From IMG/VR virus record IMGVR_UViG_3300047319_000334, positions 1-64,000 of that record: a DNA stretch of 64,000 nucleotides; one strand, given 5' to 3'. The position numbers were made by a program, and so were the translations under genes. Below the pieces are notes generated by a model. That model was not told where the DNA came from and made no database searches. It saw only the letters and a program-made list of their open reading frames with translations. Positions 1 to 64,000 of this stretch are shown in pieces. The DNA is from a virus. Position 1 is the stretch's first letter; every line of letters starts with the position of its first letter.

Positions 1-249
1 GCGGGCCTCAGTCTCCAGATCGTGGCCGCGTTTCATTTGCCAAGTCTCGAACCCCTCGTCAAGCGGCTCTCCACTAATGCGCTCGATAGCGAGACGGAAA
101 GCGTAGTCCTTGGCCTTGGACGAGTAATCGCCCTTGTTCGCGCCACTCTTGAGACGTTCGCGCGCCGTGGTGAACATGCTGGCCGTGATGCATCCAGCTC
201 GAGCGCGGTGCCATTCCTCGCCGCCTTGAGCACATTCGACAATAATCAT
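1..249 (-). CDS. YqaJ-type (lambda Exo-like) exonuclease, copy A, 3' part outside window
   Basis: The N-terminal 83 codons are visible and the rest lies left of the window. The protein opens MIIVECAQGGEEWHRARAG, the usual start of YqaJ/lambda-exonuclease family recombination nucleases, which degrade one strand from double-stranded ends to feed an annealing protein. The ATG overlaps the stop of the upstream recombination gene (ATGA). It is homologous to the complete copy at 62492-63259 but lacks a roughly 45-residue internal segment that copy B carries between TTAR/ATAR and GDYS. Confidence 0.8.
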   Translation of the reverse strand, partial: MIIVECAQGGEEWHRARAGCITASMFTTARERLKSGANKGDYSSKAKDYAFRLAIERISGEPLDEGFETWQMKRGHDLETEAR

Positions 250-1145
250 TGCTGGCCTCCTTCGGCGGCAAGTTGGCGTTGAAACTCTGCTTCCATTTCG
301 GAGTCGTCTGCGCCAGGTTCACGTTGCGGCTCAGGCGCCTTCGCTGGGAGCGTTTTGCTCTTTGCAGCCATCGCCGCCTTGAATGCATCCGATGCCGTGG
401 CATCCTTCGCGGCGTTGATCTCCTTCACCGCGCGCTTCCAAAGGGTGTCGAACTGATCCCGTGTCGTTACCGCGTTGGCTTCAGCAACGAGCTTGATACC
501 CAGTGCGCTCAATACTGGTTCGCCCGGCTCATCGTCGTGCCGATATTCTTCCGGCAAGTCTTCAATGTCCTGGGTGAAAATGTCCGACGCCGCAGTGACG
601 TTTAGCGTCATGGCGATCTTGGCGCGCTTGCAGGCCATCTTGAGGATGGTGTTCGCCTGGTCGGCAGACTCCGTGCGAATCTGCTGCTTCTTCTCGACCT
701 TGTTGTTCCATTTGGCGAACTTCAGGCGGCGCAGATTCTCTGGCGTGACCTCGAACTCCTCAGCGCAGATTGCGCCGCGCCACTTGTACTTTTCCTCATG
801 GGATGAGCATTCGCCCATCCCCTCGCCAAGCACGACGCCCGTCACCTGATGGATGCCGATGCAGCGAACGCGGAAGCGAGCCATGCCGTCGACAGTCAGG
901 TCTTCGATCTCGTACTTGTCGGCGACGCGGAACGTCACACAGAGTACTTCCGCGCCCGGCTTGTACAGTGACGGCTTCTTGGTGCCCGGGATCACGCCAT
1001 AGTGTGTCTCGCTCTTCATGATTGAGCGCATCACTTCCTGCACGAGATTCACCCGCTGGCGGATCTCCATCGCTGAAAACTGATGCACCTCACCGGCTAC
1101 GATCCCGGCGCTTTCGCGCCGCGGCATTTCGATTACTTCGTTCAT
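246..1145 (-). CDS. Phage recombination-associated protein (exonuclease partner), copy A
   Basis: A 299-residue protein of a family common beside YqaJ exonucleases in temperate phages, with motifs THYGVIPG, KPGAEVLC and ANTILKMACKRAK...AASDIFTQD. The conserved neighbour suggests a role in phage homologous recombination, probably with single-stranded DNA; that role is inferred, not shown. The C-terminal 70 residues are low complexity and Ala/Pro/Glu rich. It overlaps both neighbours by 4 bases. A second copy, about 90% identical in DNA with many silent changes, runs off the right end of the window from 63256. Confidence 0.7.
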   Translation of the reverse strand: MNEVIEMPRRESAGIVAGEVHQFSAMEIRQRVNLVQEVMRSIMKSETHYGVIPGTKKPSLYKPGAEVLCVTFRVADKYEIEDLTVDGMARFRVRCIGIHQVTGVVLGEGMGECSSHEEKYKWRGAICAEEFEVTPENLRRLKFAKWNNKVEKKQQIRTESADQANTILKMACKRAKIAMTLNVTAASDIFTQDIEDLPEEYRHDDEPGEPVLSALGIKLVAEANAVTTRDQFDTLWKRAVKEINAAKDATASDAFKAAMAAKSKTLPAKAPEPQREPGADDSEMEAEFQRQLAAEGGQQ

Positions 1146-2413
1146 GCTGCTTCCTTTCGATCAAAGCGCCGCTGAATGATCTCGCGATGCCATTTATTGA
1201 GTTCAGTAGATAGCGAATCGAGCGTGTGGAAGACCGGCTCCGCATTGCCGCAGCACTCGCCATAGGCTTGACCGCAGCATTCCTGCCCGACTGGAATGGC
1301 GATCTCCTGCAACACGTCTTCGAGCATCCCCAAGCCGTCATTGGCGAAAATCAGGGATTGCAGGCGATCGACCTCGGCGGCTAGCGCAGCCCGCTCTACC
1401 TCTGCTGCTGCCTCGCGCTCCAGACGTTCCGCTTCAGCCCGAGCCGCCGCCTCGGCCTCTTCCCGCTTCCGCTGCTCTTCAGCCGCAACGCGTGCGGCTT
1501 CGGCTGCAATCGCTGCCTGCTTCTCGCGCTCGACACGCGCGGCTTCGTCGGCCTGCCGTTGGCGCTCTGCGGCTAGTTCGGCCTGCTGTCGGTCGATTTC
1601 CCGTTGCTGGGCCAACATCCTTGCTTCGTGCTCGGCCTGTTGTTGGCACATCGCTGCCGCCGCCTGTTCCTGTGCTGCCCGTTGCTCAGCCTCGACCCGC
1701 TCACGTTCTGCCCGGTCTCGTGCTTCCTGCTCTGCTCGGGCTGCTGCGGCTTGGCGCTCCTGCTCCGCCAACTCCGCACGCTGCCGCTCAAGCGCCTCAC
1801 GTTCAGCAGCGAGTCGGGCTTGTGAGGCTTCTCGGTCGACCTGCGCTGTCAGCATCTCCTTCAGCTTGACGACCGTCGCTGCCTGAGCCGCCTGCGCCTC
1901 ACCAGCAAAGTCTCCGTATTCCTCGAGAGTGATTTCGGTCGTTTCCAGTTCGCTGATGGCTGATGCGAGTTCGCCAGATGAACGACCCATGCCAACGACC
2001 AGGCAATCTTTGATCTCGTCGATCTTGGCGCGGATGCTATTGACTCTGGCTCTGTCCGCAGCGGCTTTGGCAAGTCGTTCGGCCTCGCGCTCGGCGCCGT
2101 ATGCATCACGCAAAGCCTGAAGGCGCCCTTCCTCGGCCGCAGTAATCGCGGTCAGCCGGTCGACTTCAGCAATTACCGCCTTCTGGAACGCGTTCGCATC
2201 CTCGCGTGCCACCTTGCCGGCCGTCGCAATCGCCACACGCGTGTTCTTCAGTTCCATGTAGGCGCTGTGGCACTGCTCACGCCCGGCCGGGTTGACGATC
2301 TTGGTGATGTCGGCGTACTTGGTTGCAAGCGCCAGCAGGTTCTTTTCATGCTCGGCAGTACCTAGCGCCAGCGCTGCCCGCTCGACTACAGTCAGTTCCG
2401 TGGACTCGCTCAT
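1142..2413 (-). CDS. Long coiled-coil protein of the recombination module
   Basis: 423 residues from an ATG preceded by GGGAG at good spacing. Residues about 30-190 are helical. About 190-350 is an almost pure Ala/Glu/Arg/Gln coiled coil. The C-terminus has two Cys-Cys pairs (ECCGQ...ECCGN). Similar proteins sit directly upstream of exonuclease/annealing genes in several phages. A structural or DNA-end-processing helper role is inferred from position only. It overlaps 2410-2601 by ATGA. Confidence 0.65.
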   Translation of the reverse strand: MSESTELTVVERAALALGTAEHEKNLLALATKYADITKIVNPAGREQCHSAYMELKNTRVAIATAGKVAREDANAFQKAVIAEVDRLTAITAAEEGRLQALRDAYGAEREAERLAKAAADRARVNSIRAKIDEIKDCLVVGMGRSSGELASAISELETTEITLEEYGDFAGEAQAAQAATVVKLKEMLTAQVDREASQARLAAEREALERQRAELAEQERQAAAARAEQEARDRAERERVEAEQRAAQEQAAAAMCQQQAEHEARMLAQQREIDRQQAELAAERQRQADEAARVEREKQAAIAAEAARVAAEEQRKREEAEAAARAEAERLEREAAAEVERAALAAEVDRLQSLIFANDGLGMLEDVLQEIAIPVGQECCGQAYGECCGNAEPVFHTLDSLSTELNKWHREIIQRRFDRKEAA

Positions 2414-2601
2414 GCAAACTCCCTCTGTTGTTCCTGCCACGCTGCGAACCTGGCCTCGTACACATCGAAGTACCCGGCGAACGTTTCGCGCAGCTTTGCT
2501 TTGTTGACTGGATCGGCCATCAGGTAGCAGTTGGCCAGTGACTTCACGAACGAGCCGCCTTGCAACTCCATGACGTGAAGAGCGTTGTCGTAGTGGGTCA
2601 T
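2410..2601 (-). CDS. Small conserved-type phage protein, unknown function
   Basis: 63 residues starting MTHYDNALHVMEL, without a recognisable domain. It is embedded between two genes that overlap it by four bases on each side, so it is certainly part of the left operon and translationally coupled. The aromatic, mixed-charge composition suggests a small folded helical protein. Confidence 0.65.
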   Translation of the reverse strand: MTHYDNALHVMELQGGSFVKSLANCYLMADPVNKAKLRETFAGYFDVYEARFAAWQEQQREFA

Positions 2602-2768
2602 GACAGCCTCGCGCCTGTTATCGGGTTGTACGTTCTGCGTGTCGGGGCGTGGACCGGATGCAGTGGGTGACGCTCATCTAGCCGATACCGGGACCACGCG
2701 CGCCGTTGTTGGCGGTTCAGATGCGATCCGTACCGGCGCAAAGACTTGCGTAGAGACATTGCGGTCAT
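2598..2768 (-). CDS. Small Arg-rich protein
   Basis: 56 residues (MTAMSLRKSLRRYG...). It starts at 2768 behind AAGGA and overlaps the previous stop as TGATG; a second in-frame ATG lies at 2759. It is strongly basic (about a quarter Arg/Lys/His), and the tail PTRRTYNPITGARLS suggests nucleic-acid binding. It was found from frame continuity and the overlaps at both ends. Confidence 0.6.
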   Translation of the reverse strand: MTAMSLRKSLRRYGSHLNRQQRRAWSRYRLDERHPLHPVHAPTRRTYNPITGARLS

Positions 2769-2977
2769 CACGAATTCCTTATCAGGGCTTCAACGAACAT
2801 GCCGATACAGCACATAACAATGCCAAGACCCGAGCCAATCAGAATGGCCGTATGAACGGTCGGAGTCCTTCGAAGGTTGCGCATGATCTCGTTGTCGTTC
2901 TCGGCACGCCATAGGCCCATGCCGCGGTCTGATATGACTACCGTCACGCCGTCGTCTTCGTAGTAGGTTGCTGACAT
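2768..2977 (-). CDS. Small single-pass membrane protein
   Basis: 69 residues. The first 40 are polar and look cytoplasmic. A hydrophobic segment at about residues 42-64 (AILIGSGLGIVMCCIGMFVEAL) would make one membrane helix near the C-terminus. Function unknown; small inner-membrane proteins of early operons often act on superinfecting phage or the host envelope. Confidence 0.6.
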   Translation of the reverse strand: MSATYYEDDGVTVVISDRGMGLWRAENDNEIMRNLRRTPTVHTAILIGSGLGIVMCCIGMFVEALIRNS

Positions 2978-2985
2978 GTCGTGCC

Positions 2986-3405
2986 TCAGTCCGTATATGC
3001 GACGTACTTGAACTTGCCGTCACCGAAGTATTCGAATCGACCGCCAAACGTGCCGCGCACCTTCTCTTCGACTTCTGCGCGCGTCATGACCGGCGGATAG
3101 ACGCCCTCTTTGATCATCGAAGAGTTCGAGTGCGCCTTGTTGTGCCAATCCAGCTTTGTCGGATCAAGCGGGCGCGGTGTCCATGCCTCGTACACGCGGC
3201 TTTTCGTGTTGACGGTGACTACGTAGTCGTTCAACACGTATTTCTCCGCCTCCCAATCGCAATCAGGGCAGTGAAGATATGTGTTCATGCACGCGTGGCA
3301 TGGCGGTGAAATGTGGCAGGAACAGTTGTCGGGCTTCGTGAATTCGATCCGCCCGGCACAACCATCTCTACCGCAGACTTCGCCTTCTTCGTGGCCAAGG
3401 TTCAT
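2986..3405 (-). CDS. Zinc-ribbon protein of early operon
   Basis: 139 residues. The N-terminal half holds many paired metal ligands (CGRDGC, CSCH, PCHAC, HCPDC), which indicates two or more zinc-binding knuckles. The C-terminal half is aromatic and globular. Probably a zinc-stabilised nucleic-acid or protein binder. It overlaps the start of 3402-3638. Confidence 0.65.
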   Translation of the reverse strand: MNLGHEEGEVCGRDGCAGRIEFTKPDNCSCHISPPCHACMNTYLHCPDCDWEAEKYVLNDYVVTVNTKSRVYEAWTPRPLDPTKLDWHNKAHSNSSMIKEGVYPPVMTRAEVEEKVRGTFGGRFEYFGDGKFKYVAYTD

Positions 3406-3638
3406 CCCACCCTCCCCATCTCACCCCACACATACCGCCCCGCCCCCACATACCGCGCCGCAGCGTCAAGCCGCTCCCAGTAGGAGTCATCCCATGCCGC
3501 TGCCTTTTCTTCCTCGGTCAGTGGTGGATCGTTTTCAAACGACTCGTCTTGCTTCAGACGGTCGATACGCTGGAATTCGTTCCAGGCCTGCTGATTCGCT
3601 GATTTGCCCACGGTTATCTCCATAGGACTGCTATTCAT
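3402..3638 (-). CDS. Acidic small protein, unknown
   Basis: 78 residues from ATG 3638, or 73 from ATG 3623 (MEITVGKS). The polar N-terminus is followed by an acidic stretch and WDDSYWERLDAAARYVGAGRYVWG. It overlaps the next gene by ATGA. No recognisable family. Confidence 0.6.
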   Translation of the reverse strand: MNSSPMEITVGKSANQQAWNEFQRIDRLKQDESFENDPPLTEEEKAAAWDDSYWERLDAAARYVGAGRYVWGEMGRVG

Positions 3639-3639
3639 T

Positions 3640-3920
3640 AAGGATTGAACCCTGGCGACTGGCTACGACTCGCGATGCCACGCGTCAGAGCAGTCCCTTG
3701 CGGGGACCAGTCGGGCCTCTCCACACCCACTGGAGCACTGTCTTAGGCAATAAATCTCTGTCACATGCCCGTCACGGATTCGAACCGTGTCCTTCACCAG
3801 ATCTCGGCCAGCGAGCCGGAATCGAACCGGCCTGCCTGAGAGCGCTTTCGCGCAATTCTTGGCCCGAATCCCACGGACCTCGGCAATCTAGAAAATGAAC
3901 CAGCGGCCGTCGCTTCGCAT
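3640..3920 (-). other. Gene-free stretch with tRNA T-arm-like sequences
   Basis: About 280 bases without a convincing gene. On the minus strand it contains two perfect T-arm-like hairpins, CACGGTTCGAATCCGTG (3773-3789) and GCCGGTTCGATTCCGGC (3815-3831), each with five paired bases around a TTCGANT loop. Near 3650-3720 a 7-bp stem CGACTGG/CCAGTCG encloses a GTCCC/GGGAC hairpin. No complete cloverleaf with a pairing acceptor stem can be drawn, so these are tRNA-like at best. Confidence 0.4.
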
Positions 3921-4043
3921 TCAATCAAACGGCCCCAGTACCTTCGCGCGGAATCGGAGCCACGCGAGCCAGTCAGCCTGCTTCTGGCCGCCCAGCACTT
4001 CATTGGCGACTTCAGCCCAGTAGGACCATGCGCTCGTGTTCAT
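3921..4043 (-). CDS. Micro-protein, 40 aa
   Basis: It begins MNTSAWSYWAEVANEVLGG and ends KVLGPFD. The ATG overlaps the stop of 4040-4294 (ATGA), which is the main support for it being translated. Trp/Ala-rich and amphipathic; no known domain. Confidence 0.55.
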   Translation of the reverse strand: MNTSAWSYWAEVANEVLGGQKQADWLAWLRFRAKVLGPFD

Positions 4044-4294
4044 GGCAGGAATCCCGCAACGATGACGACTGCGCCCTCTTTCACAAGATCGACCGGGAAC
4101 TTGTCGACGAACGTTGCAATCTCTCGCCCGCTGTCGTCGTAGATCAGATTAGAGAGGCGATTGACGTCTTCCGGCTCCTGAAGACTGTTGTTGATGTAGA
4201 CGCCATCCAGTTCGCTGTAATCGCCGTCGAGAATTGCGAACTTGATATCGTCCTGGCCGATTTGGTCCCAGATGACTATCGTCTTTGTGCTCAT
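4040..4294 (-). CDS. Small acidic phage protein
   Basis: 84 residues, MSTKTIVIWDQIGQDDIKF..., acidic and beta-strand rich, ending KEGAVVIVAGFLP. No family recognised. It is coupled to the downstream 40-residue gene by a four-base overlap. Confidence 0.65.
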   Translation of the reverse strand: MSTKTIVIWDQIGQDDIKFAILDGDYSELDGVYINNSLQEPEDVNRLSNLIYDDSGREIATFVDKFPVDLVKEGAVVIVAGFLP

Positions 4295-4303
4295 TTTTAT
4301 TCC

Positions 4304-4426
4304 TCACCAAAACTTGCTGACGAAGTGCCAGAGCGTGTACAGCAGGCCCGCGCTGACGGCCAAGCCCGCGAGCCCAGCCAGAACGAACACCAGTTCGAAG
4401 GCAGTAAATCCGCGCTGTTTCTTCAT
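4304..4426 (-). CDS. Prepilin-like micro-protein, 40 aa
   Basis: MKKQRGFTAFELVFVLAGL... reproduces the type IV prepilin signature: a short basic leader, Gly, then Phe-Thr-x-x-Glu-Leu-Val and a hydrophobic helix. Here Glu is at +5 relative to the Gly-Phe cleavage position. The protein stops right after the helix (YTLWHFVSKFW), so it lacks any pilin head. Prepilin peptidase cleavage is known for this motif. Interference with host pilus assembly or retraction is inference. The ATG overlaps the stop of 4423-4551. Confidence 0.6.
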   Translation of the reverse strand: MKKQRGFTAFELVFVLAGLAGLAVSAGLLYTLWHFVSKFW

Positions 4427-4551
4427 GACGACGCCCCCAACTTAGTTTTCCGCTTCGGCGCCTCACCGCGGCGTTCGTCTGCGCCACGCACAAACATTAC
4501 GAGCAGCACGTCAGCGAGAAAGATGATGGCTATCCAGTGGTAGATGTTCAT
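4423..4551 (-). CDS. Small membrane protein
   Basis: 42 residues, MNIYHWIAIIFLADVLLVMFV followed by a basic tail RGADERRGEAPKRKTK, a one-helix membrane protein with its C-terminus predicted in the cytoplasm. An in-frame ATG at 4614 would add 21 polar residues and overlap the upstream gene. Neither start has a strong ribosome-binding site, so the start is uncertain. Confidence 0.5.
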   Translation of the reverse strand: MNIYHWIAIIFLADVLLVMFVRGADERRGEAPKRKTKLGASS

Positions 4552-4600
4552 GATTGATCCGTATATGAGTCGCAAAGTGCGTTCGTGATGCGTTTGTGAG

Positions 4601-4819
4601 TCAGCAGTAGCCATAAATCTCGTTGACCGCCTCGGCGTTAGCCTGGGACTTGGCCGTCTCGAAACAGCCGGCGCACGATTTGAGCTTGATCGACCAGCGC
4701 GGGTAGTAATTCGCTGCCTCGCGCGTTTTGACGTCGTCTTTCAACGTGCTGCAGCCGTCGCAATGCTCAAGGGTGCGAACTGTGAGGGGACGGTTGCGCC
4801 AGGCGTCTGAGGTGGCCAT
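4601..4819 (-). CDS. Small four-cysteine protein
   Basis: 72 residues from MATSDAWRNRPL (another ATG lies three codons upstream). HCDGC and SCAGC form two CxxC pairs separated by about 30 residues, consistent with one zinc site. Unknown function. Confidence 0.55.
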   Translation of the reverse strand: MATSDAWRNRPLTVRTLEHCDGCSTLKDDVKTREAANYYPRWSIKLKSCAGCFETAKSQANAEAVNEIYGYC

Positions 4820-4821
4820 CG

Positions 4822-4962
4822 TCAGCACCAGCAGATTTCGTCGAAGTCCACGCTAGCGACCAACTGCGAGTTGCAATACATGTCGAAGTGGCGCGCAAAC
4901 GTCAGGAAGTAATTGCTGATTCGCGGCACGTAGGCCCGGAATCCGAATTCTGCGTAGAACAT
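4822..4962 (-). CDS. Small aromatic protein
   Basis: 46 residues, MFYAEFGFRAYVPRISNYF..., ending DEICWC. AAGGAG seven bases before the ATG is one of the best ribosome-binding sites in the cluster and fixes this start against longer alternatives. No family recognised. Confidence 0.6.
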   Translation of the reverse strand: MFYAEFGFRAYVPRISNYFLTFARHFDMYCNSQLVASVDFDEICWC

Positions 4963-4972
4963 GGTGGGCTCC

Positions 4973-5227
4973 TTACTTGGCGTGATTGCGATAGCATTCG
5001 TCCCACGCTTGCTTGTATATGCTGCCTGGGCGCTTCTCACATTCGTCATAGCAGGCATCAACCATCCAGTGCCAGTCGGCTCGCGGATTGTTGTTGCACC
5101 GGGCTGAGTGGTAGATCATCTGGTAGGCCTCGGACGACAACTTCTCGTCATCCATCGCCGCGATCTTGGCGAGGTATTCCGACTTTGGGCGCCCGTAGTG
5201 ATCGTTCCCGGAGTATTTCGAATCCAT
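4973..5227 (-). CDS. Small phage protein, unknown
   Basis: 84 residues, MDSKYSGNDHYGRPKSEY..., with four cysteines and several Trp/Tyr. AGGAG precedes the ATG at 5227. Similar short proteins are frequent in early operons of Burkholderia phages; function unknown. Confidence 0.6.
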   Translation of the reverse strand: MDSKYSGNDHYGRPKSEYLAKIAAMDDEKLSSEAYQMIYHSARCNNNPRADWHWMVDACYDECEKRPGSIYKQAWDECYRNHAK

Positions 5228-5254
5228 TTCAGTCTCCTGCGTAGTGGAGCGAGG

Positions 5255-5458
5255 TCAGGCAGCCTGTTCTGCTTCGCGCTGGCAAATATCTGCATGAATC
5301 GCCTGCATCTTTGCAATCACGCTCTCGCGGCCCTTCGCATCGAGCATGTAGATCACATCTGGCAGCGCCGATCTGAGCGGCCCATCGATGTCCATCGTCA
5401 TGCTCGATGTACGAACTTTCGCTTTCAGCCAGTCAGGCTTTGCTTGCTTGGTTGCCAT
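5255..5458 (-). CDS. Small early protein, unknown
   Basis: 67 residues, MATKQAKPDWLKAKVRTSS..., start supported by GGAG upstream. Basic N-terminus, acidic helical C-terminus. This is the first coding gene after the long structured gap at 5459-6592. Confidence 0.6.
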   Translation of the reverse strand: MATKQAKPDWLKAKVRTSSMTMDIDGPLRSALPDVIYMLDAKGRESVIAKMQAIHADICQREAEQAA

Positions 5459-5697
5459 GATTGCTCCGTAGTAGTACTTATCGGTATAAACGCCGCTTCA
5501 GATACCCCTTATCGCTACCGACTCGCTGAATCGGCAGATGTAAGGAGAATCGGGCTGGGTGTTCAAGGGATGGGGCTGGGGGTGAAGTTCCAGCTTGCCG
5601 ACCATATCGGGACCTATCTGGTTTTGTGAGCGGCAACCCGCCTGTCGCGCATCACCACTGCGCCACCCATCCTCTCAACATCCAGCGTTGTAACTCT

Positions 5698-5777
5698 CAG
5701 GTCGTGGCGACTGTTTCTTGAGGCTGGCCACCCACCGATGGTGCCTGCACCCGCAGCGCGGGCAATCGCCACGCCTG
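5698..5777 (-). other. Structured element a (80 nt)
   Basis: Closing stem CAGG-T-CGTGGCGA with TCGCCACG-CCTG gives 12 base pairs with one bulge. Inside are a hairpin CCCGC-AGC-GCGGG and a weaker CACC-GAT-GGTG. On the minus strand it starts GTGGCGATTGC and ends CAGTCGCCAC, exactly as element d does at 6108-6183. Confidence 0.5.
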
Positions 5778-6100
5778 AAAGTCCCGGTTACTCTCGTCCG
5801 GGGACGCGCTCATCACTGGCGCCAGGTCAACCGTACTTTCCGGTCTGTCAGTGCGTATCGCTATCACACCGGCGCCACGTCATCGCCGCGCTTCGCAAGG
5901 GACGTGGACCTTTGCGTTGCGCCGCCCTATATACCGGGCGCTCAGGGATTCAGCACTCAAGAGAACGCATTCCGCTATGCCAGGGAGCTTCCTACTGGTG
6001 TACGTGCCATGAAGTCGCGGCTAAAATCCGTCGACCAAGCAGCGCCTTACGCCGGATTACTTTGGCAGGGAGCAAATGCGTTCGCCTCAGTGCTGCAGTG

Positions 6101-6190
6101 TTCTAGGGTGGCGACTGGAAACCGTTCGCTACCAGCACTTTCGATATGGTCATTGCCGAGGGGTTGAGCCCCGCAATCGCCACACTAGAA
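6101..6190 (-). other. Structured element d (90 nt), related to element a
   Basis: Outer stem TTCTAG/CTAGAA stacked on GTGGCGA/TCGCCAC, 13 pairs in all, with an internal GGGG-TTGAG-CCCC hairpin. On the minus strand it shares with element a the order GTGGCGATTGC, GC-rich hairpin, ACCAT, CAGTCGCCAC, although intervening bases differ. Confidence 0.5.
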
Positions 6191-6199
6191 AACTGCTTG

Positions 6200-6251
6200 G
6201 CCGCACCAATCCGGCTACTCCCAGCTATGCTGGCTCCGGCCTAGGTGCGGC
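6200..6251. other. Structured element e, nested rod-like hairpin
   Basis: GCCGCACC (6200-6207) pairs with GGTGCGGC (6244-6251). Inside are CCGG/CCGG and a tip stem CCAGC-TAT-GCTGG. No U-run follows on either strand, so it is not a simple terminator. Confidence 0.5.
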
Positions 6252-6383
6252 GGTTATCAATCAGCGATCCGTTCTATAGTCGAATCTGTCGACCAGGCGG
6301 ATAACTGATAGGCGCCGATCTTTTCCGGGGTAGCGCGTTGGCCCCGCCATTACTGGTATGCCTTCTATTGCAGTGGTTCGAAT

Positions 6384-6461
6384 GTGATCAGGGCTGGCGA
6401 CTATCATGGCCAACTGCTCGTCATGTTCCGCGTACGGACACAAGCCGCCAGCTCTGATCAC
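6384..6461. other. Structured element h, 15-bp closed hairpin domain (78 nt)
   Basis: GTGATCAGGGCTGGC (6384-6398) pairs with GCCAGCTCTGATCAC (6447-6461) over 15 positions with one G-T wobble, enclosing 48 bases that hold a TCCG-CGTA-CGGA hairpin. The size is close to that of a tRNA. Further hairpins follow at 6498-6517 (CAGGCG/CGCCTG) and 6541-6572. Confidence 0.5.
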
Positions 6462-6592
6462 ACTTTCACTGCGTTGTTAAAGATCACTTGCCCCACCAGG
6501 CGACGCTATGCGCCTGTGTTTCTCTACTGCGGTGATTCACGGTCTCGTCAGTTAGCGCGTTACGCTAAGACCGCCGGAGCGGTTTCGACCTG

Positions 6593-6838
6593 TTAGGCGG
6601 CGAGCTTTTCAGCCTTCGGCAACTTGTCAGCCAGCTTCGCTCGTTGCTTCGCGCCGAAATGCGGCATGTACTTCGACGCATCGAATTCGGCGCGCAGACG
6701 TTCGCTCGACGTCGACTGCGGGACCAGAATCGGACCTTTCGGCGTACGGATCTCGCGAAGAACGCGAACTTCCTGAATCGGTTGTTGACGCTTTGCGAGG
6801 ATTTCTGCGCGGGTACGTTGTTCGTGCTTCTTGCCCAT
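6593..6838 (-). CDS. Small basic first protein of left operon, possible N-like antiterminator
   Basis: 81 residues from ATG 6838, preceded by GGAG. The N-terminus MGKKHEQRTRAEILAKRQQP is an Arg/Lys-rich helix like the RNA-binding motif of lambdoid N proteins. The middle VRVLREIRTPKGPILVPQ looks like a beta hairpin. Position supports an N-type job: it is the first gene after the operator-flanked left promoter and lies directly before a long structured RNA region. No sequence match to N is claimed. Confidence 0.5.
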   Translation of the reverse strand: MGKKHEQRTRAEILAKRQQPIQEVRVLREIRTPKGPILVPQSTSSERLRAEFDASKYMPHFGAKQRAKLADKLPKAEKLAA

Positions 6839-6891
6839 GTCTGCTCTCCGGTTAGTGGTTGGTGCGGTGTTGCTTGCTTCGATGGATGAAC

Positions 6892-6932
6892 AATAGCAAA
6901 CGCTCTCGTTTAACGCAAGCAAAAGCTATCGC
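6892..6932 (-). promoter_or_regulatory. Left operators and PL-like promoter
   Basis: Two operator-like sites, AATAGCAAACGCTCTCG (6892-6908) and GCAAGCAAAAGCTATCGC (6915-6932), share the half-site of the sites before cro. On the minus strand TTGCGT, 17 bases, TATTGT form a promoter lying across both sites and reading toward 6838. Binding would therefore block it directly. Confidence 0.6.
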
Positions 6933-6995
6933 TTGTTGATAAATTTTTTTATCGCTGCCTGCGGAGCTAGACTGGGAGTCGGATAGGAGCTAGAT

Positions 6996-7196
6996 ATGAC
7001 GCCAGCAGACGTGATCACCATCTTCGAGCGGCTGAACATCGAAGGCCGAGCTGACGTGCCGATTGACGACGCATGCGCAGGCTTCGCGGGCTGGCTTGCG
7101 CAAAATTGGGAGAGCTTCGAGGGGGATGACCTGGCGCTGCTGACTTCTGTCGGTGCTACGTTGTGGCGGGAGGGGTTCGCCCAGAGGCGGAAATGA
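6996..7196 (+). CDS. Small acidic protein divergent from the left operon
   Basis: 66 residues, MTPADVITIFERLNIEGRADVP..., AGGAG before the ATG. Acidic, helical, no recognised domain. It is the only plus-strand gene between the left promoter and the repressor. It ends at the terminator shared with 7226-7741. Confidence 0.6.
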   Translation: MTPADVITIFERLNIEGRADVPIDDACAGFAGWLAQNWESFEGDDLALLTSVGATLWREGFAQRRK

Positions 7197-7220
7197 AAAA
7201 GCCCAGCGGGGCTGGGCTCG
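7197..7220 (-). terminator. Terminator between convergent genes
   Basis: GCCCAGC-GGG-GCTGGGC hairpin with a T-run after it on the minus strand (TTTTT), so it works best for the minus-strand gene 7226-7741. Confidence 0.65.
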
Positions 7221-7225
7221 GCGTG

Positions 7226-7741
7226 CTACTTTTTGATGTGTTCAATTGGCCTCTTTCTCCAACGCTCGGCCAGCACCTCGACATCCTGGAAAATAGTGTC
7301 AGTTCCGGAAATCTTGCGCAACTCGGCCACAAAACCAGCAGATAACCTCCAGACCTTTAGAACGTTCGAGCACTGAAGCTGCTTGTAAATCTGCTCGTCG
7401 AACGCGCCGGTGCGGATTCCGACCGCAATGAACTCGTGATTATTGAGAACCATGAGTATCGCATCGCGCTCAGCTCCGCTTCTAGCCTCCGGGGCATACT
7501 CGCTGAAGTGATTGCCCGCTCGACCTAGCTTGTAGACCAGTTTCGTGGCCTCAATGAGGTCTTTGTTAGTCTTCTGCTCTACGATTAGGTCAATCAGCGC
7601 CTTCGATCGCCCTTGTTTTCCGTTGTAATAGATGACGGCGACACCAGCGACGGCAGAAATTAAAAAGGCTCCTGTTTGTATCCAGAAGCCCCAAGTTTCC
7701 CCGAGCCAGCCGACCGTCTTCGCGATCTGCTGGCAATCCAT
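7226..7741 (-). CDS. DUF4760-like membrane-anchored protein
   Basis: 171 residues. One transmembrane helix at about residues 18-40 (FWIQTGAFLISAVAGVAVIYY) is followed by a cytoplasmic helical domain, the arrangement of DUF4760 proteins. It lies downstream of the repressor on the same strand, so it is probably expressed in the lysogen. That position is typical for superinfection-exclusion or other lysogenic genes, but the role is inferred. Confidence 0.6.
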   Translation of the reverse strand: MDCQQIAKTVGWLGETWGFWIQTGAFLISAVAGVAVIYYNGKQGRSKALIDLIVEQKTNKDLIEATKLVYKLGRAGNHFSEYAPEARSGAERDAILMVLNNHEFIAVGIRTGAFDEQIYKQLQCSNVLKVWRLSAGFVAELRKISGTDTIFQDVEVLAERWRKRPIEHIKK

Positions 7742-7975
7742 TTAGCCGTCCCAGCCTTCAAAGAATTTACCCATGGCGAGCCTCTCCTGTTGGTGACTTT
7801 GGCGGGTTGCCTCGGTCCTTCTTGCTGCTAACACTTTGACGACATCCCGGCCCAAAAGTTTAGGACGCGATGTATCAGGATGCTGATATCGGATTCTACA
7901 TCCATGGCGCCGAATGTGTGTGCATCTGTCACGGCGGCCGTCCAACGAGACCTCGTCTAGTAGTCCAAAAATGGA
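7742..7975. other. Gap downstream of the repressor
   Basis: About 230 bases without a supportable gene. Only a 10-codon frame (MGKFFEGWDG) precedes the next gene on the minus strand. No strong hairpin seen. Confidence 0.4.
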
Positions 7976-8773
7976 CTAAAGCACGCTGTCCGTCCAAACC
8001 GCACGGCCGGCGATGCGCGTCCGATCGTCGGGCGGCAGAATCTTATCGGGAAAGGTCGTCTTGTCCGGATTGTCGCTCTTGATGACCCAAACTTCCGCGC
8101 CGACCTGCGGGTGATATTCCCATACAAGGCGCTTCAATACGAGCCCATCATGCGGCATGCATATAGCGTAGACCTTGCCATCCTCGGGCTCGATATCTGC
8201 GGTATTTATGAGGACGTCACGTCCGTCCTGAATTTTTGGCCACATGCTCCCGCCTGCGGCGACAATAAGTCTCGCTGCGTTTTCTGGAACGCCCAGTTCG
8301 CGCAACTTAGAGCGCTTGAACGCCATTCCGCCCTTGACTACCACGTGGTCTTCAAACCGGCCGTTGCCGCAGGCCGCAGCGATATCTAATTGGGGCACGA
8401 AAGCGAACTCATCGGATGTTGGATTGGGTAGTTCTCCTTCATCCAGACTACCGGTGGCCACACTTTTTGATTGACCAATGTTGCCCGTGTTTGGTGCGCT
8501 GATTAATGCATCAGAAATATTGGAAATATGCTGAGAGGCAATAGCGCTCTCAAGCCCCAAGTCGAAGTAAGGGTGGTCAAGCCCGAGTGCCGTCTCGAGA
8601 TTTCTTGCTGCCCCCTCACCAAAGCCTCTTCCGTTGCGATAGGTAGCGCTTAAGAGCTGCCTGATCCGCGTTGCGTCCAGATTATGTTTCCGTGCAAATT
8701 CTGCGGCCGTTCCGTCTGCCTCTTTGTCGACAAGCTCTTGGAGCCTGTTCCGGCGATGTGCGTGGATATCCAT
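7976..8773 (-). CDS. CI/LexA-type repressor with S24 self-cleavage domain
   Basis: 265 residues from ATG 8773; longer starts would run through the operators. Residues about 8-60 form a helix-turn-helix DNA-binding region. The C-terminal S24 peptidase domain shows the catalytic Ser at about 176 (GGSMWPK) and Lys at about 214 (LVLKRL), with a likely cleavage site at AACG near 134-137. Such repressors keep the prophage silent and are inactivated by RecA filaments. It is divergent from cro across four operator-like sites. Confidence 0.85.
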   Translation of the reverse strand: MDIHAHRRNRLQELVDKEADGTAAEFARKHNLDATRIRQLLSATYRNGRGFGEGAARNLETALGLDHPYFDLGLESAIASQHISNISDALISAPNTGNIGQSKSVATGSLDEGELPNPTSDEFAFVPQLDIAAACGNGRFEDHVVVKGGMAFKRSKLRELGVPENAARLIVAAGGSMWPKIQDGRDVLINTADIEPEDGKVYAICMPHDGLVLKRLVWEYHPQVGAEVWVIKSDNPDKTTFPDKILPPDDRTRIAGRAVWTDSVL

Positions 8774-8794
8774 GGCCAAATTAAACCCGAAAAC

Positions 8795-8868
8795 TAGCAT
8801 TTGCTGTGATAGCAAATCCTATTGTTTTGCGAGCAAGTGCTTGCGCTTTGCGAGAGCAAATGCTATCG
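8795..8868. promoter_or_regulatory. Right operator cluster between repressor and cro
   Basis: Four related pseudo-palindromes: TAGCATTTGCTGT (8795-8807), GATAGCAAATCCTATTG (8808-8824), GCGAGCAAGTGCTTGCG (8829-8845), CGAGAGCAAATGCTATCG (8851-8868). The shared half-site is roughly CGAKAGC with a 4-base spacer, and the same pattern recurs at 6892-6932. The last site ends 8 bases before the cro ATG. Confidence 0.65.
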
Positions 8869-8876
8869 TTAAACCC

Positions 8877-9197
8877 ATGGATACCTTTCACACCTACTTC
8901 AAAGGACTGGCCAAGGTCGAGCGCGATGCGTTCGCCACTAAGGTCGGAACTTCCGTCGCATATCTCTGGCAGATCGCCTACAAGCAACGTCGGTGTGCTG
9001 AGTCTTTGGCCATTGAGATCGAGAAGGCTTCTGCGGGTGCGGTTCGAGTCGAAGACCTGCGTCCCGATGTCGATTGGGCCTACATCCGCAGCTCGGCGCA
9101 GTCGATCGCCGATAGCGACATTGTAGAGCGAGTCAAGGCCAGCGACGACGCCCAAAACAATCCGGGCGGAACTGTTGACGACGACAGCAAGGAATAA
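8877..9197 (+). CDS. Cro/YdaS-like regulator
   Basis: 106 residues. The first 70 (FKGLAKVERDAFATKVGTSVAYLWQIAYKQRRC...) match the YdaS/Cro-type helix-turn-helix used by lambdoid lytic-switch proteins. The C-terminal 25 residues are acidic. No ribosome-binding site lies between the operator and ATG, so the mRNA leader is very short. First gene of the rightward early operon. Confidence 0.75.
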   Translation: MDTFHTYFKGLAKVERDAFATKVGTSVAYLWQIAYKQRRCAESLAIEIEKASAGAVRVEDLRPDVDWAYIRSSAQSIADSDIVERVKASDDAQNNPGGTVDDDSKE

Positions 9198-9223
9198 GTA
9201 GTTCGGTTTCAAAGTTTTCTCAA

Positions 9224-9247
9224 AGGGGGCTTCGGTCCCCTCTATTT
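9224..9247 (+). terminator. tR1-like terminator after cro
   Basis: AGGGG-GCTTCGGT-CCCCT followed by CTATTT. Its position between cro and the CII-like gene is that of tR1 in lambda. The rest of 9198-9310 shows no gene. Confidence 0.5.
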
Positions 9248-9310
9248 GACCCCATGAGTCAGTCGTAACCCCGTTCGTAACTACATCGTATTTTTAAAAG
9301 GGAGTCTCAG

Positions 9311-9709
9311 ATGCAAACGCAATACCCCTCGCATGAGGAAGCGACAAAAGCTTTAGCGGTCGAATCGCGCGGGTTTACTCCTTCGCCCGCGCGTTTTCTC
9401 CCGAAGGAGGCAATCGCTGCCTGCGTAACTTATCGTGATGCCGTGCGTCTCGCCTGGGAGAACCGGGCCATGCGCGGCATGACGCAAAGAACGCTGGCCG
9501 AGCATCTGGAAATCCCCGGGTCTCACCTGTCGAACATGCTGTGCAAAGACGGCGTGGACGCTAACGGCAAGCCTCGCCAGGACTTGCCGGCTCGACTGAT
9601 TGCAGATTATCAACGTGTTCTTGGGAACTGGGCCGTCTCGCAGTGGATGAACAGGCAAACCCGGTTGACGATCATGGAAGAAGTAATCAACTCACAGGGG
9701 AATCTATGA
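9311..9709 (+). CDS. CII-like helix-turn-helix protein
   Basis: 132 residues. TQRTLAEHLEIPGSHLSNMLCKDG (residues about 57-80) is a helix-turn-helix, and the position right after cro is that of cII. Activation of repressor or integrase promoters is inferred. It ends 1 base before the next ATG. Confidence 0.6.
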   Translation: MQTQYPSHEEATKALAVESRGFTPSPARFLPKEAIAACVTYRDAVRLAWENRAMRGMTQRTLAEHLEIPGSHLSNMLCKDGVDANGKPRQDLPARLIADYQRVLGNWAVSQWMNRQTRLTIMEEVINSQGNL

Positions 9710-9710
9710 A

Positions 9711-9902
9711 ATGACAGATGACGAGGCGCTCCAGATTAGCCGCAAGGCTGCACAGGACGCCCGGAAGCGGGTGGGGGTAGACGATAAGGAAGCACTCGAT
9801 AAGGAGTTCGAGTCGATAGCGGAGACAGACCCGAGGGTAGCTCAGGCGTTGTCGATAGTCAGCCTGACAATCCTGGAGTCGCAGCAGGAAACGAAACACT
9901 GA
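9711..9902 (+). CDS. Small acidic early protein
   Basis: 63 residues, MTDDEALQISRKAAQDARK..., charged and helical. It is linked to the CII-like gene with no gap. Unknown role. Confidence 0.55.
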   Translation: MTDDEALQISRKAAQDARKRVGVDDKEALDKEFESIAETDPRVAQALSIVSLTILESQQETKH

Positions 9903-9969
9903 AGTAAGCGCCGGTCGGACTGGCCGGCGCCGCCACCCTGAGTAGTAGTACTAACCGCGAGGCAGGAGC

Positions 9970-10056
9970 ATGAGAGCTGTCATTTTCTTCACATCGCTGG
10001 CTTGCCTATGCGCCGTCATCGTGTGGGGCCTTTGCGAACTGATTGTGAGGCTGTAA
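9970..10056 (+). CDS. 28-residue transmembrane peptide
   Basis: MRAVIFFTSLACLCAVIVWGL..., preceded by AGGAG and ending immediately before the TTG start of the next gene. One hydrophobic helix makes up almost the whole peptide. Too small to assign. Confidence 0.45.
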   Translation: MRAVIFFTSLACLCAVIVWGLCELIVRL

Positions 10057-10911
10057 TTGATCGACTTGCCAGCACCGCCGTATCCCGCTGACACGCGAGC
10101 AAAGGGCTGGCGGTTTGAGCTCGACCTTGAACGTGTCATGCAATCAGATACGTGGGCGCTTGCATCTCCGGACCAGCGCCCGTGGCTATTGATGCTCTGG
10201 ACGGTCGCGTGGCAGCAAGTGCCGTGCGGCTCCATGCCGTCTGAGGACGCGCTGATAGCCGCTCGCCTTGGTATGAAGCCGGCAGCTTTCGGCAAGGCCA
10301 AGGACGTGCTTATGCGCGGCTGGCAGTCTGCAAACGATGGTCGCCTGTATCACTCGACGATCGTTGAGCGCGTACTGGACATGATGGGGCGCAAAGAAAG
10401 TGAGCGCAAACGCAAAGCAGAGTACAGAGCACGGATGGAAGCAGGAAGAAAGACGCCGGACCAGTCTGGAGTCCCAACTATGTCCCATGGGACAGACGCA
10501 GGACAGACATGGGAATCCGATGGGAGAGACGCTACCGGAACCGGAACCGGAACCGGTTTAAAAACCAAAAACCTTTCCGTACCTAACGGTACGGACGCCA
10601 AGGCGTCGCAGGGAATGACGGCGCACGAATCGATTTTTCGGATTGGAATTCCTTGGCTGGCAGATCGCGGCGCAAACGAGCGGAATGTTCGTTCGATGCT
10701 TGGCGGTGCTGTCAAGCAGCTTGGCGACGACGGTGCGTGGGGGCTCATGCAGGACTGCATGCGCGAACAGCCAGTAGAGCCGGTGGCTTGGATGGCGGCA
10801 GCGCTAAACGCCCGCCTGCCTGCTGGCAAGGGCAAAGGAAAGCAGAGCCGCCACAGCGGTTTTGACAAGGTTGACTACCGGGATGGAGTGAGCGATGACG
10901 GCAGTTTCTGA
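10057..10911 (+). CDS. Replication initiator-like protein (O-type position)
   Basis: 284 residues starting at TTG 10057 directly after the previous stop. Residues 20-100 form an N-terminal domain like DUF1376-type phage replication proteins (FELDLERVMQSDTWALASPDQRPWLLMLW). A basic linker (KESERKRKAEYRARME) and a Thr/Gly low-complexity stretch follow. It overlaps the DnaC-like loader gene, so initiator plus helicase loader is the likely pair. The gene contains a candidate origin at 10534-10594. Confidence 0.6.
   Translation: MIDLPAPPYPADTRAKGWRFELDLERVMQSDTWALASPDQRPWLLMLWTVAWQQVPCGSMPSEDALIAARLGMKPAAFGKAKDVLMRGWQSANDGRLYHSTIVERVLDMMGRKESERKRKAEYRARMEAGRKTPDQSGVPTMSHGTDAGQTWESDGRDATGTGTGTGLKTKNLSVPNGTDAKASQGMTAHESIFRIGIPWLADRGANERNVRSMLGGAVKQLGDDGAWGLMQDCMREQPVEPVAWMAAALNARLPAGKGKGKQSRHSGFDKVDYRDGVSDDGSF
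10534..10594. repeat. Candidate replication origin inside the initiator gene
   Basis: Four hexamer repeats ACCGGA x3 plus ACCGGT (10534-10557) are followed by an A-rich stretch (ttaaaaaccaaaaacc) and a 7-bp inverted repeat CCGTACC-taac-GGTACGG (10577-10594). Repeats, AT-rich DNA and a location within an O-like gene resemble lambdoid origins. The short repeat unit is unlike classical iterons. Confidence 0.35.
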
Positions 10912-11677
10912 AATTTCGCGGATGACGCGTGAAGGCCAGTGCGATAAGCACGGAGCGTTCGAGGAATCCGGCATGACGTTGCCAGTCGCCAGCAAGCGGA
11001 CGATCTGGAGTGGTTGCCCGCAATGCGGCGCGGAGGCGCGAATCGTTGAAGAGCAACGACGTGTCGCGGAAGAGGAAGAACAACGCCAGCGTCGCATGGA
11101 ACAACGCTTGAGCATGTCCGGCATTCCGCAGCGCTTCCGCGATCGTACCTTCGACAACTTCATTGCCGATACCGAACCGAAGCGCCACGCGTTGGCTGTC
11201 GCAGTCGAGTTCGCCGCCGAATTTTCAGATCACTATGAGCGCGGTACGACGGTGATCTTTTCGGGCAAGCCCGGAACTGGCAAGAGCCATCTCGCCCTGG
11301 CCGCTGCAATGTCCGTCATGAAGTCGAAAACGGCGCTCTACATCAACGCGCTGGATCTTATCCGCATGGTGCGTGACACATGGCGCCGCGACTCGGAAAT
11401 GTCCGAAGTGAATGTGCTGAACGAGTTGAGCACGGTCGGCCTGCTTGTAATTGACGAGATCGGCGTCCAGTACGGCACGGATGGCGAGCAGGTGATTTTG
11501 TTCGACGTGCTGAACCGCCGCTACCGCGATCTGATGCCGACGATCCTGCTCACGAATCTGGGCAAGGCCGGCATGAAAGAGTTTCTAGGTGAACGCAGTT
11601 TCGATCGCCTTCGTGAGGGCGGAATCTGGGTTGCATTCGATTGGGAGTCGCACCGCGGAACGAGGAAGGCAGCATGA
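10895..11677 (+). CDS. DnaC/IstB-type helicase loader ATPase
   Basis: 260 residues. Residues about 16-45 hold an N-terminal Cys pair (CDKHG...CPQC, zinc-like). The Walker A motif is GKPGTGKSH near 125 and Walker B is LLVIDEIG near 188, followed by sensor 1 TILLTN. This is the layout of phage DnaC-like loaders that place the host DnaB helicase at the origin. It overlaps the initiator gene by 17 bases and the next gene by ATGA. Confidence 0.85.
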   Translation: MTAVSEISRMTREGQCDKHGAFEESGMTLPVASKRTIWSGCPQCGAEARIVEEQRRVAEEEEQRQRRMEQRLSMSGIPQRFRDRTFDNFIADTEPKRHALAVAVEFAAEFSDHYERGTTVIFSGKPGTGKSHLALAAAMSVMKSKTALYINALDLIRMVRDTWRRDSEMSEVNVLNELSTVGLLVIDEIGVQYGTDGEQVILFDVLNRRYRDLMPTILLTNLGKAGMKEFLGERSFDRLREGGIWVAFDWESHRGTRKAA

Positions 11678-11832
11678 CCCCCGCCCAACTCTCCGAAGTA
11701 CTAGACGAAATCGCAGGGTGGCCGTTAGCCGATCGACGCGCCTACATCGCCAATCTGGCGATGACGAATGCGGAAGAGGCGGAACAGGTGAAAGACGGGT
11801 TGAAGAGGCTGTGGGAGGCGAAGAACAAATGA
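11674..11832 (+). CDS. Small helical protein
   Basis: 52 residues, MTPAQLSEVLDEIAGWPLAD..., four-base overlaps at both ends. The pattern LADRRAYIANLAMTNAEEAEQVKDGLKRLWE suggests a two-helix protein. Unknown. Confidence 0.6.
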   Translation: MTPAQLSEVLDEIAGWPLADRRAYIANLAMTNAEEAEQVKDGLKRLWEAKNK

Positions 11833-12266
11833 ACGGAATCACTTTCACGATCCCTGGTGTGCCGGTCGGCAAGGGGCGTCCGAAATTCTCGCGTCACGGC
11901 TCGCACGTGATGGTGCGCACGCCCGAGAAGACAGCGAACTACGAGAACCTCGTCAAGCTCGCTGCTGCTGAAGCGATGGCCGGCGCCGTACCGATGCAGC
12001 GCCCTGTCGCCCTGCTCCTGACCATGCACATGCCAATCCCCGCGAGCTGGTCCAAGAAGCGCCAGGAACTGGCCGTGCGTGGGTTGATTGGCGCGACAGT
12101 GAAGCCGGACCTGGACAACGTCTGCAAGGCGATTGCCGACGCGATGAACGGAATCGTCTACAGCGACGACAAGCTGATCGTGAGCGCAACCATCGTCAAG
12201 CAATACGGAACCGTTCCGCATGTTGCGGTGCGGGTTCAGGAATATGCAGAGAAGGAGGCCGCATAA
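11829..12266 (+). CDS. rusA: RusA-type Holliday junction resolvase
   Basis: 145 residues. It begins with the typical beta strand (ITFTIPGVPVGKGRPKF) and contains KPDLDNVCKAIADAMNG...YSDDK, the acidic cluster that binds metal in RusA. RusA cuts four-way junctions during phage recombination and replication. The longer frame upstream overlaps DnaC; ATG 11829 is in ATGA overlap with the previous stop. Confidence 0.9.
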   Translation: MNGITFTIPGVPVGKGRPKFSRHGSHVMVRTPEKTANYENLVKLAAAEAMAGAVPMQRPVALLLTMHMPIPASWSKKRQELAVRGLIGATVKPDLDNVCKAIADAMNGIVYSDDKLIVSATIVKQYGTVPHVAVRVQEYAEKEAA

Positions 12267-12575
12267 ATGTCCCGTCAAATCCAACCACGCGCAGTCGAGT
12301 TTCTGGCTGATCACCCGTACGGCGCGCACATATGGCAACTGGCCGAATACCTCGGCTCGAGCGTCGACACCACCATTCTGGCGCTGCGCCGCATGCAGGT
12401 CCGCGGCGAGGCTGTCATGACGCTGGATGCCGACATGCTGGCCAACACGGTCTGGTCGCTTCCGGCTAAGGCGACTCCGCCGATTTTCAAGGCGATGGAA
12501 ACGTTGACGGCCATGCAGGTTGCCACGATGCAACAACTTAAGAGCGCAAACAAACGGGAGGCCGTATGCGCATGA
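12267..12575 (+). CDS. Winged-helix-like small protein
   Basis: 102 residues. HIWQLAEYLGSSVDTTILALRRMQVRGEAV is a helix-turn-helix/wing pattern near residues 17-47, so DNA binding is likely. It overlaps the next gene, which carries two similar modules. Confidence 0.55.
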   Translation: MSRQIQPRAVEFLADHPYGAHIWQLAEYLGSSVDTTILALRRMQVRGEAVMTLDADMLANTVWSLPAKATPPIFKAMETLTAMQVATMQQLKSANKREAVCA

Positions 12576-13120
12576 TCGTTTCCCAGATCAAGTCAATCAA
12601 GACAGCGATCGACCTGTTGAATCAATGTGGTCCGCTGACGCTGATCCAACTGTCGAGACTCGCCAAGCATCCGAATCCGTCACGCCTGACGCGGTATTTG
12701 GTTCAGAACGGCTACGCAGGCCTTCTGCCGACCTATCCCATAAAGGCAGTCGCCACCGGGCGAGTGTTTGAAATGCCAGAACTGACGAAAACCATGATCG
12801 AAGTTCTGGCCGAGCTCAAGCGCCTTGGGCCTTCGTCGTCCGTCGACATTGCCAAGAAGATCGGCAAGACCCGCGAGACCGTTGACAGCTTCCTGCGCCA
12901 AGGCCGCGAAATGGACTTGTGCCACGTCAGCGGCGATCGGCAAAGCGAGTTCGCCGCCAACATGCGCGTCTATGTCTGGACGGCAGGCCCGGGAGAGAAC
13001 TTCGTCCGCGAGAAGTGCTCTGCCGGCCGGCCGCCGAAATCCGTCGCACCGGCGACAACAGTCATGACGAGCGCGCGGCGTGATTCTCTGACAGAGGCAT
13101 TTTTCGGGAGAGCAGCATGA
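12566..13120 (+). CDS. DNA-binding protein with two helix-turn-helix modules
   Basis: 184 residues. Two HTH-like units lie at about 20-45 (LTLIQLSRLAKHPNPSRLTRYL) and 85-110 (SSVDIAKKIGKTRETVDSFLRQ). The basic C-terminus has GRPPKS. Possibly a replication or transcription regulator of the middle region. Confidence 0.55.
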   Translation: MRMIVSQIKSIKTAIDLLNQCGPLTLIQLSRLAKHPNPSRLTRYLVQNGYAGLLPTYPIKAVATGRVFEMPELTKTMIEVLAELKRLGPSSSVDIAKKIGKTRETVDSFLRQGREMDLCHVSGDRQSEFAANMRVYVWTAGPGENFVREKCSAGRPPKSVAPATTVMTSARRDSLTEAFFGRAA

Positions 13121-13302
13121 CCTGGAAAACCTGCGCAACGCCGCCAGAGCGCGACGGGCTATACGAGGTTCAGTGCCTCTTTCCAGATGGCGAGCCACTG
13201 ACGGAGCCGGAGGTTCTGAAGTGGGAAGGAAGGTGGATCGGGAGTTTCGGGCTGGAAGTGATGCCGTATGACAGGTACAGAGAAATCGGGGGTGGGGAAT
13301 GA
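13117..13302 (+). CDS. Small DUF551-like protein
   Basis: 61 residues, MTWKTCATPPERDGLYEVQC...; the WKTCATPPE...Y.V...W.G.W pattern resembles short DUF551-type phage proteins. ATGA overlaps both sides. Confidence 0.5.
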   Translation: MTWKTCATPPERDGLYEVQCLFPDGEPLTEPEVLKWEGRWIGSFGLEVMPYDRYREIGGGE

Positions 13303-13970
13303 AAAAGTCGTGGCCACCAGAGGATCTCGCATTGCTCGAGCGCGAATATCCGAATACGCATACGCCGACATTGGCAAGGCAAATGGCTCGCACGCCCTCT
13401 TCCGTCTATCAAAAGGCTCTCGGCATGGGGCTGAAGAAGTCAGCAGAATACCTTGCTAGTCCGCAGGCCGGTCGAACGGACGGCAAGCGTGGCGGCCAAT
13501 CGCGGTTCAAGCCGGGACACAAGACGTGGAATGCCGGCATGAAGGGTTGGTCGCCAGCAGGAACGGAAGCGACCCGTTTCAAGAAAGGCGAAATGCATGG
13601 AGCCGCCCAGCACAACTATGTGCCTATCGGCTCCTACCGCGTCAGCAAGGATGGCTACCTCGAGCAAAAGACAAATGACGATCACCCTACGCCGGCACGT
13701 CGGTGGGTTGGCGTTCATCGTCTTGTATGGGAAGCCGCAAACGGCCCCATCCCGCGCGGACATGTCGTGTGTTTCATGCCAGGCAGAAAGACCAGCGACG
13801 TCGACAAGATCACGCTCGACGCACTTGAGATGGTCAGCCGTGCCGAACTGGCCCGACGTAACCACCCCGTTTCGCGGTCACCCGAGCTGGCGAAACTTGT
13901 TCAGTTGAAGGGCGCTATCACGCGCCAGATTAACCGGATCGCCCGCGAGGCACAGGAGAAGCAATCATGA
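13299..13970 (+). CDS. HNH homing endonuclease with N-terminal DNA-binding domain
   Basis: 223 residues. Residues 1-40 resemble a SANT/Myb-like HTH (WPPEDLALLEREYPNTHTPTLARQM). Then comes a basic linker (KRGGQSRFKPGHKTWNAGMKG). VGVHRLVWEAANGPIPRGHVVCFMPG is the HNH core, with Phe where the second conserved residue of classical HNH is often His/Asn. Probably a selfish or packaging-associated nuclease. It overlaps both neighbours. Confidence 0.7.
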   Translation: MKKSWPPEDLALLEREYPNTHTPTLARQMARTPSSVYQKALGMGLKKSAEYLASPQAGRTDGKRGGQSRFKPGHKTWNAGMKGWSPAGTEATRFKKGEMHGAAQHNYVPIGSYRVSKDGYLEQKTNDDHPTPARRWVGVHRLVWEAANGPIPRGHVVCFMPGRKTSDVDKITLDALEMVSRAELARRNHPVSRSPELAKLVQLKGAITRQINRIAREAQEKQS

Positions 13971-14254
13971 GCACGATTACGGATATGCGCGAACACCTGA
14001 TGGAAACGCTTGCCGCGTTGCGCGACCGCGATAACCCGATGGACGTCGACCGTGCGCGCGCCGTTGCCCAGGTGGCCGGAGTGTTGGTCGATAGCGCGAA
14101 GGTCGAGGTCGATTACATCAAGGCGACCGGAGCGGAAGGAGATTCACTCTTTATCTCTCCACTGAATAGCGATCCGGGGCGCCTGTTGGGGGGAGCTGAA
14201 AGCAAAGGAACGATTCTGCCGACAGCAAATGGCTTTGTTCACCGGATGAAGTGA
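13967..14254 (+). CDS. Small phage protein
   Basis: 95 residues. The N-terminus MSTITDMREHLMETLAALRDRDNPMDVDRARAVAQVAGVLVDSAKVEVDYIKAT is a familiar early-phage helical module of unknown function. The C-terminus is Gly/Ser rich. Confidence 0.6.
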   Translation: MSTITDMREHLMETLAALRDRDNPMDVDRARAVAQVAGVLVDSAKVEVDYIKATGAEGDSLFISPLNSDPGRLLGGAESKGTILPTANGFVHRMK

Positions 14255-14266
14255 TTGGAGCCACAT

Positions 14267-14461
14267 ATGACCACCCTAGCCGCCCCCACCCAACTCGTAA
14301 TCGGTCTCAGCCACCGCGAAATGATCGACCTAATGGCAAACGCCGGGATCTTTTGCAGCGTAGACAAGTTCGCTCGAATCCTGCAGGACGCACAGCGTCG
14401 CGCTCTCGCCCACACCACGGAGAAGGAAGAGAAGGAGATCGCAAATGAAGTTGCTCGTTAA
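14267..14461 (+). CDS. Small protein, unknown
   Basis: 64 residues from ATG 14267 (TTGGAG upstream). SHREMIDLMANAGIFCSVDKFARILQDAQRRAL suggests helices. It overlaps the next gene by 17 bases. Confidence 0.55.
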   Translation: MTTLAAPTQLVIGLSHREMIDLMANAGIFCSVDKFARILQDAQRRALAHTTEKEEKEIANEVAR

Positions 14462-15062
14462 ACCGCTGCTGCGACTCCATGAGAGCGCCCGCAGCACGCC
14501 CTACTACGATCTGCCGGGTTACATGCTTCGCGACTGGGTTCTCGGCTATCGCAGCCCAGAGCGCAATGGCGATAACCCGCTGTGGAAGGCAGGCTTCAGC
14601 CCGAAGTCGTCGGCGCTTTACCGCTGGCTCTGCCGCAACGTCGCTATCCGCGCCCATACGATCCTGCGCAGCGATTCGGATCGCCATCTCCACGATCATC
14701 CGGCGTGGTCGCTGTCGATCGTTCTGGACGGCGGGTATTGGGAGGTGTTCGAGCCAACATCGTGGGCTGTCCAGCACGATGCCACCTATCGGCATCTCCT
14801 GAAGTGCATCGGCCAAGGAATGATGAATCACCACGATGCATGGGACCGTGACTTCTGCCAGCAATTCGGCATCTTCTGGCGTGGTCCGGGAGCAATCGTG
14901 TTCCGGCGCGCGAACTGTTTCCACCGCTTGATTTTGCCAGAAGGAACCATGGCCCGCTCGATCTTCACTATGGGCAAGAAGAGCAACGCTTGGGGCTTCA
15001 AGACGCCGGAAGGCAAAGTCTACTGGCGCACCTATCTCGGACTGGACAAGGAGCAAGCATGA
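14445..15062 (+). CDS. Cupin-like phage protein
   Basis: 205 residues. RHLHDHPAWSLSIVLDGGYWE (about 86-106) and the later FHRLIL are a cupin-type metal site (HxHxP, then His). Homologues occur among small metabolic genes of Burkholderia and pseudomonad phages. Substrate unknown. It overlaps the dNMP kinase start. Confidence 0.65.
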   Translation: MKLLVKPLLRLHESARSTPYYDLPGYMLRDWVLGYRSPERNGDNPLWKAGFSPKSSALYRWLCRNVAIRAHTILRSDSDRHLHDHPAWSLSIVLDGGYWEVFEPTSWAVQHDATYRHLLKCIGQGMMNHHDAWDRDFCQQFGIFWRGPGAIVFRRANCFHRLILPEGTMARSIFTMGKKSNAWGFKTPEGKVYWRTYLGLDKEQA

Positions 15063-15646
15063 GAGACCTTCCGCAAGTTATCGCTTTGGTTGGCAACGCA
15101 GGCGCGGGTAAATCGACGGTTGCCGAATACCTTCAGAAAGTGCACGGCTACAAGCTAGTCAAGTTCGCGGGGCCGCTGAAGACTATGCTCCGCGCGATCG
15201 GTCTGGATGATGAGGAAATCGAAGGCTCGCGCAAGGAGGAGCCGTGCGACCTCTTATGCGGCAAGACGCCACGCCATGCCATGGTCACGCTGGGGACCGA
15301 ATGGGGCCGTGACCTGATCGGCCCGGAATTCTGGGCTGGACTTTGGGAAGAAGAGGCTTGCGCCCATCTGAATAGCGGACAACGAGTTGTGGTTGACGAC
15401 TGCCGCTTTCCCAACGAACTTGCCGCCGTGCGACGTCGACGCGGCGCGGTCTGGCGCATCCTGCGTCCGGAGCATGCAGGATCATCGCTTCCCGGCCACA
15501 GATCGGAGGGCGCACTCTCAGACCACTACGACTCCATGCTCGAGTTCGTCAACGATAGCGACGTCACGACGCTGCATCTCAAGGTGTTCGATGCGCTGCG
15601 GGCCGCGTTGAATGCGGAGTATCTGGCTAGTGAGGTGGGAGCGTGA
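15060..15646 (+). CDS. Deoxynucleoside monophosphate kinase-like protein
   Basis: 195 residues. The P-loop is ALVGNAGAGKST (9-20). HAMVTLGTEWGRDLIGPEFW and VVVDDCRFPNEL are the conserved motifs of phage dNMP kinases, which phosphorylate dNMPs to dNDPs for replication. ATG 15060 overlaps the previous stop. Confidence 0.8.
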
Positions 15647-15837
15647 GCGACAAGCGAATCACCGTCAGCAAGGTTCTGTTTCACCAGCCGCAAAACGAGC
15701 TACTTCGTCGCTGGTGCGAATTGGCCGCGGCGAACGGAGGAGCCTTCAGCATTGACCAGGCATGGACCGATCGCAACTGGTACACGACCTACACGATTGA
15801 ATGGCCGGATAGTGTCCGGATTCCGGAGGGCGCATGA
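15643..15837 (+). CDS. Small protein, unknown
   Basis: 64 residues from GTG 15643 in GTGA overlap with the kinase stop. MSDKRITVSKVLFHQPQNELL...; Trp-rich C-terminus. No known domain. Confidence 0.55.
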   Translation: MSDKRITVSKVLFHQPQNELLRRWCELAAANGGAFSIDQAWTDRNWYTTYTIEWPDSVRIPEGA

Positions 15838-16256
15838 ACGACTCGAAACAAGTCTTCCGCCTCGTCCATCCGACCGCACGCCAGATGGCCAGCCGCGCAT
15901 GCATCCAGGCACCAGATGGCTTCATTGTCGAGATCAAGCCTCGCACCCGCTCTCTGGATCAGAACGCCAAGATGTGGGCGATGTTGGCCGACGTCTCGCG
16001 CCAGGTCAAATGGTACGGCCAACACCTGACGTCCGAAGAGTGGAAGGACGTTCTGACGGCGGCGCTCAAGAAGCAAAAGGCCGTGCCAGGGATCGACGGC
16101 GGCTTTGTGGTGATCGGCGCCCGGACTCGCAACATGACGATCCGCGAGATGGGCGATCTGGTCGAGTTGATGTACGCGTTCGGCGCGGAACAGAACGTCC
16201 ATTGGAGTGAGCCTGCTGAGCAGGGATACGAGGCGCTGGCGAAGGAGTTTGCGTGA
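15834..16256 (+). CDS. ninB: NinB-like recombination protein
   Basis: 140 residues. RSLDQNAKMWAMLADVSRQV and HLTSEEWKDVLTAALKK match NinB/Orf of lambdoid phages, a single-strand-binding recombination mediator acting with RecA/SSB. Sitting between dNMP kinase and a Ref-like nuclease fits a nin-region layout. Confidence 0.85.
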   Translation: MNDSKQVFRLVHPTARQMASRACIQAPDGFIVEIKPRTRSLDQNAKMWAMLADVSRQVKWYGQHLTSEEWKDVLTAALKKQKAVPGIDGGFVVIGARTRNMTIREMGDLVELMYAFGAEQNVHWSEPAEQGYEALAKEFA

Positions 16257-16384
16257 AACACAGCCAAGTCTTTACCATCATCGCCGCAGTCTACATTGCG
16301 CCGCACGTCACACCGATTGTTGGAATTTGGGCCGGCATCTCTTTTGGGGTGTGGGCTCTCTATCACGTGTGGCGCGAATCATGA
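16253..16384 (+). CDS. 43-residue membrane protein
   Basis: Starts GTG 16253 in a GTGA overlap and ends in an ATGA overlap with the next gene. Two short hydrophobic stretches (FTIIAAVYIA, IVGIWAGISFGVWALY) suggest one or two membrane helices. Confidence 0.5.
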   Translation: MKHSQVFTIIAAVYIAPHVTPIVGIWAGISFGVWALYHVWRES

Positions 16385-16824
16385 CCCTAACCCGCAAAAA
16401 GCCGATGGCCCGCTCCGGCTTCAAACGCAAAGAGCCAAAACCCTTTGCCCTGCCCGACCGCCAAACCCACGAGCGCAACCAGGAGGCTAAGAAGCGGGTT
16501 TCTCGCAAGAAGGCTGCGAACGCCGCCGAGAAGCGCCACATGGATGCAGTCGTGCGCTTGGGCTGCATCGCTTGCCGCAATCTCGGTCTGGGTGAGACGC
16601 CGTGCGAAATCCACCACGTCAGGTTTCTGGCTGGTGCGGGCCAACGGGCGGGCCACCTGGACGTGCTAGGCCTCTGCCCACCACATCACCGCACAGGTGG
16701 TCACGGCGTTGCGATTCACGATGGCCGGGAGACATGGGAAAGCATTCACGGTACAGAAGCCGATCTGCTGGCGCAAACGAAGCGCGAGACGGGTGTTGAA
16801 CAACAAGAGATGGAGGCGGTGTGA
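16381..16824 (+). CDS. Ref-like RecA-dependent HNH nuclease
   Basis: 147 residues. The N-terminal 60 are very basic (RKKPMARSGFKRKEPK...). A zinc/HNH-like domain follows: CIACRNLGLGETPCEIHHVRF and LCPPHHRTG. This is the plan of P1 Ref and its relatives, which cut displaced strands at RecA filaments. Assignment is by motif order. Confidence 0.75.
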   Translation: MTLTRKKPMARSGFKRKEPKPFALPDRQTHERNQEAKKRVSRKKAANAAEKRHMDAVVRLGCIACRNLGLGETPCEIHHVRFLAGAGQRAGHLDVLGLCPPHHRTGGHGVAIHDGRETWESIHGTEADLLAQTKRETGVEQQEMEAV

Positions 16825-17273
16825 TCAAACGAAAGCAACTTTTCAGGCACCGCCCTTCCGAGGGAACCATTGGCGATTGTCACCGCACAGCTATCGCGTG
16901 CCTTCTCGATCTGGAGCCGGAAGAAGTGCCGCATTACGGAAAACTCTACTTCAATGATCCCGATGGTTCGAGGTTCAACAAGGCATTTGAAGACTGGTTA
17001 TCGGGGCGCGGTCTCAGAACAGCCGTCATCGTCTATAACGGCGACTCGCTCTCAGATGTACTGGCGTCAATTGGAGCTCAGAACAAAAGCGCTTATTACC
17101 TGCTTGGTGGCACCAGCAAGACCGGCGTGAACCATACCGTGGTGTGCTGCGGCGACGAGATTGCACACGATCCATCGCCCGATGACGCCGGCATCATTGG
17201 GCCATGCGACGACGGATATTACTGGGTGACGTTCCTTGTGCCGGCCAACATGTACGCCAGGGAGGCAGCATGA
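16821..17273 (+). CDS. Papain-like-fold phage protein
   Basis: 150 residues from GTG. GDCHRTAIACLLDL (19-32) with a Cys, and GVNHTVVCCGDEIAHDP with a His, match the Cys/His arrangement of small C39/papain-like phage proteins. Activity not proven. Confidence 0.55.
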   Translation: MIKRKQLFRHRPSEGTIGDCHRTAIACLLDLEPEEVPHYGKLYFNDPDGSRFNKAFEDWLSGRGLRTAVIVYNGDSLSDVLASIGAQNKSAYYLLGGTSKTGVNHTVVCCGDEIAHDPSPDDAGIIGPCDDGYYWVTFLVPANMYAREAA

Positions 17274-17638
17274 CCAAACCCCAAAGATACGGCACCAGCG
17301 CTGCCCCGCGCGATGACGGCATCTTCTGTCTCTACGCGGAGTATGAAAAGGTGGTGGCGGAGTTGGAGAATCTGCGACTAAATGAGCGGTCTGACGCCCC
17401 ACGCAGAGCCGTGCAATTCGCACTGGATTTGCAGGCGGACAGCATCGAAGCGCTTTGCTCGGCACTCTTCAACCTGTCAAATCAGATCGCAGCGCGAGAT
17501 ATGAGCCGCACATGCACGAGCGGAGGATATGACTCGGGCTATACCTACCGACTCGCAGTCAGTGAAGGTCCGACGCATGATGAATACGCGGAGCAACTGA
17601 ATACGTACCTTGAATTGCGCGCCAAGGAGCAAGCATGA
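17270..17638 (+). CDS. Helical protein, unknown
   Basis: 122 residues, MTKPQRYGTSAAPRDDGIFC..., with a helical middle (VQFALDLQADSIEALCSALFNLSNQI). Overlaps both neighbours. Confidence 0.55.
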   Translation: MTKPQRYGTSAAPRDDGIFCLYAEYEKVVAELENLRLNERSDAPRRAVQFALDLQADSIEALCSALFNLSNQIAARDMSRTCTSGGYDSGYTYRLAVSEGPTHDEYAEQLNTYLELRAKEQA

Positions 17639-17850
17639 TCAACCTCAGCCTGTTTCTCGTCGGCTTCATCCTGGGCATCTTCTCACTAAGCCTGCTCATC
17701 TTTCTTGTCGTACTGCACCGCCCGCGCTACGAAGCACCGACACTCAGCCGGAGGAGGAATCGGGATAGGGTTCCGGAAGTAATCACGCCGGAGCGGGAAT
17801 CGCCACCGGAGCCTGTGTACATGTATGGCGTTACGGGGCTCGAAGAATGA
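17635..17850 (+). CDS. Small membrane protein
   Basis: 71 residues. The N-terminal 27 are a hydrophobic helix (LSLFLVGFILGIFSLSLLIFLVVL), then a basic and Pro-rich cytoplasmic tail. Confidence 0.55.
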   Translation: MINLSLFLVGFILGIFSLSLLIFLVVLHRPRYEAPTLSRRRNRDRVPEVITPERESPPEPVYMYGVTGLEE

Positions 17851-17952
17851 TCGCAACTTGCTGATTGACAATGCAGTAAAACTGGTACATGTAGTACTTT
17901 TCCAGTAAAATAGGATGCCTAATTGTAGTTCTATCGGTAAGCGGGGTTCGAC

Positions 17953-18441
17953 GTGAAAGAGATACCTTTGAGTCGTGGTCTGGTTGCCTTGGTTGATGAC
18001 GAAGACTACGCGGTTCTGTCGCGGCATAAGTGGTCTGCATGCCCGAGGGGGTACGCAAGGCGTCGGCTGAAGAACAACGAGAATCCGACCGGAAAATTCC
18101 AGTTGGTCTACATGCACCGGGTGCTCATGCAGTTGACGGCTTTCGACGGCAAGCAGGTTGATCACATTGACGGCAACAAGGCCAACAATCGAAGATCGAA
18201 TTTGCGGCTGTGTAACCCGTCACAGAATCACGCCAATGTCGGCCCAAACAAAAGGAACAAGTCGGGCTACAAGGGCGTTTGCTTCCACAAGAGATTCAAC
18301 AAGTGGACGGCGAGTATCGCGGCTGACGGGAAGATCAAACATCTGGGATATTTCAGCACCCCGGAGGCTGCAAATACCGCGTACTGCGATGCTGCGAAAA
18401 TTTATCAAGGCGAATTTGCTCACTCGGGAGTGACGGCATGA
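17953..18441 (+). CDS. HNH homing endonuclease with AP2 domain, copy 1
   Basis: 162 residues from GTG. HNH core: VYMHRVLMQL...QVDHIDGNKANNRRSNLRLC. C-terminal AP2 DNA-binding domain: SGYKGVCFHKRFNKWTASIAADGKIKHLGYF. These selfish genes insert between phage genes. The 100-base gap before it and the four-base overlap after it suggest insertion with adjustment of the downstream start. The copy at 20563 is roughly half identical. Confidence 0.85.
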   Translation: MKEIPLSRGLVALVDDEDYAVLSRHKWSACPRGYARRRLKNNENPTGKFQLVYMHRVLMQLTAFDGKQVDHIDGNKANNRRSNLRLCNPSQNHANVGPNKRNKSGYKGVCFHKRFNKWTASIAADGKIKHLGYFSTPEAANTAYCDAAKIYQGEFAHSGVTA

Positions 18442-18806
18442 GCTCTGCAAACTGGGTTGATTTTGAATTGCGCAACTGGGCGCGATGGGCCAATTCCGGG
18501 CCCGACGATTGCCCGGTTCTGCCCGGCAGTTTCCTCGAAAGCTGGATCATTCCGGAGCCACTGGCTGGCGGAGACGATGGCCGGCCGCCGCCCATTCATG
18601 AGGACAATGCCAAGCGCGTGCAAAAAGTATTCGACGTGGCCATCACCATCGAGCGGAAGGTATTGCAGGCCGAATACCTTTCGCCGTGGAAGTATGGGCG
18701 ATTCAAGGGTACTGCCGCTGCGGCGCGTGCGCTGGAGATTAGCGAGCCATCATATGAGACGATTTTGACGGTGGTGAAGCGACGTGTCGAACAGGTGTTC
18801 TCTTGA
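18438..18806 (+). CDS. Candidate Q-type antiterminator
   Basis: 122 residues. VLQAEYLSPWKYGRFKGTAAAARALEISEPSYETILTVVKRRVE resembles the helical C-terminal region of DUF1133/Q-like late regulators. Its position, last regulatory gene before the late genes, agrees. The assignment rests mainly on that context. Confidence 0.45.
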   Translation: MSSANWVDFELRNWARWANSGPDDCPVLPGSFLESWIIPEPLAGGDDGRPPPIHEDNAKRVQKVFDVAITIERKVLQAEYLSPWKYGRFKGTAAAARALEISEPSYETILTVVKRRVEQVFS

Positions 18807-19135
18807 AGTACGCGAAAGAGACTATGGACTTGCTGGCTGCATTTCCGGGCCGTAGATTCCGCATGGTCCATATCGTCAATTCCATTTGCGGAAAGAACGC
18901 TTCAATCAAGGAGAAGAAGCAGGTTCGTATGGGCGTATGGCGCGTTCTCAAAATGCTAGAGGAGTCCGGGCATATCGATGTTGAAGCGCAGGAAGGCCGA
19001 GGCGCATCAGCTCAATATGCCTGGAAGGCCTTTGATGCAGATCCAAAAGTGTTACATGAGAATTCGCAAAGTGCATCTGGATGCGCTACATTTGGGCCTG
19101 AAGACGTGCGCCCGCACGAAACGCAACCCGCCTAG
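18803..19135 (+). CDS. Winged-helix-like protein
   Basis: 110 residues from TTG 18803 overlapping the previous stop. FRMVHIVNSICGKNASIKEKKQVRMGVWRVLKMLEESGHIDVE has the helix pattern of a winged-helix fold. It may work with the Q-like protein in late gene control. Confidence 0.5.
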   Translation: MKYAKETMDLLAAFPGRRFRMVHIVNSICGKNASIKEKKQVRMGVWRVLKMLEESGHIDVEAQEGRGASAQYAWKAFDADPKVLHENSQSASGCATFGPEDVRPHETQPA

Positions 19136-19150
19136 AGCGGGTTTTTCTTT
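19122..19150 (+). terminator. Terminator after early-middle operon
   Basis: CCCGC-CTAGA-GCGGG followed by TTTTTCTTTT, overlapping the end of 18803-19135. Confidence 0.75.
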
Positions 19151-19160
19151 TGGTGCTGCC

Positions 19161-19538
19161 ATGTCGTCCATTACCTTCCAATCGCGCACCTACGGGCTCG
19201 ATCCGGCGAAGGCATTGGAGCAGAAGCAAGCCGCCGAGGCGCGCCAAGCCAAGCGCCCCATTCTCTCGCTAAAACGCGAGATGAGAATGGTTGGAGCCCG
19301 GCTCGCCAAGCAGCAGAACAACTTTTCGATCTCCCGCCGCACCGAAGCAGGTCAAACGGTGCTTGACACGCAATGTGTCTCGACCCGGGAGTATGCCGGG
19401 AAGAATTCAGAGGCAGTAATGGAAGCACAACAGCTAATCGACAGCATCGAGCAGGACATTCAGCGCATGCGCATAGACGAAGCGCTGAAGGCGTCGCTTG
19501 TGGCGAGGCTGGACGAGCTGAGGACGGCGGTGAAATGA
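19161..19538 (+). CDS. Coiled-coil phage protein
   Basis: 125 residues, MSSITFQSRTYGLDPAKALE..., Gln/Ala/Lys-rich helices with a likely coiled coil at about 70-120. No domain recognised. Confidence 0.55.
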   Translation: MSSITFQSRTYGLDPAKALEQKQAAEARQAKRPILSLKREMRMVGARLAKQQNNFSISRRTEAGQTVLDTQCVSTREYAGKNSEAVMEAQQLIDSIEQDIQRMRIDEALKASLVARLDELRTAVK

Positions 19539-19642
19539 ACCCGCTCACCGCATGGATGCTTTGGCTATCTACCGTTCACATTGGACTGGCGCAAGGCTAT
19601 ACAGAATGGGCAGACTGGCTTATCGACGTCTCCGAGCCGTGA
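19535..19642 (+). CDS. 35-residue Trp-rich protein
   Basis: MNPLTAWMLWLSTVHIGLAQ...; hydrophobic first half. ATGA overlap with the previous gene and GTGA with the next frame support translation. Confidence 0.45.
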   Translation: MNPLTAWMLWLSTVHIGLAQGYTEWADWLIDVSEP

Positions 19643-19713
19643 GGTGCTGGTGGTGCGCACGTGAGTTAGTAGATGGGCGGCAGTGCTGCAAGCCGGAAGA
19701 TTACTTATTTTGA
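19639..19713 (+). CDS. 24-residue Cys-rich peptide
   Basis: GTG 19639 overlaps the previous stop; VRCWWCARELVDGRQCCKPE contains CxxC and CC, a plausible single zinc knuckle. Weakly supported because of its size. Confidence 0.3.
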   Translation: MRCWWCARELVDGRQCCKPEDYLF

Positions 19714-19720
19714 GGTAGCG

Positions 19721-19873
19721 ATGGCCTATTTCTTTGTCGCAGGGGCCTTTGTCCTCGGCGCATGCTTCGGCTGGGCGATTGGGTTCATCGTTGCGAGTCC
19801 GTCTAACTGCTTCCGCCGTCAGCCGATAGGATCGGAATGCTGTTATACGGGCGGCGGAAGCACCTATTACTAG
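19721..19873 (+). CDS. Small membrane protein
   Basis: 50 residues, MAYFFVAGAFVLGACFGWAI..., GAGG before the ATG. One membrane helix and a Cys/Gly-rich tail. Confidence 0.5.
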   Translation: MAYFFVAGAFVLGACFGWAIGFIVASPSNCFRRQPIGSECCYTGGGSTYY

Positions 19874-20258
19874 CCTCGAAGCTCGGCGCGAGTATGGGCG
19901 GTGTCCCTTCGCGTTGTAGCCCGAGTGCGGCACGATTCGCCTAATTGGCTGATTCGGTAGCCCGCACGCGACAGAAAACCGCCGGTAGTACTCGGGCGTG
20001 GTCCACCCCTACGGCACAACGGACTGCTTTCATGTTTGCTGATTGCATCGCTACGGTAAAAGGCCAAAATTCCGGTGCCGGCGAGATGCACCGGCATCAC
20101 GCAATCGGCAATCATGAGGGTGAACCGAAGAGGCCGCGCGAGTCGATAGACTGCCACTGCGCCATGCGGGCCGAACGCTGTAGCTCTCGCCTTCCCCTAC
20201 TTGGCCCTTCGTCAAGTTTAGATGCCGCCTAACGCGGCTCTTTTTATTGAGTACGCCG
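19874..20258. promoter_or_regulatory. Gene-free region before late genes, with terminator
   Basis: 385 bases with no supportable gene. It contains a hairpin CCGGTG/CACCGG at about 20074-20096 and a terminator GCCGC-CTAA-CGCGGC-TCTTTTT at 20222-20246. As the last gap after the Q-like gene it could hold the late promoter and antitermination site, but no promoter is clear to the eye. Confidence 0.35.
20222..20246 (+). terminator. Rho-independent terminator
   Basis: GCCGC-CTAA-CGCGGC followed by TCTTTTT just before 20259-20471. Confidence 0.7.
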
Positions 20259-20471
20259 ATGGCATCGCGAAAGAAAGCCGAACCCGTCGAGCGCACAGAG
20301 ATTTGCCGGGAGTGCCGATTCGCGCACATGAAAAGGGGTGACGGGCTGTACTGTCACAGGTTTCCGCCCACATTTGTCTACGATCCGTCCACAGGCATAT
20401 CGTCGCCACAGTCTCCGGAGACAAATCCAGATCACTTCTGCGGCGAATTTCGTGGGCGCCTCAGCTCATAA
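20259..20471 (+). CDS. Four-cysteine protein, rubredoxin-like spacing
   Basis: 70 residues from ATG 20259. ICRECRFAHMK, YCHRFPPT and FCGEFRG give four Cys of a probable metal or Fe-S site. Similar small Cys proteins occur in phages beside terminase genes; function unknown. Confidence 0.6.
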   Translation: MASRKKAEPVERTEICRECRFAHMKRGDGLYCHRFPPTFVYDPSTGISSPQSPETNPDHFCGEFRGRLSS

Positions 20472-20562
20472 GTTTCATTAAGCGACGGCTAGGAGGCATC
20501 CGAACGCGGTCTATCCAGCCGCTGCCGTCGCCCCTCCATGGATATTGGTCGGGAGATCAAGG

Positions 20563-21030
20563 ATGAAAGAAATATCGCTCACGCGAGGCCACGTCGCGCT
20601 TGTTGATGATGACGATTACGAACTGCTATCCGCATTCAAATGGCATTTGGATGGAAGCGGGTACGCCTCTCGCGACGCACAGATTGCGGGTAAGCGGATA
20701 AAAGTCCGCATGCATCGCGTTCTAACTGGGCTGGAGTGCGGCGATAAAAGGCAGGTAGATCACATCAACGGAAATCGACTTGATAACCGGCGCGAGAATC
20801 TCCGCATAGTGTTGCAGTCCGAGAATCTGCTGAACGTTCGCCGCCACCGGGATAACAAATCTGGATTCAAAGGCGTGAGCCTGCACAAGCCGACCGGCAA
20901 ATGGATAGCATTCATTATGGCGGCCGGCGCTCATAAATACCTGGGGCTGTTTGCTAGTCCTGAGTTGGCGCACGCCAAATACTGCGAAGCCGCAAAGTTG
21001 CTTCACGGTGAATTCGCTAACAATGGATAA
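20563..21030 (+). CDS. HNH homing endonuclease with AP2 domain, copy 2
   Basis: 155 residues from ATG 20563 behind GGGAGATCAAGG. RMHRVLTGL...QVDHINGNRLDNRRENLRIV is the HNH core and SGFKGVSLHKPTGKWIAFIMAAGAHKYLGLF the AP2 domain. Paralogous to 17953-18441. It lies immediately upstream of the packaging genes. Confidence 0.85.
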   Translation: MKEISLTRGHVALVDDDDYELLSAFKWHLDGSGYASRDAQIAGKRIKVRMHRVLTGLECGDKRQVDHINGNRLDNRRENLRIVLQSENLLNVRRHRDNKSGFKGVSLHKPTGKWIAFIMAAGAHKYLGLFASPELAHAKYCEAAKLLHGEFANNG

Positions 21031-21039
21031 GGGGAAACC

Positions 21040-22209
21040 GTGGCACGACAATTTGACCCGCGTTTGCGTGAATTTGCCGATGCCAGGGAAACCTCCTTCC
21101 TCGAGGCGATCGAGAAGCACGGCAAGCCCACTCACGCAGCCAAGGCGCTAGGACTGCATCACAGCGCCGTAATCCGCGCTCTGGACAATCTGGAGAAGCG
21201 GGCGGCGAAGATGGGGTATGCGCCGGACTTCGGTATGACCCACGCGGTGCCCGATGGATTTCGGGTCCGCGGCGTGTCGACGATGTACACCGACGACGGT
21301 ATCGCTGCTCAGTGGGTGAAAAGCGAGATTGACCCGGCACGACAGCAAGAGATCTTCCGCGCTGCCTGTGAGGCGATGTCGGAGACGCTGCCCCGCGTCA
21401 AAGCGGCGCCCGGCCCGGCAAAAACTGACGCCGCGCTGTGCAATCTCGCCGTTTTCAGCGACTACCATATAGGCATGCTCGCCTGGGAGCGGGAAGGCGG
21501 AGCCAACTGGGATCTGAAGATCGCCGAGAATCTGTTGCTCGCGAGCTTCATCCACATGATCGAGTCGGCGCCGAAGGCGAAGACCTGCGTGCTGTGCCTT
21601 CAAGGTGATCAGCTACACGTCGACTCGCTTTTGCCGGTTACCCCCGCACACCATCACGTCCTGGACGCCGATGGACGATTCTCGAAGATCGTTGGCGCCG
21701 CTGTCCGAGTTATTCGCCGGCTGATCGACCACGCGCTCGCCAAACATGAACACGTGCATCTGATCATCTGCGAAGGAAACCACGACGAAAGTGGTTCAGT
21801 CTGGATGCGCCACATGTTCGCCGCGCTGTATGAGAATGAGACGCGGCTGAGTGTCACGGACTCCGAGTTGCCGTTCTACGTCTATCAGCACGGCGAGACG
21901 ATGCTTGCCTTCCACCACGGTCACAAGGTGAAGAACGAGCAACTGCCGATGCTGTTCGCTGCCCAGTTCCCGAAGGTCTGGGGCGCAACCACTAAACGAT
22001 TCGCCCACTGCGGCCATCGGCATCACGTCGACGAAAAAGAATACGCCGGCATGACGGTTGTGCAGCACCCCACTCTGGCCGCTCGCGATGCCTACGCAGC
22101 GCGTGGCGGGTGGATCTCCGATCGCGCCGCTTCAATCATCACGTATCACGAGAAGTTCGGCCAGGTCGCACGGAATGTCGTGTGCCCGGAGATGTTTGAA
22201 GCCGCATAG
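21040..22209 (+). CDS. HTH plus calcineurin-like metallophosphoesterase
   Basis: 389 residues from GTG. Residues about 15-60 form an HTH (AIEKHGKPTHAAKALGLHHSAVIRALDNLEKRA). Residues about 140-360 carry metallophosphoesterase motifs FSDYHIGM, GDQLHVD, EGNHDE, FHHGHK and CGHRHH. Such fusions are found next to terminase in several phages. DNA end processing or a nucleotide phosphodiesterase role is possible, unproven. Confidence 0.75.
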   Translation: MARQFDPRLREFADARETSFLEAIEKHGKPTHAAKALGLHHSAVIRALDNLEKRAAKMGYAPDFGMTHAVPDGFRVRGVSTMYTDDGIAAQWVKSEIDPARQQEIFRAACEAMSETLPRVKAAPGPAKTDAALCNLAVFSDYHIGMLAWEREGGANWDLKIAENLLLASFIHMIESAPKAKTCVLCLQGDQLHVDSLLPVTPAHHHVLDADGRFSKIVGAAVRVIRRLIDHALAKHEHVHLIICEGNHDESGSVWMRHMFAALYENETRLSVTDSELPFYVYQHGETMLAFHHGHKVKNEQLPMLFAAQFPKVWGATTKRFAHCGHRHHVDEKEYAGMTVVQHPTLAARDAYAARGGWISDRAASIITYHEKFGQVARNVVCPEMFEAA

Positions 22210-22233
22210 TAGTGACAAACACACAGGAACACC

Positions 22234-22875
22234 ATGGCGCAGCCAAAGAAAGCCGCGCCGGACTGGGAGCGCATTGAAGCCGACTACCGGGCCGGCCTGT
22301 TGTCGGTTCGGGAGATAGCCGCATCCCAAGGAATCACCCACGGCGCCATCAACAAGCGCGCCAAGCGGGACGGATGGGAGCGAGATCTCTCCGCACGCAT
22401 ACAGGCGAAGGCCGATGCACTGGTATCCAAGCGCGAGGTATCCAGTCAGGTATCCGCGGAAAGAGTGGTTACCGACCGGCTGATCGTTGAGGCGAATGCC
22501 GAGGTAATCGCCGGTATCAGGCTGGCGCACCGCACGGATATAGCTAAAAGCCGACGAGTGGCGATGTCGCTGCTGGAAGAGCTGGAGAGCGTCACCGACA
22601 ACCGCGACCTCTTTGATGAACTGGGCGAAATGCTCAGGTCTGAAGACGACAAGGGGCAGGACAAGCGAAATGACCTATATAACAAGGTTATCTCAATGTC
22701 GGGGCGAGTCAGCAACATGAAACAGCTTTCTGACACCCTGAAGACGTTGATCGCATTGGAGCGCGAGGCTTACGGCTTGGCGACCGCTCAGCCATTACCG
22801 CCGCCGGACAAATCCGGGCCTCCTGCAGATCAGGACTGGCTTGGATTCCCAATAAGCAATGGCGAGCAAATTTGA
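22234..22875 (+). CDS. terS: Terminase small subunit
   Basis: 213 residues. The N-terminal HTH (IEADYRAGLLSVREIAASQGITHGAINKRAKRDGWERD) would bind pac/cos. A helical oligomerisation region follows, and the C-terminus is Pro/Gly-rich. The 17-base overlap with the large subunit supports the call. Confidence 0.8.
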   Translation: MAQPKKAAPDWERIEADYRAGLLSVREIAASQGITHGAINKRAKRDGWERDLSARIQAKADALVSKREVSSQVSAERVVTDRLIVEANAEVIAGIRLAHRTDIAKSRRVAMSLLEELESVTDNRDLFDELGEMLRSEDDKGQDKRNDLYNKVISMSGRVSNMKQLSDTLKTLIALEREAYGLATAQPLPPPDKSGPPADQDWLGFPISNGEQI

Positions 22876-24106
22876 TGGATTACGTAAGCGCGCGCCATAT
22901 AAGGTTTTCTACGGCGGCCGGGGAGCTGCCAAGTCGTGGGCATTCGCCAGGGCGCTAGTCACCTTCACAAATATGTGGGGGTTACGCGTGTTGTGCGTGC
23001 GCGAGTTCCAAACCAGTATTGGCGATTCGGTGCATCGGCTGCTGGCAGACCAGATTGCATTGCTTGGCCTCTCGGACCGGTTCCAGGTTCAGGAAAAGAC
23101 GATACGCAACCTGTACACGGGCGCTGAGTTCATCTTTAAGGGCCTGCACAACAATGACAACGGCATCAAGTCCACCGAAGGCATAAACATATGCTGGGTC
23201 GAGGAGGCCCAGTCTGTTAGCGCCCGAAGCTGGCAGGTTTTGCTGCCGACAATCCGGACGGTGAATGCCGAAATATGGGTATCGTTCAACCCGGACGATG
23301 AGAACGACCCGACATATCAGAACTTCGTCATCAATCCGCCGCCCGGTGCGATTGTAGAAAAGGTTGGATGGGAGGATAACCCCTACTTCCCGGAGGTTCT
23401 GGAGCGTCAACGTCAGCACATGCTGGCAACCGATCCGGAAGCCTACGAACATGTTTGGGGCGGCTCGCCGCGCAAGATCGGCGAAGCCATCATCTTTGGC
23501 AAGCGGGTGTCTTTTGAGACATTCGAAACGCCGCAAGGTGTGCGCTTCCATTTCGGTGCCGACTGGGGGTTCGCTAACGACCCAACAGCGCTGATCCGGA
23601 GCTTCATACGGGACGATTGCCTGTACATCGATTACGAAGCATTTGGATATGGCGTCGAACTGGATGACCTGTGGAAGCTGTTCTCAGGAAAAGACGGCGC
23701 AACTCCAGAGCAATTAGCGCTTTGGCAGCCCGGCGATGATGCGAAGTATCCGGGTGTCCCCGGTGCGCGTCTGTGGCCGATCAAGGCCGATTCTGCTCGG
23801 CCGGAGACGATCAGTTACATGCGCCGGCATGGCTTCAATATCGACGCCGCCGAGAAATGGCCGGGATCGGTTGAAGATGGCGTCGCTCACCTGAAAGCAT
23901 TCAAACGGATCATCGTCCACGAGCGCTGCAAGCATATCGGACAGGAATTCCGCCTCTACTCGTACAAGGTCGACAAACAGAGCGGCGACATCCTGCCAAT
24001 CATCGTCGACAAGCACAACCACGGTCTGGATGCGTTGCGCTACAGCCTTGATGGCTACATACAGCGTCGCGGGTCTATGGGTGTGTGGGCCAAGCTAGCA
24101 AGCTAA
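22859..24106 (+). CDS. terL: Terminase large subunit, PBSX type
   Basis: 415 residues. Walker A is GGRGAAKSW (19-27) and Walker B is INICWVEEAQS (109-119). The C-terminal RNase H-like nuclease domain begins with GADWGFANDPTAL and includes DKHNHGLDALRYSLDGYI. ATPase and nuclease packaging motor; the PBSX-like family often packages by headful. Confidence 0.92.
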   Translation: MASKFDGLRKRAPYKVFYGGRGAAKSWAFARALVTFTNMWGLRVLCVREFQTSIGDSVHRLLADQIALLGLSDRFQVQEKTIRNLYTGAEFIFKGLHNNDNGIKSTEGINICWVEEAQSVSARSWQVLLPTIRTVNAEIWVSFNPDDENDPTYQNFVINPPPGAIVEKVGWEDNPYFPEVLERQRQHMLATDPEAYEHVWGGSPRKIGEAIIFGKRVSFETFETPQGVRFHFGADWGFANDPTALIRSFIRDDCLYIDYEAFGYGVELDDLWKLFSGKDGATPEQLALWQPGDDAKYPGVPGARLWPIKADSARPETISYMRRHGFNIDAAEKWPGSVEDGVAHLKAFKRIIVHERCKHIGQEFRLYSYKVDKQSGDILPIIVDKHNHGLDALRYSLDGYIQRRGSMGVWAKLAS

Positions 24107-24149
24107 TTCTCCCAACGGCATTCGAGCCACAAGCAAGGATTTACTCAGA

Positions 24150-25598
24150 ATGTCGCGAAAGAGCAAACAGCCTAGTCGGCAAGTTGCTGTGCCGGTGCGG
24201 ACCAATGACTCGTTCGCGAACGCGCAAGCTCAACTCGGCTGGGGTACTAACAACCAGTCGTCCGCATCGACGTACACACTGACGTACCAGAGCCGCAACC
24301 GCATCCAGCTTGAAGCGGCTTACCGTGGTTCGTGGATCGTCGCTGCTGCAGTCGATGCCATTCCCGAAGACATGACCCGTTGCGGGATCGAAATGTCCGG
24401 GCTCGATCCCGACGAAGTGACGGCGATCGAGAACGACATGACGAACCTGGGCATCTGGGATCGTCTGTGCGAAAACGGCAAGTGGGCACGGCTCTATGGT
24501 GGCTCGCTGGCGGTGATGCTGATCGATGGCCAGGATCTGTCTACGCCGCTGCGGCCGGAAACGGTCGGCAAAGGCCAGTTCAAGGGCCTGCTGATTCTCG
24601 ATCGGTGGATGGTTTCTCCGCCAGTTGGCGAGGTTGTGACCGAATACGGTCCCGACATGGGCCGGCCGGTCTATTACAACGTCATCGCCGACTACTCAGC
24701 AATCCCGAAGGCGAAGATCCACTACAGCCGTGTGATCCGCATGGAGGGCGCCGATCTGCCCTTCTATCAGCGCGTCGCGGAGAATGGATGGGGCCTGTCT
24801 GTGCTCGAGCCGCTGTGGGATAGGCTAATTGCCTTCGACAGCGCTTCCGTGGGCGTTGGGCAACTCGTCTATAAGGCTCATCTAAGAGTCACAAAAATCA
24901 AGGGGCTGCGCGACATCATTGCCGCCGGTGGCCCCGCTCTTGCGGGACTGCGGGCCCAGATGGAGTTCACGCGTCTTGCACAGACTAACGAGGGCATGAC
25001 TGTCCTTGACGTCGAAGACGATTTCAGCACGCACCAGTATGCGTTCTCAGGTCTGTCCGATGTGTTGATCCAGTTCGCTCAGCAGTTGTCTGGCGCGACC
25101 GGCATTCCCCTTTCTCGCCTGTTCGGCCAATCGCCTTCAGGTCTGAGCGACACCGGTGAAGGTCCGCGGCGCCAGTATCACGAGAAGGTGCATCAGCGCC
25201 AGGAAAAGGAACTGCGCACGCCGCTGCAGCGCCTGCTTTCGGTGATGAGCATGTCCACGCTTGGCAAGCCGCTCGACGACGGATTCCAGTTCGCATTCCG
25301 CACGTTGGACGATGCGCCTGAGAGTGAGAAGGCAGACATCGCAACGAAGAAGACTGATGCTGTCGTGAAGGCTGTCGACGCCAATCTCATCAAGCCGTCG
25401 ACCGGCATGAAGGAGCTGAAAGCCTCCGCTCCTGTGACTGGCATGTTCGGCAACATCAGCGATGATGACATCCAGGAAGCCGAGGAACAGGAAAAGAACG
25501 CCCCGCCTCCTGGCGAGATGGACTTGCCTGATGTGTCGAAGCTGACCGGCGATTCGGGCTCTGCGCTCGACTGGCTTAAACGCTGGCGTAAAAAATGA
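24150..25598 (+). CDS. Portal protein, DUF1073 family
   Basis: 482 residues, the usual family length. It contains YRGSWIVAAAVDAIPEDMTRCG, LYGGSLAVMLIDGQD and the typical TGIPLSRLFGQSPSGLSDTGEGPRRQYHEKV near 310-345. Forms the ring at the packaging vertex. Overlaps the next gene by 4 bases. Confidence 0.88.
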   Translation: MSRKSKQPSRQVAVPVRTNDSFANAQAQLGWGTNNQSSASTYTLTYQSRNRIQLEAAYRGSWIVAAAVDAIPEDMTRCGIEMSGLDPDEVTAIENDMTNLGIWDRLCENGKWARLYGGSLAVMLIDGQDLSTPLRPETVGKGQFKGLLILDRWMVSPPVGEVVTEYGPDMGRPVYYNVIADYSAIPKAKIHYSRVIRMEGADLPFYQRVAENGWGLSVLEPLWDRLIAFDSASVGVGQLVYKAHLRVTKIKGLRDIIAAGGPALAGLRAQMEFTRLAQTNEGMTVLDVEDDFSTHQYAFSGLSDVLIQFAQQLSGATGIPLSRLFGQSPSGLSDTGEGPRRQYHEKVHQRQEKELRTPLQRLLSVMSMSTLGKPLDDGFQFAFRTLDDAPESEKADIATKKTDAVVKAVDANLIKPSTGMKELKASAPVTGMFGNISDDDIQEAEEQEKNAPPPGEMDLPDVSKLTGDSGSALDWLKRWRKK

Positions 25599-26332
25599 TC
25601 CTCACTCTAGACCGCAAGCGTGATCGCAACCCGGTCAAGACGCGAGGCGCAGAGCTTCGGTATGGCTCGCAGCTAAGGAAGGTCGCGCGGCAGGTAGGCG
25701 CGATCATCCAGCCATTTACGCCCGGCGACATGTCACAGGTGCCGACGATAGAGCACTTGCTGAACGCCTACGCCGACATGCTCAAGGGTTGGGCGACGCA
25801 GACGGCAAGCAACATGCTGATGGATGTCGCACTGCGTGATGAGCAGTCTTGGAAGACGCTGGCTAAAGACCTGTCGCGCGGACTGCGGGAAGAGATTCGC
25901 AATGCGCCAACCGGTGCGGTGATGCGTCAGTTGTTGGCTGATCAGGTTGACCTGATCCAGAGCATTCCGCGTGAAGCGGCGCAGCGGGTGCATCGGCTGA
26001 CGCTTGAAGGGCTGGAGAACAGCACGCGGTTTACTGAGATTGCGAAAGAGATCCAGCGTACCGAGGAAGTCACAACCAGCCGGGCGATTCTTATTGCGCG
26101 GACCGAAACCTCGCGTACGGCTACGACGCTCATGCAGGCCCGGGCCGAATCCATCGGCAGTGAAGGCTATTTCTGGGAGACCAGCCACGACGGTACTGTG
26201 AGGCCATCCCATAAGGCCATGCAGGGAAAGTTCGTGAAATGGTCGGAGCCGCCAACGCTCGACGGCATGACTGGGCATGCAGGCTGTTTTCCGAACTGCC
26301 GATGCTGGGCCCGCGTCGCCATCCCTGATTGA
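25595..26332 (+). CDS. Phage head morphogenesis protein, SPP1 gp7 (Mu F) family
   Basis: 245 residues. The C-terminal half has ILIARTETSRTATTLMQARAESIG, then SHDGTVRPSHKAMQGK and GCFPNCRCWARV, the hallmark motifs of the family. A minor capsid or injected protein at the portal. Confidence 0.85.
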   Translation: MILTLDRKRDRNPVKTRGAELRYGSQLRKVARQVGAIIQPFTPGDMSQVPTIEHLLNAYADMLKGWATQTASNMLMDVALRDEQSWKTLAKDLSRGLREEIRNAPTGAVMRQLLADQVDLIQSIPREAAQRVHRLTLEGLENSTRFTEIAKEIQRTEEVTTSRAILIARTETSRTATTLMQARAESIGSEGYFWETSHDGTVRPSHKAMQGKFVKWSEPPTLDGMTGHAGCFPNCRCWARVAIPD

Positions 26333-26334
26333 TC

Positions 26335-26361
26335 ACCCACCCGCCCCGCGCGGGTTTTTTT
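26335..26361 (+). terminator. Terminator between head genes
   Basis: CCCGC-CCCGC-GCGGG followed by a run of seven T. Confidence 0.7.
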
Positions 26362-26373
26362 ACGCCCATACCC

Positions 26374-27801
26374 ATGTCCCACGCGTGCCAATGCAAAGCG
26401 TGCGTGAGCAAGCGCGCGCCGACGAAAGACTCGGTTACCACGGCGGGATTTTTCGCTGAAGAAGAGTTGAGCCCCAACCAATACTTCACGCCGGAAGGTT
26501 TTCTCGTTTGCGAAGCGGTCCCAATCGCGCGGATTGGAACTCAGGAATACGCCGACATCGAGCTTCCTGATATCGAGGCCGGCAAAGATGGCCTGATTGT
26601 CGTCGAGCGCACGCCTGAAGTGGTGTTTGCGCCAGAGACGCTGGCCAGTCTGCTCGGCAAGCCAGTCACGATCGGCCATCCAAAGGAGGAGGTAACGCCC
26701 GATACCTGGGCGCTCCTCTCGAAAGGATCAACGTTCAACCCGCGCCGCGGCGAAGGCGATCAAAGCGATCTGCTGCTAGCCGACCTGATGATTCAGGACA
26801 AGGGCGCAATCAATGAAGTCCGCAACAACGGCCTGAAGGGAATCTCGGTCGGATACGACGCGGACTACGAGCAAATCGCGCCGGGACGGGCGCGGCAAAC
26901 GACCATCGTGGCAAATCACGTTGCGTTGGTCAGGAACCCGCGCTGCGGGACAACCTGCTCCGTCCAAGACTCAAAACCCTCCATAGGAGATTTACCCATG
27001 GCTGTTAAGAACGGCGCCGAGTCCATCAAGGATAAGTTGCGCAAATTGTTTATGACGCGCGACTCGGAAGCCTTCGAGAAAGCGTTGTCGGAGGAAGTAA
27101 AGGACGAGGCTGGCATGGCTGAAAACGTGCCGGCGATCCACATTCACATGCCCGGCGCCGAAAAGGCCAATGCATCGGAAGAAACGAAGGACGACGAGTC
27201 CGAAGCCGATCCGATGGCCAAGGTACTGGCCGCAATCGACTCTGTCGCCCAGTCGGTATCCGCAATCGGCGAACGCGTTTCCGCTCTTGAGTCCGGCAAG
27301 ACCAACGACTCGGAAGAAGAGAAGAAGGACGAAACCAAGGACGGCGACGGTTCGGGTGACGACGAAACCGAAGAAACCATGGATTCCGACGAATCCGAGG
27401 AAAAGAAGGACGACGATAAAAAGTCGACCAACGATTCCGCTTCGTTCCGCGATGAATTCCAGGACGCCAAGTCCCGCGCCGAAATCCTCGCCCCGGGCGT
27501 GAAGCTGCCGACGTATGACTCGAAGGCTGAAGGCAAGAAAACTGCCGACGCTATCTGCGTGCTGCGACGCCGTGCTCTTCGTGCCGCACTGACCAATGAC
27601 AACGCCGATCTGGTCCGCGCGATCACTGGCGATGCCGATGTGTCGAAGATGACCTGTGACGCTGCAAAGATGGCTTTCCATGCCGCATCCGAGCTCGTCA
27701 AGCAGAAGAACAAGACTGTCGCGCGCAAGACGACCGACGCAGCAGACGAAGCCACAGACATCAACAAAATCCACGCCGATTTCTGGGCGAACCGTAAGTA
27801 A
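26374..27801 (+). CDS. DUF2213 capsid maturation protease-scaffold protein
   Basis: 475 residues from ATG 26374. Residues about 30-190 are a DUF2213 domain (GFLVCEAVPIARIGTQEY, GKPVTIGHPKEEVTP, GLKGISVGYDADY), a family regarded as a capsid assembly protease. Residues about 210-340 are extremely acidic and repetitive (Asp/Glu/Lys/Ser), scaffold-like. The C-terminus is helical. An in-frame internal start at 26998 probably makes the scaffold part alone. Confidence 0.8.
   Translation: MSHACQCKACVSKRAPTKDSVTTAGFFAEEELSPNQYFTPEGFLVCEAVPIARIGTQEYADIELPDIEAGKDGLIVVERTPEVVFAPETLASLLGKPVTIGHPKEEVTPDTWALLSKGSTFNPRRGEGDQSDLLLADLMIQDKGAINEVRNNGLKGISVGYDADYEQIAPGRARQTTIVANHVALVRNPRCGTTCSVQDSKPSIGDLPMAVKNGAESIKDKLRKLFMTRDSEAFEKALSEEVKDEAGMAENVPAIHIHMPGAEKANASEETKDDESEADPMAKVLAAIDSVAQSVSAIGERVSALESGKTNDSEEEKKDETKDGDGSGDDETEETMDSDESEEKKDDDKKSTNDSASFRDEFQDAKSRAEILAPGVKLPTYDSKAEGKKTADAICVLRRRALRAALTNDNADLVRAITGDADVSKMTCDAAKMAFHAASELVKQKNKTVARKTTDAADEATDINKIHADFWANRK
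26998..27801 (+). CDS. Internal in-frame product, probable scaffold (Nu3-like arrangement)
   Basis: ATG 26998 is preceded by ATAGGAG with an 8-base spacer, a better ribosome-binding site than most real starts here, and is in frame with the protease. The product (267 residues, MAVKNGAESIKDKLRKLF...) holds the acidic, helical scaffold half. Lambda C/Nu3 is the known precedent. Confidence 0.6.
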   Translation: MAVKNGAESIKDKLRKLFMTRDSEAFEKALSEEVKDEAGMAENVPAIHIHMPGAEKANASEETKDDESEADPMAKVLAAIDSVAQSVSAIGERVSALESGKTNDSEEEKKDETKDGDGSGDDETEETMDSDESEEKKDDDKKSTNDSASFRDEFQDAKSRAEILAPGVKLPTYDSKAEGKKTADAICVLRRRALRAALTNDNADLVRAITGDADVSKMTCDAAKMAFHAASELVKQKNKTVARKTTDAADEATDINKIHADFWANRK

Positions 27802-27810
27802 GGAGCCGAC

Positions 27811-28317
27811 ATGCCCTCGTTGCAAGCTTATCAATTCCGCATGCCGGCTGGTTTCGCCGGTGACCTTCAGCGCGCCGAAGTCGCGACGATCGAGACTCAG
27901 CTGATCGATTCGGCAACGCCGCCGACCGTATTTGGCGTAGCCGTCAAATACGTTTCCGGCAAGGTGCAGCCGATCAACAACTCGGCCGACACCGCGGCGC
28001 TCGTGCAAGGCGTGAATCTGCGCCCCTACCCGATCCAGGGTAACGGCACCGACCCGCTTGGCACGTCAACGCCGCCGACCTCAGGCGTCACCGACATCCT
28101 CAAGCGCGGCTACGTGATGGTCTCGCTCGGCGGCGTTGCCACTGCGGCCAAGGGCGGCACCGTCTATGTGCGTGTCGCTACGCCGTCCGCTGGCAAGCCG
28201 CTGGGTGGCTTCGAAGCCGCTTCGGACACGACTAACACGGTTGCCATGCCGTCGAACTGGTACTTCACCGGTCCTGCAGATGCTTACGGCATTACCGAAA
28301 TCGCGGTCAACATCTAA
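27811..28317 (+). CDS. Capsid cement/decoration-like protein
   Basis: 168 residues, Gly/Ala/Thr-rich beta protein (MPSLQAYQFRMPAGFAGDLQRAE...) between scaffold and major capsid protein, the usual place of structural cement proteins in DUF2184 phages. Confidence 0.7.
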   Translation: MPSLQAYQFRMPAGFAGDLQRAEVATIETQLIDSATPPTVFGVAVKYVSGKVQPINNSADTAALVQGVNLRPYPIQGNGTDPLGTSTPPTSGVTDILKRGYVMVSLGGVATAAKGGTVYVRVATPSAGKPLGGFEAASDTTNTVAMPSNWYFTGPADAYGITEIAVNI

Positions 28318-28341
28318 ATCCCCGGCGCCTAACCGCCTTTA

Positions 28342-28368
28342 AGACCCCGCTTCGGCGGGGTTTTGCTT
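28342..28368 (+). terminator. Terminator before major capsid gene
   Basis: ACCCCGC-TTC-GGCGGGGT followed by TTTGCTTTT. Confidence 0.7.
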
Positions 28369-28386
28369 TTCTGGAGCAAAAACTCA

Positions 28387-29448
28387 ATGGACATGTCTGT
28401 TCAAAAATTCCTGAAGCGCCGGGAAATCGCTGAAGCGTCGCGCAAGTTCGCCCGCCACTTCACGACCGATGGCATGATGACCTACGATCAGATGACGATC
28501 GACTCGACCGGTGCATTCCTGATCGGCCAGCTCGAACGCCTGGATCAGACGCTCAACGAGCCGCTGGTCGAATTCACCTGGTCGCGTGACGTCGCAATCC
28601 GCACCGACGTTTCGCCGGCTGACGAACTCGCTTCGTTCACGAACTCGGCGTTCGCAATGGCTGGCGGCATGACGCCGGGCGGCATCAACTGGATCTCGAA
28701 CGAAGGCAACGCGATTGCCGGCCCGTCGCTGGACATCGGCAAGACCGCTCAGGCGGTGCGGCTGTGGGGTGCTGAAGTCAAGTACACCGTGCCCGAACTG
28801 GTGAAGGCGCAAGCCCTCGGCCAGCCGGTCGACGCGCAGAAGGTCGAAGCAATGAACCTGAAGCGCAACATGGACCTGGACAATCTGGTCTATTTCGGCG
28901 ATGCGACGATCGGCACGTCCGGCCTGGTCAACTCGACGTCGATCATCACACCGACGAACGTCCCGACCGGTGGATCGGGCACGCAATGGACGACGAAGAC
29001 GCCCGCCCAGATCCTGGCTGACGTCAACGAAGTTCTGACGACGACCTGGCAGAACGCTGGCTGGAAGGTCATGCCGAACCGTCTGCTGTTGCCTCCGGCG
29101 CAGTATGGCTACCTCGCGGCAACGATGGTCAACACCGCGGCGAACTACTCGATCCTGACGTACCTGCTCGAGAACAACATCTGCACGAAGTCGGGCACTA
29201 AGTTGGAAATCCTCCCGCTGAAGTGGCTGATCGGCGCGGGTGTGGGCGGCACGCCGGGCGTGCTGGGTACCGTGGACCGTATGGTCGCGTACAACAACGA
29301 CAAGAAATACGTCCAGTACCCGATGACGGAACTGCAGCGCACGCCGCTGGAGTATCGTTCGCTCTACCAGATCACGACCTATTGGGCGCGCTTTGGTCAG
29401 GTCGAATTCCGCTACGCAACCACGTTCGGTTATCGCGACGGCATCTAA
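28387..29448 (+). CDS. Major capsid protein, DUF2184 family
   Basis: 353 residues from ATG 28387 (GGAG upstream; ATG 28393 is an alternative). Family features include DLDNLVYFGDATIGTSGLVN, NRLLLPPAQYGYLAATMVN and the end LYQITTYWARFGQVEFRYATTFGYRDGI. Length and position are normal. Confidence 0.88.
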   Translation: MDMSVQKFLKRREIAEASRKFARHFTTDGMMTYDQMTIDSTGAFLIGQLERLDQTLNEPLVEFTWSRDVAIRTDVSPADELASFTNSAFAMAGGMTPGGINWISNEGNAIAGPSLDIGKTAQAVRLWGAEVKYTVPELVKAQALGQPVDAQKVEAMNLKRNMDLDNLVYFGDATIGTSGLVNSTSIITPTNVPTGGSGTQWTTKTPAQILADVNEVLTTTWQNAGWKVMPNRLLLPPAQYGYLAATMVNTAANYSILTYLLENNICTKSGTKLEILPLKWLIGAGVGGTPGVLGTVDRMVAYNNDKKYVQYPMTELQRTPLEYRSLYQITTYWARFGQVEFRYATTFGYRDGI

Positions 29449-29504
29449 GCGGCTGCCGGGAGCCGTTGCAATCGACGCCTCCCGGCGAATTCCCGGAGCA
29501 TAAT

Positions 29505-29687
29505 ATGACCCGTATCGCCAATCAGGATTTCACCCTGACCCGCGACGACTACCGGCCACTGTATTTCAAGGCCGGCGAAGCTATCCCGGCAGAGTACGAA
29601 TCGCACTGGTTCGTGCTGCATCACACAGACGAAGCGCCCGCTGTCGAAGTAGAACAGCGAAAACCCGGCCGACCCGCTAAATCATGA
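29505..29687 (+). CDS. Small head-region protein
   Basis: 60 residues, MTRIANQDFTLTRDDYRPLY..., C-terminus EQRKPGRPAKS basic. Overlaps the DUF4054 gene by 4 bases. Confidence 0.6.
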   Translation: MTRIANQDFTLTRDDYRPLYFKAGEAIPAEYESHWFVLHHTDEAPAVEVEQRKPGRPAKS

Positions 29688-30079
29688 CCGTCACCCCCGC
29701 CCAGCTACGTTCTGACTTTCCGGAGTTCTCCGATGCAACGACCTATCCGGATTCGTTGATCCAGACGTGGCTGACGGTGGCTACATCGCTCGTCAATGCT
29801 GACCGATGGGTGGAGTTGACCAACATCGGTATCGAGCTGGTTACGGCGCACCATCTGGCGCTGTCGGTGCGTGACCAGACGGCGGCGGCAGTTGGCGGTG
29901 TGCCAGGCACGATGACCGGCCCGACGTCTGCGAAGGCAGTCGATAAGGTCAGCACCAGTTACGACACAGGAGCCGCCTCGCTGGATGGCGCCGGCTTCTG
30001 GGCACTTACGTCGTATGGTATTCGCTACCTTAGCCTCGCCCGCATGATGGGCGCGGGCGGACTCCAGATCAACTGTTGA
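29684..30079 (+). CDS. Head-tail connector, DUF4054 family
   Basis: 131 residues. MTVTPAQLRSDFPEFSDATTYPDSLIQTWLTVATSLV is the family N-terminus and SYGIRYLSLARMMGAGGL the C-terminus. An adaptor protein below the portal. Confidence 0.85.
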   Translation: MTVTPAQLRSDFPEFSDATTYPDSLIQTWLTVATSLVNADRWVELTNIGIELVTAHHLALSVRDQTAAAVGGVPGTMTGPTSAKAVDKVSTSYDTGAASLDGAGFWALTSYGIRYLSLARMMGAGGLQINC

Positions 30080-30086
30080 GAGCAAC

Positions 30087-30653
30087 ATGAAATCAGGCGT
30101 AACGATGACGGCCGATAACATGCAGGCCATCATCGACGCCATCAATAAGCTCTCTGGCAAAGATGTGCTGGTCGGTATCCCCGACAGCGCGCCCGAGCGC
30201 ACCGACACGCCGATGACGAATGCGCAGATCGGCTACGTGATGGAAACAGGCTCGCCAGCTCACAACGTACCCGCCCGCCCCTTTCTCGTCCCAGGTGTTG
30301 CAGACGTACAGGATCAATGCGCCGATCGGCTTGGAAAAGCCGCAGACGCAGCCTTGAGTGGTAATCAGGCGGGTGCCGAGCGACAGATGAGCAGCGCCGG
30401 CATGATCGCCTCGCAGTCGGTCAAGAAGAAGATCGGCAGCAACATTCCGCCCGCACTCTCCCCCGAGACGATCCGCAACCGGTATAAAAGCCGGCAGACG
30501 AAAAGCATGCGCGCCGATGAAAAGGAATATCTGAAGGCAGTCGACTCGGGCACCGACCCAGCGCAGGCTCAAAACGAAGCGGGCATCATTCCGCTTATCA
30601 ACACCGGATCGCTCCGCAACTCGATCACCTACGTAGTCCGCGAGAAAAAGTAA
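30087..30653 (+). CDS. Head-closure/HK97 gp10-like protein
   Basis: 188 residues. VLVGIPDSAPER...TNAQIGYVMETGSPAHNVPARPFLVPGV is a common motif of tail completion proteins, and PLINTGSLRNSITYVVREKK its C-terminus. Confidence 0.75.
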   Translation: MKSGVTMTADNMQAIIDAINKLSGKDVLVGIPDSAPERTDTPMTNAQIGYVMETGSPAHNVPARPFLVPGVADVQDQCADRLGKAADAALSGNQAGAERQMSSAGMIASQSVKKKIGSNIPPALSPETIRNRYKSRQTKSMRADEKEYLKAVDSGTDPAQAQNEAGIIPLINTGSLRNSITYVVREKK

Positions 30654-31033
30654 TGCCGCTACTTGACGTTTCCGAAATCCTGCTCGATCCGGATTTCGTG
30701 GATAGCCTCGTCTGTGCGCGGCAAACACAGGTCGTGGATGACAACGGTATCGCGACAGACTCCGCGGTATCCACGCCCTTCTACGGTGTCGTGACCAACA
30801 ATACTGGCGACCTGCTGATGCGCCTGGCGGAAGGCTCGCGCATCAATGGTTCGATCACCGTGCATAGCCGATTCCTGTTGCAGGCAGGTAGTGATGGACA
30901 GGATGCTGACATCGTGACATGGAACGGTCGCCGCTACACGGTGACCAACGTCGGCGACTGGTCACGCTTTGGTATCGGCTTCACGGCAGCGAACTGCGAA
31001 CTGATCCCGCTTTCTGGAGGTTCCAGTGGCTAA
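30653..31033 (+). CDS. Head-tail joining protein
   Basis: 126 residues, beta-rich. LARQTQVVDDNG-type and DADIVTWNGRRYTVTNVGDWSRFG are typical of connector stoppers in this module. Overlaps the next gene by 8 bases. Confidence 0.65.
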   Translation: MPLLDVSEILLDPDFVDSLVCARQTQVVDDNGIATDSAVSTPFYGVVTNNTGDLLMRLAEGSRINGSITVHSRFLLQAGSDGQDADIVTWNGRRYTVTNVGDWSRFGIGFTAANCELIPLSGGSSG

Positions 31034-31607
31034 TGATTCCAGCGTTGCGGGCTATCTTCAGCCAGTTGGGGCATCGCCGCCCGAAGACGCAGATCTCGAT
31101 GCAATCTTCCAGAAGCTGGTGATCGGGATTACTGGCCTTCCCGGAAACATGGTTCGCCCGCGGTGGCAAGCCACGGTGCCGAAACAGCCTGAGCCTTCGA
31201 CGAACTGGTGCGCTATCGGCGTAACGGGTATAGAGCACGACGCCAACTCATACGAGCAGCACAACCCGGCTGGTAACGGTTTGGACACCTTCATTCGGCA
31301 TGAAGTCGTTACGGTGTTGTGCAGCTTCTACGGTGCCAACGCACTGAGCTACGCCACGCAGGCCCGCGACGGCATGTACGTCGCCCAGAATAATTCAACC
31401 CTCGACCAGTACGAAATGGGACTGGTAGAAGTGGAATCGATCGTGACCGCGCCGGAACTGGTCAACCAGCAATGGATTCGCCGGTTCGATCTGAGCATGC
31501 GGATCCGTCGACGCGTCGTGCGCACCTACCCGATCCTCAACATCCTGTCCGCCGAGGCGACAGCGAAGTCTGAAACACAGACCGAGCCGATCAACGTCAC
31601 TCAGTAA
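31026..31607 (+). CDS. Tail terminator-like protein (LIC_12616 type)
   Basis: 193 residues. IGITGLPGNMVRPRWQ...EPSTNWCAIGVTGIEHDAN and EVVTVLCSFYGANALSYATQARDGM are conserved in the gene preceding DUF3383 sheaths. Confidence 0.7.
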   Translation: MANDSSVAGYLQPVGASPPEDADLDAIFQKLVIGITGLPGNMVRPRWQATVPKQPEPSTNWCAIGVTGIEHDANSYEQHNPAGNGLDTFIRHEVVTVLCSFYGANALSYATQARDGMYVAQNNSTLDQYEMGLVEVESIVTAPELVNQQWIRRFDLSMRIRRRVVRTYPILNILSAEATAKSETQTEPINVTQ

Positions 31608-31626
31608 CACCTCACGCAACGCTTTC

Positions 31627-31654
31627 CGAGCCCGCCACTGTGCGGGCTTTTTTC
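31627..31654 (+). terminator. Terminator before tail sheath
   Basis: AGCCCGC-CACTGT-GCGGGCT followed by TTTTT. Confidence 0.7.
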
Positions 31655-31670
31655 ATTGGGATATCCACAA

Positions 31671-33485
31671 ATGACGACGAGTCAACTTCCTATCTCTCGC
31701 CTGATTCAGGGGACAGTGAATCTGTCGCCGAACGCGGCACAGGCGCAGAACCTGAATACCGAGTTGATTCTGGGCTCGTCGCCTGTGATCGATGTCGCTT
31801 CCCGGATGCGCGAGTACTTCAGTTCGTCGGCAGTCGCCGCGGACTTCGGCACGACGGCGCCTGAATACCTCGCATCGGTGGCATGGTTCGGTCAGTCGCC
31901 GCAACCCGCCAACGTGCTGATCGGTCGCTGGGCTCAGACCGCGACGGCGGCGCAACTGTTCGGCGCAACGCTTTCGGTGGCGCAGCAGGCCATCGCCAAC
32001 TTCACGGCCATCACGTCCCCAGCGTTCTCGATCACGATCAATGGGACTCCGTACACGATCTCGCCAGCCAGTTTTGGCTCGTCGACGAATCTGAATGGCA
32101 TCGCAGCGCTGATTCAGACTGCCCTTGCTTCGGCCGTCCCAGGCTCGACCTGCGTATGGAACTCGAGCTTCGCACAATTCCAGATCACGGACGGCACAAC
32201 CGGCGCAACGTCGACGCTGAGCTTCGCGTCGGCTCCGACTGCATTCGGCTCAGTCACTTACTCGGTGAATCCTAGCGCAGCCGCAACAGTGACGATCGGC
32301 GGCACAGTTGTTACGTTCGTTTCCTCACTGACGACCGGCAACCAGATCCTGATTGGCGCTAATCTGGCTGCCACCCTTCAGAACGCCGTCACCTTCCTGA
32401 ACCAATCGGCGGATACGAACCTATCGAAGGCAGTCTATTCGGTCAACCAGGCTGGCACAGCGCTTCAGGTCGTCTATAAGACCCCTGGCACGGCGGGCAA
32501 CGCGTTCACCCTCGCTGCGTCTGTCGGCACGGTATCGGGCGCGACGCTCTCGGGCGGCGCTGGTACGGATATCTCAGCACTGATCGGCGCAACTGCTGCA
32601 TCGTCAGGCGCCTACGTCGCGCAAGGCGTTGCCGCTGAATCTGCGGTAGCAGCGGCAGCTCTGTTCGATAACCAGTTCGGCCAGCAATGGTACGGGCTGA
32701 CTGTTCCGCAGGCTACAGATTCCGATCACCTCGCACTCGCAGCATTCATCGAGTCGACGAACAACAAGCACTTCTACGGCGTGACGACGCAGGAAGCCGG
32801 TGTGCTCAACTCGGTCACGACGACCGACATTGCCTCGCAGCTTCAGGCACTCGGCTTCAACAAGACGTGTAGCCAGTTCTCGAGCAACAGCGCGTATGCA
32901 GTGAACTCGCTGCTCGGTCGCCAGTTGACGGTGGATTACACCGGCAACAACACGGTGATCACGCTGATGTACAAGCAGGAGCCGGGGGTGGCTGCGGAAA
33001 CGCTCAACGCAACGCAGATGTCGGCTCTCGAAGGCAAGAACTGCAACGTCTTCGTCGCGTACAACAACGGCACGACGATCATCGAGCCGGCCAAGGTCGC
33101 ATCGGGTGAATACATCGACACGATCGTCGGCATGGACGCGTTCTGTATCGACGTCCAGACAGCACTGTTCAACGCGCTGTTCACGACCACGACGAAGATC
33201 CCGCAGACCGACGCCGGTATGCATGCCCTCGCTACCGTCATCGAAGGCGTCTGCCAGCAATACGTCAACAACGGCCTGTTCGCGCCAGGCGTCTGGAACA
33301 GTGGCGGCTTTGGCACGCTGAACCAAGGCGACTTCCTTGCAAAGGGTTATTACGTCTTCCAGCCCGCGGTTGCGTCGCAGAGCCAGGCAGATCGCGCTGC
33401 ACGTAAGTCAGTGCCGTTCCAGATCGCTGTCAAGCTGGCTGGCGCAGTCCACACGATCGATTTCGCAGTAAGCGTCAACCAATAA
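31671..33485 (+). CDS. Tail sheath protein, DUF3383 family
   Basis: 604 residues from ATG 31671. The N-terminal ISRLIQGTVNLSPNAAQAQNLNTELILGSSPVIDVASR and the C-terminal QADRAARKSVPFQIAVKLAGAVHTIDFAVSVNQ are family ends. An inserted Ala/Thr-rich beta domain lies at about 110-300. Marks the phage as contractile-tailed. Confidence 0.88.
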   Translation: MTTSQLPISRLIQGTVNLSPNAAQAQNLNTELILGSSPVIDVASRMREYFSSSAVAADFGTTAPEYLASVAWFGQSPQPANVLIGRWAQTATAAQLFGATLSVAQQAIANFTAITSPAFSITINGTPYTISPASFGSSTNLNGIAALIQTALASAVPGSTCVWNSSFAQFQITDGTTGATSTLSFASAPTAFGSVTYSVNPSAAATVTIGGTVVTFVSSLTTGNQILIGANLAATLQNAVTFLNQSADTNLSKAVYSVNQAGTALQVVYKTPGTAGNAFTLAASVGTVSGATLSGGAGTDISALIGATAASSGAYVAQGVAAESAVAAAALFDNQFGQQWYGLTVPQATDSDHLALAAFIESTNNKHFYGVTTQEAGVLNSVTTTDIASQLQALGFNKTCSQFSSNSAYAVNSLLGRQLTVDYTGNNTVITLMYKQEPGVAAETLNATQMSALEGKNCNVFVAYNNGTTIIEPAKVASGEYIDTIVGMDAFCIDVQTALFNALFTTTTKIPQTDAGMHALATVIEGVCQQYVNNGLFAPGVWNSGGFGTLNQGDFLAKGYYVFQPAVASQSQADRAARKSVPFQIAVKLAGAVHTIDFAVSVNQ

Positions 33486-33497
33486 GCGAGATAACAC

Positions 33498-33941
33498 ATG
33501 AGCACGTATAGCTTTCAAGACTTTGCGCTCACGCTGACGGGCCCTGGCGGTTCGATCACGTTGGGCGACGGCGCTGGTGATGCAAAAGAAGGCGTCACCT
33601 TCGAATTCGTCGAAAACGCCAACACGATGGTCATCGGCGCCGATGGCTCGGTCATGCACAGCCTGAATCCAGGCAAGGGTGGGAGAGCCACAGTTCGCCT
33701 GCTGAAGACATCGCCGACGAACGGCAAGCTGTCGGCGATGTACAACTTCCAGCGCACGAGCTCGGCGAACTGGGGGCAAGGCGTGATGGCAGGCTCCGAC
33801 ATCGTCCGCGGTGAGCAGTATTCCTGTCAGCAGGTCGCGTTCTCGAAGTTCCCGAACAACACCTTCGCAATGGAAGCCGGCACGATCGAATGGGTGTTTG
33901 ACATCGGCGTGATGGACCCGGCACTCGCGATCGGGGTGTAA
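33498..33941 (+). CDS. Tail tube protein, DUF3277 family
   Basis: 147 residues. STYSFQDFALTLTGPGGSITLGDGAGDAKEG and TFAMEAGTIEWVFDIGVMDP are typical. Follows the sheath as usual. Confidence 0.88.
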   Translation: MSTYSFQDFALTLTGPGGSITLGDGAGDAKEGVTFEFVENANTMVIGADGSVMHSLNPGKGGRATVRLLKTSPTNGKLSAMYNFQRTSSANWGQGVMAGSDIVRGEQYSCQQVAFSKFPNNTFAMEAGTIEWVFDIGVMDPALAIGV

Positions 33942-33944
33942 CCC

Positions 33945-34328
33945 ATGAATGACATCGTAGAAGTCGGCGGACAGAAGTATCGTATCGGCCGCATCGACGC
34001 GCGCAAGCAGTTTCACGTTGCTCGCCGGCTGGCTCCGTTGCTGGCTGGCATGAGCAGCGTTCCGGACAAGAGCGCGGGGTTTGCTGCATTCCTCGGTCCG
34101 CTCACTGATGCGCTTTCCGGTATGTCGGATGAAGACGTCGACTACATTCTCGACATCTGCCTCGGCGTCTGCCAGCGAATCCAGCCGAACGGCCAAGGCG
34201 CTCCGGTAATCGCCCGCGGCGGCAGCCTCATGTTCGAGGATATGGACATGGGCCAGATGATCCAACTCGCCGTCAAGGTGATTCAGGAGAACCTGGGTGG
34301 TTTTTTTCCCGCAGGGGCAGCGGCGTAA
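33945..34328 (+). CDS. Tail assembly chaperone (short form)
   Basis: 127 residues ending NLGGFFPAGAAA. It is between tube and tape measure, as lambda gpG. Seven consecutive T at 34301-34307 in the correct phase (T_TTT_TTT) lie 21 bases before the stop. Confidence 0.75.
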   Translation: MNDIVEVGGQKYRIGRIDARKQFHVARRLAPLLAGMSSVPDKSAGFAAFLGPLTDALSGMSDEDVDYILDICLGVCQRIQPNGQGAPVIARGGSLMFEDMDMGQMIQLAVKVIQENLGGFFPAGAAA

Positions 34329-34537
34329 TCGCGACTTCAACGCCGAGCACCGCCCTGCTCTGTCTGCCTGATGGCGAGGACTGGCTGCTTCAGCCGGTCA
34401 TGGAGCGTCTGTGCAAGTACGAATCGCTGATAGACGGAACGCTGGGTCTCGAGGACGTGGCGCTTCTTAATGACGCAATCGCCGTTCGCTCGGCCAACGA
34501 AGAAATACTTAGACAGCAAGCGGAGCGCAACAGATGA
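33945..34537 (+). CDS. Tail assembly chaperone, predicted -1 frameshift fusion
   Basis: A -1 slip on T_TTT_TTT (34301-34307) enters a frame open to TGA 34535-34537. It adds about 76 residues (SRRGSGVIATSTPSTALLCL...ERNR). That downstream frame has no good start of its own and overlaps the tape measure ATG by four bases. This mirrors gpG/gpGT. The fused product is predicted, not shown. Confidence 0.65.
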
Positions 34538-36270
34538 GCGATAACGTGCTCCGGGAGTTCCTGGTTTCATTGGGCTTCAAGATCGACGAAGCGTCGATGA
34601 AGAAGTTCACGACCTCCGTCGAGAGCGTCACTAAATCGGTAATGCAAGTCGGCGCGGGCGTCGCTGCTGCCGCAACCGGGATTGTGGCCGGCGTAAAGAT
34701 CATCTCCAATCAGATGGAGAACCTTTACTACGCATCGCAACGGACTGGCGCGACGGTCGGCAATATCATGGCCTTGCGGTATGCCGCCGGGCAGATCGGG
34801 CTGACGGCAGATCAGGCACAAGGCGCGCTTGAGAACTTCTCGCGCACATTGCGGCTGAATCCCGGCTCAAGCGGCCTGCTTGATTCGCTAGGCGTCACGG
34901 GCCGTGATCCGGCCGAAAAGTTCGACAGCTTCATCGGCAAGGCGAAGCAAATGCAGCCTTATGTGGCGGCTGCGTATGCCCAGTTGTTCGGAATCGATCC
35001 CGACACTCTGCTGATGCTTGAGCAGGGGCAGGACAAGCGGCTGGCGGCGGAACAGCAATATCACCAGAAGCTCGCCGCGTTCGGCATTGATCCGGATCAG
35101 GCAGCACAGGCTGGCGTCGACTTCAATAACTCGATCCGCTCCGTCAAAGACACGTTCACCGACCTTTGGATCGTCATCGAGTCGAAGCTGGCGCCGGTCC
35201 TCACGCCGCTCGTTGCAGAGTTCGAGAAGTTCGCCGAGAACCATGCTGGAGAGGTTGCACAGGGCATTGCTGATGCCGTGCAAGCCCTCGCTAACTGGAT
35301 CCAAAGTGTCAACTGGGAGAAGGTTGGCGACGACATCGCCAGTGTCTACCAGGCAATCGGCGGCCTGAAAGGTGTGCTGATTGCAATTGCAGCGATCCAG
35401 TTAGCGCCGTTGGTGACGGGCATCCTCAACCTGGTAGCTGCGGTTACGCGTCTCGGTGCTGTGGCTGCTGGTGGCGCCATTGGCGGCCTGCTAAAAGTGC
35501 TGGGCCCTATCGCCCTTCTCTTTCACAGCGAAGACCTTAATGCTGGCGAAGACGAACAGGTCAAAAAGAAGCAGGCGGCAGCAGGCGCGATCGATCCCGC
35601 AACATTCGATTTCAACGGGCCAGCAAATCGCGGCGGCAAGGCTCCGGCACAAAAACCGGGGAAGCCGGAGGACGGCTCGTTCGGAACGATCATAGAATTG
35701 CCCCCTGAACATGCTACGCCATCGAGTAATGCTCCCCGCGGCATCCGGAACAACAATCCCGGCAACATCATTTATGGTGGCTTCGCCAAGAAGATGGGGG
35801 CGACTGGTTCTGACGGCCGATTCGCAGTGTTTCAGTCGATGGAGGACGGAATAAAGGCTGCGATCAAGCTTCTCGAAGGCTATGTTTCGAAAGGCTACGA
35901 CTCGGTTCGCAAGATCATTTCGCGCTGGGCGCCGCCGGGCGAGAACAATACTTCAGCCTATGTTGATGCTGTCGCGAAGAAGCTCGGCATTTCTGCCGAC
36001 ACAAAACTCAGCGGCGATCAACTCGGCGGTGTCGCCAATGCAATTTTCCAGCATGAAAACGGTCGCGCGTTTGGGAATGTCAGCGCAATGAGCGACGCAC
36101 GTCTCGGTGCCGGCGGCGGAAGTTCATCCCCGAGCATCAACATCCAGCAGCAGAACACGTTCCATATCCCCGGCTCGTCCGATCCTCGGGGAACGGCACG
36201 CGCTGTCGGTGGCGAACAAAGCCGCGTCAATGGCGACCTCGTAAGAAACTTCGCTGGAGCATTCAGATGA
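34534..36270 (+). CDS. Tape measure protein with transglycosylase-like domain
   Basis: 578 residues, short for a tape measure. Helical and Ala-rich up to about 330, with a hydrophobic stretch (GVLIAIAAIQLAPLVTGILNLVAAV) near 270-310. Residues about 395-515 (RGIRNNNPGNIIYGG...FAVFQSMEDGIKAAIKLLEGY...ISRWAPPGENNTSAYV) match P5-like peptidoglycan lytic enzymes, which help the tail tip cross the cell wall. Confidence 0.8.
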   Translation: MSDNVLREFLVSLGFKIDEASMKKFTTSVESVTKSVMQVGAGVAAAATGIVAGVKIISNQMENLYYASQRTGATVGNIMALRYAAGQIGLTADQAQGALENFSRTLRLNPGSSGLLDSLGVTGRDPAEKFDSFIGKAKQMQPYVAAAYAQLFGIDPDTLLMLEQGQDKRLAAEQQYHQKLAAFGIDPDQAAQAGVDFNNSIRSVKDTFTDLWIVIESKLAPVLTPLVAEFEKFAENHAGEVAQGIADAVQALANWIQSVNWEKVGDDIASVYQAIGGLKGVLIAIAAIQLAPLVTGILNLVAAVTRLGAVAAGGAIGGLLKVLGPIALLFHSEDLNAGEDEQVKKKQAAAGAIDPATFDFNGPANRGGKAPAQKPGKPEDGSFGTIIELPPEHATPSSNAPRGIRNNNPGNIIYGGFAKKMGATGSDGRFAVFQSMEDGIKAAIKLLEGYVSKGYDSVRKIISRWAPPGENNTSAYVDAVAKKLGISADTKLSGDQLGGVANAIFQHENGRAFGNVSAMSDARLGAGGGSSSPSINIQQQNTFHIPGSSDPRGTARAVGGEQSRVNGDLVRNFAGAFR

Positions 36271-36980
36271 GCGCAATTGGGAACGCGGTTGCGGCGGGGC
36301 AGATCCTGATCCAACTGCTGACCCATAAGCAGAAGCGTGGGTTTGATGATGGATCAGGATCGTTGTTCGTTCCAGACGCGACGATCGAGGAAGTGCATAG
36401 TGACGACCTTGAAATCACCGACCATCCCGTAGAACAGGGAACCGTGATTTCCGATCACGCGTTCAAGCGCCCGTCAGAATTGATCATCACGGCAGGCTGG
36501 TCGGATAGCCCGAACAATTCAGGTTTGGCTAACCAGATCGTCGGCGCCGCAGCAAACACAAGCCCTGCCCTGCAAACCATTCTCGGTGCAACACGGACTA
36601 TTGGCGGCATTGTGAATATGTTTGCGAGCAATGGGCGAGGCTCACCTTCTCAGGCGGCGTATCAGCAGTTGCTTGCCATGCAGGCAAACCGGTTGCTGTT
36701 CGCGATATTCACCGGGAAGCGCGTCTATCAGAACATGCTGGTCAAGTCGCTTGCAACGACGACGGACGCGAAGACCGAAAACAGTCTGGTAATCCGGATT
36801 GGATGTCGTCAGCTTTTGATGGCGCAGACGCAGACCGTGACGGTGCCCGACTCATCGGTCATGAAGAATCCGGAGCAGAACGGGGCGGCGCAAAACTTTG
36901 GCGTAAAGTATCCCCTGCCCTCGCCGAACATCAATGCGACCGCTCTGCCTCAGTTCAATTCGTCGGGCCAGCAGGTATGA
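36267..36980 (+). CDS. Baseplate/distal tail protein
   Basis: 237 residues. LFVPDATIEEVHSDDLEITDHPVEQGTVISDHAF is a hallmark of this baseplate family (gp53-like/Dit-like position). ATGA overlaps both sides. Confidence 0.7.
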   Translation: MSAIGNAVAAGQILIQLLTHKQKRGFDDGSGSLFVPDATIEEVHSDDLEITDHPVEQGTVISDHAFKRPSELIITAGWSDSPNNSGLANQIVGAAANTSPALQTILGATRTIGGIVNMFASNGRGSPSQAAYQQLLAMQANRLLFAIFTGKRVYQNMLVKSLATTTDAKTENSLVIRIGCRQLLMAQTQTVTVPDSSVMKNPEQNGAAQNFGVKYPLPSPNINATALPQFNSSGQQV

Positions 36981-37291
36981 CGACCTATTACGAAATCCCG
37001 CTTTCGCCTGAGCCGCAGACGTTCAATATCGCTCTCGCTGGCGTGACCTACGGATTTACGGTTCGATGGAATGTTCCTAACGATAGCTGGGTGATCGATA
37101 TTTCGGACGCGAGCGGCAACCCCGTCGTGTCGGGTATTCCGATGGTGACGGGTGCAGACTTGCTCGAGCAATTCGGTTATCTCGGTCTCAACTTCGCTTT
37201 GGTAGCCCAGACCGATAACTCGCCGGACACGGTCCCGACATTCGATAACCTCGGCACAACCGGGCATCTGTACGCCATTACCAATCCATGA
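36977..37291 (+). CDS. Baseplate-associated protein, DUF6983-like
   Basis: 104 residues, MTTYYEIPLSPEPQTFNIAL...; beta-rich, with GVTYGFTVRWN and GYLGLNFALVAQTD typical of this small protein in DUF3383 phages. Confidence 0.7.
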   Translation: MTTYYEIPLSPEPQTFNIALAGVTYGFTVRWNVPNDSWVIDISDASGNPVVSGIPMVTGADLLEQFGYLGLNFALVAQTDNSPDTVPTFDNLGTTGHLYAITNP

Positions 37292-38253
37292 ACCAGTTCG
37301 GACGAAAAGCAACGCTGGTCGTCTCGACGGGCACGGTTGGGCTCGATCTTTCGGATTTCCGCTTTACGTTCCGCACGACGAACTCCGATGCGCAGACACC
37401 AAACACGTTGTACGTCCGGGTGTACAACCTCTCGCCGCAAACCGTCGCGAAGATCGGCACGAACACCAGCACTGAGTTCAGCACTATCACCCTACAAGCC
37501 GGGTATGAAAACGGTAACTTCGGAATAGTGTTTACCGGGTCGATCAAGCAGACGGCAACCGGTCGTGAGCGCAATGTCGACAGCTATATCGATATATGGG
37601 CCGCCGACTCCGACCTCTGGTACAACTTCTCGGTCATCAGCCAATCGATCGTCGCCGGCCAGAAGCCGGAGCAGGTAATCAGCTCAATCACGGGGGCTGC
37701 ATCGTCCAACGGTACGCCTCCGATCAAGTTTGCGACCGATGCCAGCGGCCTGATTGCTGGCTCAGCAGCCGGAACCGCAAACGCCCTCTCGAGGGGGAAG
37801 GTGCTTTTTGGGATGTCCCGCGATTACGCGAGAGACTGGGCCGACAAGTACGGCTTCCGATGGTCGATCCAGAATGGCGAGTTCGTGCTGGTGCCCATTA
37901 CTGGCTATCGACCGGGCGAGGCGGTTGTGCTGTCATCGACGACTGGGCTTGTCGGTGTGCCGGAGGCGACGCAGGATGGAGTGCGAGTACGCGCCCTGCT
38001 CAATCCGCTGATCCGAATTGGCTGTCTTGTGCAGATCGCGCAGTCCGATATCAACCAGATCACGACTCAGCAGCAAGGGTTGAAGTACGACACTGCTATT
38101 GCGACGGTGGTGACGGCTGCGGGCACGTACCGCGTTATGACTGCAGAGTTCAGCGGTGACAGCCGCGGACAAGATTGGTATGTCGACATGATCTGCCTCG
38201 CAGTAGATGTGTCGGCGAGCAATCAGAACCAGTCTGTAGCGGCGACCGGTTAG
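37288..38253 (+). CDS. Baseplate hub protein
   Basis: 321 residues. FRFTFRTTNSDAQTPNTLYVRVYNLS, then a hub-type beta domain and LSSTTGLVGVPEATQDGVRVRALLNPLIRIGCLV. Matches gp44/gpD-like hub proteins of this phage type. Confidence 0.75.
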   Translation: MNQFGRKATLVVSTGTVGLDLSDFRFTFRTTNSDAQTPNTLYVRVYNLSPQTVAKIGTNTSTEFSTITLQAGYENGNFGIVFTGSIKQTATGRERNVDSYIDIWAADSDLWYNFSVISQSIVAGQKPEQVISSITGAASSNGTPPIKFATDASGLIAGSAAGTANALSRGKVLFGMSRDYARDWADKYGFRWSIQNGEFVLVPITGYRPGEAVVLSSTTGLVGVPEATQDGVRVRALLNPLIRIGCLVQIAQSDINQITTQQQGLKYDTAIATVVTAAGTYRVMTAEFSGDSRGQDWYVDMICLAVDVSASNQNQSVAATG

Positions 38254-38741
38254 CGATCAACCATGTTTGGAATCGTGACGCCTGCAAATGGACGCCCATC
38301 CTTCAGCTTTCCCGAAACGACAGGAATAACGCCCATCTCCATCCGGACATTCATCGGCGTCCCCTCTGGCACGAGTTGACACTGGTAGTCGGACGGCTTC
38401 GGTTCCGCGCCATAGTCGTAGCCGTTGAGCAATGCGCCCTGCTTCCTCAATTCCGGCGATAGCGACTGCCGGGCGTGCCGGGCTTCGTTGATCCGGCTGT
38501 AGAGCCAATTCGCCTCATCCATTGACGGGCACACGATTGCTCCGTCGACCAGATCCATTCCTTTGGCCGTCGGTTGCCTCGGTTCCGGCTTGGATGTGAG
38601 AGCTACTTGAGCAGAGGGGGACTCGTGGCCGCTAAATATCTGCTCCTTCTTGGATTGGTATAGGCGAGAAGCGTAGTCATCCGTCTGCCCTAAAGCAGGT
38701 ATGGCGATCAACGTCGTAAGTGCAAAAACAGCAATTTTCAT
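38250..38741 (-). CDS. Secreted protein encoded against the tail operon (moron)
   Basis: 163 residues from ATG 38741 (GAGGT upstream; ATG 38753 also in frame). MKIAVFALTTLIAIPALGQ is a signal peptide. The mature part has two Cys (IVCPSMDEANWLY; YQCQLVPEG) resembling small periplasmic DUF proteins. It is the only minus-strand gene within 22-43 kb. Probably expressed in the lysogen to alter the envelope. Confidence 0.7.
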   Translation of the reverse strand: MKIAVFALTTLIAIPALGQTDDYASRLYQSKKEQIFSGHESPSAQVALTSKPEPRQPTAKGMDLVDGAIVCPSMDEANWLYSRINEARHARQSLSPELRKQGALLNGYDYGAEPKPSDYQCQLVPEGTPMNVRMEMGVIPVVSGKLKDGRPFAGVTIPNMVDR

Positions 38742-38751
38742 CTGATACCTC

Positions 38752-39495
38752 ATGCTCCAGTTAGAACGCGTAAATGACAGTCAGGAAGCGCTTCGCCTGG
38801 CTCTGGACGGGCATCAGGCACAGGTCTGGACGGCGCTGCCAGGGATTATAGAAAGTTTCGACGCCATCGCCGTGACGTGCGTCGTACAGCCGGCTATCAA
38901 GGCCGAAGTAAGGGCGCCAGATGGTTCGACGCAATGGGTCGCACTTCCATTGCTGCTCGATTGTCCGGTCGTATTCCCTCGCGGTGGCGGTTGTACTCTG
39001 ACCTTCCCTATCGCGCAGGATGACGAATGTCTCGTCGTGTTCTCATCGCGCTGCATCGACGCGTGGTATAGCGCAGGCGGCGTCCAGGTGCAATCCGAGT
39101 TCCGGATGCATGACCTGTCGGACGGCTTCGCGCTACCGGGACCGTTCTCGCAGGCGACGAAGATCAGCGGTATCAGCACGAGCAGCGTGCAGCTCCGCAG
39201 CAATGACGCATCGACCTATTTCGACCTGAACCCGACGACGCAGAAAATCAAGATCGTCGCGCCTGGCGGCTTCGAGGTCGACGCACCGACAAACCTTTTC
39301 ACGGGCTCCGTGACGATTCAAGGGCTGCTCACGTGGCTTGCTGGCATGGCCGGAAGTACCGCAAGCGGAGTCGCAGCAACCATCACCGGGATCATCAACT
39401 TCATCGGCTCGGTTACATCGAACGGGAAGGCGATCGATAGCACGCATACCCACCATGAGAACGGTGCGGGCAGCAACACCAATCCTCCGAACTGA
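38752..39495 (+). CDS. Baseplate spike, Gp138 N-terminal family
   Basis: 247 residues. The OB-fold region has FDAIAVTCVVQPAIKAEVR and LPLLLDCPVVFPRGGGCTLTFPIAQDDECLVVFSSRCID. The C-terminus is beta-helical and ends with HTHHENGAGSNTNPPN, a metal-binding HxH tip. The ATG shares the palindrome CATG with the minus gene's upstream ATG. Confidence 0.82.
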   Translation: MLQLERVNDSQEALRLALDGHQAQVWTALPGIIESFDAIAVTCVVQPAIKAEVRAPDGSTQWVALPLLLDCPVVFPRGGGCTLTFPIAQDDECLVVFSSRCIDAWYSAGGVQVQSEFRMHDLSDGFALPGPFSQATKISGISTSSVQLRSNDASTYFDLNPTTQKIKIVAPGGFEVDAPTNLFTGSVTIQGLLTWLAGMAGSTASGVAATITGIINFIGSVTSNGKAIDSTHTHHENGAGSNTNPPN

Positions 39496-39496
39496 T

Positions 39497-39850
39497 ATGC
39501 GCTATCGCACTCTCGACGCCAACGGTGATTACACGTTCGGGCAGAACGCAGCCAATTTCCTCGTCGACTCTCCTGCCGCTGTCGCTCAAGCCATCCAGAC
39601 CCGCCTCAAGCTTATTCGGGGTGAATGGTTCCTCGATCAGACGGCGGGTACACCCTACAACACGCAAATCCTCGGCGCCGGAACTGAAGCGACACGCGAC
39701 CTCGCAGTCCAGACCGTGATTCTCGAAACGCAGGGCGTGACTGAGATCGTCGACTACGCAAGCCACCTCGATCCGTCCACGCGCGCCTTTACGGTCGCCG
39801 CGACAGTGAATACGCAATTCGGCCAAACGACTATTACCCAGGTTCTCTGA
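39497..39850 (+). CDS. Baseplate wedge protein (gp25/W-like position)
   Basis: 117 residues. MRYRTLDANGDYTFGQNAANFLVDSPAAVAQAIQTRLKLIRGEWFLD is the typical N-terminus of the gene before baseplate J in these phages. Confidence 0.78.
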   Translation: MRYRTLDANGDYTFGQNAANFLVDSPAAVAQAIQTRLKLIRGEWFLDQTAGTPYNTQILGAGTEATRDLAVQTVILETQGVTEIVDYASHLDPSTRAFTVAATVNTQFGQTTITQVL

Positions 39851-41283
39851 TGGCAACACTTCCGCTTTCGACGTTGGCGGCTGCGATCGATTCGACGGGT
39901 ATTTCGGCGCCCGACTTCGCGACGATCCTCGCCAGCCTGACTGCATCATTTCAGAGCATTTACGGCAGTGACATATATGTCCAGCCTGACGCGCAAGATG
40001 GTCAGTTTTTGGCATTCCTCGCTCAGATCGTCAACGACGGCAATCAGGCCGACGTCACCACGTACAACGGCTATTCGCCCTCCTTCGCCCAAGGTGCGGC
40101 GCTCTCTAGTCAGGTCAAGATTAACGGTCTGCGCCGCGATGCATCGAGCAATAGCACGGCAGTTGTGACGCTGGTTGGTCAGGTCGGCACGCCGATCAAC
40201 AACGGCGTTGCGCAGGACACGAACAAGAATCTGTGGAACCTGCCGGCCTCTGTCGTCATCCCGGTTAGCGGCACTATCGATGTCACTGCAACTGCGCAGC
40301 AGCCCGGCGCGATCACGGCTATTGCTGGCGCGATCAATGGGATTAATACGCCGACGCGCGGGTGGCAGTCGGTGACGAATGGCGCTCCAGCTACACCGGG
40401 CGATCCGGTAGAGACTGACTCGGCACTTCGCCAGCGTCAGGCTACATCAACTTCGCTTGCTGCGCTGACGCCCCTGCAGGCGATCAAGGCTGCGGTCGGA
40501 AATGTGCCTGGTGTTGGTCGATTCGAAGTCTATGAGAATCAGACTGGCACCACGGATGCCAACGGTGTACCGGGTCACTCGATCGCCGTCGTTGCCGAAG
40601 GTGGCGACATCACGACGATCGCCCAGACCATCGAGGCGAAGAAATCGCCAGGAACAGGTACGTTTGGCACGACTTCTGTCACTGTCACCGATCCTGCTGG
40701 AGTGCCGATCACGATCAACTTCTTCGAGATGACCGAAGAAGCGGTGCTAGTTCAGGTCAAGATTGTTCCGTTGACGGGATTCGTGTCAACAACGTTCGCC
40801 CTCATCACGAATGCACTGGTGACGTACCTGACCAGCTTCGCCATCGGTCAGGACTCGTTGCTCGGAAAACTGTTCGGTGCTGCGAACCTGTACGGCGACG
40901 CAGCGACTTCTAGCTCTGGCCTGACTCAGGCCCAGCTCGACGTGCTGAGCAACACCTATAACCTGCCGGTCACGAACATCTTTCAGGGCCGTGGCGACAT
41001 GCTGGTGACGGGCGGACCGTACAACGCAGGCGTCAGCACGATCAGTATCGCAAACGTCGCAAGCCTCGCAATTGGACGATCGATCATAGTCAATCAGACA
41101 GATGGATCGCAACTGACGGCCGCCATCACCAACATCGTCGGCAATGCAGTGACGTTCACGCCGGCGATAGCCGCAGGCAAGACTATCAACGCAGGCGCGC
41201 AAGTGCTGGTGAATGGCGACCTGGTTCTGGCGTTCAATGAAGGCGCGCAATGCGTCGCTGCCGACATCAACGTGACGACATGA
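39850..41283 (+). CDS. Baseplate J-like protein
   Basis: 477 residues. GSDIYVQPDAQDGQFLAFLAQIVNDGNQADVTTYNGYSPSFAQG and GVGRFEVYENQTGTTDANGVPGHSIAVVAEGGD are family motifs. The C-terminal 90 residues are an added beta domain. Confidence 0.88.
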   Translation: MATLPLSTLAAAIDSTGISAPDFATILASLTASFQSIYGSDIYVQPDAQDGQFLAFLAQIVNDGNQADVTTYNGYSPSFAQGAALSSQVKINGLRRDASSNSTAVVTLVGQVGTPINNGVAQDTNKNLWNLPASVVIPVSGTIDVTATAQQPGAITAIAGAINGINTPTRGWQSVTNGAPATPGDPVETDSALRQRQATSTSLAALTPLQAIKAAVGNVPGVGRFEVYENQTGTTDANGVPGHSIAVVAEGGDITTIAQTIEAKKSPGTGTFGTTSVTVTDPAGVPITINFFEMTEEAVLVQVKIVPLTGFVSTTFALITNALVTYLTSFAIGQDSLLGKLFGAANLYGDAATSSSGLTQAQLDVLSNTYNLPVTNIFQGRGDMLVTGGPYNAGVSTISIANVASLAIGRSIIVNQTDGSQLTAAITNIVGNAVTFTPAIAAGKTINAGAQVLVNGDLVLAFNEGAQCVAADINVTT

Positions 41284-41954
41284 CGGCATTAATATCCGAC
41301 TACACATCGCTCATCACGTCGGAGCACCAGTCAGCGCCCCGCTTCATGGCGATGGTATCGCTGCTCGCTCAGTGGGGCGTCGATCGTCGCAATCTGCTGG
41401 CGTCGATTCCAGAGCTTTACGACATCGATACGGCAGTCGGCCAGCAGCTTGACCGGATCGGAGAATGGGTTGGCGTCTCGCGCAACCTGTCGCTGCCGCT
41501 GACTGGAGTCTATTTTAGTCTCGACACGACAGGCCTGGGCTTCGATCAAGGTACATGGCTCGGGCCATTCGATCCGACAACAGGACTGGTGGCGCTGCCG
41601 GATGATCAATTCCGGATTCTGCTGTACGCGACGATCGCAGCGAACAATTGGGATGGAACCGTCCCGAGCGCCTATGACGCGTGGAACACGATTTTCGCGC
41701 CGCTCGGTTATTCGGTTCTGATTGCTGACAACCAGGATATGACGATGAACGTCGTTCTGGTGGGGCCAAGCCCGGATGCTGTGACGCTGGCGCTGTTCAC
41801 CGGCGGCTATCTCAACCTCCGGCCCGCTGGCGTGGGAATCACGAATTACTATTTGCCCAGCGTTCCGGACTCTCCTGTATTCGGCCTAGACGTCGAAAAT
41901 TCGGCAATAGCCGGTTTCGATATAGGGGCATGGGTAACGCCGCTCCCGCACTAA
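41280..41954 (+). CDS. Baseplate wedge protein, DUF2612 family
   Basis: 224 residues from ATG 41280. LITSEHQSAPRFMAMVSLLAQ, AVGQQLDRIGEWVGVSR and FRILLYATIAANNWDGTVPSAYD are typical. The tail FGLDVENSAIAGFDIGAWV repeats a short motif. Confidence 0.85.
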   Translation: MTALISDYTSLITSEHQSAPRFMAMVSLLAQWGVDRRNLLASIPELYDIDTAVGQQLDRIGEWVGVSRNLSLPLTGVYFSLDTTGLGFDQGTWLGPFDPTTGLVALPDDQFRILLYATIAANNWDGTVPSAYDAWNTIFAPLGYSVLIADNQDMTMNVVLVGPSPDAVTLALFTGGYLNLRPAGVGITNYYLPSVPDSPVFGLDVENSAIAGFDIGAWVTPLPH

Positions 41955-41969
41955 TCACTCACCATCACA

Positions 41970-41999
41970 AGATAAGCCGCCTCTGTGCGGCTTTTTGCT
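41970..41999 (+). terminator. Terminator before tail fibre
   Basis: AAGCCGC-CTCTGT-GCGGCTT followed by TTTGCTTC. Confidence 0.7.
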
Positions 42000-42012
42000 T
42001 CGTGGAGCCCAA

Positions 42013-43008
42013 ATGTCCAATGATTTTATCCCGTTCGCAGTAGGCGGCAGCGCGAACGTTACGCCCCAAGCTACATACGCTGCGAACACAACGCTGACGC
42101 AGAACGGGTTTGTGGCTGGCATCGCCAAATCCACCGATTTGAACAAGGTATGGCGCCAATCGTCGATCATGTCGGCAGTTCTGGCTCAGTTCATCACCAA
42201 CACGACCGGCCAGAACTCGGTAGATGACGGCACGACGGCGACGCTGTTGTCCAACCTGATTGCTGCCGTCAGCGCTCAATCTGAATCGGTTATTGGTGGC
42301 GTCCGCAACCTCGCAATGAGCGTCGTGACGGCGTCGGCAACGGCAACGATGACGGCAGATGAAATCATCGTCGGTTCTGCGCTTGGAGGCCTGAAATACA
42401 CTCTCGCCAGCTTCAGCAAGACCATCAATCTCGCGACGACTGGTGCGGGCGGGATGGACACTGGTACGGCGCCGGTGTCCGGCTATGTCGCGCTGTACGC
42501 GATCTACAACCCGACGACTGGTGTTAGCGCACTGCTGGCAACGAATACGACGAGCGCGGTTGCGCCGAATGTGTACGGCGGCGCAAATATGCCTAGCGGG
42601 TACACGGCGTCGGGGCTTGTGGCTGTCGTCCCCACCAATGCGAGTAGCCAATTCCCGATTTGCTATGTGCGTGATCGGCACGTCATCATTGTGCGGACAG
42701 TTGCTTATACTGCGACTACGAACCATTCCACGATGACTGCAGTCTCGCTGTCTGCTGTGGTCCCCAAAAATGCTGTACGCGTCTGGGGTGATTCATTCTA
42801 CAGTAGCTCGGTTTCGGCTGACAGCCTCTTATGGAGCGTTGGGGCTGACGCCTCGCAAGCCGGCACGACGTTCTTCCGTGCTGGCGCTAGCAACGGGCAA
42901 TACCCGTATGTATCGGATATGCCGACCATGCAGACCGTGTATATCACGAACACTGGTGTGACCGGCACCATCACCTTTAACGTGAACGTCACTGCATACG
43001 ACTTCTAA
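42013..43008 (+). CDS. Tail fibre protein
   Basis: 331 residues from ATG 42013. FIPFAVGGSANVTPQATYAANTTLTQNGFVAGIAKSTDLNKVWRQ is the attachment region typical of fibres after DUF2612. The rest is Ala/Thr/Val-rich beta structure that should bind the host surface. It carries no C-type lectin/variable-repeat signature. Confidence 0.75.
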   Translation: MSNDFIPFAVGGSANVTPQATYAANTTLTQNGFVAGIAKSTDLNKVWRQSSIMSAVLAQFITNTTGQNSVDDGTTATLLSNLIAAVSAQSESVIGGVRNLAMSVVTASATATMTADEIIVGSALGGLKYTLASFSKTINLATTGAGGMDTGTAPVSGYVALYAIYNPTTGVSALLATNTTSAVAPNVYGGANMPSGYTASGLVAVVPTNASSQFPICYVRDRHVIIVRTVAYTATTNHSTMTAVSLSAVVPKNAVRVWGDSFYSSSVSADSLLWSVGADASQAGTTFFRAGASNGQYPYVSDMPTMQTVYITNTGVTGTITFNVNVTAYDF

Positions 43009-43018
43009 TGGCGAAACT

Positions 43019-43216
43019 ATGACGACGCTAAATGTCCAGTTCACCGATGCAAGCGAAGAGACGATCGAATCGTACTTCGCGGGCCCTCAAGACGGATATG
43101 TATTCTCGAATCTTGGCACGGTAGAGTCGAGCGATCCGAGGTGGAAAACGTACTACGATCAAATGACCGCTGCTGGCGTCATTGGGCTGCCAGCGCCTCA
43201 ATCGTCTGGTTCGTAG
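43019..43216 (+). CDS. Small fibre-associated protein
   Basis: 65 residues. MTTLNVQFTDASEETIESYFAGPQD, ending PRWKTYYDQMTAAGVIGLPAP, resembles short tail-fibre companion or assembly proteins. Confidence 0.6.
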   Translation: MTTLNVQFTDASEETIESYFAGPQDGYVFSNLGTVESSDPRWKTYYDQMTAAGVIGLPAPQSSGS

Positions 43217-43224
43217 GGAGATGT

Positions 43225-43263
43225 AAAGCCACGTCCCGCGTGGAAAGCGTGGGCGTGGCTTTG
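43225..43263. terminator. Bidirectional terminator-like hairpin
   Basis: AAAGCCACG and CGTGGCTTT pair over nine bases, separating the tail operon from the convergent dehydrogenase gene. Confidence 0.5.
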
Positions 43264-43269
43264 AATCGG

Positions 43270-44538
43270 TCAAAGTTTGAATTGGACTTTGACTGAGCCC
43301 GACTTCTTGTCGTTGGCAGTTTGAAACGCAAGCGGAGCATCGGCGATCCGAAATTCATGCGTGATCAATTTTCGGAGTCGCTCGCCATTGAGTGCTAGAT
43401 TCTCGATTGCCACCTCAAAATCGTGCTTGCCATCCAGGTATCCATAGCAAGTCGAGTAGAGGAACGTCAGCTCCTTCATCAGCGCCGGGTAAGCCTCGAC
43501 CACTTTGATACCGGGGCCAGTCGCACCCACTATCCCCACCCGACCGCGGGGCGCAAGAAATCTCGTCGCCTGATCGATGGTCGCTTGGCCGCCTCCAACG
43601 GCCTCGATCACGAAGTCTGCGCCATGGGGGGCGACTTCTCTGATCCGATTGATCGCTGACCCGATATCGTCCGGCAGTATGTCCGTCGCTCCGATTGCCA
43701 GTGCGAGCTCGCCCTGAAAAGCATGTCGTGCAACAACGAAGACATTTGTGGCCCCGGCGTGTAGTGCAGCGGCGACTGCGCAGAGTCCGATAGTTCCGGC
43801 GCCGATAACGACCCCAGTCATTCCCGGGCGAACACCAGCCAATCGCACTCCATGAGTGCTTACAGCGAGCGGTTCGACGAAGGCCCCGAGGGCATCATCA
43901 ATCGAGTCGGGTAGGTCAAACGTCGCCGAGTCTTTAACGCGCACGTATTCAGCGAAGCCACCAGATCGGAACGGAAGCGCTTTATTGACGCAATGATAGG
44001 GATGACCGCTTGTGCAGAACTGGCACTTCCCGCACATGGCATTCAGGAACAGATCGGCAGTAACACGCTTGCCAATGCGCTCGCGCGAGACGCCTTCGCC
44101 GACCTCGACGATTGTCCCGGCAAATTCATGGCCATGCGGAAGGTCGTGGCTGTTTGGATCCTGCCTATATGCGCGCAGGTCGGTACCGCAGATTCCGGAA
44201 GCGCCAACCTTTACGATGACGGTCCCAGGCAGAGATTCAGGCCTGTTTATCTTGGTGACCTCCAGTTGGCCGATCCCGCGATGGAGCGCGGCCTGCATCG
44301 GAGCGCCATTATCTTCGGTGGACGTAGGTGCGGATGCGGGGGCCAAATCGGAGAGTGACAGACCAGCTTCAACCAGTCGAGGAAGTCGATTCGTCCGGAA
44401 TTCGTCCGAACCCATAAGACCCTTGACGAGATCCAGCGTGTGGTAGACGTTCTCCATCCAGTACTCAGCGGCACCGGGCTCGGCCGGGCGCCCGAGCAGC
44501 AGCAAATATGCGGATTCGACGTCCTGTTTGGTAACCAT
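43270..44538 (-). CDS. DUF4214-like domain fused to zinc-dependent dehydrogenase
   Basis: 422 residues. Residues 1-65 (QDVESAYLLLLGRPAEPGAAEYWMEN...GSDEFRTNRLP) match DUF4214. From about 81 a complete medium-chain dehydrogenase follows: GICGTD (C117), GHEFAG (H137-E138), structural zinc Cys 169, 172, 175 and 183, and NAD-binding GAGTIG (246-251). It likely oxidises a sugar or polyol alcohol. DUF4214 occurs with glycan and surface-polymer enzymes, so lysogenic surface modification is a reasonable guess. Confidence 0.8.
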   Translation of the reverse strand: MVTKQDVESAYLLLLGRPAEPGAAEYWMENVYHTLDLVKGLMGSDEFRTNRLPRLVEAGLSLSDLAPASAPTSTEDNGAPMQAALHRGIGQLEVTKINRPESLPGTVIVKVGASGICGTDLRAYRQDPNSHDLPHGHEFAGTIVEVGEGVSRERIGKRVTADLFLNAMCGKCQFCTSGHPYHCVNKALPFRSGGFAEYVRVKDSATFDLPDSIDDALGAFVEPLAVSTHGVRLAGVRPGMTGVVIGAGTIGLCAVAAALHAGATNVFVVARHAFQGELALAIGATDILPDDIGSAINRIREVAPHGADFVIEAVGGGQATIDQATRFLAPRGRVGIVGATGPGIKVVEAYPALMKELTFLYSTCYGYLDGKHDFEVAIENLALNGERLRKLITHEFRIADAPLAFQTANDKKSGSVKVQFKL

Positions 44539-44618
44539 CAGAATTTCCTTGTCTCTCGGTATTTAAGCGTGCCGGCGAGTATATATGATGGCCCGGCGTT
44601 TTCTGCCCGGAGGCATGT
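44539..44618. other. Short gap between cargo genes
   Basis: 80 bases containing an AT-rich gtatatatgat stretch that may hold the dehydrogenase promoter. No gene. Confidence 0.3.
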
Positions 44619-45326
44619 TCACCACCGATAACCCAAAGTCACCATGTGTGCCGCCCTGAAACCGAGCGGCACATTGCTGTTGCTGACGTTCTTCGACGGC
44701 GTGCTGATGTAGGTGTAGCGCACGGTCACCTTCTTGTAGGCGACTGATGCGCCGGCCACCCATGTGAGTTGTGGCTTGGGGTCATGTGCGAGTGTTTCGA
44801 CGGAGCCGCGCGGCCCCCAAGGACTCGTTTCAGACATCACGGTCATCGTCGACGTCCATGTGCCTTTGAAGACTGCCGGGCCGCCCTCGACGCTAAACCG
44901 CCAGTTCCCGACCTCGTAGTAAGGCTCGATGGTTAGCGCAATGGCCTGGAGCGAACCACCCGTGTCGAAGTAACGCATCGGGCCGCATGTGCCGTTGCAT
45001 GCCTGCTTCTGCGGGTTGTAACCGCCGACACCATCAGTGTAGTCCGAGGCATCTGGCACGGCATCGCCCTGGATCTTGGCTGTGCCGAAGTACATGTACG
45101 AGAGGTTCAAATCGACGCCGGGCAGCCACGAGCCGCGAGTATATGGGAGCGCGGTCAAGCCAACGCCGATGCGGCCCGCAGGAACACGGAGCTTGAGGTG
45201 ATGGCTGAAGCCCTGCTGGTAGTACATTCCATCGCCCATCGCTGTAAAGTTCGTGGCGCCAAGGCCCGCTTCAGCATGGAAAAACGACTCAGCGTGCGCG
45301 CCGGCCGCGGCGCAGCCGAGCGTCAT
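44619..45326 (-). CDS. Outer-membrane beta-barrel-like protein
   Basis: 235 residues from ATG 45326. Alternating aromatic beta strands (FFHAEAGLGATNF, HHLKLRVPAGRIGVGL, VDLNLSYMYFG, VTVRYTYIST) and a terminal aromatic (GYRW) are typical of outer-membrane barrels. The visible signal (MTLGCAAAGAHA) is too short, yet the frame upstream (WRAAAVAMTLG) continues the hydrophobic core without a start codon. It begins three bases after the regulator's stop. A lysogenic surface protein is likely. Confidence 0.6.
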   Translation of the reverse strand: MTLGCAAAGAHAESFFHAEAGLGATNFTAMGDGMYYQQGFSHHLKLRVPAGRIGVGLTALPYTRGSWLPGVDLNLSYMYFGTAKIQGDAVPDASDYTDGVGGYNPQKQACNGTCGPMRYFDTGGSLQAIALTIEPYYEVGNWRFSVEGGPAVFKGTWTSTMTVMSETSPWGPRGSVETLAHDPKPQLTWVAGASVAYKKVTVRYTYISTPSKNVSNSNVPLGFRAAHMVTLGYRW

Positions 45327-45328
45327 AG

Positions 45329-45658
45329 CTACGGCTGCGGCTCTCCATCCTGCTCCGGGGCAGGATCGGCGTTGGGGTCTAGCACCGCTCCGGCCTCTCG
45401 CATCGCGTCGTACACGGTCTCGATGTCTTTCTGCTTGAGCACGCGGTGCGCCATAGCCCAGAACAGCATGTGCATGCTCACCACACGAGGCTTCTTCCCG
45501 CCCGTGTATTTCCGATACTGTTTGTCGCTGGACACGCCCAGCAGCTTTGCCATCTGGGCACCGGTAAAGCCGAGCACCTTCTGAAGGCGCGCCAAGTCTT
45601 CGGTCGTGAGAGCCTTGTAGAGCATGAAGGGTTCGTCCAATTGTGCGCGCGGCGGCAC
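45329..45658 (-). CDS. XRE-like regulator of the cargo cassette
   Basis: 109 residues. LARLQKVLGFTGAQMAKLLGVSSDKQYRKYTGGKKPR is an HTH of the plant/phage YdaS-XRE style. ATG 45622 (MLYKAL) is an alternative start. Followed immediately by the outer-membrane-like gene, so likely co-transcribed and perhaps self-regulated. Confidence 0.65.
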   Translation of the reverse strand: MPPRAQLDEPFMLYKALTTEDLARLQKVLGFTGAQMAKLLGVSSDKQYRKYTGGKKPRVVSMHMLFWAMAHRVLKQKDIETVYDAMREAGAVLDPNADPAPEQDGEPQP

Positions 45659-45840
45659 GAAAAGAGTATTTCATGATTCTTCCTTTCGGAGATGACGGGT
45701 TGCCGGAAAGGCCTCCCTGTGTTGAAAATATTAGCCCCATTGGGGTTGAAAAAGCAAGGGGAATTTCATGTGTTGTCTAGGCCGCATACTGTTACATACT
45801 CATGCTTGACGGTAGTAATGCGGCGCACTAGCATTCCTAC
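45659..45840. promoter_or_regulatory. Divergent promoter region between regulator and HigBA
   Basis: 180 bases with inverted repeats CCCCATTGGGG (about 45736) and CCGCAT...ATGCGG (about 45782-45826), suitable as operators for the regulator and the antitoxin. Promoter boxes not certain. Confidence 0.4.
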
Positions 45841-46119
45841 ATGATCCAAACCTTCCGATGCCCCGACACCGCCGCGCTATTTGCCGGACAGCGCGTCGCC
45901 AGGTTCGTGAACTTTGAAAAAGTCGCGATGCGGAAGCTTGCCATGTTGCACCGGGCACAAACGCTGCATGATCTGCGCGTTCCGCCCAATAACCAACTGG
46001 AAGCGCTCAAGCGCGACCGTGCTGGGCAACATAGCATCCGGATCAACGATCAATATCGAGTGTGCTTCCGGTTCGATCAAGGAAGTGCATTCGACGTTGA
46101 GATCGTCGACTATCACTAG
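45841..46119 (+). CDS. higB: HigB-type mRNA endonuclease toxin
   Basis: 92 residues. FRCPDTAALFAGQRVARFVNFEKVAMRKLAMLH...LRVPPNNQLEALKRDRAGQHSIRINDQYRVCFRF is the HigB/RelE fold with its basic active-site residues. The toxin is first in the operon, as in HigBA. Confidence 0.9.
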   Translation: MIQTFRCPDTAALFAGQRVARFVNFEKVAMRKLAMLHRAQTLHDLRVPPNNQLEALKRDRAGQHSIRINDQYRVCFRFDQGSAFDVEIVDYH

Positions 46120-46131
46120 GAGGTGCCGCTT

Positions 46132-46434
46132 ATGCCACGTGAAATCCCCTACCCCCATCCGGGGGAAATCCTGTCGGAGGAATTCTTGACTCCGATGGGT
46201 ATCAGTGCGTACCGGCTCGCCAAAGATATTCGTGTTGACCAAACGCGCATCAGTGACATCATCGCTGGCCATCGCGCCATCACCGTGGATACTGGTTTGC
46301 GCTTGTCCCGCTACTTCGGAACCAATGACGAATTCTGGACGGGCCTGCAACTCGACTACGAAACAGCCGTGCACAAGGCCGAGATAGAGAGGCAACTTGA
46401 AGCGATACCGCGCTTCGAACCGGAAGCCGCCTGA
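46132..46434 (+). CDS. higA: HigA-type antitoxin
   Basis: 100 residues. PHPGEILSEEFLTPMGISAYRLAKDIRVDQTRISDIIAGHRAITVDTGLRLSRYFGT is the HigA XRE domain. AGGAGG upstream, 12 bases after the toxin stop. Autorepression is the family norm. Confidence 0.9.
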   Translation: MPREIPYPHPGEILSEEFLTPMGISAYRLAKDIRVDQTRISDIIAGHRAITVDTGLRLSRYFGTNDEFWTGLQLDYETAVHKAEIERQLEAIPRFEPEAA

Positions 46435-46457
46435 TACCTTCAAAGCATCAAAACTAA

Positions 46458-46526
46458 ACCGCCCGACGAGGCGGTTTTTTTACGTCCAGACCAAACCCAA
46501 GGCCGCCCACTGAGGCGGCTTTTTCC
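46458..46526 (+). terminator. Two successive terminators after higBA
   Basis: AACCGCC-CGACGA-GGCGGTT plus T-run (46458-46483), then GGCCGCC-CACTGA-GGCGGCT plus TTTTT (46500-46526). Confidence 0.75.
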
Positions 46527-46544
46527 ATTTCCGGGGCCACTCCT

Positions 46545-46847
46545 TTGAACCATCCACACCCGCACGGCGATGACCGTATCACCGCCCTGGAGCAACGCAT
46601 GAGCACGATCGAGCAACAGATCTTTGACTGGCGTGGCGAGCTATCAGCAAACACTGAGGCGACGTTACGCGTCGAGTTGAACACTCAGGAGTTGGTCGAA
46701 CTGCTGAAGCTTGCCAAGGGTGGGATTGGATTCTTCACAGCGACTGGTCGCGTCATGCGGAAACTCGTGGTTTGGTTCGGGCCTTTCCTGACGGTGGCGG
46801 GCGCCATCTGGGCGCTGGCACATGGAAAGTTTCCGGGGCAAGGATGA
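46545..46847 (+). CDS. Holin-like membrane protein
   Basis: 100 residues. An N-terminal coiled coil (DDRITALEQRMSTIEQQIFDWRGELSANTEATLRV) and one C-terminal membrane helix (VVWFGPFLTVAGAIWALA), like XhlA/holin-accessory proteins. ATGA overlap with the lysozyme. Confidence 0.65.
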   Translation: MNHPHPHGDDRITALEQRMSTIEQQIFDWRGELSANTEATLRVELNTQELVELLKLAKGGIGFFTATGRVMRKLVVWFGPFLTVAGAIWALAHGKFPGQG

Positions 46848-47290
46848 ACACCACACTTCTCGAGGCCGAACTGCGCCGCGATGAAGGCGTGCGCTACTGG
46901 CCATACAAGGACACAAAAGGCATTCAGACAACTGGCGTCGGCCACAACCTGCAAGCCAAGCCTTTGCCGTCGAACTGGGCCTACCCGCTGACGCCAGCAC
47001 AGGTCACCCAACTGCTCGAGCAAGACATCGCCGACACGTTCGCCAATCTGGATCGCAACCTTCCTTGGTGGCGCCAGCTTGACGACGTTCGTCAACGCGT
47101 CGTCGCGAACATGTGCTTTAACCTCGGTATCGGCAAGTTACTCGGCTTCAAGAACACGCTTGCGGCCATGCAACGCGGTTCGTATGCCATCGCTGCGGCG
47201 GGTATGAAGGCCAGTGATTGGCATGGCCAAGTGGGCGCTCGAGCGGTGCGCCTGTGCTCCGCCATGGAAACCGGCGTCATGCCCGCGTAA
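46844..47290 (+). CDS. T4-type lysozyme endolysin (GH24)
   Basis: 148 residues. The catalytic triad spacing E-8-D-5-T is present (Glu14 in RRDEG, Asp23 in YKDTKG, Thr29), with GVGHN following. Hydrolyses peptidoglycan at the end of infection. No signal peptide, so holin-dependent. Confidence 0.9.
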   Translation: MNTTLLEAELRRDEGVRYWPYKDTKGIQTTGVGHNLQAKPLPSNWAYPLTPAQVTQLLEQDIADTFANLDRNLPWWRQLDDVRQRVVANMCFNLGIGKLLGFKNTLAAMQRGSYAIAAAGMKASDWHGQVGARAVRLCSAMETGVMPA

Positions 47291-47340
47291 ATATCTGTCA
47301 AACGAATAAACGTCAAATATTCGTCTCACGCATAAAACTC

Positions 47341-47370
47341 ATAAGGCCCGCCTAGTGCGGGCGTTTTCGT
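47341..47370 (+). terminator. Terminator after lysozyme
   Basis: GCCCGC-CTAGT-GCGGGC followed by GTTTTCGTTT. Confidence 0.65.
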
Positions 47371-47383
47371 TTCTGGAGCCCGA

Positions 47384-47797
47384 ATGGCATCGAACCTGAA
47401 GTACTCGGCTGCACTGAAGACCTCGCAACAGGCGGCGATCAGCACCGCCGCCGGCACGTCGGCGATCCTCACCTTGTACAGCGGCACGCAGCCCGCGTCG
47501 CCCGACACGGCGGTAACGTCGCAGGTTGCGCTTTCGACCCATACGTGTGCCGCGACATTCGGTGCTGCGTCCGCGGGTGTGCTTACCGTTGGCGCCATCG
47601 CAAACGGCACTGGCACGGCCGGCGCGGGCGCCGGAACCGCAGCCACCTGGTATCGGCTTACGACCTCGGGCGGCACGGCTCTGATTGACGGCAGTGTTGG
47701 CACCTCTGGCGCCGACCTCAACCTAACTGGCTCGACGTCCATTGCAACAGGACAGACGGTATCCATCACGTCGTGGACGCTGACGAACGGCAACTAA
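47384..47797 (+). CDS. Putative minor virion protein
   Basis: 137 residues, Ala/Gly/Thr/Ser-rich beta protein (MASNLKYSAALKTSQQAAIS...). Such proteins in Burkholderia phages precede repeat-containing surface proteins. Virion location is inferred. Confidence 0.55.
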   Translation: MASNLKYSAALKTSQQAAISTAAGTSAILTLYSGTQPASPDTAVTSQVALSTHTCAATFGAASAGVLTVGAIANGTGTAGAGAGTAATWYRLTTSGGTALIDGSVGTSGADLNLTGSTSIATGQTVSITSWTLTNGN

Positions 47798-47817
47798 GGC
47801 AGTAACCGGGGGCGAAC

Positions 47818-49260
47818 ATGGGAAGCCTATCCGGCTCCACTGCTGTAAATTCATCCGCCGTCAATCTCAGTTCGCCAGTACAAACCGACTGGATTCAGTT
47901 TCCGCAGAGCGCAACAAGTCCGAACCGAAAGAGCGGCGGCGGTTCGACCATCTCTTTGCCTACCGCTATCGGCACGGGCGTTACGCTTGGCGGATACGGA
48001 CCAGACGTACGCAGCATCACGTGGACAGATGGCACGCCGACGGCCAGCGCTACTAGCGGGGATGGCATCTTTGCGCCTGCGTCAGGTTCGGCGGTTGTCG
48101 GTAATGGCTTTCAGTTCACCGTTCCTGCAGATACCACGACACGCACAGTTGTTATTGCGTGGGGAATGTATGGCGGAGACACTGGGGCGAACACTGCTGC
48201 GGCGAAACTGGTCGCCACACTGTCAGACGGCAGCGCTACTGCGGTTACGCACACGCCGGCCGGTGTCGTTGCTGGCGCATCTACCGACTATCTAACGACG
48301 CTCACGTACAGCGCGAACAGCGCGAGCCAAACGCTCACTCTTGCGGTCACGCTGACGACAGTCAATGCTGGCGCCGGGAATTTCTGCAACATCACGTTGC
48401 AGACGGCCAAGTATCTCGCGAGCTCCAGTCCGGTTACTGGCTCAGGCGCATCGACACAAGGGCCCAACGTCTCGTCTGCTGCCGGCGCAATCTCACTTTC
48501 GGGATCGTCGGCAAGTATGCAGGCCGTCAATGCCTCGTCTGCTTCAGGCGCCATCCGCGTAACTGGTGCGGCTGCATCGACCCAAGCCACGAATACCAGC
48601 GTTGCCGTCGGGAAGGTCGTTGTAGGCGGTGCCGCGGCGTCGAATCAGGCGCCTAACACTGCCAGCGCTGCTGGCTCTGTTCGCGTTTCCGGATCGGGCT
48701 CGTCCACGCAGTCGCTGAATGTATCGGCTGCCTCCGGCTCGGTTGCAGTCGCCGGCGCAGCATCAAGCACCCAGGCGCAGAACGTCTCAAACGCTTCAGG
48801 CGCGATCGGCAACGTCGTTCAGGGGAGTGCCGCCAGTACCCAAGCGCCGAACGTTTCTGCGGCATCGGGCAGCATCGCTGTGTCGGGTGCCGGCGCTTCG
48901 ATGCAGAGCAAGAATGCCTCGCTGTCTGTGGGCTTGGTTGCTGTCTCCGGCTCGGCTGCATCGGTTCAGGCGGCCAACTCCACCTCGGCTAGTGGCGCTG
49001 TTCTTGTGTCGGGCGCCGCGGCGAGTGTGCAGCAGCCCAATGCGGCCAACGCTACTGGTGAAATCATTCTCGAGCCGATAGTCGGCTCGGCAGCCAGCAC
49101 TCAGCAGCCCAACGTCTGCGTTGCGACCGGCGTCATCACCTCAGCCGACGTCAACCCGGCTATCTACCACGTCTACGCAGAGAACCGCCTATTTACGGTC
49201 GCTGGCGAGACGCGGACATACGTTGTGCTGCCTGAAACGCGAGTGTTCAAAGTCGGATAA
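47818..49260 (+). CDS. Repeat-containing surface protein
   Basis: 480 residues. Residues 1-200 are a beta-rich domain (SSPVQTDWIQFPQSATSPNRKSGGG; GVTLGGYGPDVRS). Residues about 204-440 are about eleven copies of a 21-residue repeat of the form SxASxQxxNxSxAxGxIxVxG. The last 35 residues (YHVYAENRLFTVAGETRTYVVLPETRVFKV) look like a C-terminal beta hairpin cap. Likely an elongated stalk on the virion or cell surface. Confidence 0.6.
   Translation: MGSLSGSTAVNSSAVNLSSPVQTDWIQFPQSATSPNRKSGGGSTISLPTAIGTGVTLGGYGPDVRSITWTDGTPTASATSGDGIFAPASGSAVVGNGFQFTVPADTTTRTVVIAWGMYGGDTGANTAAAKLVATLSDGSATAVTHTPAGVVAGASTDYLTTLTYSANSASQTLTLAVTLTTVNAGAGNFCNITLQTAKYLASSSPVTGSGASTQGPNVSSAAGAISLSGSSASMQAVNASSASGAIRVTGAAASTQATNTSVAVGKVVVGGAAASNQAPNTASAAGSVRVSGSGSSTQSLNVSAASGSVAVAGAASSTQAQNVSNASGAIGNVVQGSAASTQAPNVSAASGSIAVSGAGASMQSKNASLSVGLVAVSGSAASVQAANSTSASGAVLVSGAAASVQQPNAANATGEIILEPIVGSAASTQQPNVCVATGVITSADVNPAIYHVYAENRLFTVAGETRTYVVLPETRVFKVG
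48427..49130 (+). repeat. Tandem 63-bp repeats inside the surface protein gene
   Basis: Around eleven units of 63 bases (one of 69, one of 72) encoding the 21-residue repeat. Units differ widely in DNA, so they are old, not a recent expansion. Confidence 0.65.
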
Positions 49261-49285
49261 CAGGCCACATGGCCAGGAACTCACT

Positions 49286-49570
49286 ATGGTTGGCCTTCCA
49301 AACAATCGTATCTCGCCGAAAGACCCGATAGCGAACCTTCCCTATGCATTCGAATGGGCGGCTGAGTTGGCGCCAGGCGCAACGCTAGTCACTGCAACGA
49401 TCACCGTTCCGACCGGCATCACGCTATCTCAAGCTGGCGTCATCGAAGGAACGCAAGTCGTGTTCTGGCTGTTGGGTGGGACTACCGGCGTTGCCTACGA
49501 AATCGCATGCGTCATCACTGATAGCACTGGCGCCACGAATCGAAAGTGGTTCCTGCTTCAGGTCACCTGA
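49286..49570 (+). CDS. Small virion-type protein
   Basis: 94 residues from ATG 49286 (AGGAA upstream). ISPKDPIANLPYAFEWAAELAPGATLVTATITVPTGITLS is a fibronectin/beta-sandwich-like pattern found beside fibre genes. Confidence 0.6.
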   Translation: MVGLPNNRISPKDPIANLPYAFEWAAELAPGATLVTATITVPTGITLSQAGVIEGTQVVFWLLGGTTGVAYEIACVITDSTGATNRKWFLLQVT

Positions 49571-49586
49571 TCCCGTCACACTTCTT

Positions 49587-49614
49587 ATGAGGCCCGCGTT
49601 TGCGGGCTTTTTTT
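49587..49614 (+). terminator. Terminator
   Basis: GGCCCGC-GTTT-GCGGGCT followed by TTTTTT, directly before ATG 49615. Confidence 0.7.
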
Positions 49615-50052
49615 ATGCCTATGAAAATCGCACACGAACATGAGCAGAAGCAAACGCTGACGTTCTCGATCTTCTATCCGGACCATCCGCCCCGCACCGA
49701 GTCAGCATTGTTCCGCAAGACAAAGCATCACCTTGTGGCTGTGATTGACACGCCTTGCTGGGTTTGCGGGACGAAGGAAAAACGCGAGGTACACCACTGG
49801 CACGCCGAGTGGGCGGATAGCGACGGCATTGACTGGGACAAGATGCGCACGCTGCATCCTGACTTCGACTGGACGACCTTCAAGGAGCCGTCCGACTTCA
49901 TCGACAGTGAATACAACATGCGGATTCTCTGCGAGAAGCATCACCGCGGCATTAATCACGGCATTCACATGATTCCATTGCCCGTTTGGGAAATGCAGCG
50001 CATCAAGCGAGACGATTTCATCTTTAGCGAAGACGAACAGGAGCAAGCATGA
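49615..50052 (+). CDS. HNH-like His/Cys protein
   Basis: 145 residues (ATG 49621 is an alternative). PCWVCGTKEKREVHHWHAEWADSDGIDW and MRILCEKHHRGINHGIHM contain the paired Cys and His of an HNH-type zinc nuclease fold. It is located in the lysis region; function unknown. Confidence 0.6.
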   Translation: MPMKIAHEHEQKQTLTFSIFYPDHPPRTESALFRKTKHHLVAVIDTPCWVCGTKEKREVHHWHAEWADSDGIDWDKMRTLHPDFDWTTFKEPSDFIDSEYNMRILCEKHHRGINHGIHMIPLPVWEMQRIKRDDFIFSEDEQEQA

Positions 50053-50231
50053 ACACTTATCTAAAAGTCGGCTGTTATGCGGGCCTTATGGCTGCGTGGG
50101 GCGTTTTCGCCTTCTTCGGAAAGACGCCGGTTGACGGATTCATCAACGCGATCGGCAGCGCTCTGTCGGTGCTTGGCGCCGTGCACGTGATCGGATCGAA
50201 GAACGCTGCAGCAACGCCGCCCGCGCAATGA
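50049..50231 (+). CDS. Holin-like two-helix protein
   Basis: 60 residues. Two hydrophobic helices (YLKVGCYAGLMAAWGVFAFFG and FINAIGSALSVLGAVHVIG) with a short loop, typical of small class II holins. Overlaps both neighbours. A second holin candidate lies next to the lysozyme. Confidence 0.6.
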   Translation: MNTYLKVGCYAGLMAAWGVFAFFGKTPVDGFINAIGSALSVLGAVHVIGSKNAAATPPAQ

Positions 50232-50536
50232 AGGCCGCCGCGCTACTGCTGGCCCTATCGCTCACCGGCTGCGCTGGCACTGCCGTCTACGACGTCCATC
50301 CGTACGTCGATGCGCCGACGGGACAGGTCTTGTGCTGCGAGGCTCGGGTGTTATCCCGGCGTGACATCGGCAATGTCAACGTGCACGTGTCGAAAGTGGG
50401 CAATGACTACGTGATCGACTTTTCTGAATCTGCAGTTGTCGCTACTGCCCCCATCGCCGCCGAAAGTGCCACGGTTTCTGCCGTCGCTGGCGCTGTCACT
50501 CAAACGGCCATTTCGGCCGCCCAAATCCTAAAGTAA
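50228..50536 (+). CDS. Lipoprotein, lysis region
   Basis: 102 residues. The signal MKAAALLLALSLTGC has lipobox LTGC. Mature part beta-rich. Could act as a spanin-like or accessory outer-membrane lipoprotein. Confidence 0.6.
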   Translation: MKAAALLLALSLTGCAGTAVYDVHPYVDAPTGQVLCCEARVLSRRDIGNVNVHVSKVGNDYVIDFSESAVVATAPIAAESATVSAVAGAVTQTAISAAQILK

Positions 50537-50545
50537 GGAATCGTC

Positions 50546-50968
50546 ATGCGTAAATTTATGCTGCTTGCGGCAGGCCTTGTCGCGCTCATTTCCGGCTGCG
50601 CTACCACTGGCATAGTTCAAACTCCAGCGCAGGTCGCCGCTCAGGTTTGCCCGCCAACCCAAACTGCCATCGCATCGTTGCAAGCCGTTGTCGGCCTGAG
50701 CGATGACGCAAAGGCCAAACTTGCCGAAGCCGCCCCGGTCGTCGCCGCCGTCTGCTCGGCAGGCTCCAGCGTCAATGTCGCTGACTTGAAATCTCTCGGT
50801 TCGACTGCGCTGCCGGCTGTTATGGCCGTCGTCAACGCATCGCCGCTTTCGGACCAGGATAAGACGAAGATCGGCATTGACCTCACGGTTGCTCAAATCG
50901 TTCTATCGAGCGTCATCGCTGCGCTGCCGGCTACCGTGGAACCAGCATCGGCGGCGAGCGGCGTATGA
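50546..50968 (+). CDS. Lipoprotein, lysis region
   Basis: 140 residues. MRKFMLLAAGLVALISGC is a signal with lipobox ISGC. The mature part is helical and Ala-rich. Unknown function; overlaps the DUF1353 gene by ATGA. Confidence 0.6.
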   Translation: MRKFMLLAAGLVALISGCATTGIVQTPAQVAAQVCPPTQTAIASLQAVVGLSDDAKAKLAEAAPVVAAVCSAGSSVNVADLKSLGSTALPAVMAVVNASPLSDQDKTKIGIDLTVAQIVLSSVIAALPATVEPASAASGV

Positions 50969-51351
50969 GTGCGTTTCTGACCGATCTGCAGGTTGAGCTC
51001 GTCAGCGACGCGACAAACAGCGGGCGCGGGACATGGCGCCTGACTGCGCCACTGGTGTATCAATCGGATGTGGCGAAGCAGACCTTCGCAATGCCCGCAG
51101 GCAGCTTGACTGATTTTGCGTCAGTGCCGCGGGTAATGATCGCTTTTCTACTGACCGGCGATACCGCGCACGAAGCCTCGGCCCTGCACGACTGGTTGTA
51201 TGGATCGCATGTCGTTCCACGCAACGTGGCCGATGCAGTCTTACGCGAAGCAGCGCTGGTTTCCGGCGTTCCGGCTTGGCGCGCCTTCCTTTTATGGGCT
51301 GGCGTGCGCATTGGTGGCGGCGGAAGCCACTGGAACGGCGCTGCCGCCTGA
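50965..51351 (+). CDS. DUF1353 phage protein
   Basis: 128 residues. FAMPAGSLTDFASVPRVM...EASALHDWLYGSHVVPRNVADAVLREA holds the conserved Asp/Ser and His-Asp pairs of DUF1353, a family common at the end of phage lysis modules. Confidence 0.8.
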   Translation: MSAFLTDLQVELVSDATNSGRGTWRLTAPLVYQSDVAKQTFAMPAGSLTDFASVPRVMIAFLLTGDTAHEASALHDWLYGSHVVPRNVADAVLREAALVSGVPAWRAFLLWAGVRIGGGGSHWNGAAA

Positions 51352-51608
51352 TTCCAGTCGTAATTTCAGTAGTAATCCTATTTAATTTAACTATGACGAC
51401 AGGCTTGCGGCTGTAAACACGCTTAACAAGTGGTGGTCTGTACGTGGAGTGAATGCCTAGGAGACGTCCTAGACAGGTCTGGTATGCGAGGTCATAGGAC
51501 TAGCTTCGCTCGCCGGTTCGAATCCGGCCACTCTGCATCTGTTGTATCCCGTCCGAGGCACTGCTGCGCGCTTCGGACGCACCCCTCTATTCTCGCCATC
51601 GGCGACGA
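51352..51608. other. Gene-free gap at end of late operon
   Basis: 257 bases without a gene. It holds the tRNA-like sequence at 51445-51536 and otherwise nothing recognised. Confidence 0.4.
51445..51536 (+). other. tRNA-like sequence (degenerate class II-like) or att-like tRNA fragment
   Basis: Acceptor halves TGGAGTG (51445-51451) and CACTCTG (51529-51535) pair with two wobbles. A perfect T-arm GCCGGTTCGAATCCGGC (51512-51528) follows a short variable-arm-like hairpin (AGC-TTC-GCT). The D and anticodon arms cannot be folded normally: GTCCTAGAC/GTCATAGGAC forms one long stem instead. A working tRNA is doubtful. It could be a decayed tRNA or a tRNA-derived attachment sequence. Confidence 0.4.
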
Positions 51609-51860
51609 TCAATCCACCGTTACCCGAACATAAACCGTCGTCCCGCTCGCTTCGACATTGAAGTGAACGTAATAGCCGTTGTCGTCCATCGGCCCATGGC
51701 TCACATCGATGTTGTAGACGTCGAAATGGCCGCGTCGAATTTCGTTCGTTATCTTGTTGGATGCGTGCCTAACTGCGCCGTCATCGAACTCAGGAAACTC
51801 TTCGCGAACACGCGATTGAATCGCCGCGAAGTGGTCTCGCTCCAGAATTAACATACCCAT
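51609..51860 (-). CDS. Small protein of SOS-boxed cluster
   Basis: 83 residues (second ATG at 51854). LERDHFAAIQSRVREEFPEFDDGAVRHASNKITNEIRRGHFDV, then beta strands. No recognised family; last gene of the minus-strand accessory cluster. Confidence 0.6.
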   Translation of the reverse strand: MGMLILERDHFAAIQSRVREEFPEFDDGAVRHASNKITNEIRRGHFDVYNIDVSHGPMDDNGYYVHFNVEASGTTVYVRVTVD

Positions 51861-51862
51861 CC

Positions 51863-52105
51863 CTAGCCCAGCCTAGCTGGCGCGTCTTTAGCCGAATCCG
51901 GCACCTCTCCGAATCCCGATTCATCGTAGCACCGCCGAGCCGCCTCAAGCTCGGTATCGCCCGTCCAATACTGGCCGTCGCTGGACCTCATCCCGCCCGC
52001 CGTCCGCTGCCCGATGCACGCGATATATCGCCTGCCGAGTTCCGAATCCTCGATGTAGGCGGTCACGATACCAAACTGGTTCAAGTCATCTAGCGTCATG
52101 TTCAC
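51863..52105 (-). CDS. Small protein of SOS-boxed cluster
   Basis: 80 residues, MNMTLDDLNQFGIVTAYIED...; the ATG lies in an ATGA overlap with 52102-52404. Unknown function. Confidence 0.6.
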   Translation of the reverse strand: MNMTLDDLNQFGIVTAYIEDSELGRRYIACIGQRTAGGMRSSDGQYWTGDTELEAARRCYDESGFGEVPDSAKDAPARLG

Positions 52106-52404
52106 CTCCGTTCGTTCTTCCGCCGTTCCTCTATCCTGCGCACGCTCTCATCAATGCGCCGCTGCTGCCGCGGTGTCGGCAGATCGCGGAGGCACGGTTC
52201 AGTATCTAGCTCGCGCACGAAACAATCCCACACCACCTGAGCAACAGGCGCACACCCGGCGCACATCTGCCGGATCTGATCGGCCCGACGCACAATCCCG
52301 TGCAGCCTTCGTATCTCGCGAAGAAGTTGCAGGACTTCGGGAGCCGGATTTCGATCGTAGATTTCCGCAAGTTGGGCGGCGGTTAGGGGTGTGCGGTCAG
52401 GCAT
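52102..52404 (-). CDS. SOS-controlled small helical protein
   Basis: 100 residues, MPDRTPLTAAQLAEIYDRNP..., Arg/Glu-rich helices and three Cys. The LexA box ends 8 bases before the ATG, leaving no ribosome-binding site between, so the transcript leader must be very short. Confidence 0.6.
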   Translation of the reverse strand: MPDRTPLTAAQLAEIYDRNPAPEVLQLLREIRRLHGIVRRADQIRQMCAGCAPVAQVVWDCFVRELDTEPCLRDLPTPRQQRRIDESVRRIEERRKNERR

Positions 52405-52412
52405 GGCTAGTA

Positions 52413-52428
52413 CTGTATGAATGTACAG
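52413..52428. promoter_or_regulatory. LexA (SOS) box, divergent
   Basis: CTGTATGAATGTACAG fits CTGT-N8-ACAG. It lies 8 bases before the minus-strand ATG (52404) and 64 bases before the SRAP gene. A minus-strand -10 TATACT lies just upstream of the box. Confidence 0.75.
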
Positions 52429-52491
52429 TAGTATAGCCAGGATTCGGCTGAGCGCATCTGGCACTATCATGGAACATCCGCGGAGGTTTCC

Positions 52492-53157
52492 ATGTGCACT
52501 AACTACCGACCACTTGAGGCCGATCTGTTTGAGGCGTTCACCGATTTCCCTGTTCCGCGGTTCGACTATCCGCCGGAGACCTACAAGGATTATGTCGCTC
52601 CGATTTTGAGGCGAGTAGACGGCGCGTCATCCACCGACCCCGACACGTTCGGCCTTGTGCCGTACAAGCACATTCCCGCTCACGTAAAGAAGTTCGACAC
52701 GATGAACGCGCGGGCGGAGACGATCGGCGAGCGTCGCAGCTTCAGCGGTGCGTGGAAGAAGTTGCAACTGTGCCTGATCCCCTGCGCGAACTTCTACGAG
52801 CCGAACTGGGAGACGGGTAAAGCCGTGAGATGGCAGATTGGAATGCCTGACCGCAAGCCGTTCGCGATTGCCGGCCTATGGCGCTCATGGGAAGAGCCTG
52901 AAGGCGTAGCGCTGTCATTCACCATGTTGACCGTCAACGCAGACGAGCACCCATTGATGCGCCGGTTTCACCGACCTGGTGCTGAGAAGCGATCTGTCGT
53001 AATCCTGCGGCCAGAGGAATATCACGATTGGTTCGGCGCGCGATCGACCGACGAGGCGCGGTCGTTCCTCAATCTATTTCCGGCTGAGGAGATGGCTGCT
53101 GAGCCGAAGCCGTTGCCTCCGCGGAAGCCTCAGGCGGAAGCTGATCTGTTCGAGTGA
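52492..53157 (+). CDS. SRAP (YedK/HMCES-like) abasic-site shielding protein
   Basis: 221 residues. The catalytic Cys2 (MCTNYRP), NAR-E motif (MNARAET, about 71-77), FYE (101-103) and NADEHPLMRRFH (149-160) are present. SRAP proteins crosslink to abasic sites in single-stranded DNA. An SOS box upstream fits. The phage version probably protects replication intermediates. Confidence 0.88.
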   Translation: MCTNYRPLEADLFEAFTDFPVPRFDYPPETYKDYVAPILRRVDGASSTDPDTFGLVPYKHIPAHVKKFDTMNARAETIGERRSFSGAWKKLQLCLIPCANFYEPNWETGKAVRWQIGMPDRKPFAIAGLWRSWEEPEGVALSFTMLTVNADEHPLMRRFHRPGAEKRSVVILRPEEYHDWFGARSTDEARSFLNLFPAEEMAAEPKPLPPRKPQAEADLFE

Positions 53158-53339
53158 GTAGGCTCGTCATCGGCGCCGATGCAGCGTAGCCAATGAACGC
53201 ATCCGCGCTCTGGCATCGCTTGCACATATCGTCGGCCGCCTAGCACGCATAACGCGTGTGCTGCTCCCGCGATTTCGCCGCCCCAATGCTCGCAGAGACG
53301 GCAGGGGCGATCGCATGAGTAGTCGGTGAAGAGGCCCAT
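53130..53339 (-). CDS. SOS-controlled Cys-rich small protein
   Basis: 69 residues from ATG 53339. Six Cys (YSCDRPCRLCEHW..., ALCVLGG, GCVHWLRCIG) suggest a zinc or Fe-S site. The LexA box begins 8 bases upstream of the start. Its 3' end overlaps the SRAP gene by 28 bases, tail to tail. Confidence 0.6.
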   Translation of the reverse strand: MGLFTDYSCDRPCRLCEHWGGEIAGAAHALCVLGGRRYVQAMPERGCVHWLRCIGADDEPTHSNRSASA

Positions 53340-53347
53340 GGCGTGCA

Positions 53348-53363
53348 CTGTATATATGAACAG
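53348..53363 (-). promoter_or_regulatory. LexA (SOS) box
   Basis: CTGTATATATGAACAG, an excellent CTGT-N8-ACAG site, with the same 8-base distance to the minus-strand ATG as the box at 52413. Confidence 0.75.
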
Positions 53364-53389
53364 TACATTCTCGCACTTTGGCAGTCGCC

Positions 53390-53664
53390 AGCGTAGCTTT
53401 ATATTGGCGTAGCTTTTGGCGTAGGTTTTAAATCCGAGCCATGTCAGGAGCGGCAGTGACGTTGTTCTGCGAGCATTAACGTATTCTTTTCGTGATCCGT
53501 CGAAAAGCCTTGCCCAGCATGGCTCCCTTGCCGTCATACCCTTTACTGGCGGGCGGCTCACCGCCATGCAGAAAAATTCTTTGAGGCATCAACAGACATC
53601 GACGGATTGCAAAAGTTTGAGTCTTGGCGTAGCTTTGCGCTTCCGAAATCAAAAAAGCTACGCC
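53390..53664. repeat. 11-bp repeats around the integrase promoter
   Basis: The motif GGCGTAGCTTT occurs at 53390-53400 (first base differs), 53406-53416, 53418-53428 (one change) and 53626-53636. An inverted copy AAAGCTACGCC at 53654-53664 ends one base before the integrase ATG. Arm-type integrase/excisionase sites of attP, or an operator for integrase autoregulation. Confidence 0.6.
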
Positions 53665-53665
53665 G

Positions 53666-54943
53666 ATGAAATTCTCCGCGAAAGCCGCCAAGGAGCTAGC
53701 GCCAGGGGCGCACATCATTCTCCCTGATTTTCCCGGCTTACGGATCGAGGCATCCACCAGTCGGAGAAGCTGGATATACAGATTCAAATCCCCAGTGGAT
53801 AGCCGGATGCGCCAGCTAAAACTTGGTGAGTGGCCGGCCATGTCGTATAGCGCCGCGATCTCGGCATGGGAGGATGTGCGCTCAAGACGAGATGCCGGCG
53901 AAGACCCGGTGCTCTCGAAAAAATCAGCCAAGACGGTGAGCAAAAAATCGTCGGTGGAATCATACACGGTGCGGCAATTGTGCGAGGACTTCATCGCCGG
54001 TCACATTGAGCGCCACAGAACGGCTCTCGGTGCCCGTCAGACTAGAACAAGGATGCTCGCGAAAATTGCTCCGATTGCTGACCTGTCGGCCGCCAGCATC
54101 ACGCGCGGGCAGGCATTCGCCCTCCTAGAGGGAGAGAGCGGATCACCAAGAAACGCAGCGATCCTCCGAGCCGAACTCGGAGCAGCCTGGGATCACGCGC
54201 TCGACGCAGACAGAATCCCCGACAACACGCCGAACTGGTGGCGCCAAGTGATGCGCGGCAAGCTCAGAAGCGCTGGGCGCAGCATTGACGGGGAAAAGCA
54301 ACTGATCAAGCGCGTGCTGACGGCCGACGAACTGAAAGTGTTGATTCCGTGGCTGCCAACATATCCTTCGACGACTTCCGATGTGCTTACGCTCTACCTA
54401 TGGACGTGTCTGCGCGGAGGCGAGTTGGTCATGATGGAGGGGCGCGAAGTGTCGGAGGAGCAGGACGGACTGTGGTGGACGATTCCCAAGGCGAAAACGA
54501 AAAACAAAAACCGCAAGGAGGCAACCGATCACCGCGTCCCGCTCGTGGGTCGCGCAGAAAAGATCGTGCGTGACAGGATCGAGGAGTTCGGCGACTCCTG
54601 GCTATTCCCGACCAATACGAATAGCCACATCCCGCAACGGAGTATCAATAAGATTGTGTGGGCCCATCATTCCTATTCCCAAAAGCCGAATGCGATTCCG
54701 CGCGCTGTCTGCCCGGTTGGACGTTGGGCGCCGCACGACCTACGCAGAACTTCCAGAACGCTTTTGGCGGCACTTGGGTGCCCCCGCGAGGTAGCCGAAT
54801 CGCTCTTGGGGCACATCCTGCCGGGCGTGGAAGGGATATACAACAGACACAAGTACGATGCCGAAAAGCGCGAATGGCTTATGCGGCTTTCTGACCGACT
54901 TGAGACACTAGCCCGAGCGAAGGACCAGGCGGAAGAAGATTAG
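53666..54943 (+). CDS. int: Tyrosine recombinase integrase
   Basis: 425 residues. The N-terminal part is DUF4102/arm-binding-like (LRIEASTSRRSWIYRFKSPVDSRMRQLKLGEW). A core-binding region lies at about 100-200. The catalytic domain has Arg250 (TCLRGGE), His357-x-x-Arg360 (APHDLRR), His383 (LLGH) and Tyr392 (GIYNRH). It inserts and excises the phage at att. Its 3' end overlaps the convergent excisionase-like gene. Confidence 0.92.
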   Translation: MKFSAKAAKELAPGAHIILPDFPGLRIEASTSRRSWIYRFKSPVDSRMRQLKLGEWPAMSYSAAISAWEDVRSRRDAGEDPVLSKKSAKTVSKKSSVESYTVRQLCEDFIAGHIERHRTALGARQTRTRMLAKIAPIADLSAASITRGQAFALLEGESGSPRNAAILRAELGAAWDHALDADRIPDNTPNWWRQVMRGKLRSAGRSIDGEKQLIKRVLTADELKVLIPWLPTYPSTTSDVLTLYLWTCLRGGELVMMEGREVSEEQDGLWWTIPKAKTKNKNRKEATDHRVPLVGRAEKIVRDRIEEFGDSWLFPTNTNSHIPQRSINKIVWAHHSYSQKPNAIPRAVCPVGRWAPHDLRRTSRTLLAALGCPREVAESLLGHILPGVEGIYNRHKYDAEKREWLMRLSDRLETLARAKDQAEED

Positions 54944-55118
54944 ACTTCGGGCGAGCCTCAGCCCAAGCCTCCACTTCACGAACCAACCAAGCCACTCGGC
55001 GTCCCGATAACATACGGGGCTCCGGGAATTGCTTTTCGCGGACCAGTTTCTTGACGTTCGATTCGGACAAAGACACTGCCTCGGCGACGCCTCTTAAATC
55101 CAGATAAATCGGTTTCAC
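54879..55118 (-). CDS. AlpA/excisionase-like HTH protein
   Basis: 79 residues from GTG 55118, chosen because GGAGG lies seven bases upstream. LDLRGVAEAVSLSESNVKKLVREKQFPEPRMLSGRRVAWLVREVEAWAEAR is the AlpA/MerR-like winged helix of excisionases. Convergent with int, last gene of the left operon. Confidence 0.8.
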   Translation of the reverse strand: MKPIYLDLRGVAEAVSLSESNVKKLVREKQFPEPRMLSGRRVAWLVREVEAWAEARPKSNLLPPGPSLGLVSQVGQKAA

Positions 55119-55151
55119 TCGATACCTCCAAACCAAACCCGCCTAGTGGCT

Positions 55152-55349
55152 TCAATTACCCGTTGTGCTGCCGCTTCCATACCGCTTAACGTCCTCATAA
55201 GATCGCCACATGGCGATCGCCTCTGTAATGTGTTGTTCGGCGAATCCCCTTTGTACCAGGATTCGTTTCAGGGTTGATAGGCAACGGATATTCTGGTCGC
55301 GTGCAATGGCGATGGCCGCGCGCAAAGCGTCGAAGCTTTGGTCGGTCAT
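55152..55349 (-). CDS. Small early protein
   Basis: 65 residues, MTDQSFDALRAAIAIARDQN..., helical with HITEAIAMW. ATGA overlap upstream. Unknown. Confidence 0.6.
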   Translation of the reverse strand: MTDQSFDALRAAIAIARDQNIRCLSTLKRILVQRGFAEQHITEAIAMWRSYEDVKRYGSGSTTGN

Positions 55350-55480
55350 GCCTTCACCTCTTCCTCAATAGCCTCAAGCGCTTCGAGTGCCCAGCGTAGC
55401 GCCGCCTCAGTCCGCGGGCGGTCCTCGTTGTTAGCGATGCTCCATTGGAGTTCGTCTTTCAGTTGCTGAAGGTCAGTCAT
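55346..55480 (-). CDS. Small acidic helical protein
   Basis: 44 residues, MTDLQQLKDELQWSIANNED..., ending EALEAIEEEVKA. Four-base overlaps at both ends. Confidence 0.6.
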   Translation of the reverse strand: MTDLQQLKDELQWSIANNEDRPRTEAALRWALEALEAIEEEVKA

Positions 55481-55983
55481 GCTTGGCTCTTGACTAGATT
55501 CGATTCGACCCACTGCCGCATACGCTTCCAGCGTTGCGGTCCCAGCACCTCGGCGGGAATGGCTACGCGTACGGTGCCGACGTGTTTCTCCCAATGCGGG
55601 TATTGAGGGCGGATAGGCCCGCACAAAACGAATTCGACCCACTCGTAGTCGGAGAGGCCTTCGTCGTTTTCGTAGACGATCTCGCGGACCATGGCGGGTG
55701 CGATATTGAAGGCCTTCGCAACTGCCTCCCAGTCTTCCGGGTCGATGGGATTCATGTCGATTCCGCGTGCCTGGCCAAGGACTCCAAGCGTACAGAACTC
55801 GCCATCCTCCGTCACAAGCGACTCAGCCGCGAGCACCTTTTCAGGCATTGCGTCCATGGCTGCCGCCAATTCTTTGAGGGCCGCTTGGCCGCGCTTGCCG
55901 CGAATCGCCGTCATCACCGCCCCGCGCCAGAGTCCACCCGTACCGTCTTCGTCGTAATCATCGCTATAGCCGCTTCTGCTCAT
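55477..55983 (-). CDS. Early protein, unknown
   Basis: 168 residues from ATG 55983 (GGGAGGGG upstream). The acidic N-terminus (SDDYDEDGTG) is followed by ALKELAAAMDAMPEKVLAAESLVTEDGEFCTLGVLGQARG, a motif recurrent in unrelated phages' early genes. Function unknown. Confidence 0.65.
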   Translation of the reverse strand: MSRSGYSDDYDEDGTGGLWRGAVMTAIRGKRGQAALKELAAAMDAMPEKVLAAESLVTEDGEFCTLGVLGQARGIDMNPIDPEDWEAVAKAFNIAPAMVREIVYENDEGLSDYEWVEFVLCGPIRPQYPHWEKHVGTVRVAIPAEVLGPQRWKRMRQWVESNLVKSQA

Positions 55984-56087
55984 CGCCCCTCCCTGCCACA
56001 AAGAATTCGCACCATCAAAGCGCACCGAACCGGTTGATTCGGAAACCGCACGAATAGCCAGTCGATCATGCGTTGGGTTTCAGTCAT
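55980..56087 (-). CDS. 35-residue micro-protein
   Basis: MTETQRMIDWLFVRFPNQPV...; TGATG overlap with the previous stop and ATGA overlap with the next start make it likely to be translated. Confidence 0.5.
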   Translation of the reverse strand: MTETQRMIDWLFVRFPNQPVRCALMVRILCGREGR

Positions 56088-56290
56088 CACGCCCCCCTGC
56101 CCACAACCGGCTCACGCACAACCCGCATGCCGACCGGCAGCGCAAGTGCCACCGGGCCACCCAACAGGTCCGCTGCCATCTGCGTGAATTTCCCACAAAG
56201 GTCTTGCACCTGATACATGGTCGGTTGCTTCGCCAGAGAGAACGCGCGGTGAGAGTCTTCGTAGGCGCGGCGACTGTCGATTCGGTTCAT
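56087..56290 (-). CDS. Small early protein
   Basis: 67 residues from ATG 56290 (MNRIDSRRAYEDSHRAFSLA...), helix then Gly/Val-rich C-terminus. ATGA overlap upstream. Confidence 0.55.
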   Translation of the reverse strand: MNRIDSRRAYEDSHRAFSLAKQPTMYQVQDLCGKFTQMAADLLGGPVALALPVGMRVVREPVVGRGA

Positions 56291-56460
56291 GCGGGGACTC
56301 CCTCCCATGCGTACGCCTCGTTGTCGACAAGCCACTGGATGGCCTGCAAGTCAAGGGGCGTAGGCTCGTAGCCGGGTCGCGCTTTGATTCGTCCGTTGCT
56401 CCAGCGGAAAGATCCCTTGATCCACTCGATGGCGGATTCACTGTCCCATGTCTTGGCCAT
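56287..56460 (-). CDS. 57-residue early protein
   Basis: MAKTWDSESAIEWIKGSFRW...; Trp-rich, ends EAYAWEGVPA. It overlaps both neighbours (TAATG and ATGA), the main evidence that it is real. Confidence 0.55.
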   Translation of the reverse strand: MAKTWDSESAIEWIKGSFRWSNGRIKARPGYEPTPLDLQAIQWLVDNEAYAWEGVPA

Positions 56461-56804
56461 TAGTTTGCCTCAAACAAATCGATGGTCTTGGTGTCGCGCT
56501 CGGGCTCCGTCTCGCCACCGGCAGCTCCAAGCCCAGCGTATTCCGCGTAATCCGGCCAGTACTGCGCCAAACTAGCAGCATGACTGTGCGGACCGCTGTC
56601 CCACTTAACGACAACCGCCGCGATAGTCGGCCAATGATCCGGGTTACGCCCTTCTGCGACAGACGTCGCACGCTGCTTCGCGAGGTATTCGCCCCAGTAG
56701 GCGTTGAACGCCGCCGCGGCCCTGTCGGCCTCGTCCTTAGACGGAGCCGCGACAACATCATCCGGGCCTTGGATATGAAGCATCCAGAGTTTGGTGTCGG
56801 TCAT
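56460..56804 (-). CDS. Early protein, unknown
   Basis: 114 residues. MTDTKLWMLHIQGPDDVVAAPSKDEADRAAAAFNAYW resembles short phage proteins of unknown function; the C-terminus is acidic. Confidence 0.6.
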   Translation of the reverse strand: MTDTKLWMLHIQGPDDVVAAPSKDEADRAAAAFNAYWGEYLAKQRATSVAEGRNPDHWPTIAAVVVKWDSGPHSHAASLAQYWPDYAEYAGLGAAGGETEPERDTKTIDLFEAN

Positions 56805-57103
56805 GCCTTCTCCTTGGCAATCTCGCCGTCGATCTGATCGTCCAGGAATTCGCCGGTCGGACCTTCGTCTTTGAGCAGCGTAATGGTCGTCACCGTTTCA
56901 TCGGAGCAATCCACCATTACGGCGCGTCGGCGAAGCCACCGATAACGGCGCGCGTCGCCTTCGAGCCCCTTCGCATACACGCTAATGCCGCGCGCAGTCC
57001 AGCCGCCGTCAATAGCATCTTGTGGCAGGCCGTCGAGAATTTCGCAGGCCTTTTTGATGGCCGAGAGGTCGGCTTCATGCAGCCGCTTAATCAGGTCACT
57101 CAT
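56801..57103 (-). CDS. Early protein, unknown
   Basis: 100 residues, MSDLIKRLHEADLSAIKKAC..., with EGDARRYRWLRRRAV, a motif frequent in eclectic phage ORFs, and an acidic tail. Confidence 0.6.
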   Translation of the reverse strand: MSDLIKRLHEADLSAIKKACEILDGLPQDAIDGGWTARGISVYAKGLEGDARRYRWLRRRAVMVDCSDETVTTITLLKDEGPTGEFLDDQIDGEIAKEKA

Positions 57104-57372
57104 GCTTTGTCTCCCTTGGCAAGCGCGCGTATGTCATCGGCAGTCAGAACGCATGCGACATATCCGGATGCCGTTTCCTTCGAGTCTTTGAGCTTCGCTG
57201 CGTTGGCATTGCAGATAGTCCAGGCTTCCTCCAGCGCAGCGCGGCGGGATGCTTGCCAGCAGGCAAATCCAAATTCCGCAATCCATTGATCCCAATGATG
57301 GAAGTAGATCGGCCCTCTGAAATCCTTCTTCCACGCTTGATAAGCGGCCCATTCCTTTTCGCGTTCAGTCAT
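57100..57372 (-). CDS. Early protein, unknown
   Basis: 90 residues. WDQWIAEFGFACWQASRRAALEEA is a widespread motif of small phage early proteins of unknown role. Confidence 0.6.
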   Translation of the reverse strand: MTEREKEWAAYQAWKKDFRGPIYFHHWDQWIAEFGFACWQASRRAALEEAWTICNANAAKLKDSKETASGYVACVLTADDIRALAKGDKA

Positions 57373-58012
57373 GGTCGGCTCCGCTTGCCGGACGCGCGGT
57401 GGTCAGAAGGGCTCGGAGTGCCCATTCCGCCTTGCCGGGCGCCGCGAGTGTGTAGCCTGGTCTGTCGTCGGGCAATTCCTCTAAGGCATCAAGCGCATCA
57501 GACATCTCGTCGAACTCTGGTCCGCCGATGGCATGAAAGCGGCCATCATCGCCAGTGCATTCTTCGCTGTTGTCGAGCGCGTGGTACGTGGTGCGCGCGA
57601 GGTTGATCAGCATCGTAATGACGGCGCGCGCGTCATCGGTCATCGCCCGCGTCTGCTCCACAGGTTGCGCGACTGGTTGCGGGGATGCGGCGCGGACTAG
57701 CTCGCCATAGGCGTTCGCATAGCCCTGCATCTGATGCTCGGTGAAGTACGCGTGCCCGGCGATATGCGCGAATGACTCGGGGAAGGCCGGCAACGGTGGC
57801 CGCTCAAACGCTGCCCGCTCATCGTCCATCGACGCGGCAGGCTTGCTTGCAGATAGCAGGGCGCGGGCTTCGGTCGCGACTTTCTTGGCGTCGTCTTCGT
57901 GTCCATGCAGCGACAGCATGCCGACTGCGAGCTTCAGCGCCTCGAACAGCGGATTGGATTGGAGTTCATCGGTCAGCATCACGTCTCCGTCGATGGTTGT
58001 GGGGGCGGTCAC
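57365..58012 (-). CDS. Early protein with mosaic small-phage motifs
   Basis: 215 residues from GTG 58012 in GTGA overlap (ATG 57979 is an alternative). FEALKLAVGMLSLHGHEDDAKKVATEARALL, then Pro/Ala linkers, then a helical acidic part (EEELPDD). Looks like fused modules seen in other phage early proteins. Confidence 0.55.
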   Translation of the reverse strand: MTAPTTIDGDVMLTDELQSNPLFEALKLAVGMLSLHGHEDDAKKVATEARALLSASKPAASMDDERAAFERPPLPAFPESFAHIAGHAYFTEHQMQGYANAYGELVRAASPQPVAQPVEQTRAMTDDARAVITMLINLARTTYHALDNSEECTGDDGRFHAIGGPEFDEMSDALDALEELPDDRPGYTLAAPGKAEWALRALLTTARPASGADHD

Positions 58013-58257
58013 AGGTCATCCTCGTTGATTGAAGACGTATATTTCGGCGTGTAGCCGCCGCGCACGTAGTACGACTGACGACACAGCGCAGCCGGGCAGG
58101 CGACCTTGGTACGCTCCTCTTTCGGCGCGAGCCCCCAGAGATCGTCGCCGTCATCGCCAGGCGTGTACCGGTTGCCGCTCATCTCGTCATCGGTCATGGC
58201 GTGGCCGCAGTGCGGGCAAGTGGGCTCAGGGCGCTCGTAAGTGTTGATTTCGCTCAT
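58009..58257 (-). CDS. Zinc-ribbon protein
   Basis: 82 residues. CPHCGHAMTDDEM and CPAALCRQSYYVRGGY supply two Cys pairs of a zinc ribbon of the Lar/restriction-alleviation size. Acidic middle. Lar-type function is possible but unproven. Confidence 0.6.
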   Translation of the reverse strand: MSEINTYERPEPTCPHCGHAMTDDEMSGNRYTPGDDGDDLWGLAPKEERTKVACPAALCRQSYYVRGGYTPKYTSSINEDDL

Positions 58258-58709
58258 GCCTGATCCCCGGCAGATGAAGCAGGGGCAGCGACGAGTGCGC
58301 GCACCTCGCAGCGAGGGCCGTTTTCATAGCCAGCGTACCGGCCAGTAGAAAGCGTCGCGTCGTACAGATCTTTCGTGCAGTTCTCCCACTGGATCGGGAC
58401 GCCATCAATCCGGTCGTCAGCCCGTCGAACTTGCCACGCGACAGCCTCTGCCCGCTCGGCGGTGGGTGCGCTCAAAATACCCACCGACTTATCCACTGTT
58501 TCTGTGGATAACTTAGCGGTTGCCTCTGCCTGCTCGGCGGTGGGGGTGAGAGCCGCGAGCAGATCACGCGTCGCGATAATCAGGCTCGTAGAGGCGTCGA
58601 AATAGTCCGCGCCGGGGGTGTTCGCTGCGACACAACAGGAGTCGATGCGGCGTTGAACTGTCTCGGCCAACGCCCGAATTTGCCCTGCGTCTTTAGTGTT
58701 CTGTGTCAT
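58254..58709 (-). CDS. Early protein, unknown
   Basis: 151 residues from ATG 58709, in ATGA overlap with the methyltransferase. MTQNTKDAGQIRALAETVQR..., Ala/Thr-rich; WQVRRADDRIDGVPIQWENCTKDLYD near 100-125 is a common small phage motif. Confidence 0.6.
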   Translation of the reverse strand: MTQNTKDAGQIRALAETVQRRIDSCCVAANTPGADYFDASTSLIIATRDLLAALTPTAEQAEATAKLSTETVDKSVGILSAPTAERAEAVAWQVRRADDRIDGVPIQWENCTKDLYDATLSTGRYAGYENGPRCEVRALVAAPASSAGDQA

Positions 58710-59203
58710 ATCGTCCTCGATTGCTTCATGAATACGAGCCAATGCGTCATTCCGCTGCGGCCACTGACCTGGCCGAACAGAGGGCTCGCGGGCGTGAGCG
58801 CAAGCACTTCGTCGAGCTTGACCTGTGTCTCATTCCATTTGAAAACGAGAACGCCGTGGTCTTCCAGAACCCGGAAGCACTCGGCAAAGCCTTTGCGGAT
58901 GTCCTCGCGCCAGTCGGTGCCAAGCTTTCCGTACTTCGCTGCAAGCCAGCTACGCGGGCCCGCGCGCACGAGATGCGGCGGATCGAACGACACGAGCTTG
59001 AAAGACCCATCCGGGTACGGCAGCGCGCGGAAGTCCATCAACACGTCGGGCTCGATGAGCAGCGTCCGCGTTCCGTCTTCGCGGTGCGATCGGTCAGTCA
59101 CGGTGATCGTCTCGTGACGCTGATCGCCAAATACAACGTTCGGGTGCTGCCGGTCAAACCAGAACATTCGACTGCCGCAGCACGGGTCCAAAATCAACTT
59201 CAT
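58706..59203 (-). CDS. SAM-dependent methyltransferase
   Basis: 165 residues. MKLILDPCCGSRMFWFD is the SAM-binding motif and LVSFDPPHL the catalytic DPPH-type motif of small phage DNA/base methylases. It probably modifies phage DNA against restriction; target base unknown. Confidence 0.75.
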   Translation of the reverse strand: MKLILDPCCGSRMFWFDRQHPNVVFGDQRHETITVTDRSHREDGTRTLLIEPDVLMDFRALPYPDGSFKLVSFDPPHLVRAGPRSWLAAKYGKLGTDWREDIRKGFAECFRVLEDHGVLVFKWNETQVKLDEVLALTPASPLFGQVSGRSGMTHWLVFMKQSRTI

Positions 59204-59661
59204 ATCGTCCTCACTTGTTCGATTGCTTCGCCAAACAGGTCGCCAACAGCAAGCCGGGAGCGCCGCGTCTGGCGCGCTGTCTCGGCATGGTGCTCAGCGT
59301 CATAGGCAAGGTGGCAGCGCTGACATAGCGCCTTCAGGTTGTCGTCGTCGCAGTGCTCGGGAACGTGATCCAGATGGGCTATCGTCAGCACGACACGCGT
59401 CCACTTATTGCCGCAGTATTCCGAAGCCTTGCAGCGGCCAAGCAACCGCCCATCGTCGGCTGCATAAACCTCGCCGTCGCCTTCGAAACGCTGGAACGTG
59501 CCCGCGTCTTTGTCGATGCCGCGAACGATCGTGTCGCCGTTCGCGACACGGCATTGCTCGCAGCAGTCACCAGCCCGCTTGAGAATCCGGGCGCGAATCG
59601 CTTTCCAGTTCGACGGGTAGCGGGCCTTGTTTTCCGGTTTGATTGGCATGGGGGGCATCAC
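59200..59661 (-). CDS. HNH endonuclease-like protein
   Basis: 153 residues. CCEQCRVANGD, AHLDHVPEHCDDDNLKALCQRCHLAYD is a canonical HNH core with zinc Cys pairs. Overlaps the methyltransferase; the pairing with a methylase could be a restriction-like or packaging unit, but this HNH type is common alone. Confidence 0.75.
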   Translation of the reverse strand: MMPPMPIKPENKARYPSNWKAIRARILKRAGDCCEQCRVANGDTIVRGIDKDAGTFQRFEGDGEVYAADDGRLLGRCKASEYCGNKWTRVVLTIAHLDHVPEHCDDDNLKALCQRCHLAYDAEHHAETARQTRRSRLAVGDLFGEAIEQVRTI

Positions 59662-59698
59662 TCATTGTTCGATTGCTTCGCGCGCTGCGCGGATGGGG

Positions 59699-60457
59699 TT
59701 AGGCGGATACTCGCTTGAACTCGACGACCCAGACCCACGGGTCGGCGTCCCATGATTCGGCGCCGTTGATCGATTCCCACAGGCAGCGAAACGAGCTGCG
59801 CGGCGAATACGTGCCATCCACGCCGCTGCGGCCGTATGTGCTCCAGAAGCCGGCAGGCGTCTTGCCGATGCCTTCCGCAATGGCGTCTTGCTCGCTGATG
59901 TCCTGCAACCGCTCGACGCGCACGCCAGTGACTTCGAGCGTGATGCGCGACGCCCAGCGCGGCATGTGGATTGAGGGGCATGCCTTGGCGCCATAGCTCA
60001 ACAGCGCGGATGAGCGGGGGCAGCCGGCGACGTTGTAGCTGGCACCGGGTGCGCGCGTTTCCTCGACCCAGTAATCTCCGATCGTCGGCGTGGTCGAGAC
60101 GTCGTGGCGAAACAGGCCCGGTTTTTCCAGCACGCCGCGAAGCTTGCTGATTACGCCGCTCTCGCGCACCCACAGGCGGTCGCCGGGTTGCCCATGCGGG
60201 CATTCGAAGCCATAGCCGTCTTTCATGATGTGACGACCGTCGTATTCGCCAGGCTGCTCGAATTGCAGGTATGCACGATCACCGCGGCTGGACATGTGCT
60301 TGTCGCGTGCCGGCCAGTAGACCTTCGGAAGATAGCCGTCTTGAATTACAGCGGGCGGCTGACGTTTCATGACGCGGCGCGTCTGCGTCTTGCTGCCGTC
60401 GAGCAGAGCGCGCACCATCGGGCCGCTGAAGAGGATCGGACGTTCTTTGATGGTCAT
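59699..60457 (-). CDS. ASCH-like phage protein
   Basis: 252 residues. ERPILFSGPMVRALLDGSKTQTRRVMKRQ, QPGDRLWVRE, ITLEVTGVRVERLQDISEQDAIAEGI and FRCLWESINGAESWDADPWVWVVEFKRV are the standard motifs of this widespread phage family with an RNA-binding ASCH-type fold. Its ATG overlaps the stop of the reverse-transcriptase remnant (ATGA). Confidence 0.75.
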   Translation of the reverse strand: MTIKERPILFSGPMVRALLDGSKTQTRRVMKRQPPAVIQDGYLPKVYWPARDKHMSSRGDRAYLQFEQPGEYDGRHIMKDGYGFECPHGQPGDRLWVRESGVISKLRGVLEKPGLFRHDVSTTPTIGDYWVEETRAPGASYNVAGCPRSSALLSYGAKACPSIHMPRWASRITLEVTGVRVERLQDISEQDAIAEGIGKTPAGFWSTYGRSGVDGTYSPRSSFRCLWESINGAESWDADPWVWVVEFKRVSA

Positions 60458-60614
60458 TTGCTGCCCCGATATGTTTTGGTCAAAGCCTGGTTGACGGCGT
60501 GGCCGCGGCGTCGCACTGCGTTCGCTAGCGTCGCGCGGTCGTGGTGGCTGCTTGGCGCTTGACCCAGCAGGCCGAAATAGCTGTTCGAGACAGGCCGAAA
60601 ATCTCGGATTACGC
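60454..60614 (-). pseudogene. Remnant of DGR reverse transcriptase, C-terminal tail
   Basis: About 53 codons in the frame ending at TGA 60454. They read RRVIRDFRPVSNSYFGLLGQ, then SSHHDRATLANAVRRRGHAV. The pattern SNSYFGLLxxxxS...R..L followed by a basic end resembles the C-terminus of DGR-type reverse transcriptases. No polymerase motifs (YxDD or others) lie upstream; an HNH gene sits there instead. The four-base overlap with 59699-60457 suggests an original operon gene end. Confidence 0.55.
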
Positions 60615-61106
60615 GACGTGCTTCCAGATTTCCCGCTTCACGATGCGCTGAACTGTCTTGACCGACACGCTCAGTTCCCGTGCCAGAGCGCTCAGGCCAT
60701 GGTCTGGGTCGCGGGGCACGTGACGCCGACGAATCTCCGCAACCTGCGCCTCGGTGAGTTTGTTGCTGTGGTGCTTTGTCCCAACCACCTTGGTTCCATG
60801 CTCGGCCTTGTCGGCTTCGTTCTCCAGCGGCGTTCCATAAGCCAGATTGCCCAAACTCGGATCGCTGTTCTTGCCGTCCAGATGCCGAATCACAAGACCG
60901 CGAGGACGTGGACCGAGAAAGGCCGCAGCGACCAACTTGTGCACAGCGACTTTCTTGGCCCTCCCATCCACCCAGAAACTCACGCGCGGATAGCCGTCGC
61001 CATCCGGCGTGGCCTTTCTGATCCGCGCGCCGCGCCTCACTCGCCCCAAACTGCTGACCTCGTATCCGACGAACCCCACTACCGGCAACCATTCTTCTGA
61101 TTCCAT
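60609..61106 (-). CDS. NUMOD4-HNH homing endonuclease inserted in the DGR
   Basis: 165 residues from ATG 61106 (AAGGAG six bases upstream). Residues 1-20 (EEWLPVVGFVGYEVSSLGRVRR) are NUMOD4. HNH core: AVHKLVAAAFLGPRPRGLVIRHLDGKNSDPSLGNLAYGT. A C-terminal HTH (LSALARELSVSVKTVQRIVKREIWKHV) follows. It occupies the place where template repeat and reverse transcriptase are expected. Confidence 0.85.
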   Translation of the reverse strand: MESEEWLPVVGFVGYEVSSLGRVRRGARIRKATPDGDGYPRVSFWVDGRAKKVAVHKLVAAAFLGPRPRGLVIRHLDGKNSDPSLGNLAYGTPLENEADKAEHGTKVVGTKHHSNKLTEAQVAEIRRRHVPRDPDHGLSALARELSVSVKTVQRIVKREIWKHVA

Positions 61107-61134
61107 GTGCATCTCCTTGACCTCCACGAAGCGG

Positions 61135-61476
61135 GCGATGTGCGGCGTTCTTCCACCCGTTGGCCTGCTTCCCGATGCTGGTCGTCTGCTCGACGGACCC
61201 GGCGTACGCCTTACGCGAGATAAGGCGCTTGTCCATACCAAGGCGCAAGAGCAGTTCGATCACCTGAAGGCGTTCGAGCAACTCGGTCAGGTGCGACGCC
61301 TTGTCGACTGCCACGTTCGCGCGAAACACCAGAACCATGATCTCGATGCATTCCGTGCTGATCTTCTCGCCGATGGAGCGTTTGAAGTCGCGCGGCATGT
61401 TCTTGACCATGTCGGTGACGCTATCGAGCAGCGCATAGGCCGCTCGATAAATCGGAAGTTGGGTGTGCAGGGCCAC
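61135..61476 (-). CDS. avd: Avd-like accessory variability protein (four-helix bundle)
   Basis: About 114 residues of Avd-type sequence from GTG 61476: LPIYRAAYALLDSVTDMVKNMPRD, SIGEKISTECIEIMVLVFRAN, LLERLQVIELLLRLGMDKRLIS, SIGKQANGW. Avd proteins bind the reverse transcriptase and its RNA in diversity-generating retroelements. There is no stop at the expected place: the frame stays open to 60454 through the HNH gene and into the reverse-transcriptase tail. The original end was therefore probably replaced. Confidence 0.8.
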
Positions 61477-61490
61477 GATGGTTTAAATGA

Positions 61491-61955
61491 TCAAATTACT
61501 GAAGGGATAAATCTGCGGACGGCGCGGGCGCGGAACTCGTAGCTCTGGTGGTCGTAGTGCTGACTGCCGTCGTCGAAGTACTGACACCAGGCCCAGCCGG
61601 ACTCCGATTCATGCGCCTCGGTCGACCAGTACGCACGCTCTTCGAACTCGCCCTTCAGGTTCGCGAAGAGCAACGATTGCTCGCGACGGGTCGGGAGTTC
61701 GCCGCCTTGCTCGACTGCCCATTCCTTGGCCGCCGACCACGAGACATCGTCCACGTCGCCGGGCAGCAGGATCAGGTGATGCGACAGCACGCCGTCCTCG
61801 CCGAGCACGACACCTGCGTAGCGCTCACCCGGCGCGAGCGGAATCGTTGCCGCCGGAATGCGGAGTTCCGTTGCACGCGGCTGCTTCTTGAACTCCGCGA
61901 TCAGTTCACTGATGCGGGACTGTTCGGCCTCGATGGCTTCAAGCGTGATGGTCAT
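61491..61955 (-). CDS. DGR target protein 2 (DUF1566/C-type-lectin-like)
   Basis: 154 residues. The N-terminal 55 (helix, then PAATIPLAPGERYAGVVLGEDG) differ from target 1. From LLPGDVDDVSWSAAKEWAVEQGGELPTRREQSLLFANLKGEFEERAYWSTEAHESESGWAW on it is identical. The variable stretch is then followed by EFRARAVRR. Closing FRARAVRR is typical of lectin-fold variable proteins. The ligand is unknown. It sits in the early operon, not with the tail genes. Confidence 0.75.
   Translation of the reverse strand: MTITLEAIEAEQSRISELIAEFKKQPRATELRIPAATIPLAPGERYAGVVLGEDGVLSHHLILLPGDVDDVSWSAAKEWAVEQGGELPTRREQSLLFANLKGEFEERAYWSTEAHESESGWAWCQYFDDGSQHYDHQSYEFRARAVRRFIPSVI
61539..61586 (-). other. DGR variable region, copy in target 2
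   Basis: 16 codons; 10 differ from target 1, always with the third base conserved. On the coding strand it is followed by GAGTTC and then 14 consecutive G/C bases, resembling the initiation-of-mutagenic-homing signal of the Bordetella phage DGR. Confidence 0.75.
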
Positions 61956-61985
61956 TGCGATGCTCCGTTGTAAATGGGCAAAGGG

Positions 61986-62345
61986 TTAAATGGACAATCT
62001 GCGGACGGCGCGGGCGCGGAACTCGCTGGTCTGGCGGTAGCAGTACTGACCGCCGCGGTCGAAGTCCTGATACCAGGCCCAGCCGGACTCCGATTCATGC
62101 GCCTCGGTCGACCAGTACGCACGCTCTTCGAACTCGCCCTTCAGGTTCGCGAAGAGCAACGATTGCTCGCGACGGGTCGGGAGTTCGCCGCCTTGCTCGA
62201 CTGCCCATTCCTTGGCCGCCGACCACGAGACATCGTCCACGTCGCCGGGCAGCAGGATGGTGTGCGTGACATCACCGGTTGCGTTTACGAAGCCGCCGAG
62301 ATAGATTTCGCCTTCTGCGAGCGGGGGAAGCTGAACTTGTTGCAT
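61986..62345 (-). CDS. DGR target protein 1 (DUF1566/C-type-lectin-like)
   Basis: 119 residues from ATG 62345 (AGGAAAA upstream), MQQVQLPPLAEGEIYLGGFV.... Residues about 33-93 are identical in DNA and protein to target 2 (186 bp). The variable stretch then differs, and the end is RAVRRLSI. First gene of the DGR cassette and just downstream of the exonuclease. Confidence 0.75.
   Translation of the reverse strand: MQQVQLPPLAEGEIYLGGFVNATGDVTHTILLPGDVDDVSWSAAKEWAVEQGGELPTRREQSLLFANLKGEFEERAYWSTEAHESESGWAWYQDFDRGGQYCYRQTSEFRARAVRRLSI
62025..62072 (-). other. DGR variable region, copy in target 1
   Basis: Counterpart of 61539-61586. All variable codons end in T or C and match the third base of the other copy. 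AAC/AAT codons at these positions would be the expected template. Confidence 0.75.
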
Positions 62346-62491
62346 GAGTTTTCCTGTGAAAAAGAGCCGCGCATACTGGCCGGCTAAGCGCACGCTTGCG
62401 GAGACCACCGCAAGGTTTAGGGGCGCGCCAACAGACTTACTCAGAGATTCACGCCGGAGGCTTCATCTGATGCTGGTGGACGCGTGAGGGT
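62346..62491. other. Short gap between exonuclease and DGR target 1
   Basis: 146 bases, no gene; includes the ribosome-binding site of target 1. No hairpin with T-run noticed. Confidence 0.35.
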
Positions 62492-63259
62492 TTAGGCGGC
62501 CTCCTGACGAAGCACCTTTTCGTACTGAGCGACCAGCATGGCGAATTCCCAGAGATCCTTTTCGAGCGCTTCGATGTAGTCCTCATCGCGCTTGAATTCC
62601 TGATACCAGAACTGCTTTCCGGCGGGCTCCAGCGCCGGGCAGTACAGGCAGTTATGCCACCACTTCCGGCCAGAGATCCACATGCCGCCCATGGACTGAT
62701 CATGGACGTCAGTGAAATCGCCGTCGATGTAGATTGAGCGGAGGCGATCGGGAGCAACGAAACACTTGTACTCGCTGCCGCCGTCGTCATTGATCAATCC
62801 GTCAACACTGACGCCAAAGAGCCCATCGTCCGTTTTCATGAACCCGCAGCGCTGCACGAACAAGCCTGTGCGAGCTTCGTGCTCCATGCGCGCGGACGGC
62901 TCCAGATCATGTCCGCGGCGCATCTGCCAAGTCTCGAACCCCTCGTCAAGCGGCTCTCCACTAATGCGCTCGACCGCAAGCCGGAAAGCGTAGTCCTTGG
63001 CTTTATCCGAGTAGTCGCCGACCTTCTCGCCGTTGAGGGCCCGGGTGATGATGTCGGACTTCGGCAGGGCCTTGTATCCGGCTGCCTCAGCAGCGGCCTT
63101 CTCGGGCGTGCCGGCCAGACGTAAATTGACGAACTGCTGCTGACGGTCATCCAGGCATCCGACCTTGCTGCGAGCGGTCGCAAACATACTGGCAGTAATT
63201 ACGCCCGCGCGCGCCCGATGCCATTCCGGTGAACCCTGTTCGCATTCGACAATAATCAT
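62492..63259 (-). CDS. YqaJ-type (lambda Exo-like) exonuclease, copy B
   Basis: 255 residues, complete. MIIVECEQGSPEWHRARAG, EPSARMEHEARTGL, GVSVDGLIND and EYKCF are the family nuclease motifs (Glu, Asp, Glu-x-Lys). Residues about 36-70 (DDRQQQFVNLRLAGTPEKAAAEAAGY) are absent from copy A and look like the HTH of small terminases. The ATG overlaps the partner gene stop. Confidence 0.85.
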   Translation of the reverse strand: MIIVECEQGSPEWHRARAGVITASMFATARSKVGCLDDRQQQFVNLRLAGTPEKAAAEAAGYKALPKSDIITRALNGEKVGDYSDKAKDYAFRLAVERISGEPLDEGFETWQMRRGHDLEPSARMEHEARTGLFVQRCGFMKTDDGLFGVSVDGLINDDGGSEYKCFVAPDRLRSIYIDGDFTDVHDQSMGGMWISGRKWWHNCLYCPALEPAGKQFWYQEFKRDEDYIEALEKDLWEFAMLVAQYEKVLRQEAA

Positions 63260-64000
63260 TGCGGGCCTCCTTCGGCGGCAAGCTGACGTTGAAACTCCGC
63301 TTCCATTTCGGAGTCGTCTGCGCCAGGTTCACGTTGCGGCTCGGGCGCCTTCGCTGGGAGCGTTTTGCTCTTTGCAGCCATCGCCGCCTTGAACGCATCC
63401 GATGCAGGCGCATCCTTCGCTGCGTTTATTTCCTTGACAGCGCGCTTCCAGAGCGTGTCGAACTGATCTCTCATTGTTACTGCGTTGGCCTCGGCAACGA
63501 GCTTGATACCCAGTGCGCTCAATACTGGCTCGCCCGGCTCATCGTCGTGCCGATACTCTTCCGGCAAGTCTTCGATGTCCTGGGTGAAAATGTCCGACGC
63601 TGCGGTGACGTTGAGCGTCATGGCGATCTTGGCGCGCTTGCAGGCCATCTTGAGGATGGTGTTCGCCTGGTCGGCCGACTCGGTGCGAATCTGCTGCTTC
63701 TTCTCGACCTTGTTATTCCATTTAGCGAACTTCAGCCGGCGCAGGTTTTCCGGCGTGACCTCGAACTCTTCGGCGCAGATTGCACCGCGCCATTTGTATT
63801 TTTCCTCGTGGGATGAGCACTCGCCCATCCCCTCGCCCAGAACGACGCCAGTCACCTGATGGATGCCGATGCAACGCACGCGGAAGCGCGCCATGCCGTC
63901 GACAGTCAGGTCTTCGATCTCGTACTTGTCGGCGACGCGGAACGTCACACACAATACTTCCGCGCCCGGCTTGTACAGCGACGGCTTCTTGGTGCCGGGA
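63256..64000 (-). CDS. Phage recombination-associated protein, copy B, 5' part outside window
   Basis: Codons from the window edge to TGA 63256. The protein matches copy A (246-1145) with few replacements (for example DAPASD for DATASD and GGPQ for GGQQ at the end) and many silent DNA changes. The start lies beyond 64000. Confidence 0.75.
   Translation of the reverse strand, partial: PGTKKPSLYKPGAEVLCVTFRVADKYEIEDLTVDGMARFRVRCIGIHQVTGVVLGEGMGECSSHEEKYKWRGAICAEEFEVTPENLRRLKFAKWNNKVEKKQQIRTESADQANTILKMACKRAKIAMTLNVTAASDIFTQDIEDLPEEYRHDDEPGEPVLSALGIKLVAEANAVTMRDQFDTLWKRAVKEINAAKDAPASDAFKAAMAAKSKTLPAKAPEPQREPGADDSEMEAEFQRQLAAEGGPQ

Follow-up and report, generated by a model that had tools for sequence, protein, structure and literature searches.

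The 1134 nt between positions 5459 and 6592 of the window, that is, of the whole 64,000-nt stretch of viral DNA analysed here, encode on the minus strand what folding and comparative analysis identify as a large modular structured non-coding RNA of a Burkholderia-group virus. Its anatomy, strand and position were read directly, and its homology, covariation and mosaicism were observed across related phages (Table 1). The first-pass annotation had described the region as gene-free, and this proved real: the gap is bounded exactly by the stop codon of ORF 6593-6838 (minus strand) and the start codon of ORF 5255-5458 (minus strand), and no ORF inside it, considered as a gene, gave a Pfam match. 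A protein-coding reading of 5459-6592 was dropped because these ORFs had no Pfam match and the homologous blocks are mosaic.

Folded at full length against dinucleotide shuffles, the 1134 nt of the minus (operon) strand gave -492.2 kcal/mol and z = -7.5, and the plus strand z = -6.0; seven control stretches from the same phage ranged from +0.2 to -2.6. Folding in 200-nt windows was mildly unusual (mean z of -1.43 inside the gap versus -0.28 elsewhere), the small values being due to the fixed windows cutting long stems. The base-pair probability ensemble of the minus strand resolved, between a 5' element and a 3' element, about nine self-contained domains, with the longest stems reaching 23 bp, mismatches included, in agreement with the dense folding into at least eight stem-loops reported earlier. 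Chance was excluded as the origin of this structure mainly because homologues show compensatory changes. The search for such changes in the stems of homologues had been proposed in the first-pass annotation, and their presence, together with the existence of the homologues, supports its view that phages keep a functional structured RNA here.

ARAGORN called no tRNA in the window, nucleotide searches of the window sequence against phages, plasmids and E. coli genomes returned no matches, and Rfam gave no match above threshold in the window or in close relatives. A promoter scan of positions 5300-7100 found no consensus promoter, and a TTGCGT-N17-TATTGT arrangement was read by eye upstream of ORF 6593-6838. 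From its place beside a CI-like repressor gene, and from the relatives, the operon would be an early one read from a left promoter. Elsewhere in the window, positions 60454-62408 (minus strand) hold a probable diversity-generating retroelement, where a bAvd-like protein (Pfam E 5e-13; PHROG 'Avd protein of DGR') is encoded next to two proteins that gave weak Lcl_C matches and could be its variable targets, and positions 43270-44538 (minus strand) gave a PHROG match to the zinc-containing alcohol dehydrogenase superfamily, an unusual cargo.

Table 1. Features of the predicted structured RNA in window coordinates, ordered from its 5' to its 3' end after the entry for the whole RNA.
Feature	Position	Strand	Basis
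Whole modular structured RNA	5459-6592	-	Gene-free; z = -7.5; same-orientation homologous mosaic pieces in other phages
Type II hammerhead ribozyme	6541-6590	-	Core GAAA...C / CUGACGA and three stems; predicted cleavage between 6569 and 6568
GC-rich hairpin ahead of boxA	6496-6516	-	Hairpins of differing sequence at the same place in relatives
boxA-like sequence GAUCUUUAA (within UGAUCUUUAACAA)	6477-6485	-	Host rrn leaders; same place in most relatives
Domain 1	6370-6472	-	Closed by GCAGUG/CACUGC; pair probabilities; part recurs in L003, L024, L066
Domains 2 and 3	6200-6367	-	Core module; terminal hairpin with GGAG/GGGAGUAG internal loop
Domain 4	6095-6196	-	Socket GCAGU/ACUGC; pair probabilities
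Domain 5	5952-6094	-	RNAalifold, seven relatives: 13/26 pairs with a change on both sides
Domains 6, 7 and small hairpin 7b	5783-5940	-	Pair probabilities; 91-94% identical block in L001, L007
Domain 8	5693-5782	-	Recurring base GGCGAUUG/CAGUCGCC; pair probabilities
Domain 9	5554-5686	-	Contains tRNA-like module 5568-5672
3' module, two nested helices	5505-5547	-	Covariation in 12 sequences; score reached in 0/500 shuffles
Conserved GAUAAGUACUACUACGGAG	5464-5482	-	Just ahead of the next gene, its ribosome-binding site included

The 5' end of the RNA, directly after the stop codon of ORF 6593-6838, carries a hammerhead that by its core and stems is a member of the type II class. Its sequence, GGUC-GAA-ACCGC(UCCG)GCGGU-C^-UUAGCG(UAACG)CGCUAA-CUGACGA-GACC (^, predicted cut), contains the CUGANGA and GAA elements, the A15.1-U16.1 pair and a cleavage-site base other than G, and follows the type II layout of three stems, with I and III closed by loops and II open. 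In nine distinct relatives, aligned after the variable inner part of stem III had been removed by hand, 98.4% of the stem cells were paired, all three stems covaried, and changes on both sides were seen in nine of the 14 pairs overall, including all six of stem I; the covariation score was reached by no shuffle. Strict type II matches in the family loci (723,540 bases, both strands) all fell at the beginning of an RNA of this kind; as a pattern for genome searches, the ribozyme core by itself was too short to be of use. Clear complementarity between loop I and the 3' tail was not seen by eye, a pseudoknot between the two being common, though not universal, in type II hammerheads.

In Rfam, the window hammerhead scored 14.4 bits to Hammerhead_3, under every cut-off, and the homologue of locus L006 scored 29.7 bits to Hammerhead_II (E 1.4e-4; gathering score 37), a gathering score being a detection threshold and not a defining feature of the hammerhead class. 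The class assignment was made because of the core, the covariation and the active homologue of Burkholderia phage Bcep176, not because of Rfam. The Bcep176 hammerhead was first reported in PMC3088659 and self-cleaves in vitro (PMC7151607), and a change of C6 in its core to the consensus A6 led to efficient cleavage with Mg2+ (PMC7151607). It sits directly behind the annotated gene gp32. The window hammerhead resembles it in core, three stems, open stem II and place directly behind a stop codon, but differs from it in carrying the consensus A6. Related RNA modules lie near the Bcep176 hammerhead, as they do in the window, and in the passages of PMC3088659 and PMC7151607 consulted here the ribozyme is treated alone, as intergenic, with no description of the large adjoining RNA. 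By analogy, the published assay on the Bcep176 homologue supports cleavage by the window ribozyme, and with a type II hammerhead at the 5' end, processing there is very likely. In the Bcep176 genome (L069, 10210-12165), the tiny annotated genes gp24-gp32 partly overlap the structured-RNA region, and several of them may be spurious ORFs.

Behind the ribozyme, a hairpin and a boxA-like sequence form a header. GATCTTTAA occurs a single time in the 64 kb window, both strands included. Among relatives the boxA is kept while the hairpins differ, and across 66 loci (575 kb) the boxA pattern has 46 occurrences at the header and a single one outside it, which belongs to another RNA header. The phage boxA site shares TGATCTTTAA with three rrn leaders of a Paraburkholderia genome in which a relative is present. 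These leaders contain UUGAUCUUUAAAAAUUAAC, so that the phage site agrees with the rrn boxA of the host, the boxA core being the same in both. As in the rRNA-operon leader, with its boxB-like hairpin and boxA, and as in lambda nut, a hairpin and a boxA head a long, mostly untranslated RNA; unlike in the lambda nut system, no phage N protein was identified. The put site of HK022, a short element of two hairpins, functions independently of Nus factors. The window RNA is like put in being a structured RNA in an early operon and unlike it in having a boxA, and the window sequence gave no put match in the phage collection, in a search weakened by the shortness of put. The put-like antiterminator suggested in the first-pass annotation was therefore retained in part: an antitermination-type signal is present, but its boxA places the header in the rrn/nut type, not the put type, and the signal is limited to the first ~60 nt after the ribozyme. 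BoxA recruits NusB/NusE and SuhB, in reporters guards long untranslated transcripts against Rho, and aids rRNA maturation (PMC4807359); by analogy, the boxA of the phage RNA would recruit NusB/NusE and confer Rho resistance.

The domains of the body often stand on a short base, or 'socket', 5'-GCAGU...ACUGC-3', a motif chosen by eye, as was the set of eleven copies of the tRNA-like module. The block of domains 2 and 3 is 93% identical in L007 and was recognised more weakly in L006, L057, L067, L077, L078 and L084. In the wider family (21 sequences), the core, or domain K, was 97.6% paired, with both-side changes in 16 of 56 pairs. In the module at 5568-5672, stems resembling the acceptor, D and T arms are present but an anticodon arm is not, and ARAGORN made no call; the acceptor- and T-stem pairs of the module are kept through compensatory changes in the eleven copies. 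Relatives carry modules closer to tRNAs than this one. Hence, of the remnants of tRNA-like genes suspected earlier, what was found is one domain with tRNA-like topology, and clearer modules in relatives, but no ARAGORN tRNA in the window. No convincing similarity was detected between the RNA body and the host rRNA operon, the sole notable match being the tRNA-like module of L016. At locus L155, one core hairpin appears as its reverse complement inside otherwise conserved flanks, as if flipped between the stem arms. At 5464-5482 of the window and at the same place in relatives, a UUAGUA-N-CUAC-like motif lies ahead of the ribosome-binding site of the next gene, the genes that follow being unrelated to one another.

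Over 60 further phages and prophages, many of them metagenomic, were found to carry related RNAs, with Burkholderia, Paraburkholderia, Shewanella and Bordetella represented. The first seven loci were located in IMG/VR through flanking proteins and many more through conserved RNA words; further relatives came from Paraburkholderia genomes and from at least seven of 398 Burkholderiaceae genomes. These frequencies are lower bounds, because the genome searches scored only part of the first-look candidates, and the wider-family search patterns favour the most conserved members. A further pattern, GATTC..GAGTCGGTAGC, matched 51 viral loci, mostly by chance, and was rejected. The isolated phages with related modules are Bcep176, Magia, BgManors32, Shewanella phage vB_Sb_QDWS and Bordetella phage PHB04; BcepIL02, a relative by its DnaC-like protein, gave no matching piece over the part covered. 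The records of Shewanella phage vB_Sb_QDWS and 'Hujiaoplasma phage zrk29-1' are both 47,902 long and gave an identical match, so that one of the host labels may be wrong. All copies lay on the operon strand, in dozens of phages at the start of the left operon, with lengths, read by eye, of about 0.4-1.3 kb. In PHB04 (L090), a single intergenic stretch (1950-3400) alternates three tRNAs and a permuted tmRNA with unannotated structured-RNA modules, and in L076/L081 (genome G009) an HNH endonuclease-like insert, read from the sequence, splits the RNA between the header and the next domain.

Blocks of 91-98% identity shared by these RNAs stop abruptly, with unrelated sequence alongside, and the block ends avoid base-paired regions (p = 0.011). 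For these two reasons recombination seems to move whole domains, so that domains would be swapped between phages as whole folded units.

The 5' ends of the RNAs fall into distinct groups among the 81 loci with enough upstream sequence for a promoter to be scored within 130 nt of boxA. A sigma70-like promoter without a hammerhead was present in 47 loci and a hammerhead without such a promoter in nine, and in none did both occur together. The remaining 25 showed neither a promoter, at the threshold used, nor a hammerhead, several having a tRNA-like element or another 5' hairpin. By comparison, 1.6% of random stretches contain a promoter of this quality. The counts ignore kinship, and because the loci are not independent no p-value is given for the split. 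Such a split would be expected of an RNA that requires a defined 5' end, supplied by either a promoter or a ribozyme.

To our knowledge, few families of large structured phage RNAs are recognised, GOLLD and ROOL among them, and none has a settled function. The window RNA resembles these two in being large, elaborate and phage- or prophage-encoded, with more and less conserved parts (PMC12286853), and in having tRNAs beside one relative (PHB04). GOLLD is often near tRNA genes, whereas the window has none and tRNAs accompany only the Bordetella phage relative. The hammerhead, the boxA header and the domain exchange are features of the window RNA that the passages of PMC12286853 consulted here do not report for GOLLD or ROOL. 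The Rfam model of GOLLD gave no match at its gathering score, none up to E 10 in the region and none up to E 0.5-1 in further relatives, and that of ROOL had no match in the window or in relatives. As judged from these searches, the RNA is not GOLLD, ROOL or any other Rfam family above threshold. Searches of the open-access literature brought up the Bcep176 ribozyme but no description of the surrounding RNA, which is weak evidence of novelty, and the related RNAs seem not to have been described previously as a family.

In our judgement, the window probably encodes a separately released early structured RNA, self-released, Nus-protected and acting mainly in trans. Transcription of the left operon early in infection would produce the region as a long untranslated RNA, and the hammerhead would cut it just past the stop codon of the first gene, giving it a defined 5' end. 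As happens in rRNA operons, the hairpin and boxA would load NusB/NusE (S10) onto RNA polymerase, and through this recruitment the ~1 kb of untranslated RNA would, we propose, escape Rho and fold correctly. The product would be a multi-domain RNA working mainly in trans as an RNA scaffold, an RNA-only complex or a decoy, whose domains, set in standard sockets (5'-GCAGU...ACUGC-3'), may be exchanged between phages. Here we infer the recruitment of Nus factors, the release inside the cell, the activity in trans and any target.

The main alternative, which we regard as rather unlikely, is that the RNA acts only in cis, as an extended nut-like leader in which boxA and core modify the polymerase so that it reads through terminators in the left operon, with the additional domains serving as insulators or passengers. 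The layout of the lambda N leader is pL, nutL, structured leader and first gene, and the short forms in Burkholderia prophages share it; these forms are widespread, with hairpin, boxA and core directly behind an early promoter in the 47 loci mentioned above, boxA is in the right place, and every copy is on the operon strand. The family differs from the lambda N leader in its length of 0.4-1.3 kb, in the lack of a recognised N-like first gene and in its catalytic 5' end where a gene precedes. Moreover, antitermination through nut or put sites usually covers the two early operons alike, and a second copy of the core (domain K) was found in none of 66 loci. The compensatory changes also reach far past boxA and core. 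In addition, the hammerhead accompanies RNAs that follow a gene and is missing from those that follow a promoter, a distribution that fits a free RNA better.

The first-pass annotation had offered a processed RNA array as another possibility, of which the type II hammerhead at the 5' end retains a part, but nothing shows that the domains are cut from one another. A precursor cut between domains by nucleases to release active small RNAs, tRNA-like and others, appears improbable: the domains are self-contained and exchanged singly, some relatives have near-tRNA modules, and in PHB04 related modules are interspersed with three tRNAs and a permuted tmRNA, but between the domains of the window neither a ribozyme nor a tRNA gene is present, and there is one shared set of 5' and 3' modules, as for parts of a single molecule. 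That the region is non-functional debris of phage recombination, with hammerhead and boxA as leftovers, could be suggested by its strong mosaicism and variable length and by the half hammerheads read from the sequences of L010, L057 and L065; compensatory changes in every module tested, the strict strand and position, and the conserved catalytic core and boxA make this highly improbable. The earlier interpretation, in which neither the ribozyme nor the boxA nor the exchange of modules figured, was supported in part, and a separately released RNA acting mainly in trans is the reading retained here.

More generally, and only tentatively, we suggest a large family of ornate phage RNAs that swap whole domains through sockets, are made like rRNA, with a boxA and cut ends, and act early in trans, perhaps as RNA-only assemblies or anti-defence decoys. 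A decoy of that kind would be in keeping with the location in the early left operon and with domains being exchanged rapidly. Many Burkholderia prophages that can be cultivated, and phage Bcep176, have the RNA in their early operon; as RNA-seq of B. cenocepacia K56-2 infected with Bcep176 already exists (PMC12584637), its expression, processing and deletion are testable at once. The RNA ties a phage hammerhead of unexplained purpose to a product, suggests that phages borrow the boxA of rRNA operons for making lengthy untranslated transcripts, and provides a natural example of RNA evolving through the exchange of whole domains.

Follow-up and report, generated by a model that had tools for sequence, protein, structure and literature searches.

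In the window, that is, the whole 64,000-nucleotide stretch of viral DNA analysed here, an invading free-standing HNH homing endonuclease gene appears to have disabled a diversity-generating retroelement (DGR) of the type with an Avd gene and C-type-lectin targets, an explanation to which we give a probability of roughly two in three. When related loci are considered as well, the best reading is that the conserved 3' end of the reverse transcriptase (RT) gene is a recurrent point of entry for HNH homing genes, which delete the template repeat (TR) and the RT and freeze the target genes. We regard this as a new variant, in which a known system is disabled by a known kind of element and the combination recurs. 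In a literature search, we recognised no paper linking DGRs with invasion by homing or HNH endonucleases or with RT replacement.

On the minus strand, a YqaJ-type exonuclease gene is followed by two tandem target genes (T2 and then T1), Avd, the HNH gene, the residual tail of the RT gene and the next early gene (Table 1). Past the latter lie a second HNH gene, a DNA methyltransferase gene and, farther on, an integrase gene in the opposite orientation. The complete virus record of 64,325 bp also contains portal, terminase, tail sheath and tape measure genes, which indicate a tail of the contractile type. The carrier is a tailed temperate phage with such a tail, and its DGR is placed in the early operon, not adjacent to the tail genes. 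A plasmid search gave no match.

Table 1. Features of the DGR-derived locus in the window (L007 and L049 are the closest intact relatives).
Feature	Positions	Strand	Remarks
YqaJ-type exonuclease gene	62492-63259	-	
T2 target gene	61986..62345	-	119 aa; Lcl_C / C-type lectin; ATG 62345, stop 61986
VR2	62001..62084	-	84 bp compared; 0/61 non-A and 12/23 A positions differ from the L007/L049 TR
14-base G/C run, end of VR2	62006..62019	-	putative, IMH-like
T1 target gene	61491..61955	-	154 aa; Lcl_C / predicted C-type lectin fold
VR1	61515..61598	-	84 bp compared; 0/61 non-A and 9/23 A positions differ from the L007/L049 TR
14-base G/C run, end of VR1	61520..61533	-	putative, IMH-like
Avd (bAvd) homology	61135..61476	-	PF22296 and phrog_3206 matches
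HNH endonuclease gene	60609..61112	-	NUMOD4 + HNH_3; ~167 aa; HNH motif present
Tract 100% identical to L008	60544..61409	-	866 bp; most of Avd, HNH gene, start of RT tail
Residual RT C-terminus	60454..60591	-	last 43 codons, VSNSYFGLLGQAPSSHHDRA...TKTYRGSK*
Next early gene	59699-60457	-	

An earlier interpretation made from the letters alone (the sequence-only reading) had singled out the early-operon placement of the targets as unusual. The placement is real but normal for this family, as seen in Burkholderia phage Magia (NC_070954) and Shewanella phage vB_Sb_QDWS (OK094664), which share the target-target-Avd order and the lectin-like targets. Magia carries two targets, Avd and RT between exonuclease/RecT and excisionase/integrase genes and has the same early-operon surroundings as the window (exonuclease, RecT, excisionase, integrase, SRAP); in QDWS, the target-target-Avd-RT cluster lies upstream of the integrase gene. 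Since Avd, RT and a potential DGR target are all labelled in the Magia record, complete DGRs at this position are already annotated and the position is not new. In both phages, the variable repeats (VRs) agree with the phage's own TR at every one of the 59-60 non-A sites. Both keep a TR and a full RT, the place of which is taken in the window by an HNH gene plus the final 43 RT codons.

The two tandem targets bear the lectin-like ends that had been proposed for them. The Lcl_C matches of T1 and T2 in profile searches (E 3e-5 and 4e-5) fell under the Pfam cut-off, and an AlphaFold model of T1 (pLDDT 91.5) gave as its top PDB match the C-terminal domain of Legionella Lcl (8q4e, E 5e-5); the model is consistent with a DGR target of the C-type lectin fold carrying a C-terminal VR. 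The closest intact relatives, L007 and L049, have 95% Avd identity to the window and a TR between Avd and RT, and the T1 protein shares 86% amino-acid identity with T1 of L049. T2 is composite: its 5' half resembles T2 of L007 and its 3' half is a copy of that of T1. A 261-bp tract common to the two 3' halves (61512-61772 in T1) contains only 12 differences, all within the VR and at template-adenine sites, which shows that a T1-to-T2 conversion took place recently and was followed by diversification of a VR.

Comparison of both VRs with the TR of L007/L049, that is, with the template of relatives and not an own one, revealed differences at adenines only, which bears out the variable stretch noticed earlier. 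The 14-base G/C run past it is likewise real and follows both VRs. The VRs may accordingly be read as products of DGR activity: across 175 intact loci, 336 VR-TR pairs differ on average at 0.19 of 59.5 non-A positions and at 11.65 of 24.5 A positions (only pairs with at most 6 non-A mismatches were admitted, and some are repeats from the same phage). A chance resemblance of the VRs was rejected because they show against the relatives' TRs the same adenine-only pattern as these 175 intact loci.

The Avd-like protein expected directly downstream of the targets was recovered with two HMM libraries (PF22296 bAvd, E 5e-13; phrog_3206 'Avd protein of DGR', E 1e-28). An Avd accessory protein is thus present, though its ORF has no stop of its own: the native stop is lost, and a frame of 340 aa (60454-61476) remains open through the HNH gene, which it crosses in a different reading frame from HNH, into the RT tail. 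What had been taken for the rest of the Avd gene is actually the HNH endonuclease gene and the last 43 RT codons. The template and RT presumed to follow were not found either. A profile search revealed no RVT_1 match anywhere in the 64,325-bp record, and a search of the window detected no TR-like copy of the VR frame within 9 mismatches besides the two VRs. A DGR-type reverse transcriptase and a template repeat near Avd/RT are both missing, and a complete DGR was rejected on these two empty searches. Since an HNH gene stands in place of TR and RT, the locus is, on present evidence, unable to diversify on its own.

The DGR of Bordetella phage BPP-1 has the layout mtd-avd-TR-brt. The sequence-only reading had assigned the window to this type, and the assignment stands by descent, given the targets, the VRs differing at adenines only, the Avd, the IMH-like runs and the RT tail, while both defining catalytic parts are gone and replaced. 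The likeness to BPP-1 covers the architecture up to Avd, the G/C-rich IMH-like end and the C-type-lectin target. On the other hand, the protein diversified in BPP-1 belongs to the tail, and both TR and RT are in place there, whereas the targets of the window are early genes and TR/RT are lost.

The HNH gene occupies the position that TR and RT have in relatives, in frame with the preserved start of the RT ORF (GTG-GAG-GTC-AAG at ~61127). Its NUMOD4 and HNH_3 domains exceed the curated cut-offs in profile searches and its motif is intact, as would be expected of a homing-type nuclease. Relative to intact L007, ~1.2 kb of TR and RT are gone and 0.52 kb stands in their place; the native sequence returns directly past the HNH end, just before AAC-AGC-TAT-TTC, the beginning of the NSYFGLL codons. 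The RT tail of the window has no ATG, GTG or TTG start of its own, and at its stop it overlaps the beginning of the next gene. The window gave no Rfam match and no intron family, and the HNH gene does not lie within an intron; an intron or intein around it was rejected for this reason and because splicing would be unable to restore the deleted RT.

The 866-bp tract shared with locus L008 (contig IMGVR_UViG_3300047446_000089) has sharply different surroundings. Beyond it, 48 of the 90 preceding bases match L008, identity falls to 63% in T1, and the genes downstream are different. In T4-type phages, free-standing homing endonucleases, co-conversion, asymmetric resection and a preference for conserved targets are documented, and a converted tract round an endonuclease gene in otherwise divergent phages is a trace of homing (PMC2988022). 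By this comparison, we read the 866-bp tract as a co-conversion tract and the mark of a recent homing event. The converted flanks are shared, the surroundings diverge, and L007, L049 and Magia represent the empty alleles. Like the T4 seg/mob and HNH free-standing endonucleases (PMC2988022), the gene is intron-free, has converted flanks and presumably targets conserved coding DNA. T4 endonucleases sit between intact genes, whereas in the window the presumed target RT is deleted together with the template. The phages' own recombinases could also have exchanged the cassette and so spread it without endonuclease action. As L008, and perhaps the record of the window as well, is a metagenomic contig, a misassembly on one side of either join is conceivable, although loci of this kind were found in whole bacterial genomes too.

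An HNH gene sits at the same position in the window and in at least 12 further loci of related phages and prophages, with each phage counted once. When 399 Burkholderiaceae genomes were screened for the RT C-terminus, 37 places turned up in 33 genomes; 11 of these places hold short, truncated or internally deleted RTs, and in 7 of the 11 an HNH gene replaces the RT. Further cases came from a search of one 148-genome genus, which yielded G406 (two copies) and G471, and from IMG/VR scans, which contributed L175, L257, L260 and the fragment L264. By sequence, up to four groups of HNH proteins can be distinguished, their identity from group to group being 14-43%: group A (the window, L008, L170), group B (L134/L159/L160, L094), group C (L156, L158, L161, L168, L257, L260) and group E (L162, L175 and the fragment L264). 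Since groups A, C and E may be distantly related to one another, the number of independent HNH origins lies between two and four. Of the IMG/VR relatives with at least 66% identity to the group-C HNH, all five were located directly behind a DGR target gene.

In groups A, B and C, the kept RT DNA begins within ~12 bp of the AAC codon of NSYFGLL, a block of high DNA conservation among 117 distinct intact RTs; the individual alignments suggest that junctions cluster at this block. The 5' ends of the cassettes differ, lying after Avd in the window, inside Avd in L134, before the TR in L094 and directly past T1 in group C. With one side constant and protected and the other variable and resected, the pattern recalls the asymmetry known from I-TevI (PMC2988022). 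Exceptions were also found: the junction of group E is nearer RT codons 328-337, those of L170 and L260 are near codon 396 with part of the tail kept, L257 has lost the RT tail, and L157 has an orphan RT tail without an adjoining HNH gene. Other genes were noted at some of these loci. A PNKP-type phosphatase gene lies beside the HNH gene within the RT replacement of Trinickia mobilis (L094:8996-9463). The RT remnant of L162 contains DNA methyltransferase and IS-type transposase genes (L162:2634-4792), inserted within the NSY codons, the site favoured by HNH cassettes. Upstream of the orphan tail of L157, a 537-aa protein with many QVGDQV/QVRAQV-type repeats is encoded (L157:2400-4013, genome G318).

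A homing mechanism could account for this organization as follows. The ancestor of the locus, near L007/L049, would have had the order target-target-Avd-TR-RT. Recombination would then have copied in a cassette with an HNH gene between the first codons and the last 43 codons of the RT, and its entry would have eliminated the TR along with every catalytic domain of the RT. The likely homing site is the conserved NSYFGLL-coding DNA close to the C-terminus of the RT. At this site the endonuclease would cleave alleles that carry an RT; the side with the RT tail would survive, while resection on the other side would proceed through RT and TR until homology was reached in or before Avd. Repair from an HNH-bearing donor would then leave the cassette in place. 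The targets would retain the VRs from the last DGR activity and be fixed unless RT and TR came in trans.

Could the same loci have arisen by ordinary decay, with a dispensable RT being deleted, common HNH genes filling the gap and general recombination spreading the cassette? RT loss without any HNH gene, by internal deletion or truncation, is seen at L091/L164, L211, L045, L114 and L163, which shows that DGRs also decay without homing, and HNH genes are frequent in phages, with 483 records matching that of the window. Decay would not, however, lead one to expect several HNH groups in one interval, the same 3' codons kept in three of them or close relatives of the group-C HNH at DGRs only, and we consider it rather unlikely as the explanation.

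A poorer prospect is that the DGR is non-autonomous, with RT, Avd and a matching TR coming from a related phage or prophage in the same cell. An L007-like phage could diversify the window's targets in trans, since the TR of L007 would match the VRs of the window, which agree with the L007/L049 template at every non-A position. Furthermore, non-A differences are not clearly more numerous in VR pairs from RT-less loci than in intact controls (0 in the window, against a control mean of 0.70), and a VR was diversified after the recent 261-bp conversion. A recent loss of RT accounts for the same pattern, however, and the VRs are identical in the tandem RT-less copies L159/L160 and L168/L169. No RVT_1 protein was found in the three whole host genomes with L094/L166, L159/L160 and L161; the targets should therefore be frozen there.

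It is very unlikely that the HNH gene has taken over the role of the RT, cutting the target cluster and, with the YqaJ/RecT-type genes, shuffling VR segments as an RT-independent diversification; VRs would then be exchanged between tandem targets and with co-infecting relatives, and the 261-bp conversion would be one such event. We give hardly any credence to the idea that the last 43-50 RT codons form a small protein with its own function, hence the constant boundary: the tails of L156, L157, L158, L159 and L161 are intact ORFs whose ATG overlaps the upstream stop, and L094 has a GTG a few bases past the stop of the upstream gene, but an in-frame ATG at most 8 codons upstream occurs in only 40 of the 117 distinct intact RTs, so that a conserved internal start was rejected, the tail is lost in L257, partial in L170 and L260 and startless in the window, and coupling to the overlapping next gene explains the tail equally well.

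If invasion by homing HNH genes is the correct explanation, selfish genes repeatedly switch off phage hypermutation via the most conserved end of the RT, and the resulting loci are natural knock-outs in which hypervariable lectins persist without diversification. Such loci would make it possible to test directly why phages retain DGR targets: for binding alone, or for changeability. The global DGR survey of Roux et al. 2021 started from RT profiles (PMC8144416). Surveys anchored on the RT are blind to RT-less loci, and consequently present and former DGR targets are undercounted.

Two further observations concern the intact loci. In Magia (L001:6425-7708) and many others, the RT frame is open upstream through the TR, so that the TR would be translated as the N-terminus of the RT; the annotated RT of Magia includes the TR. 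Finally, QDWS (L002) and 'Hujiaoplasma' phage zrk29-1 (L003) have records of 47,902 bp each and supposedly unrelated hosts; their DGR regions are 99.5% identical but have only one VR in common, which points either to recent DGR activity in one phage or to a mislabelled host.
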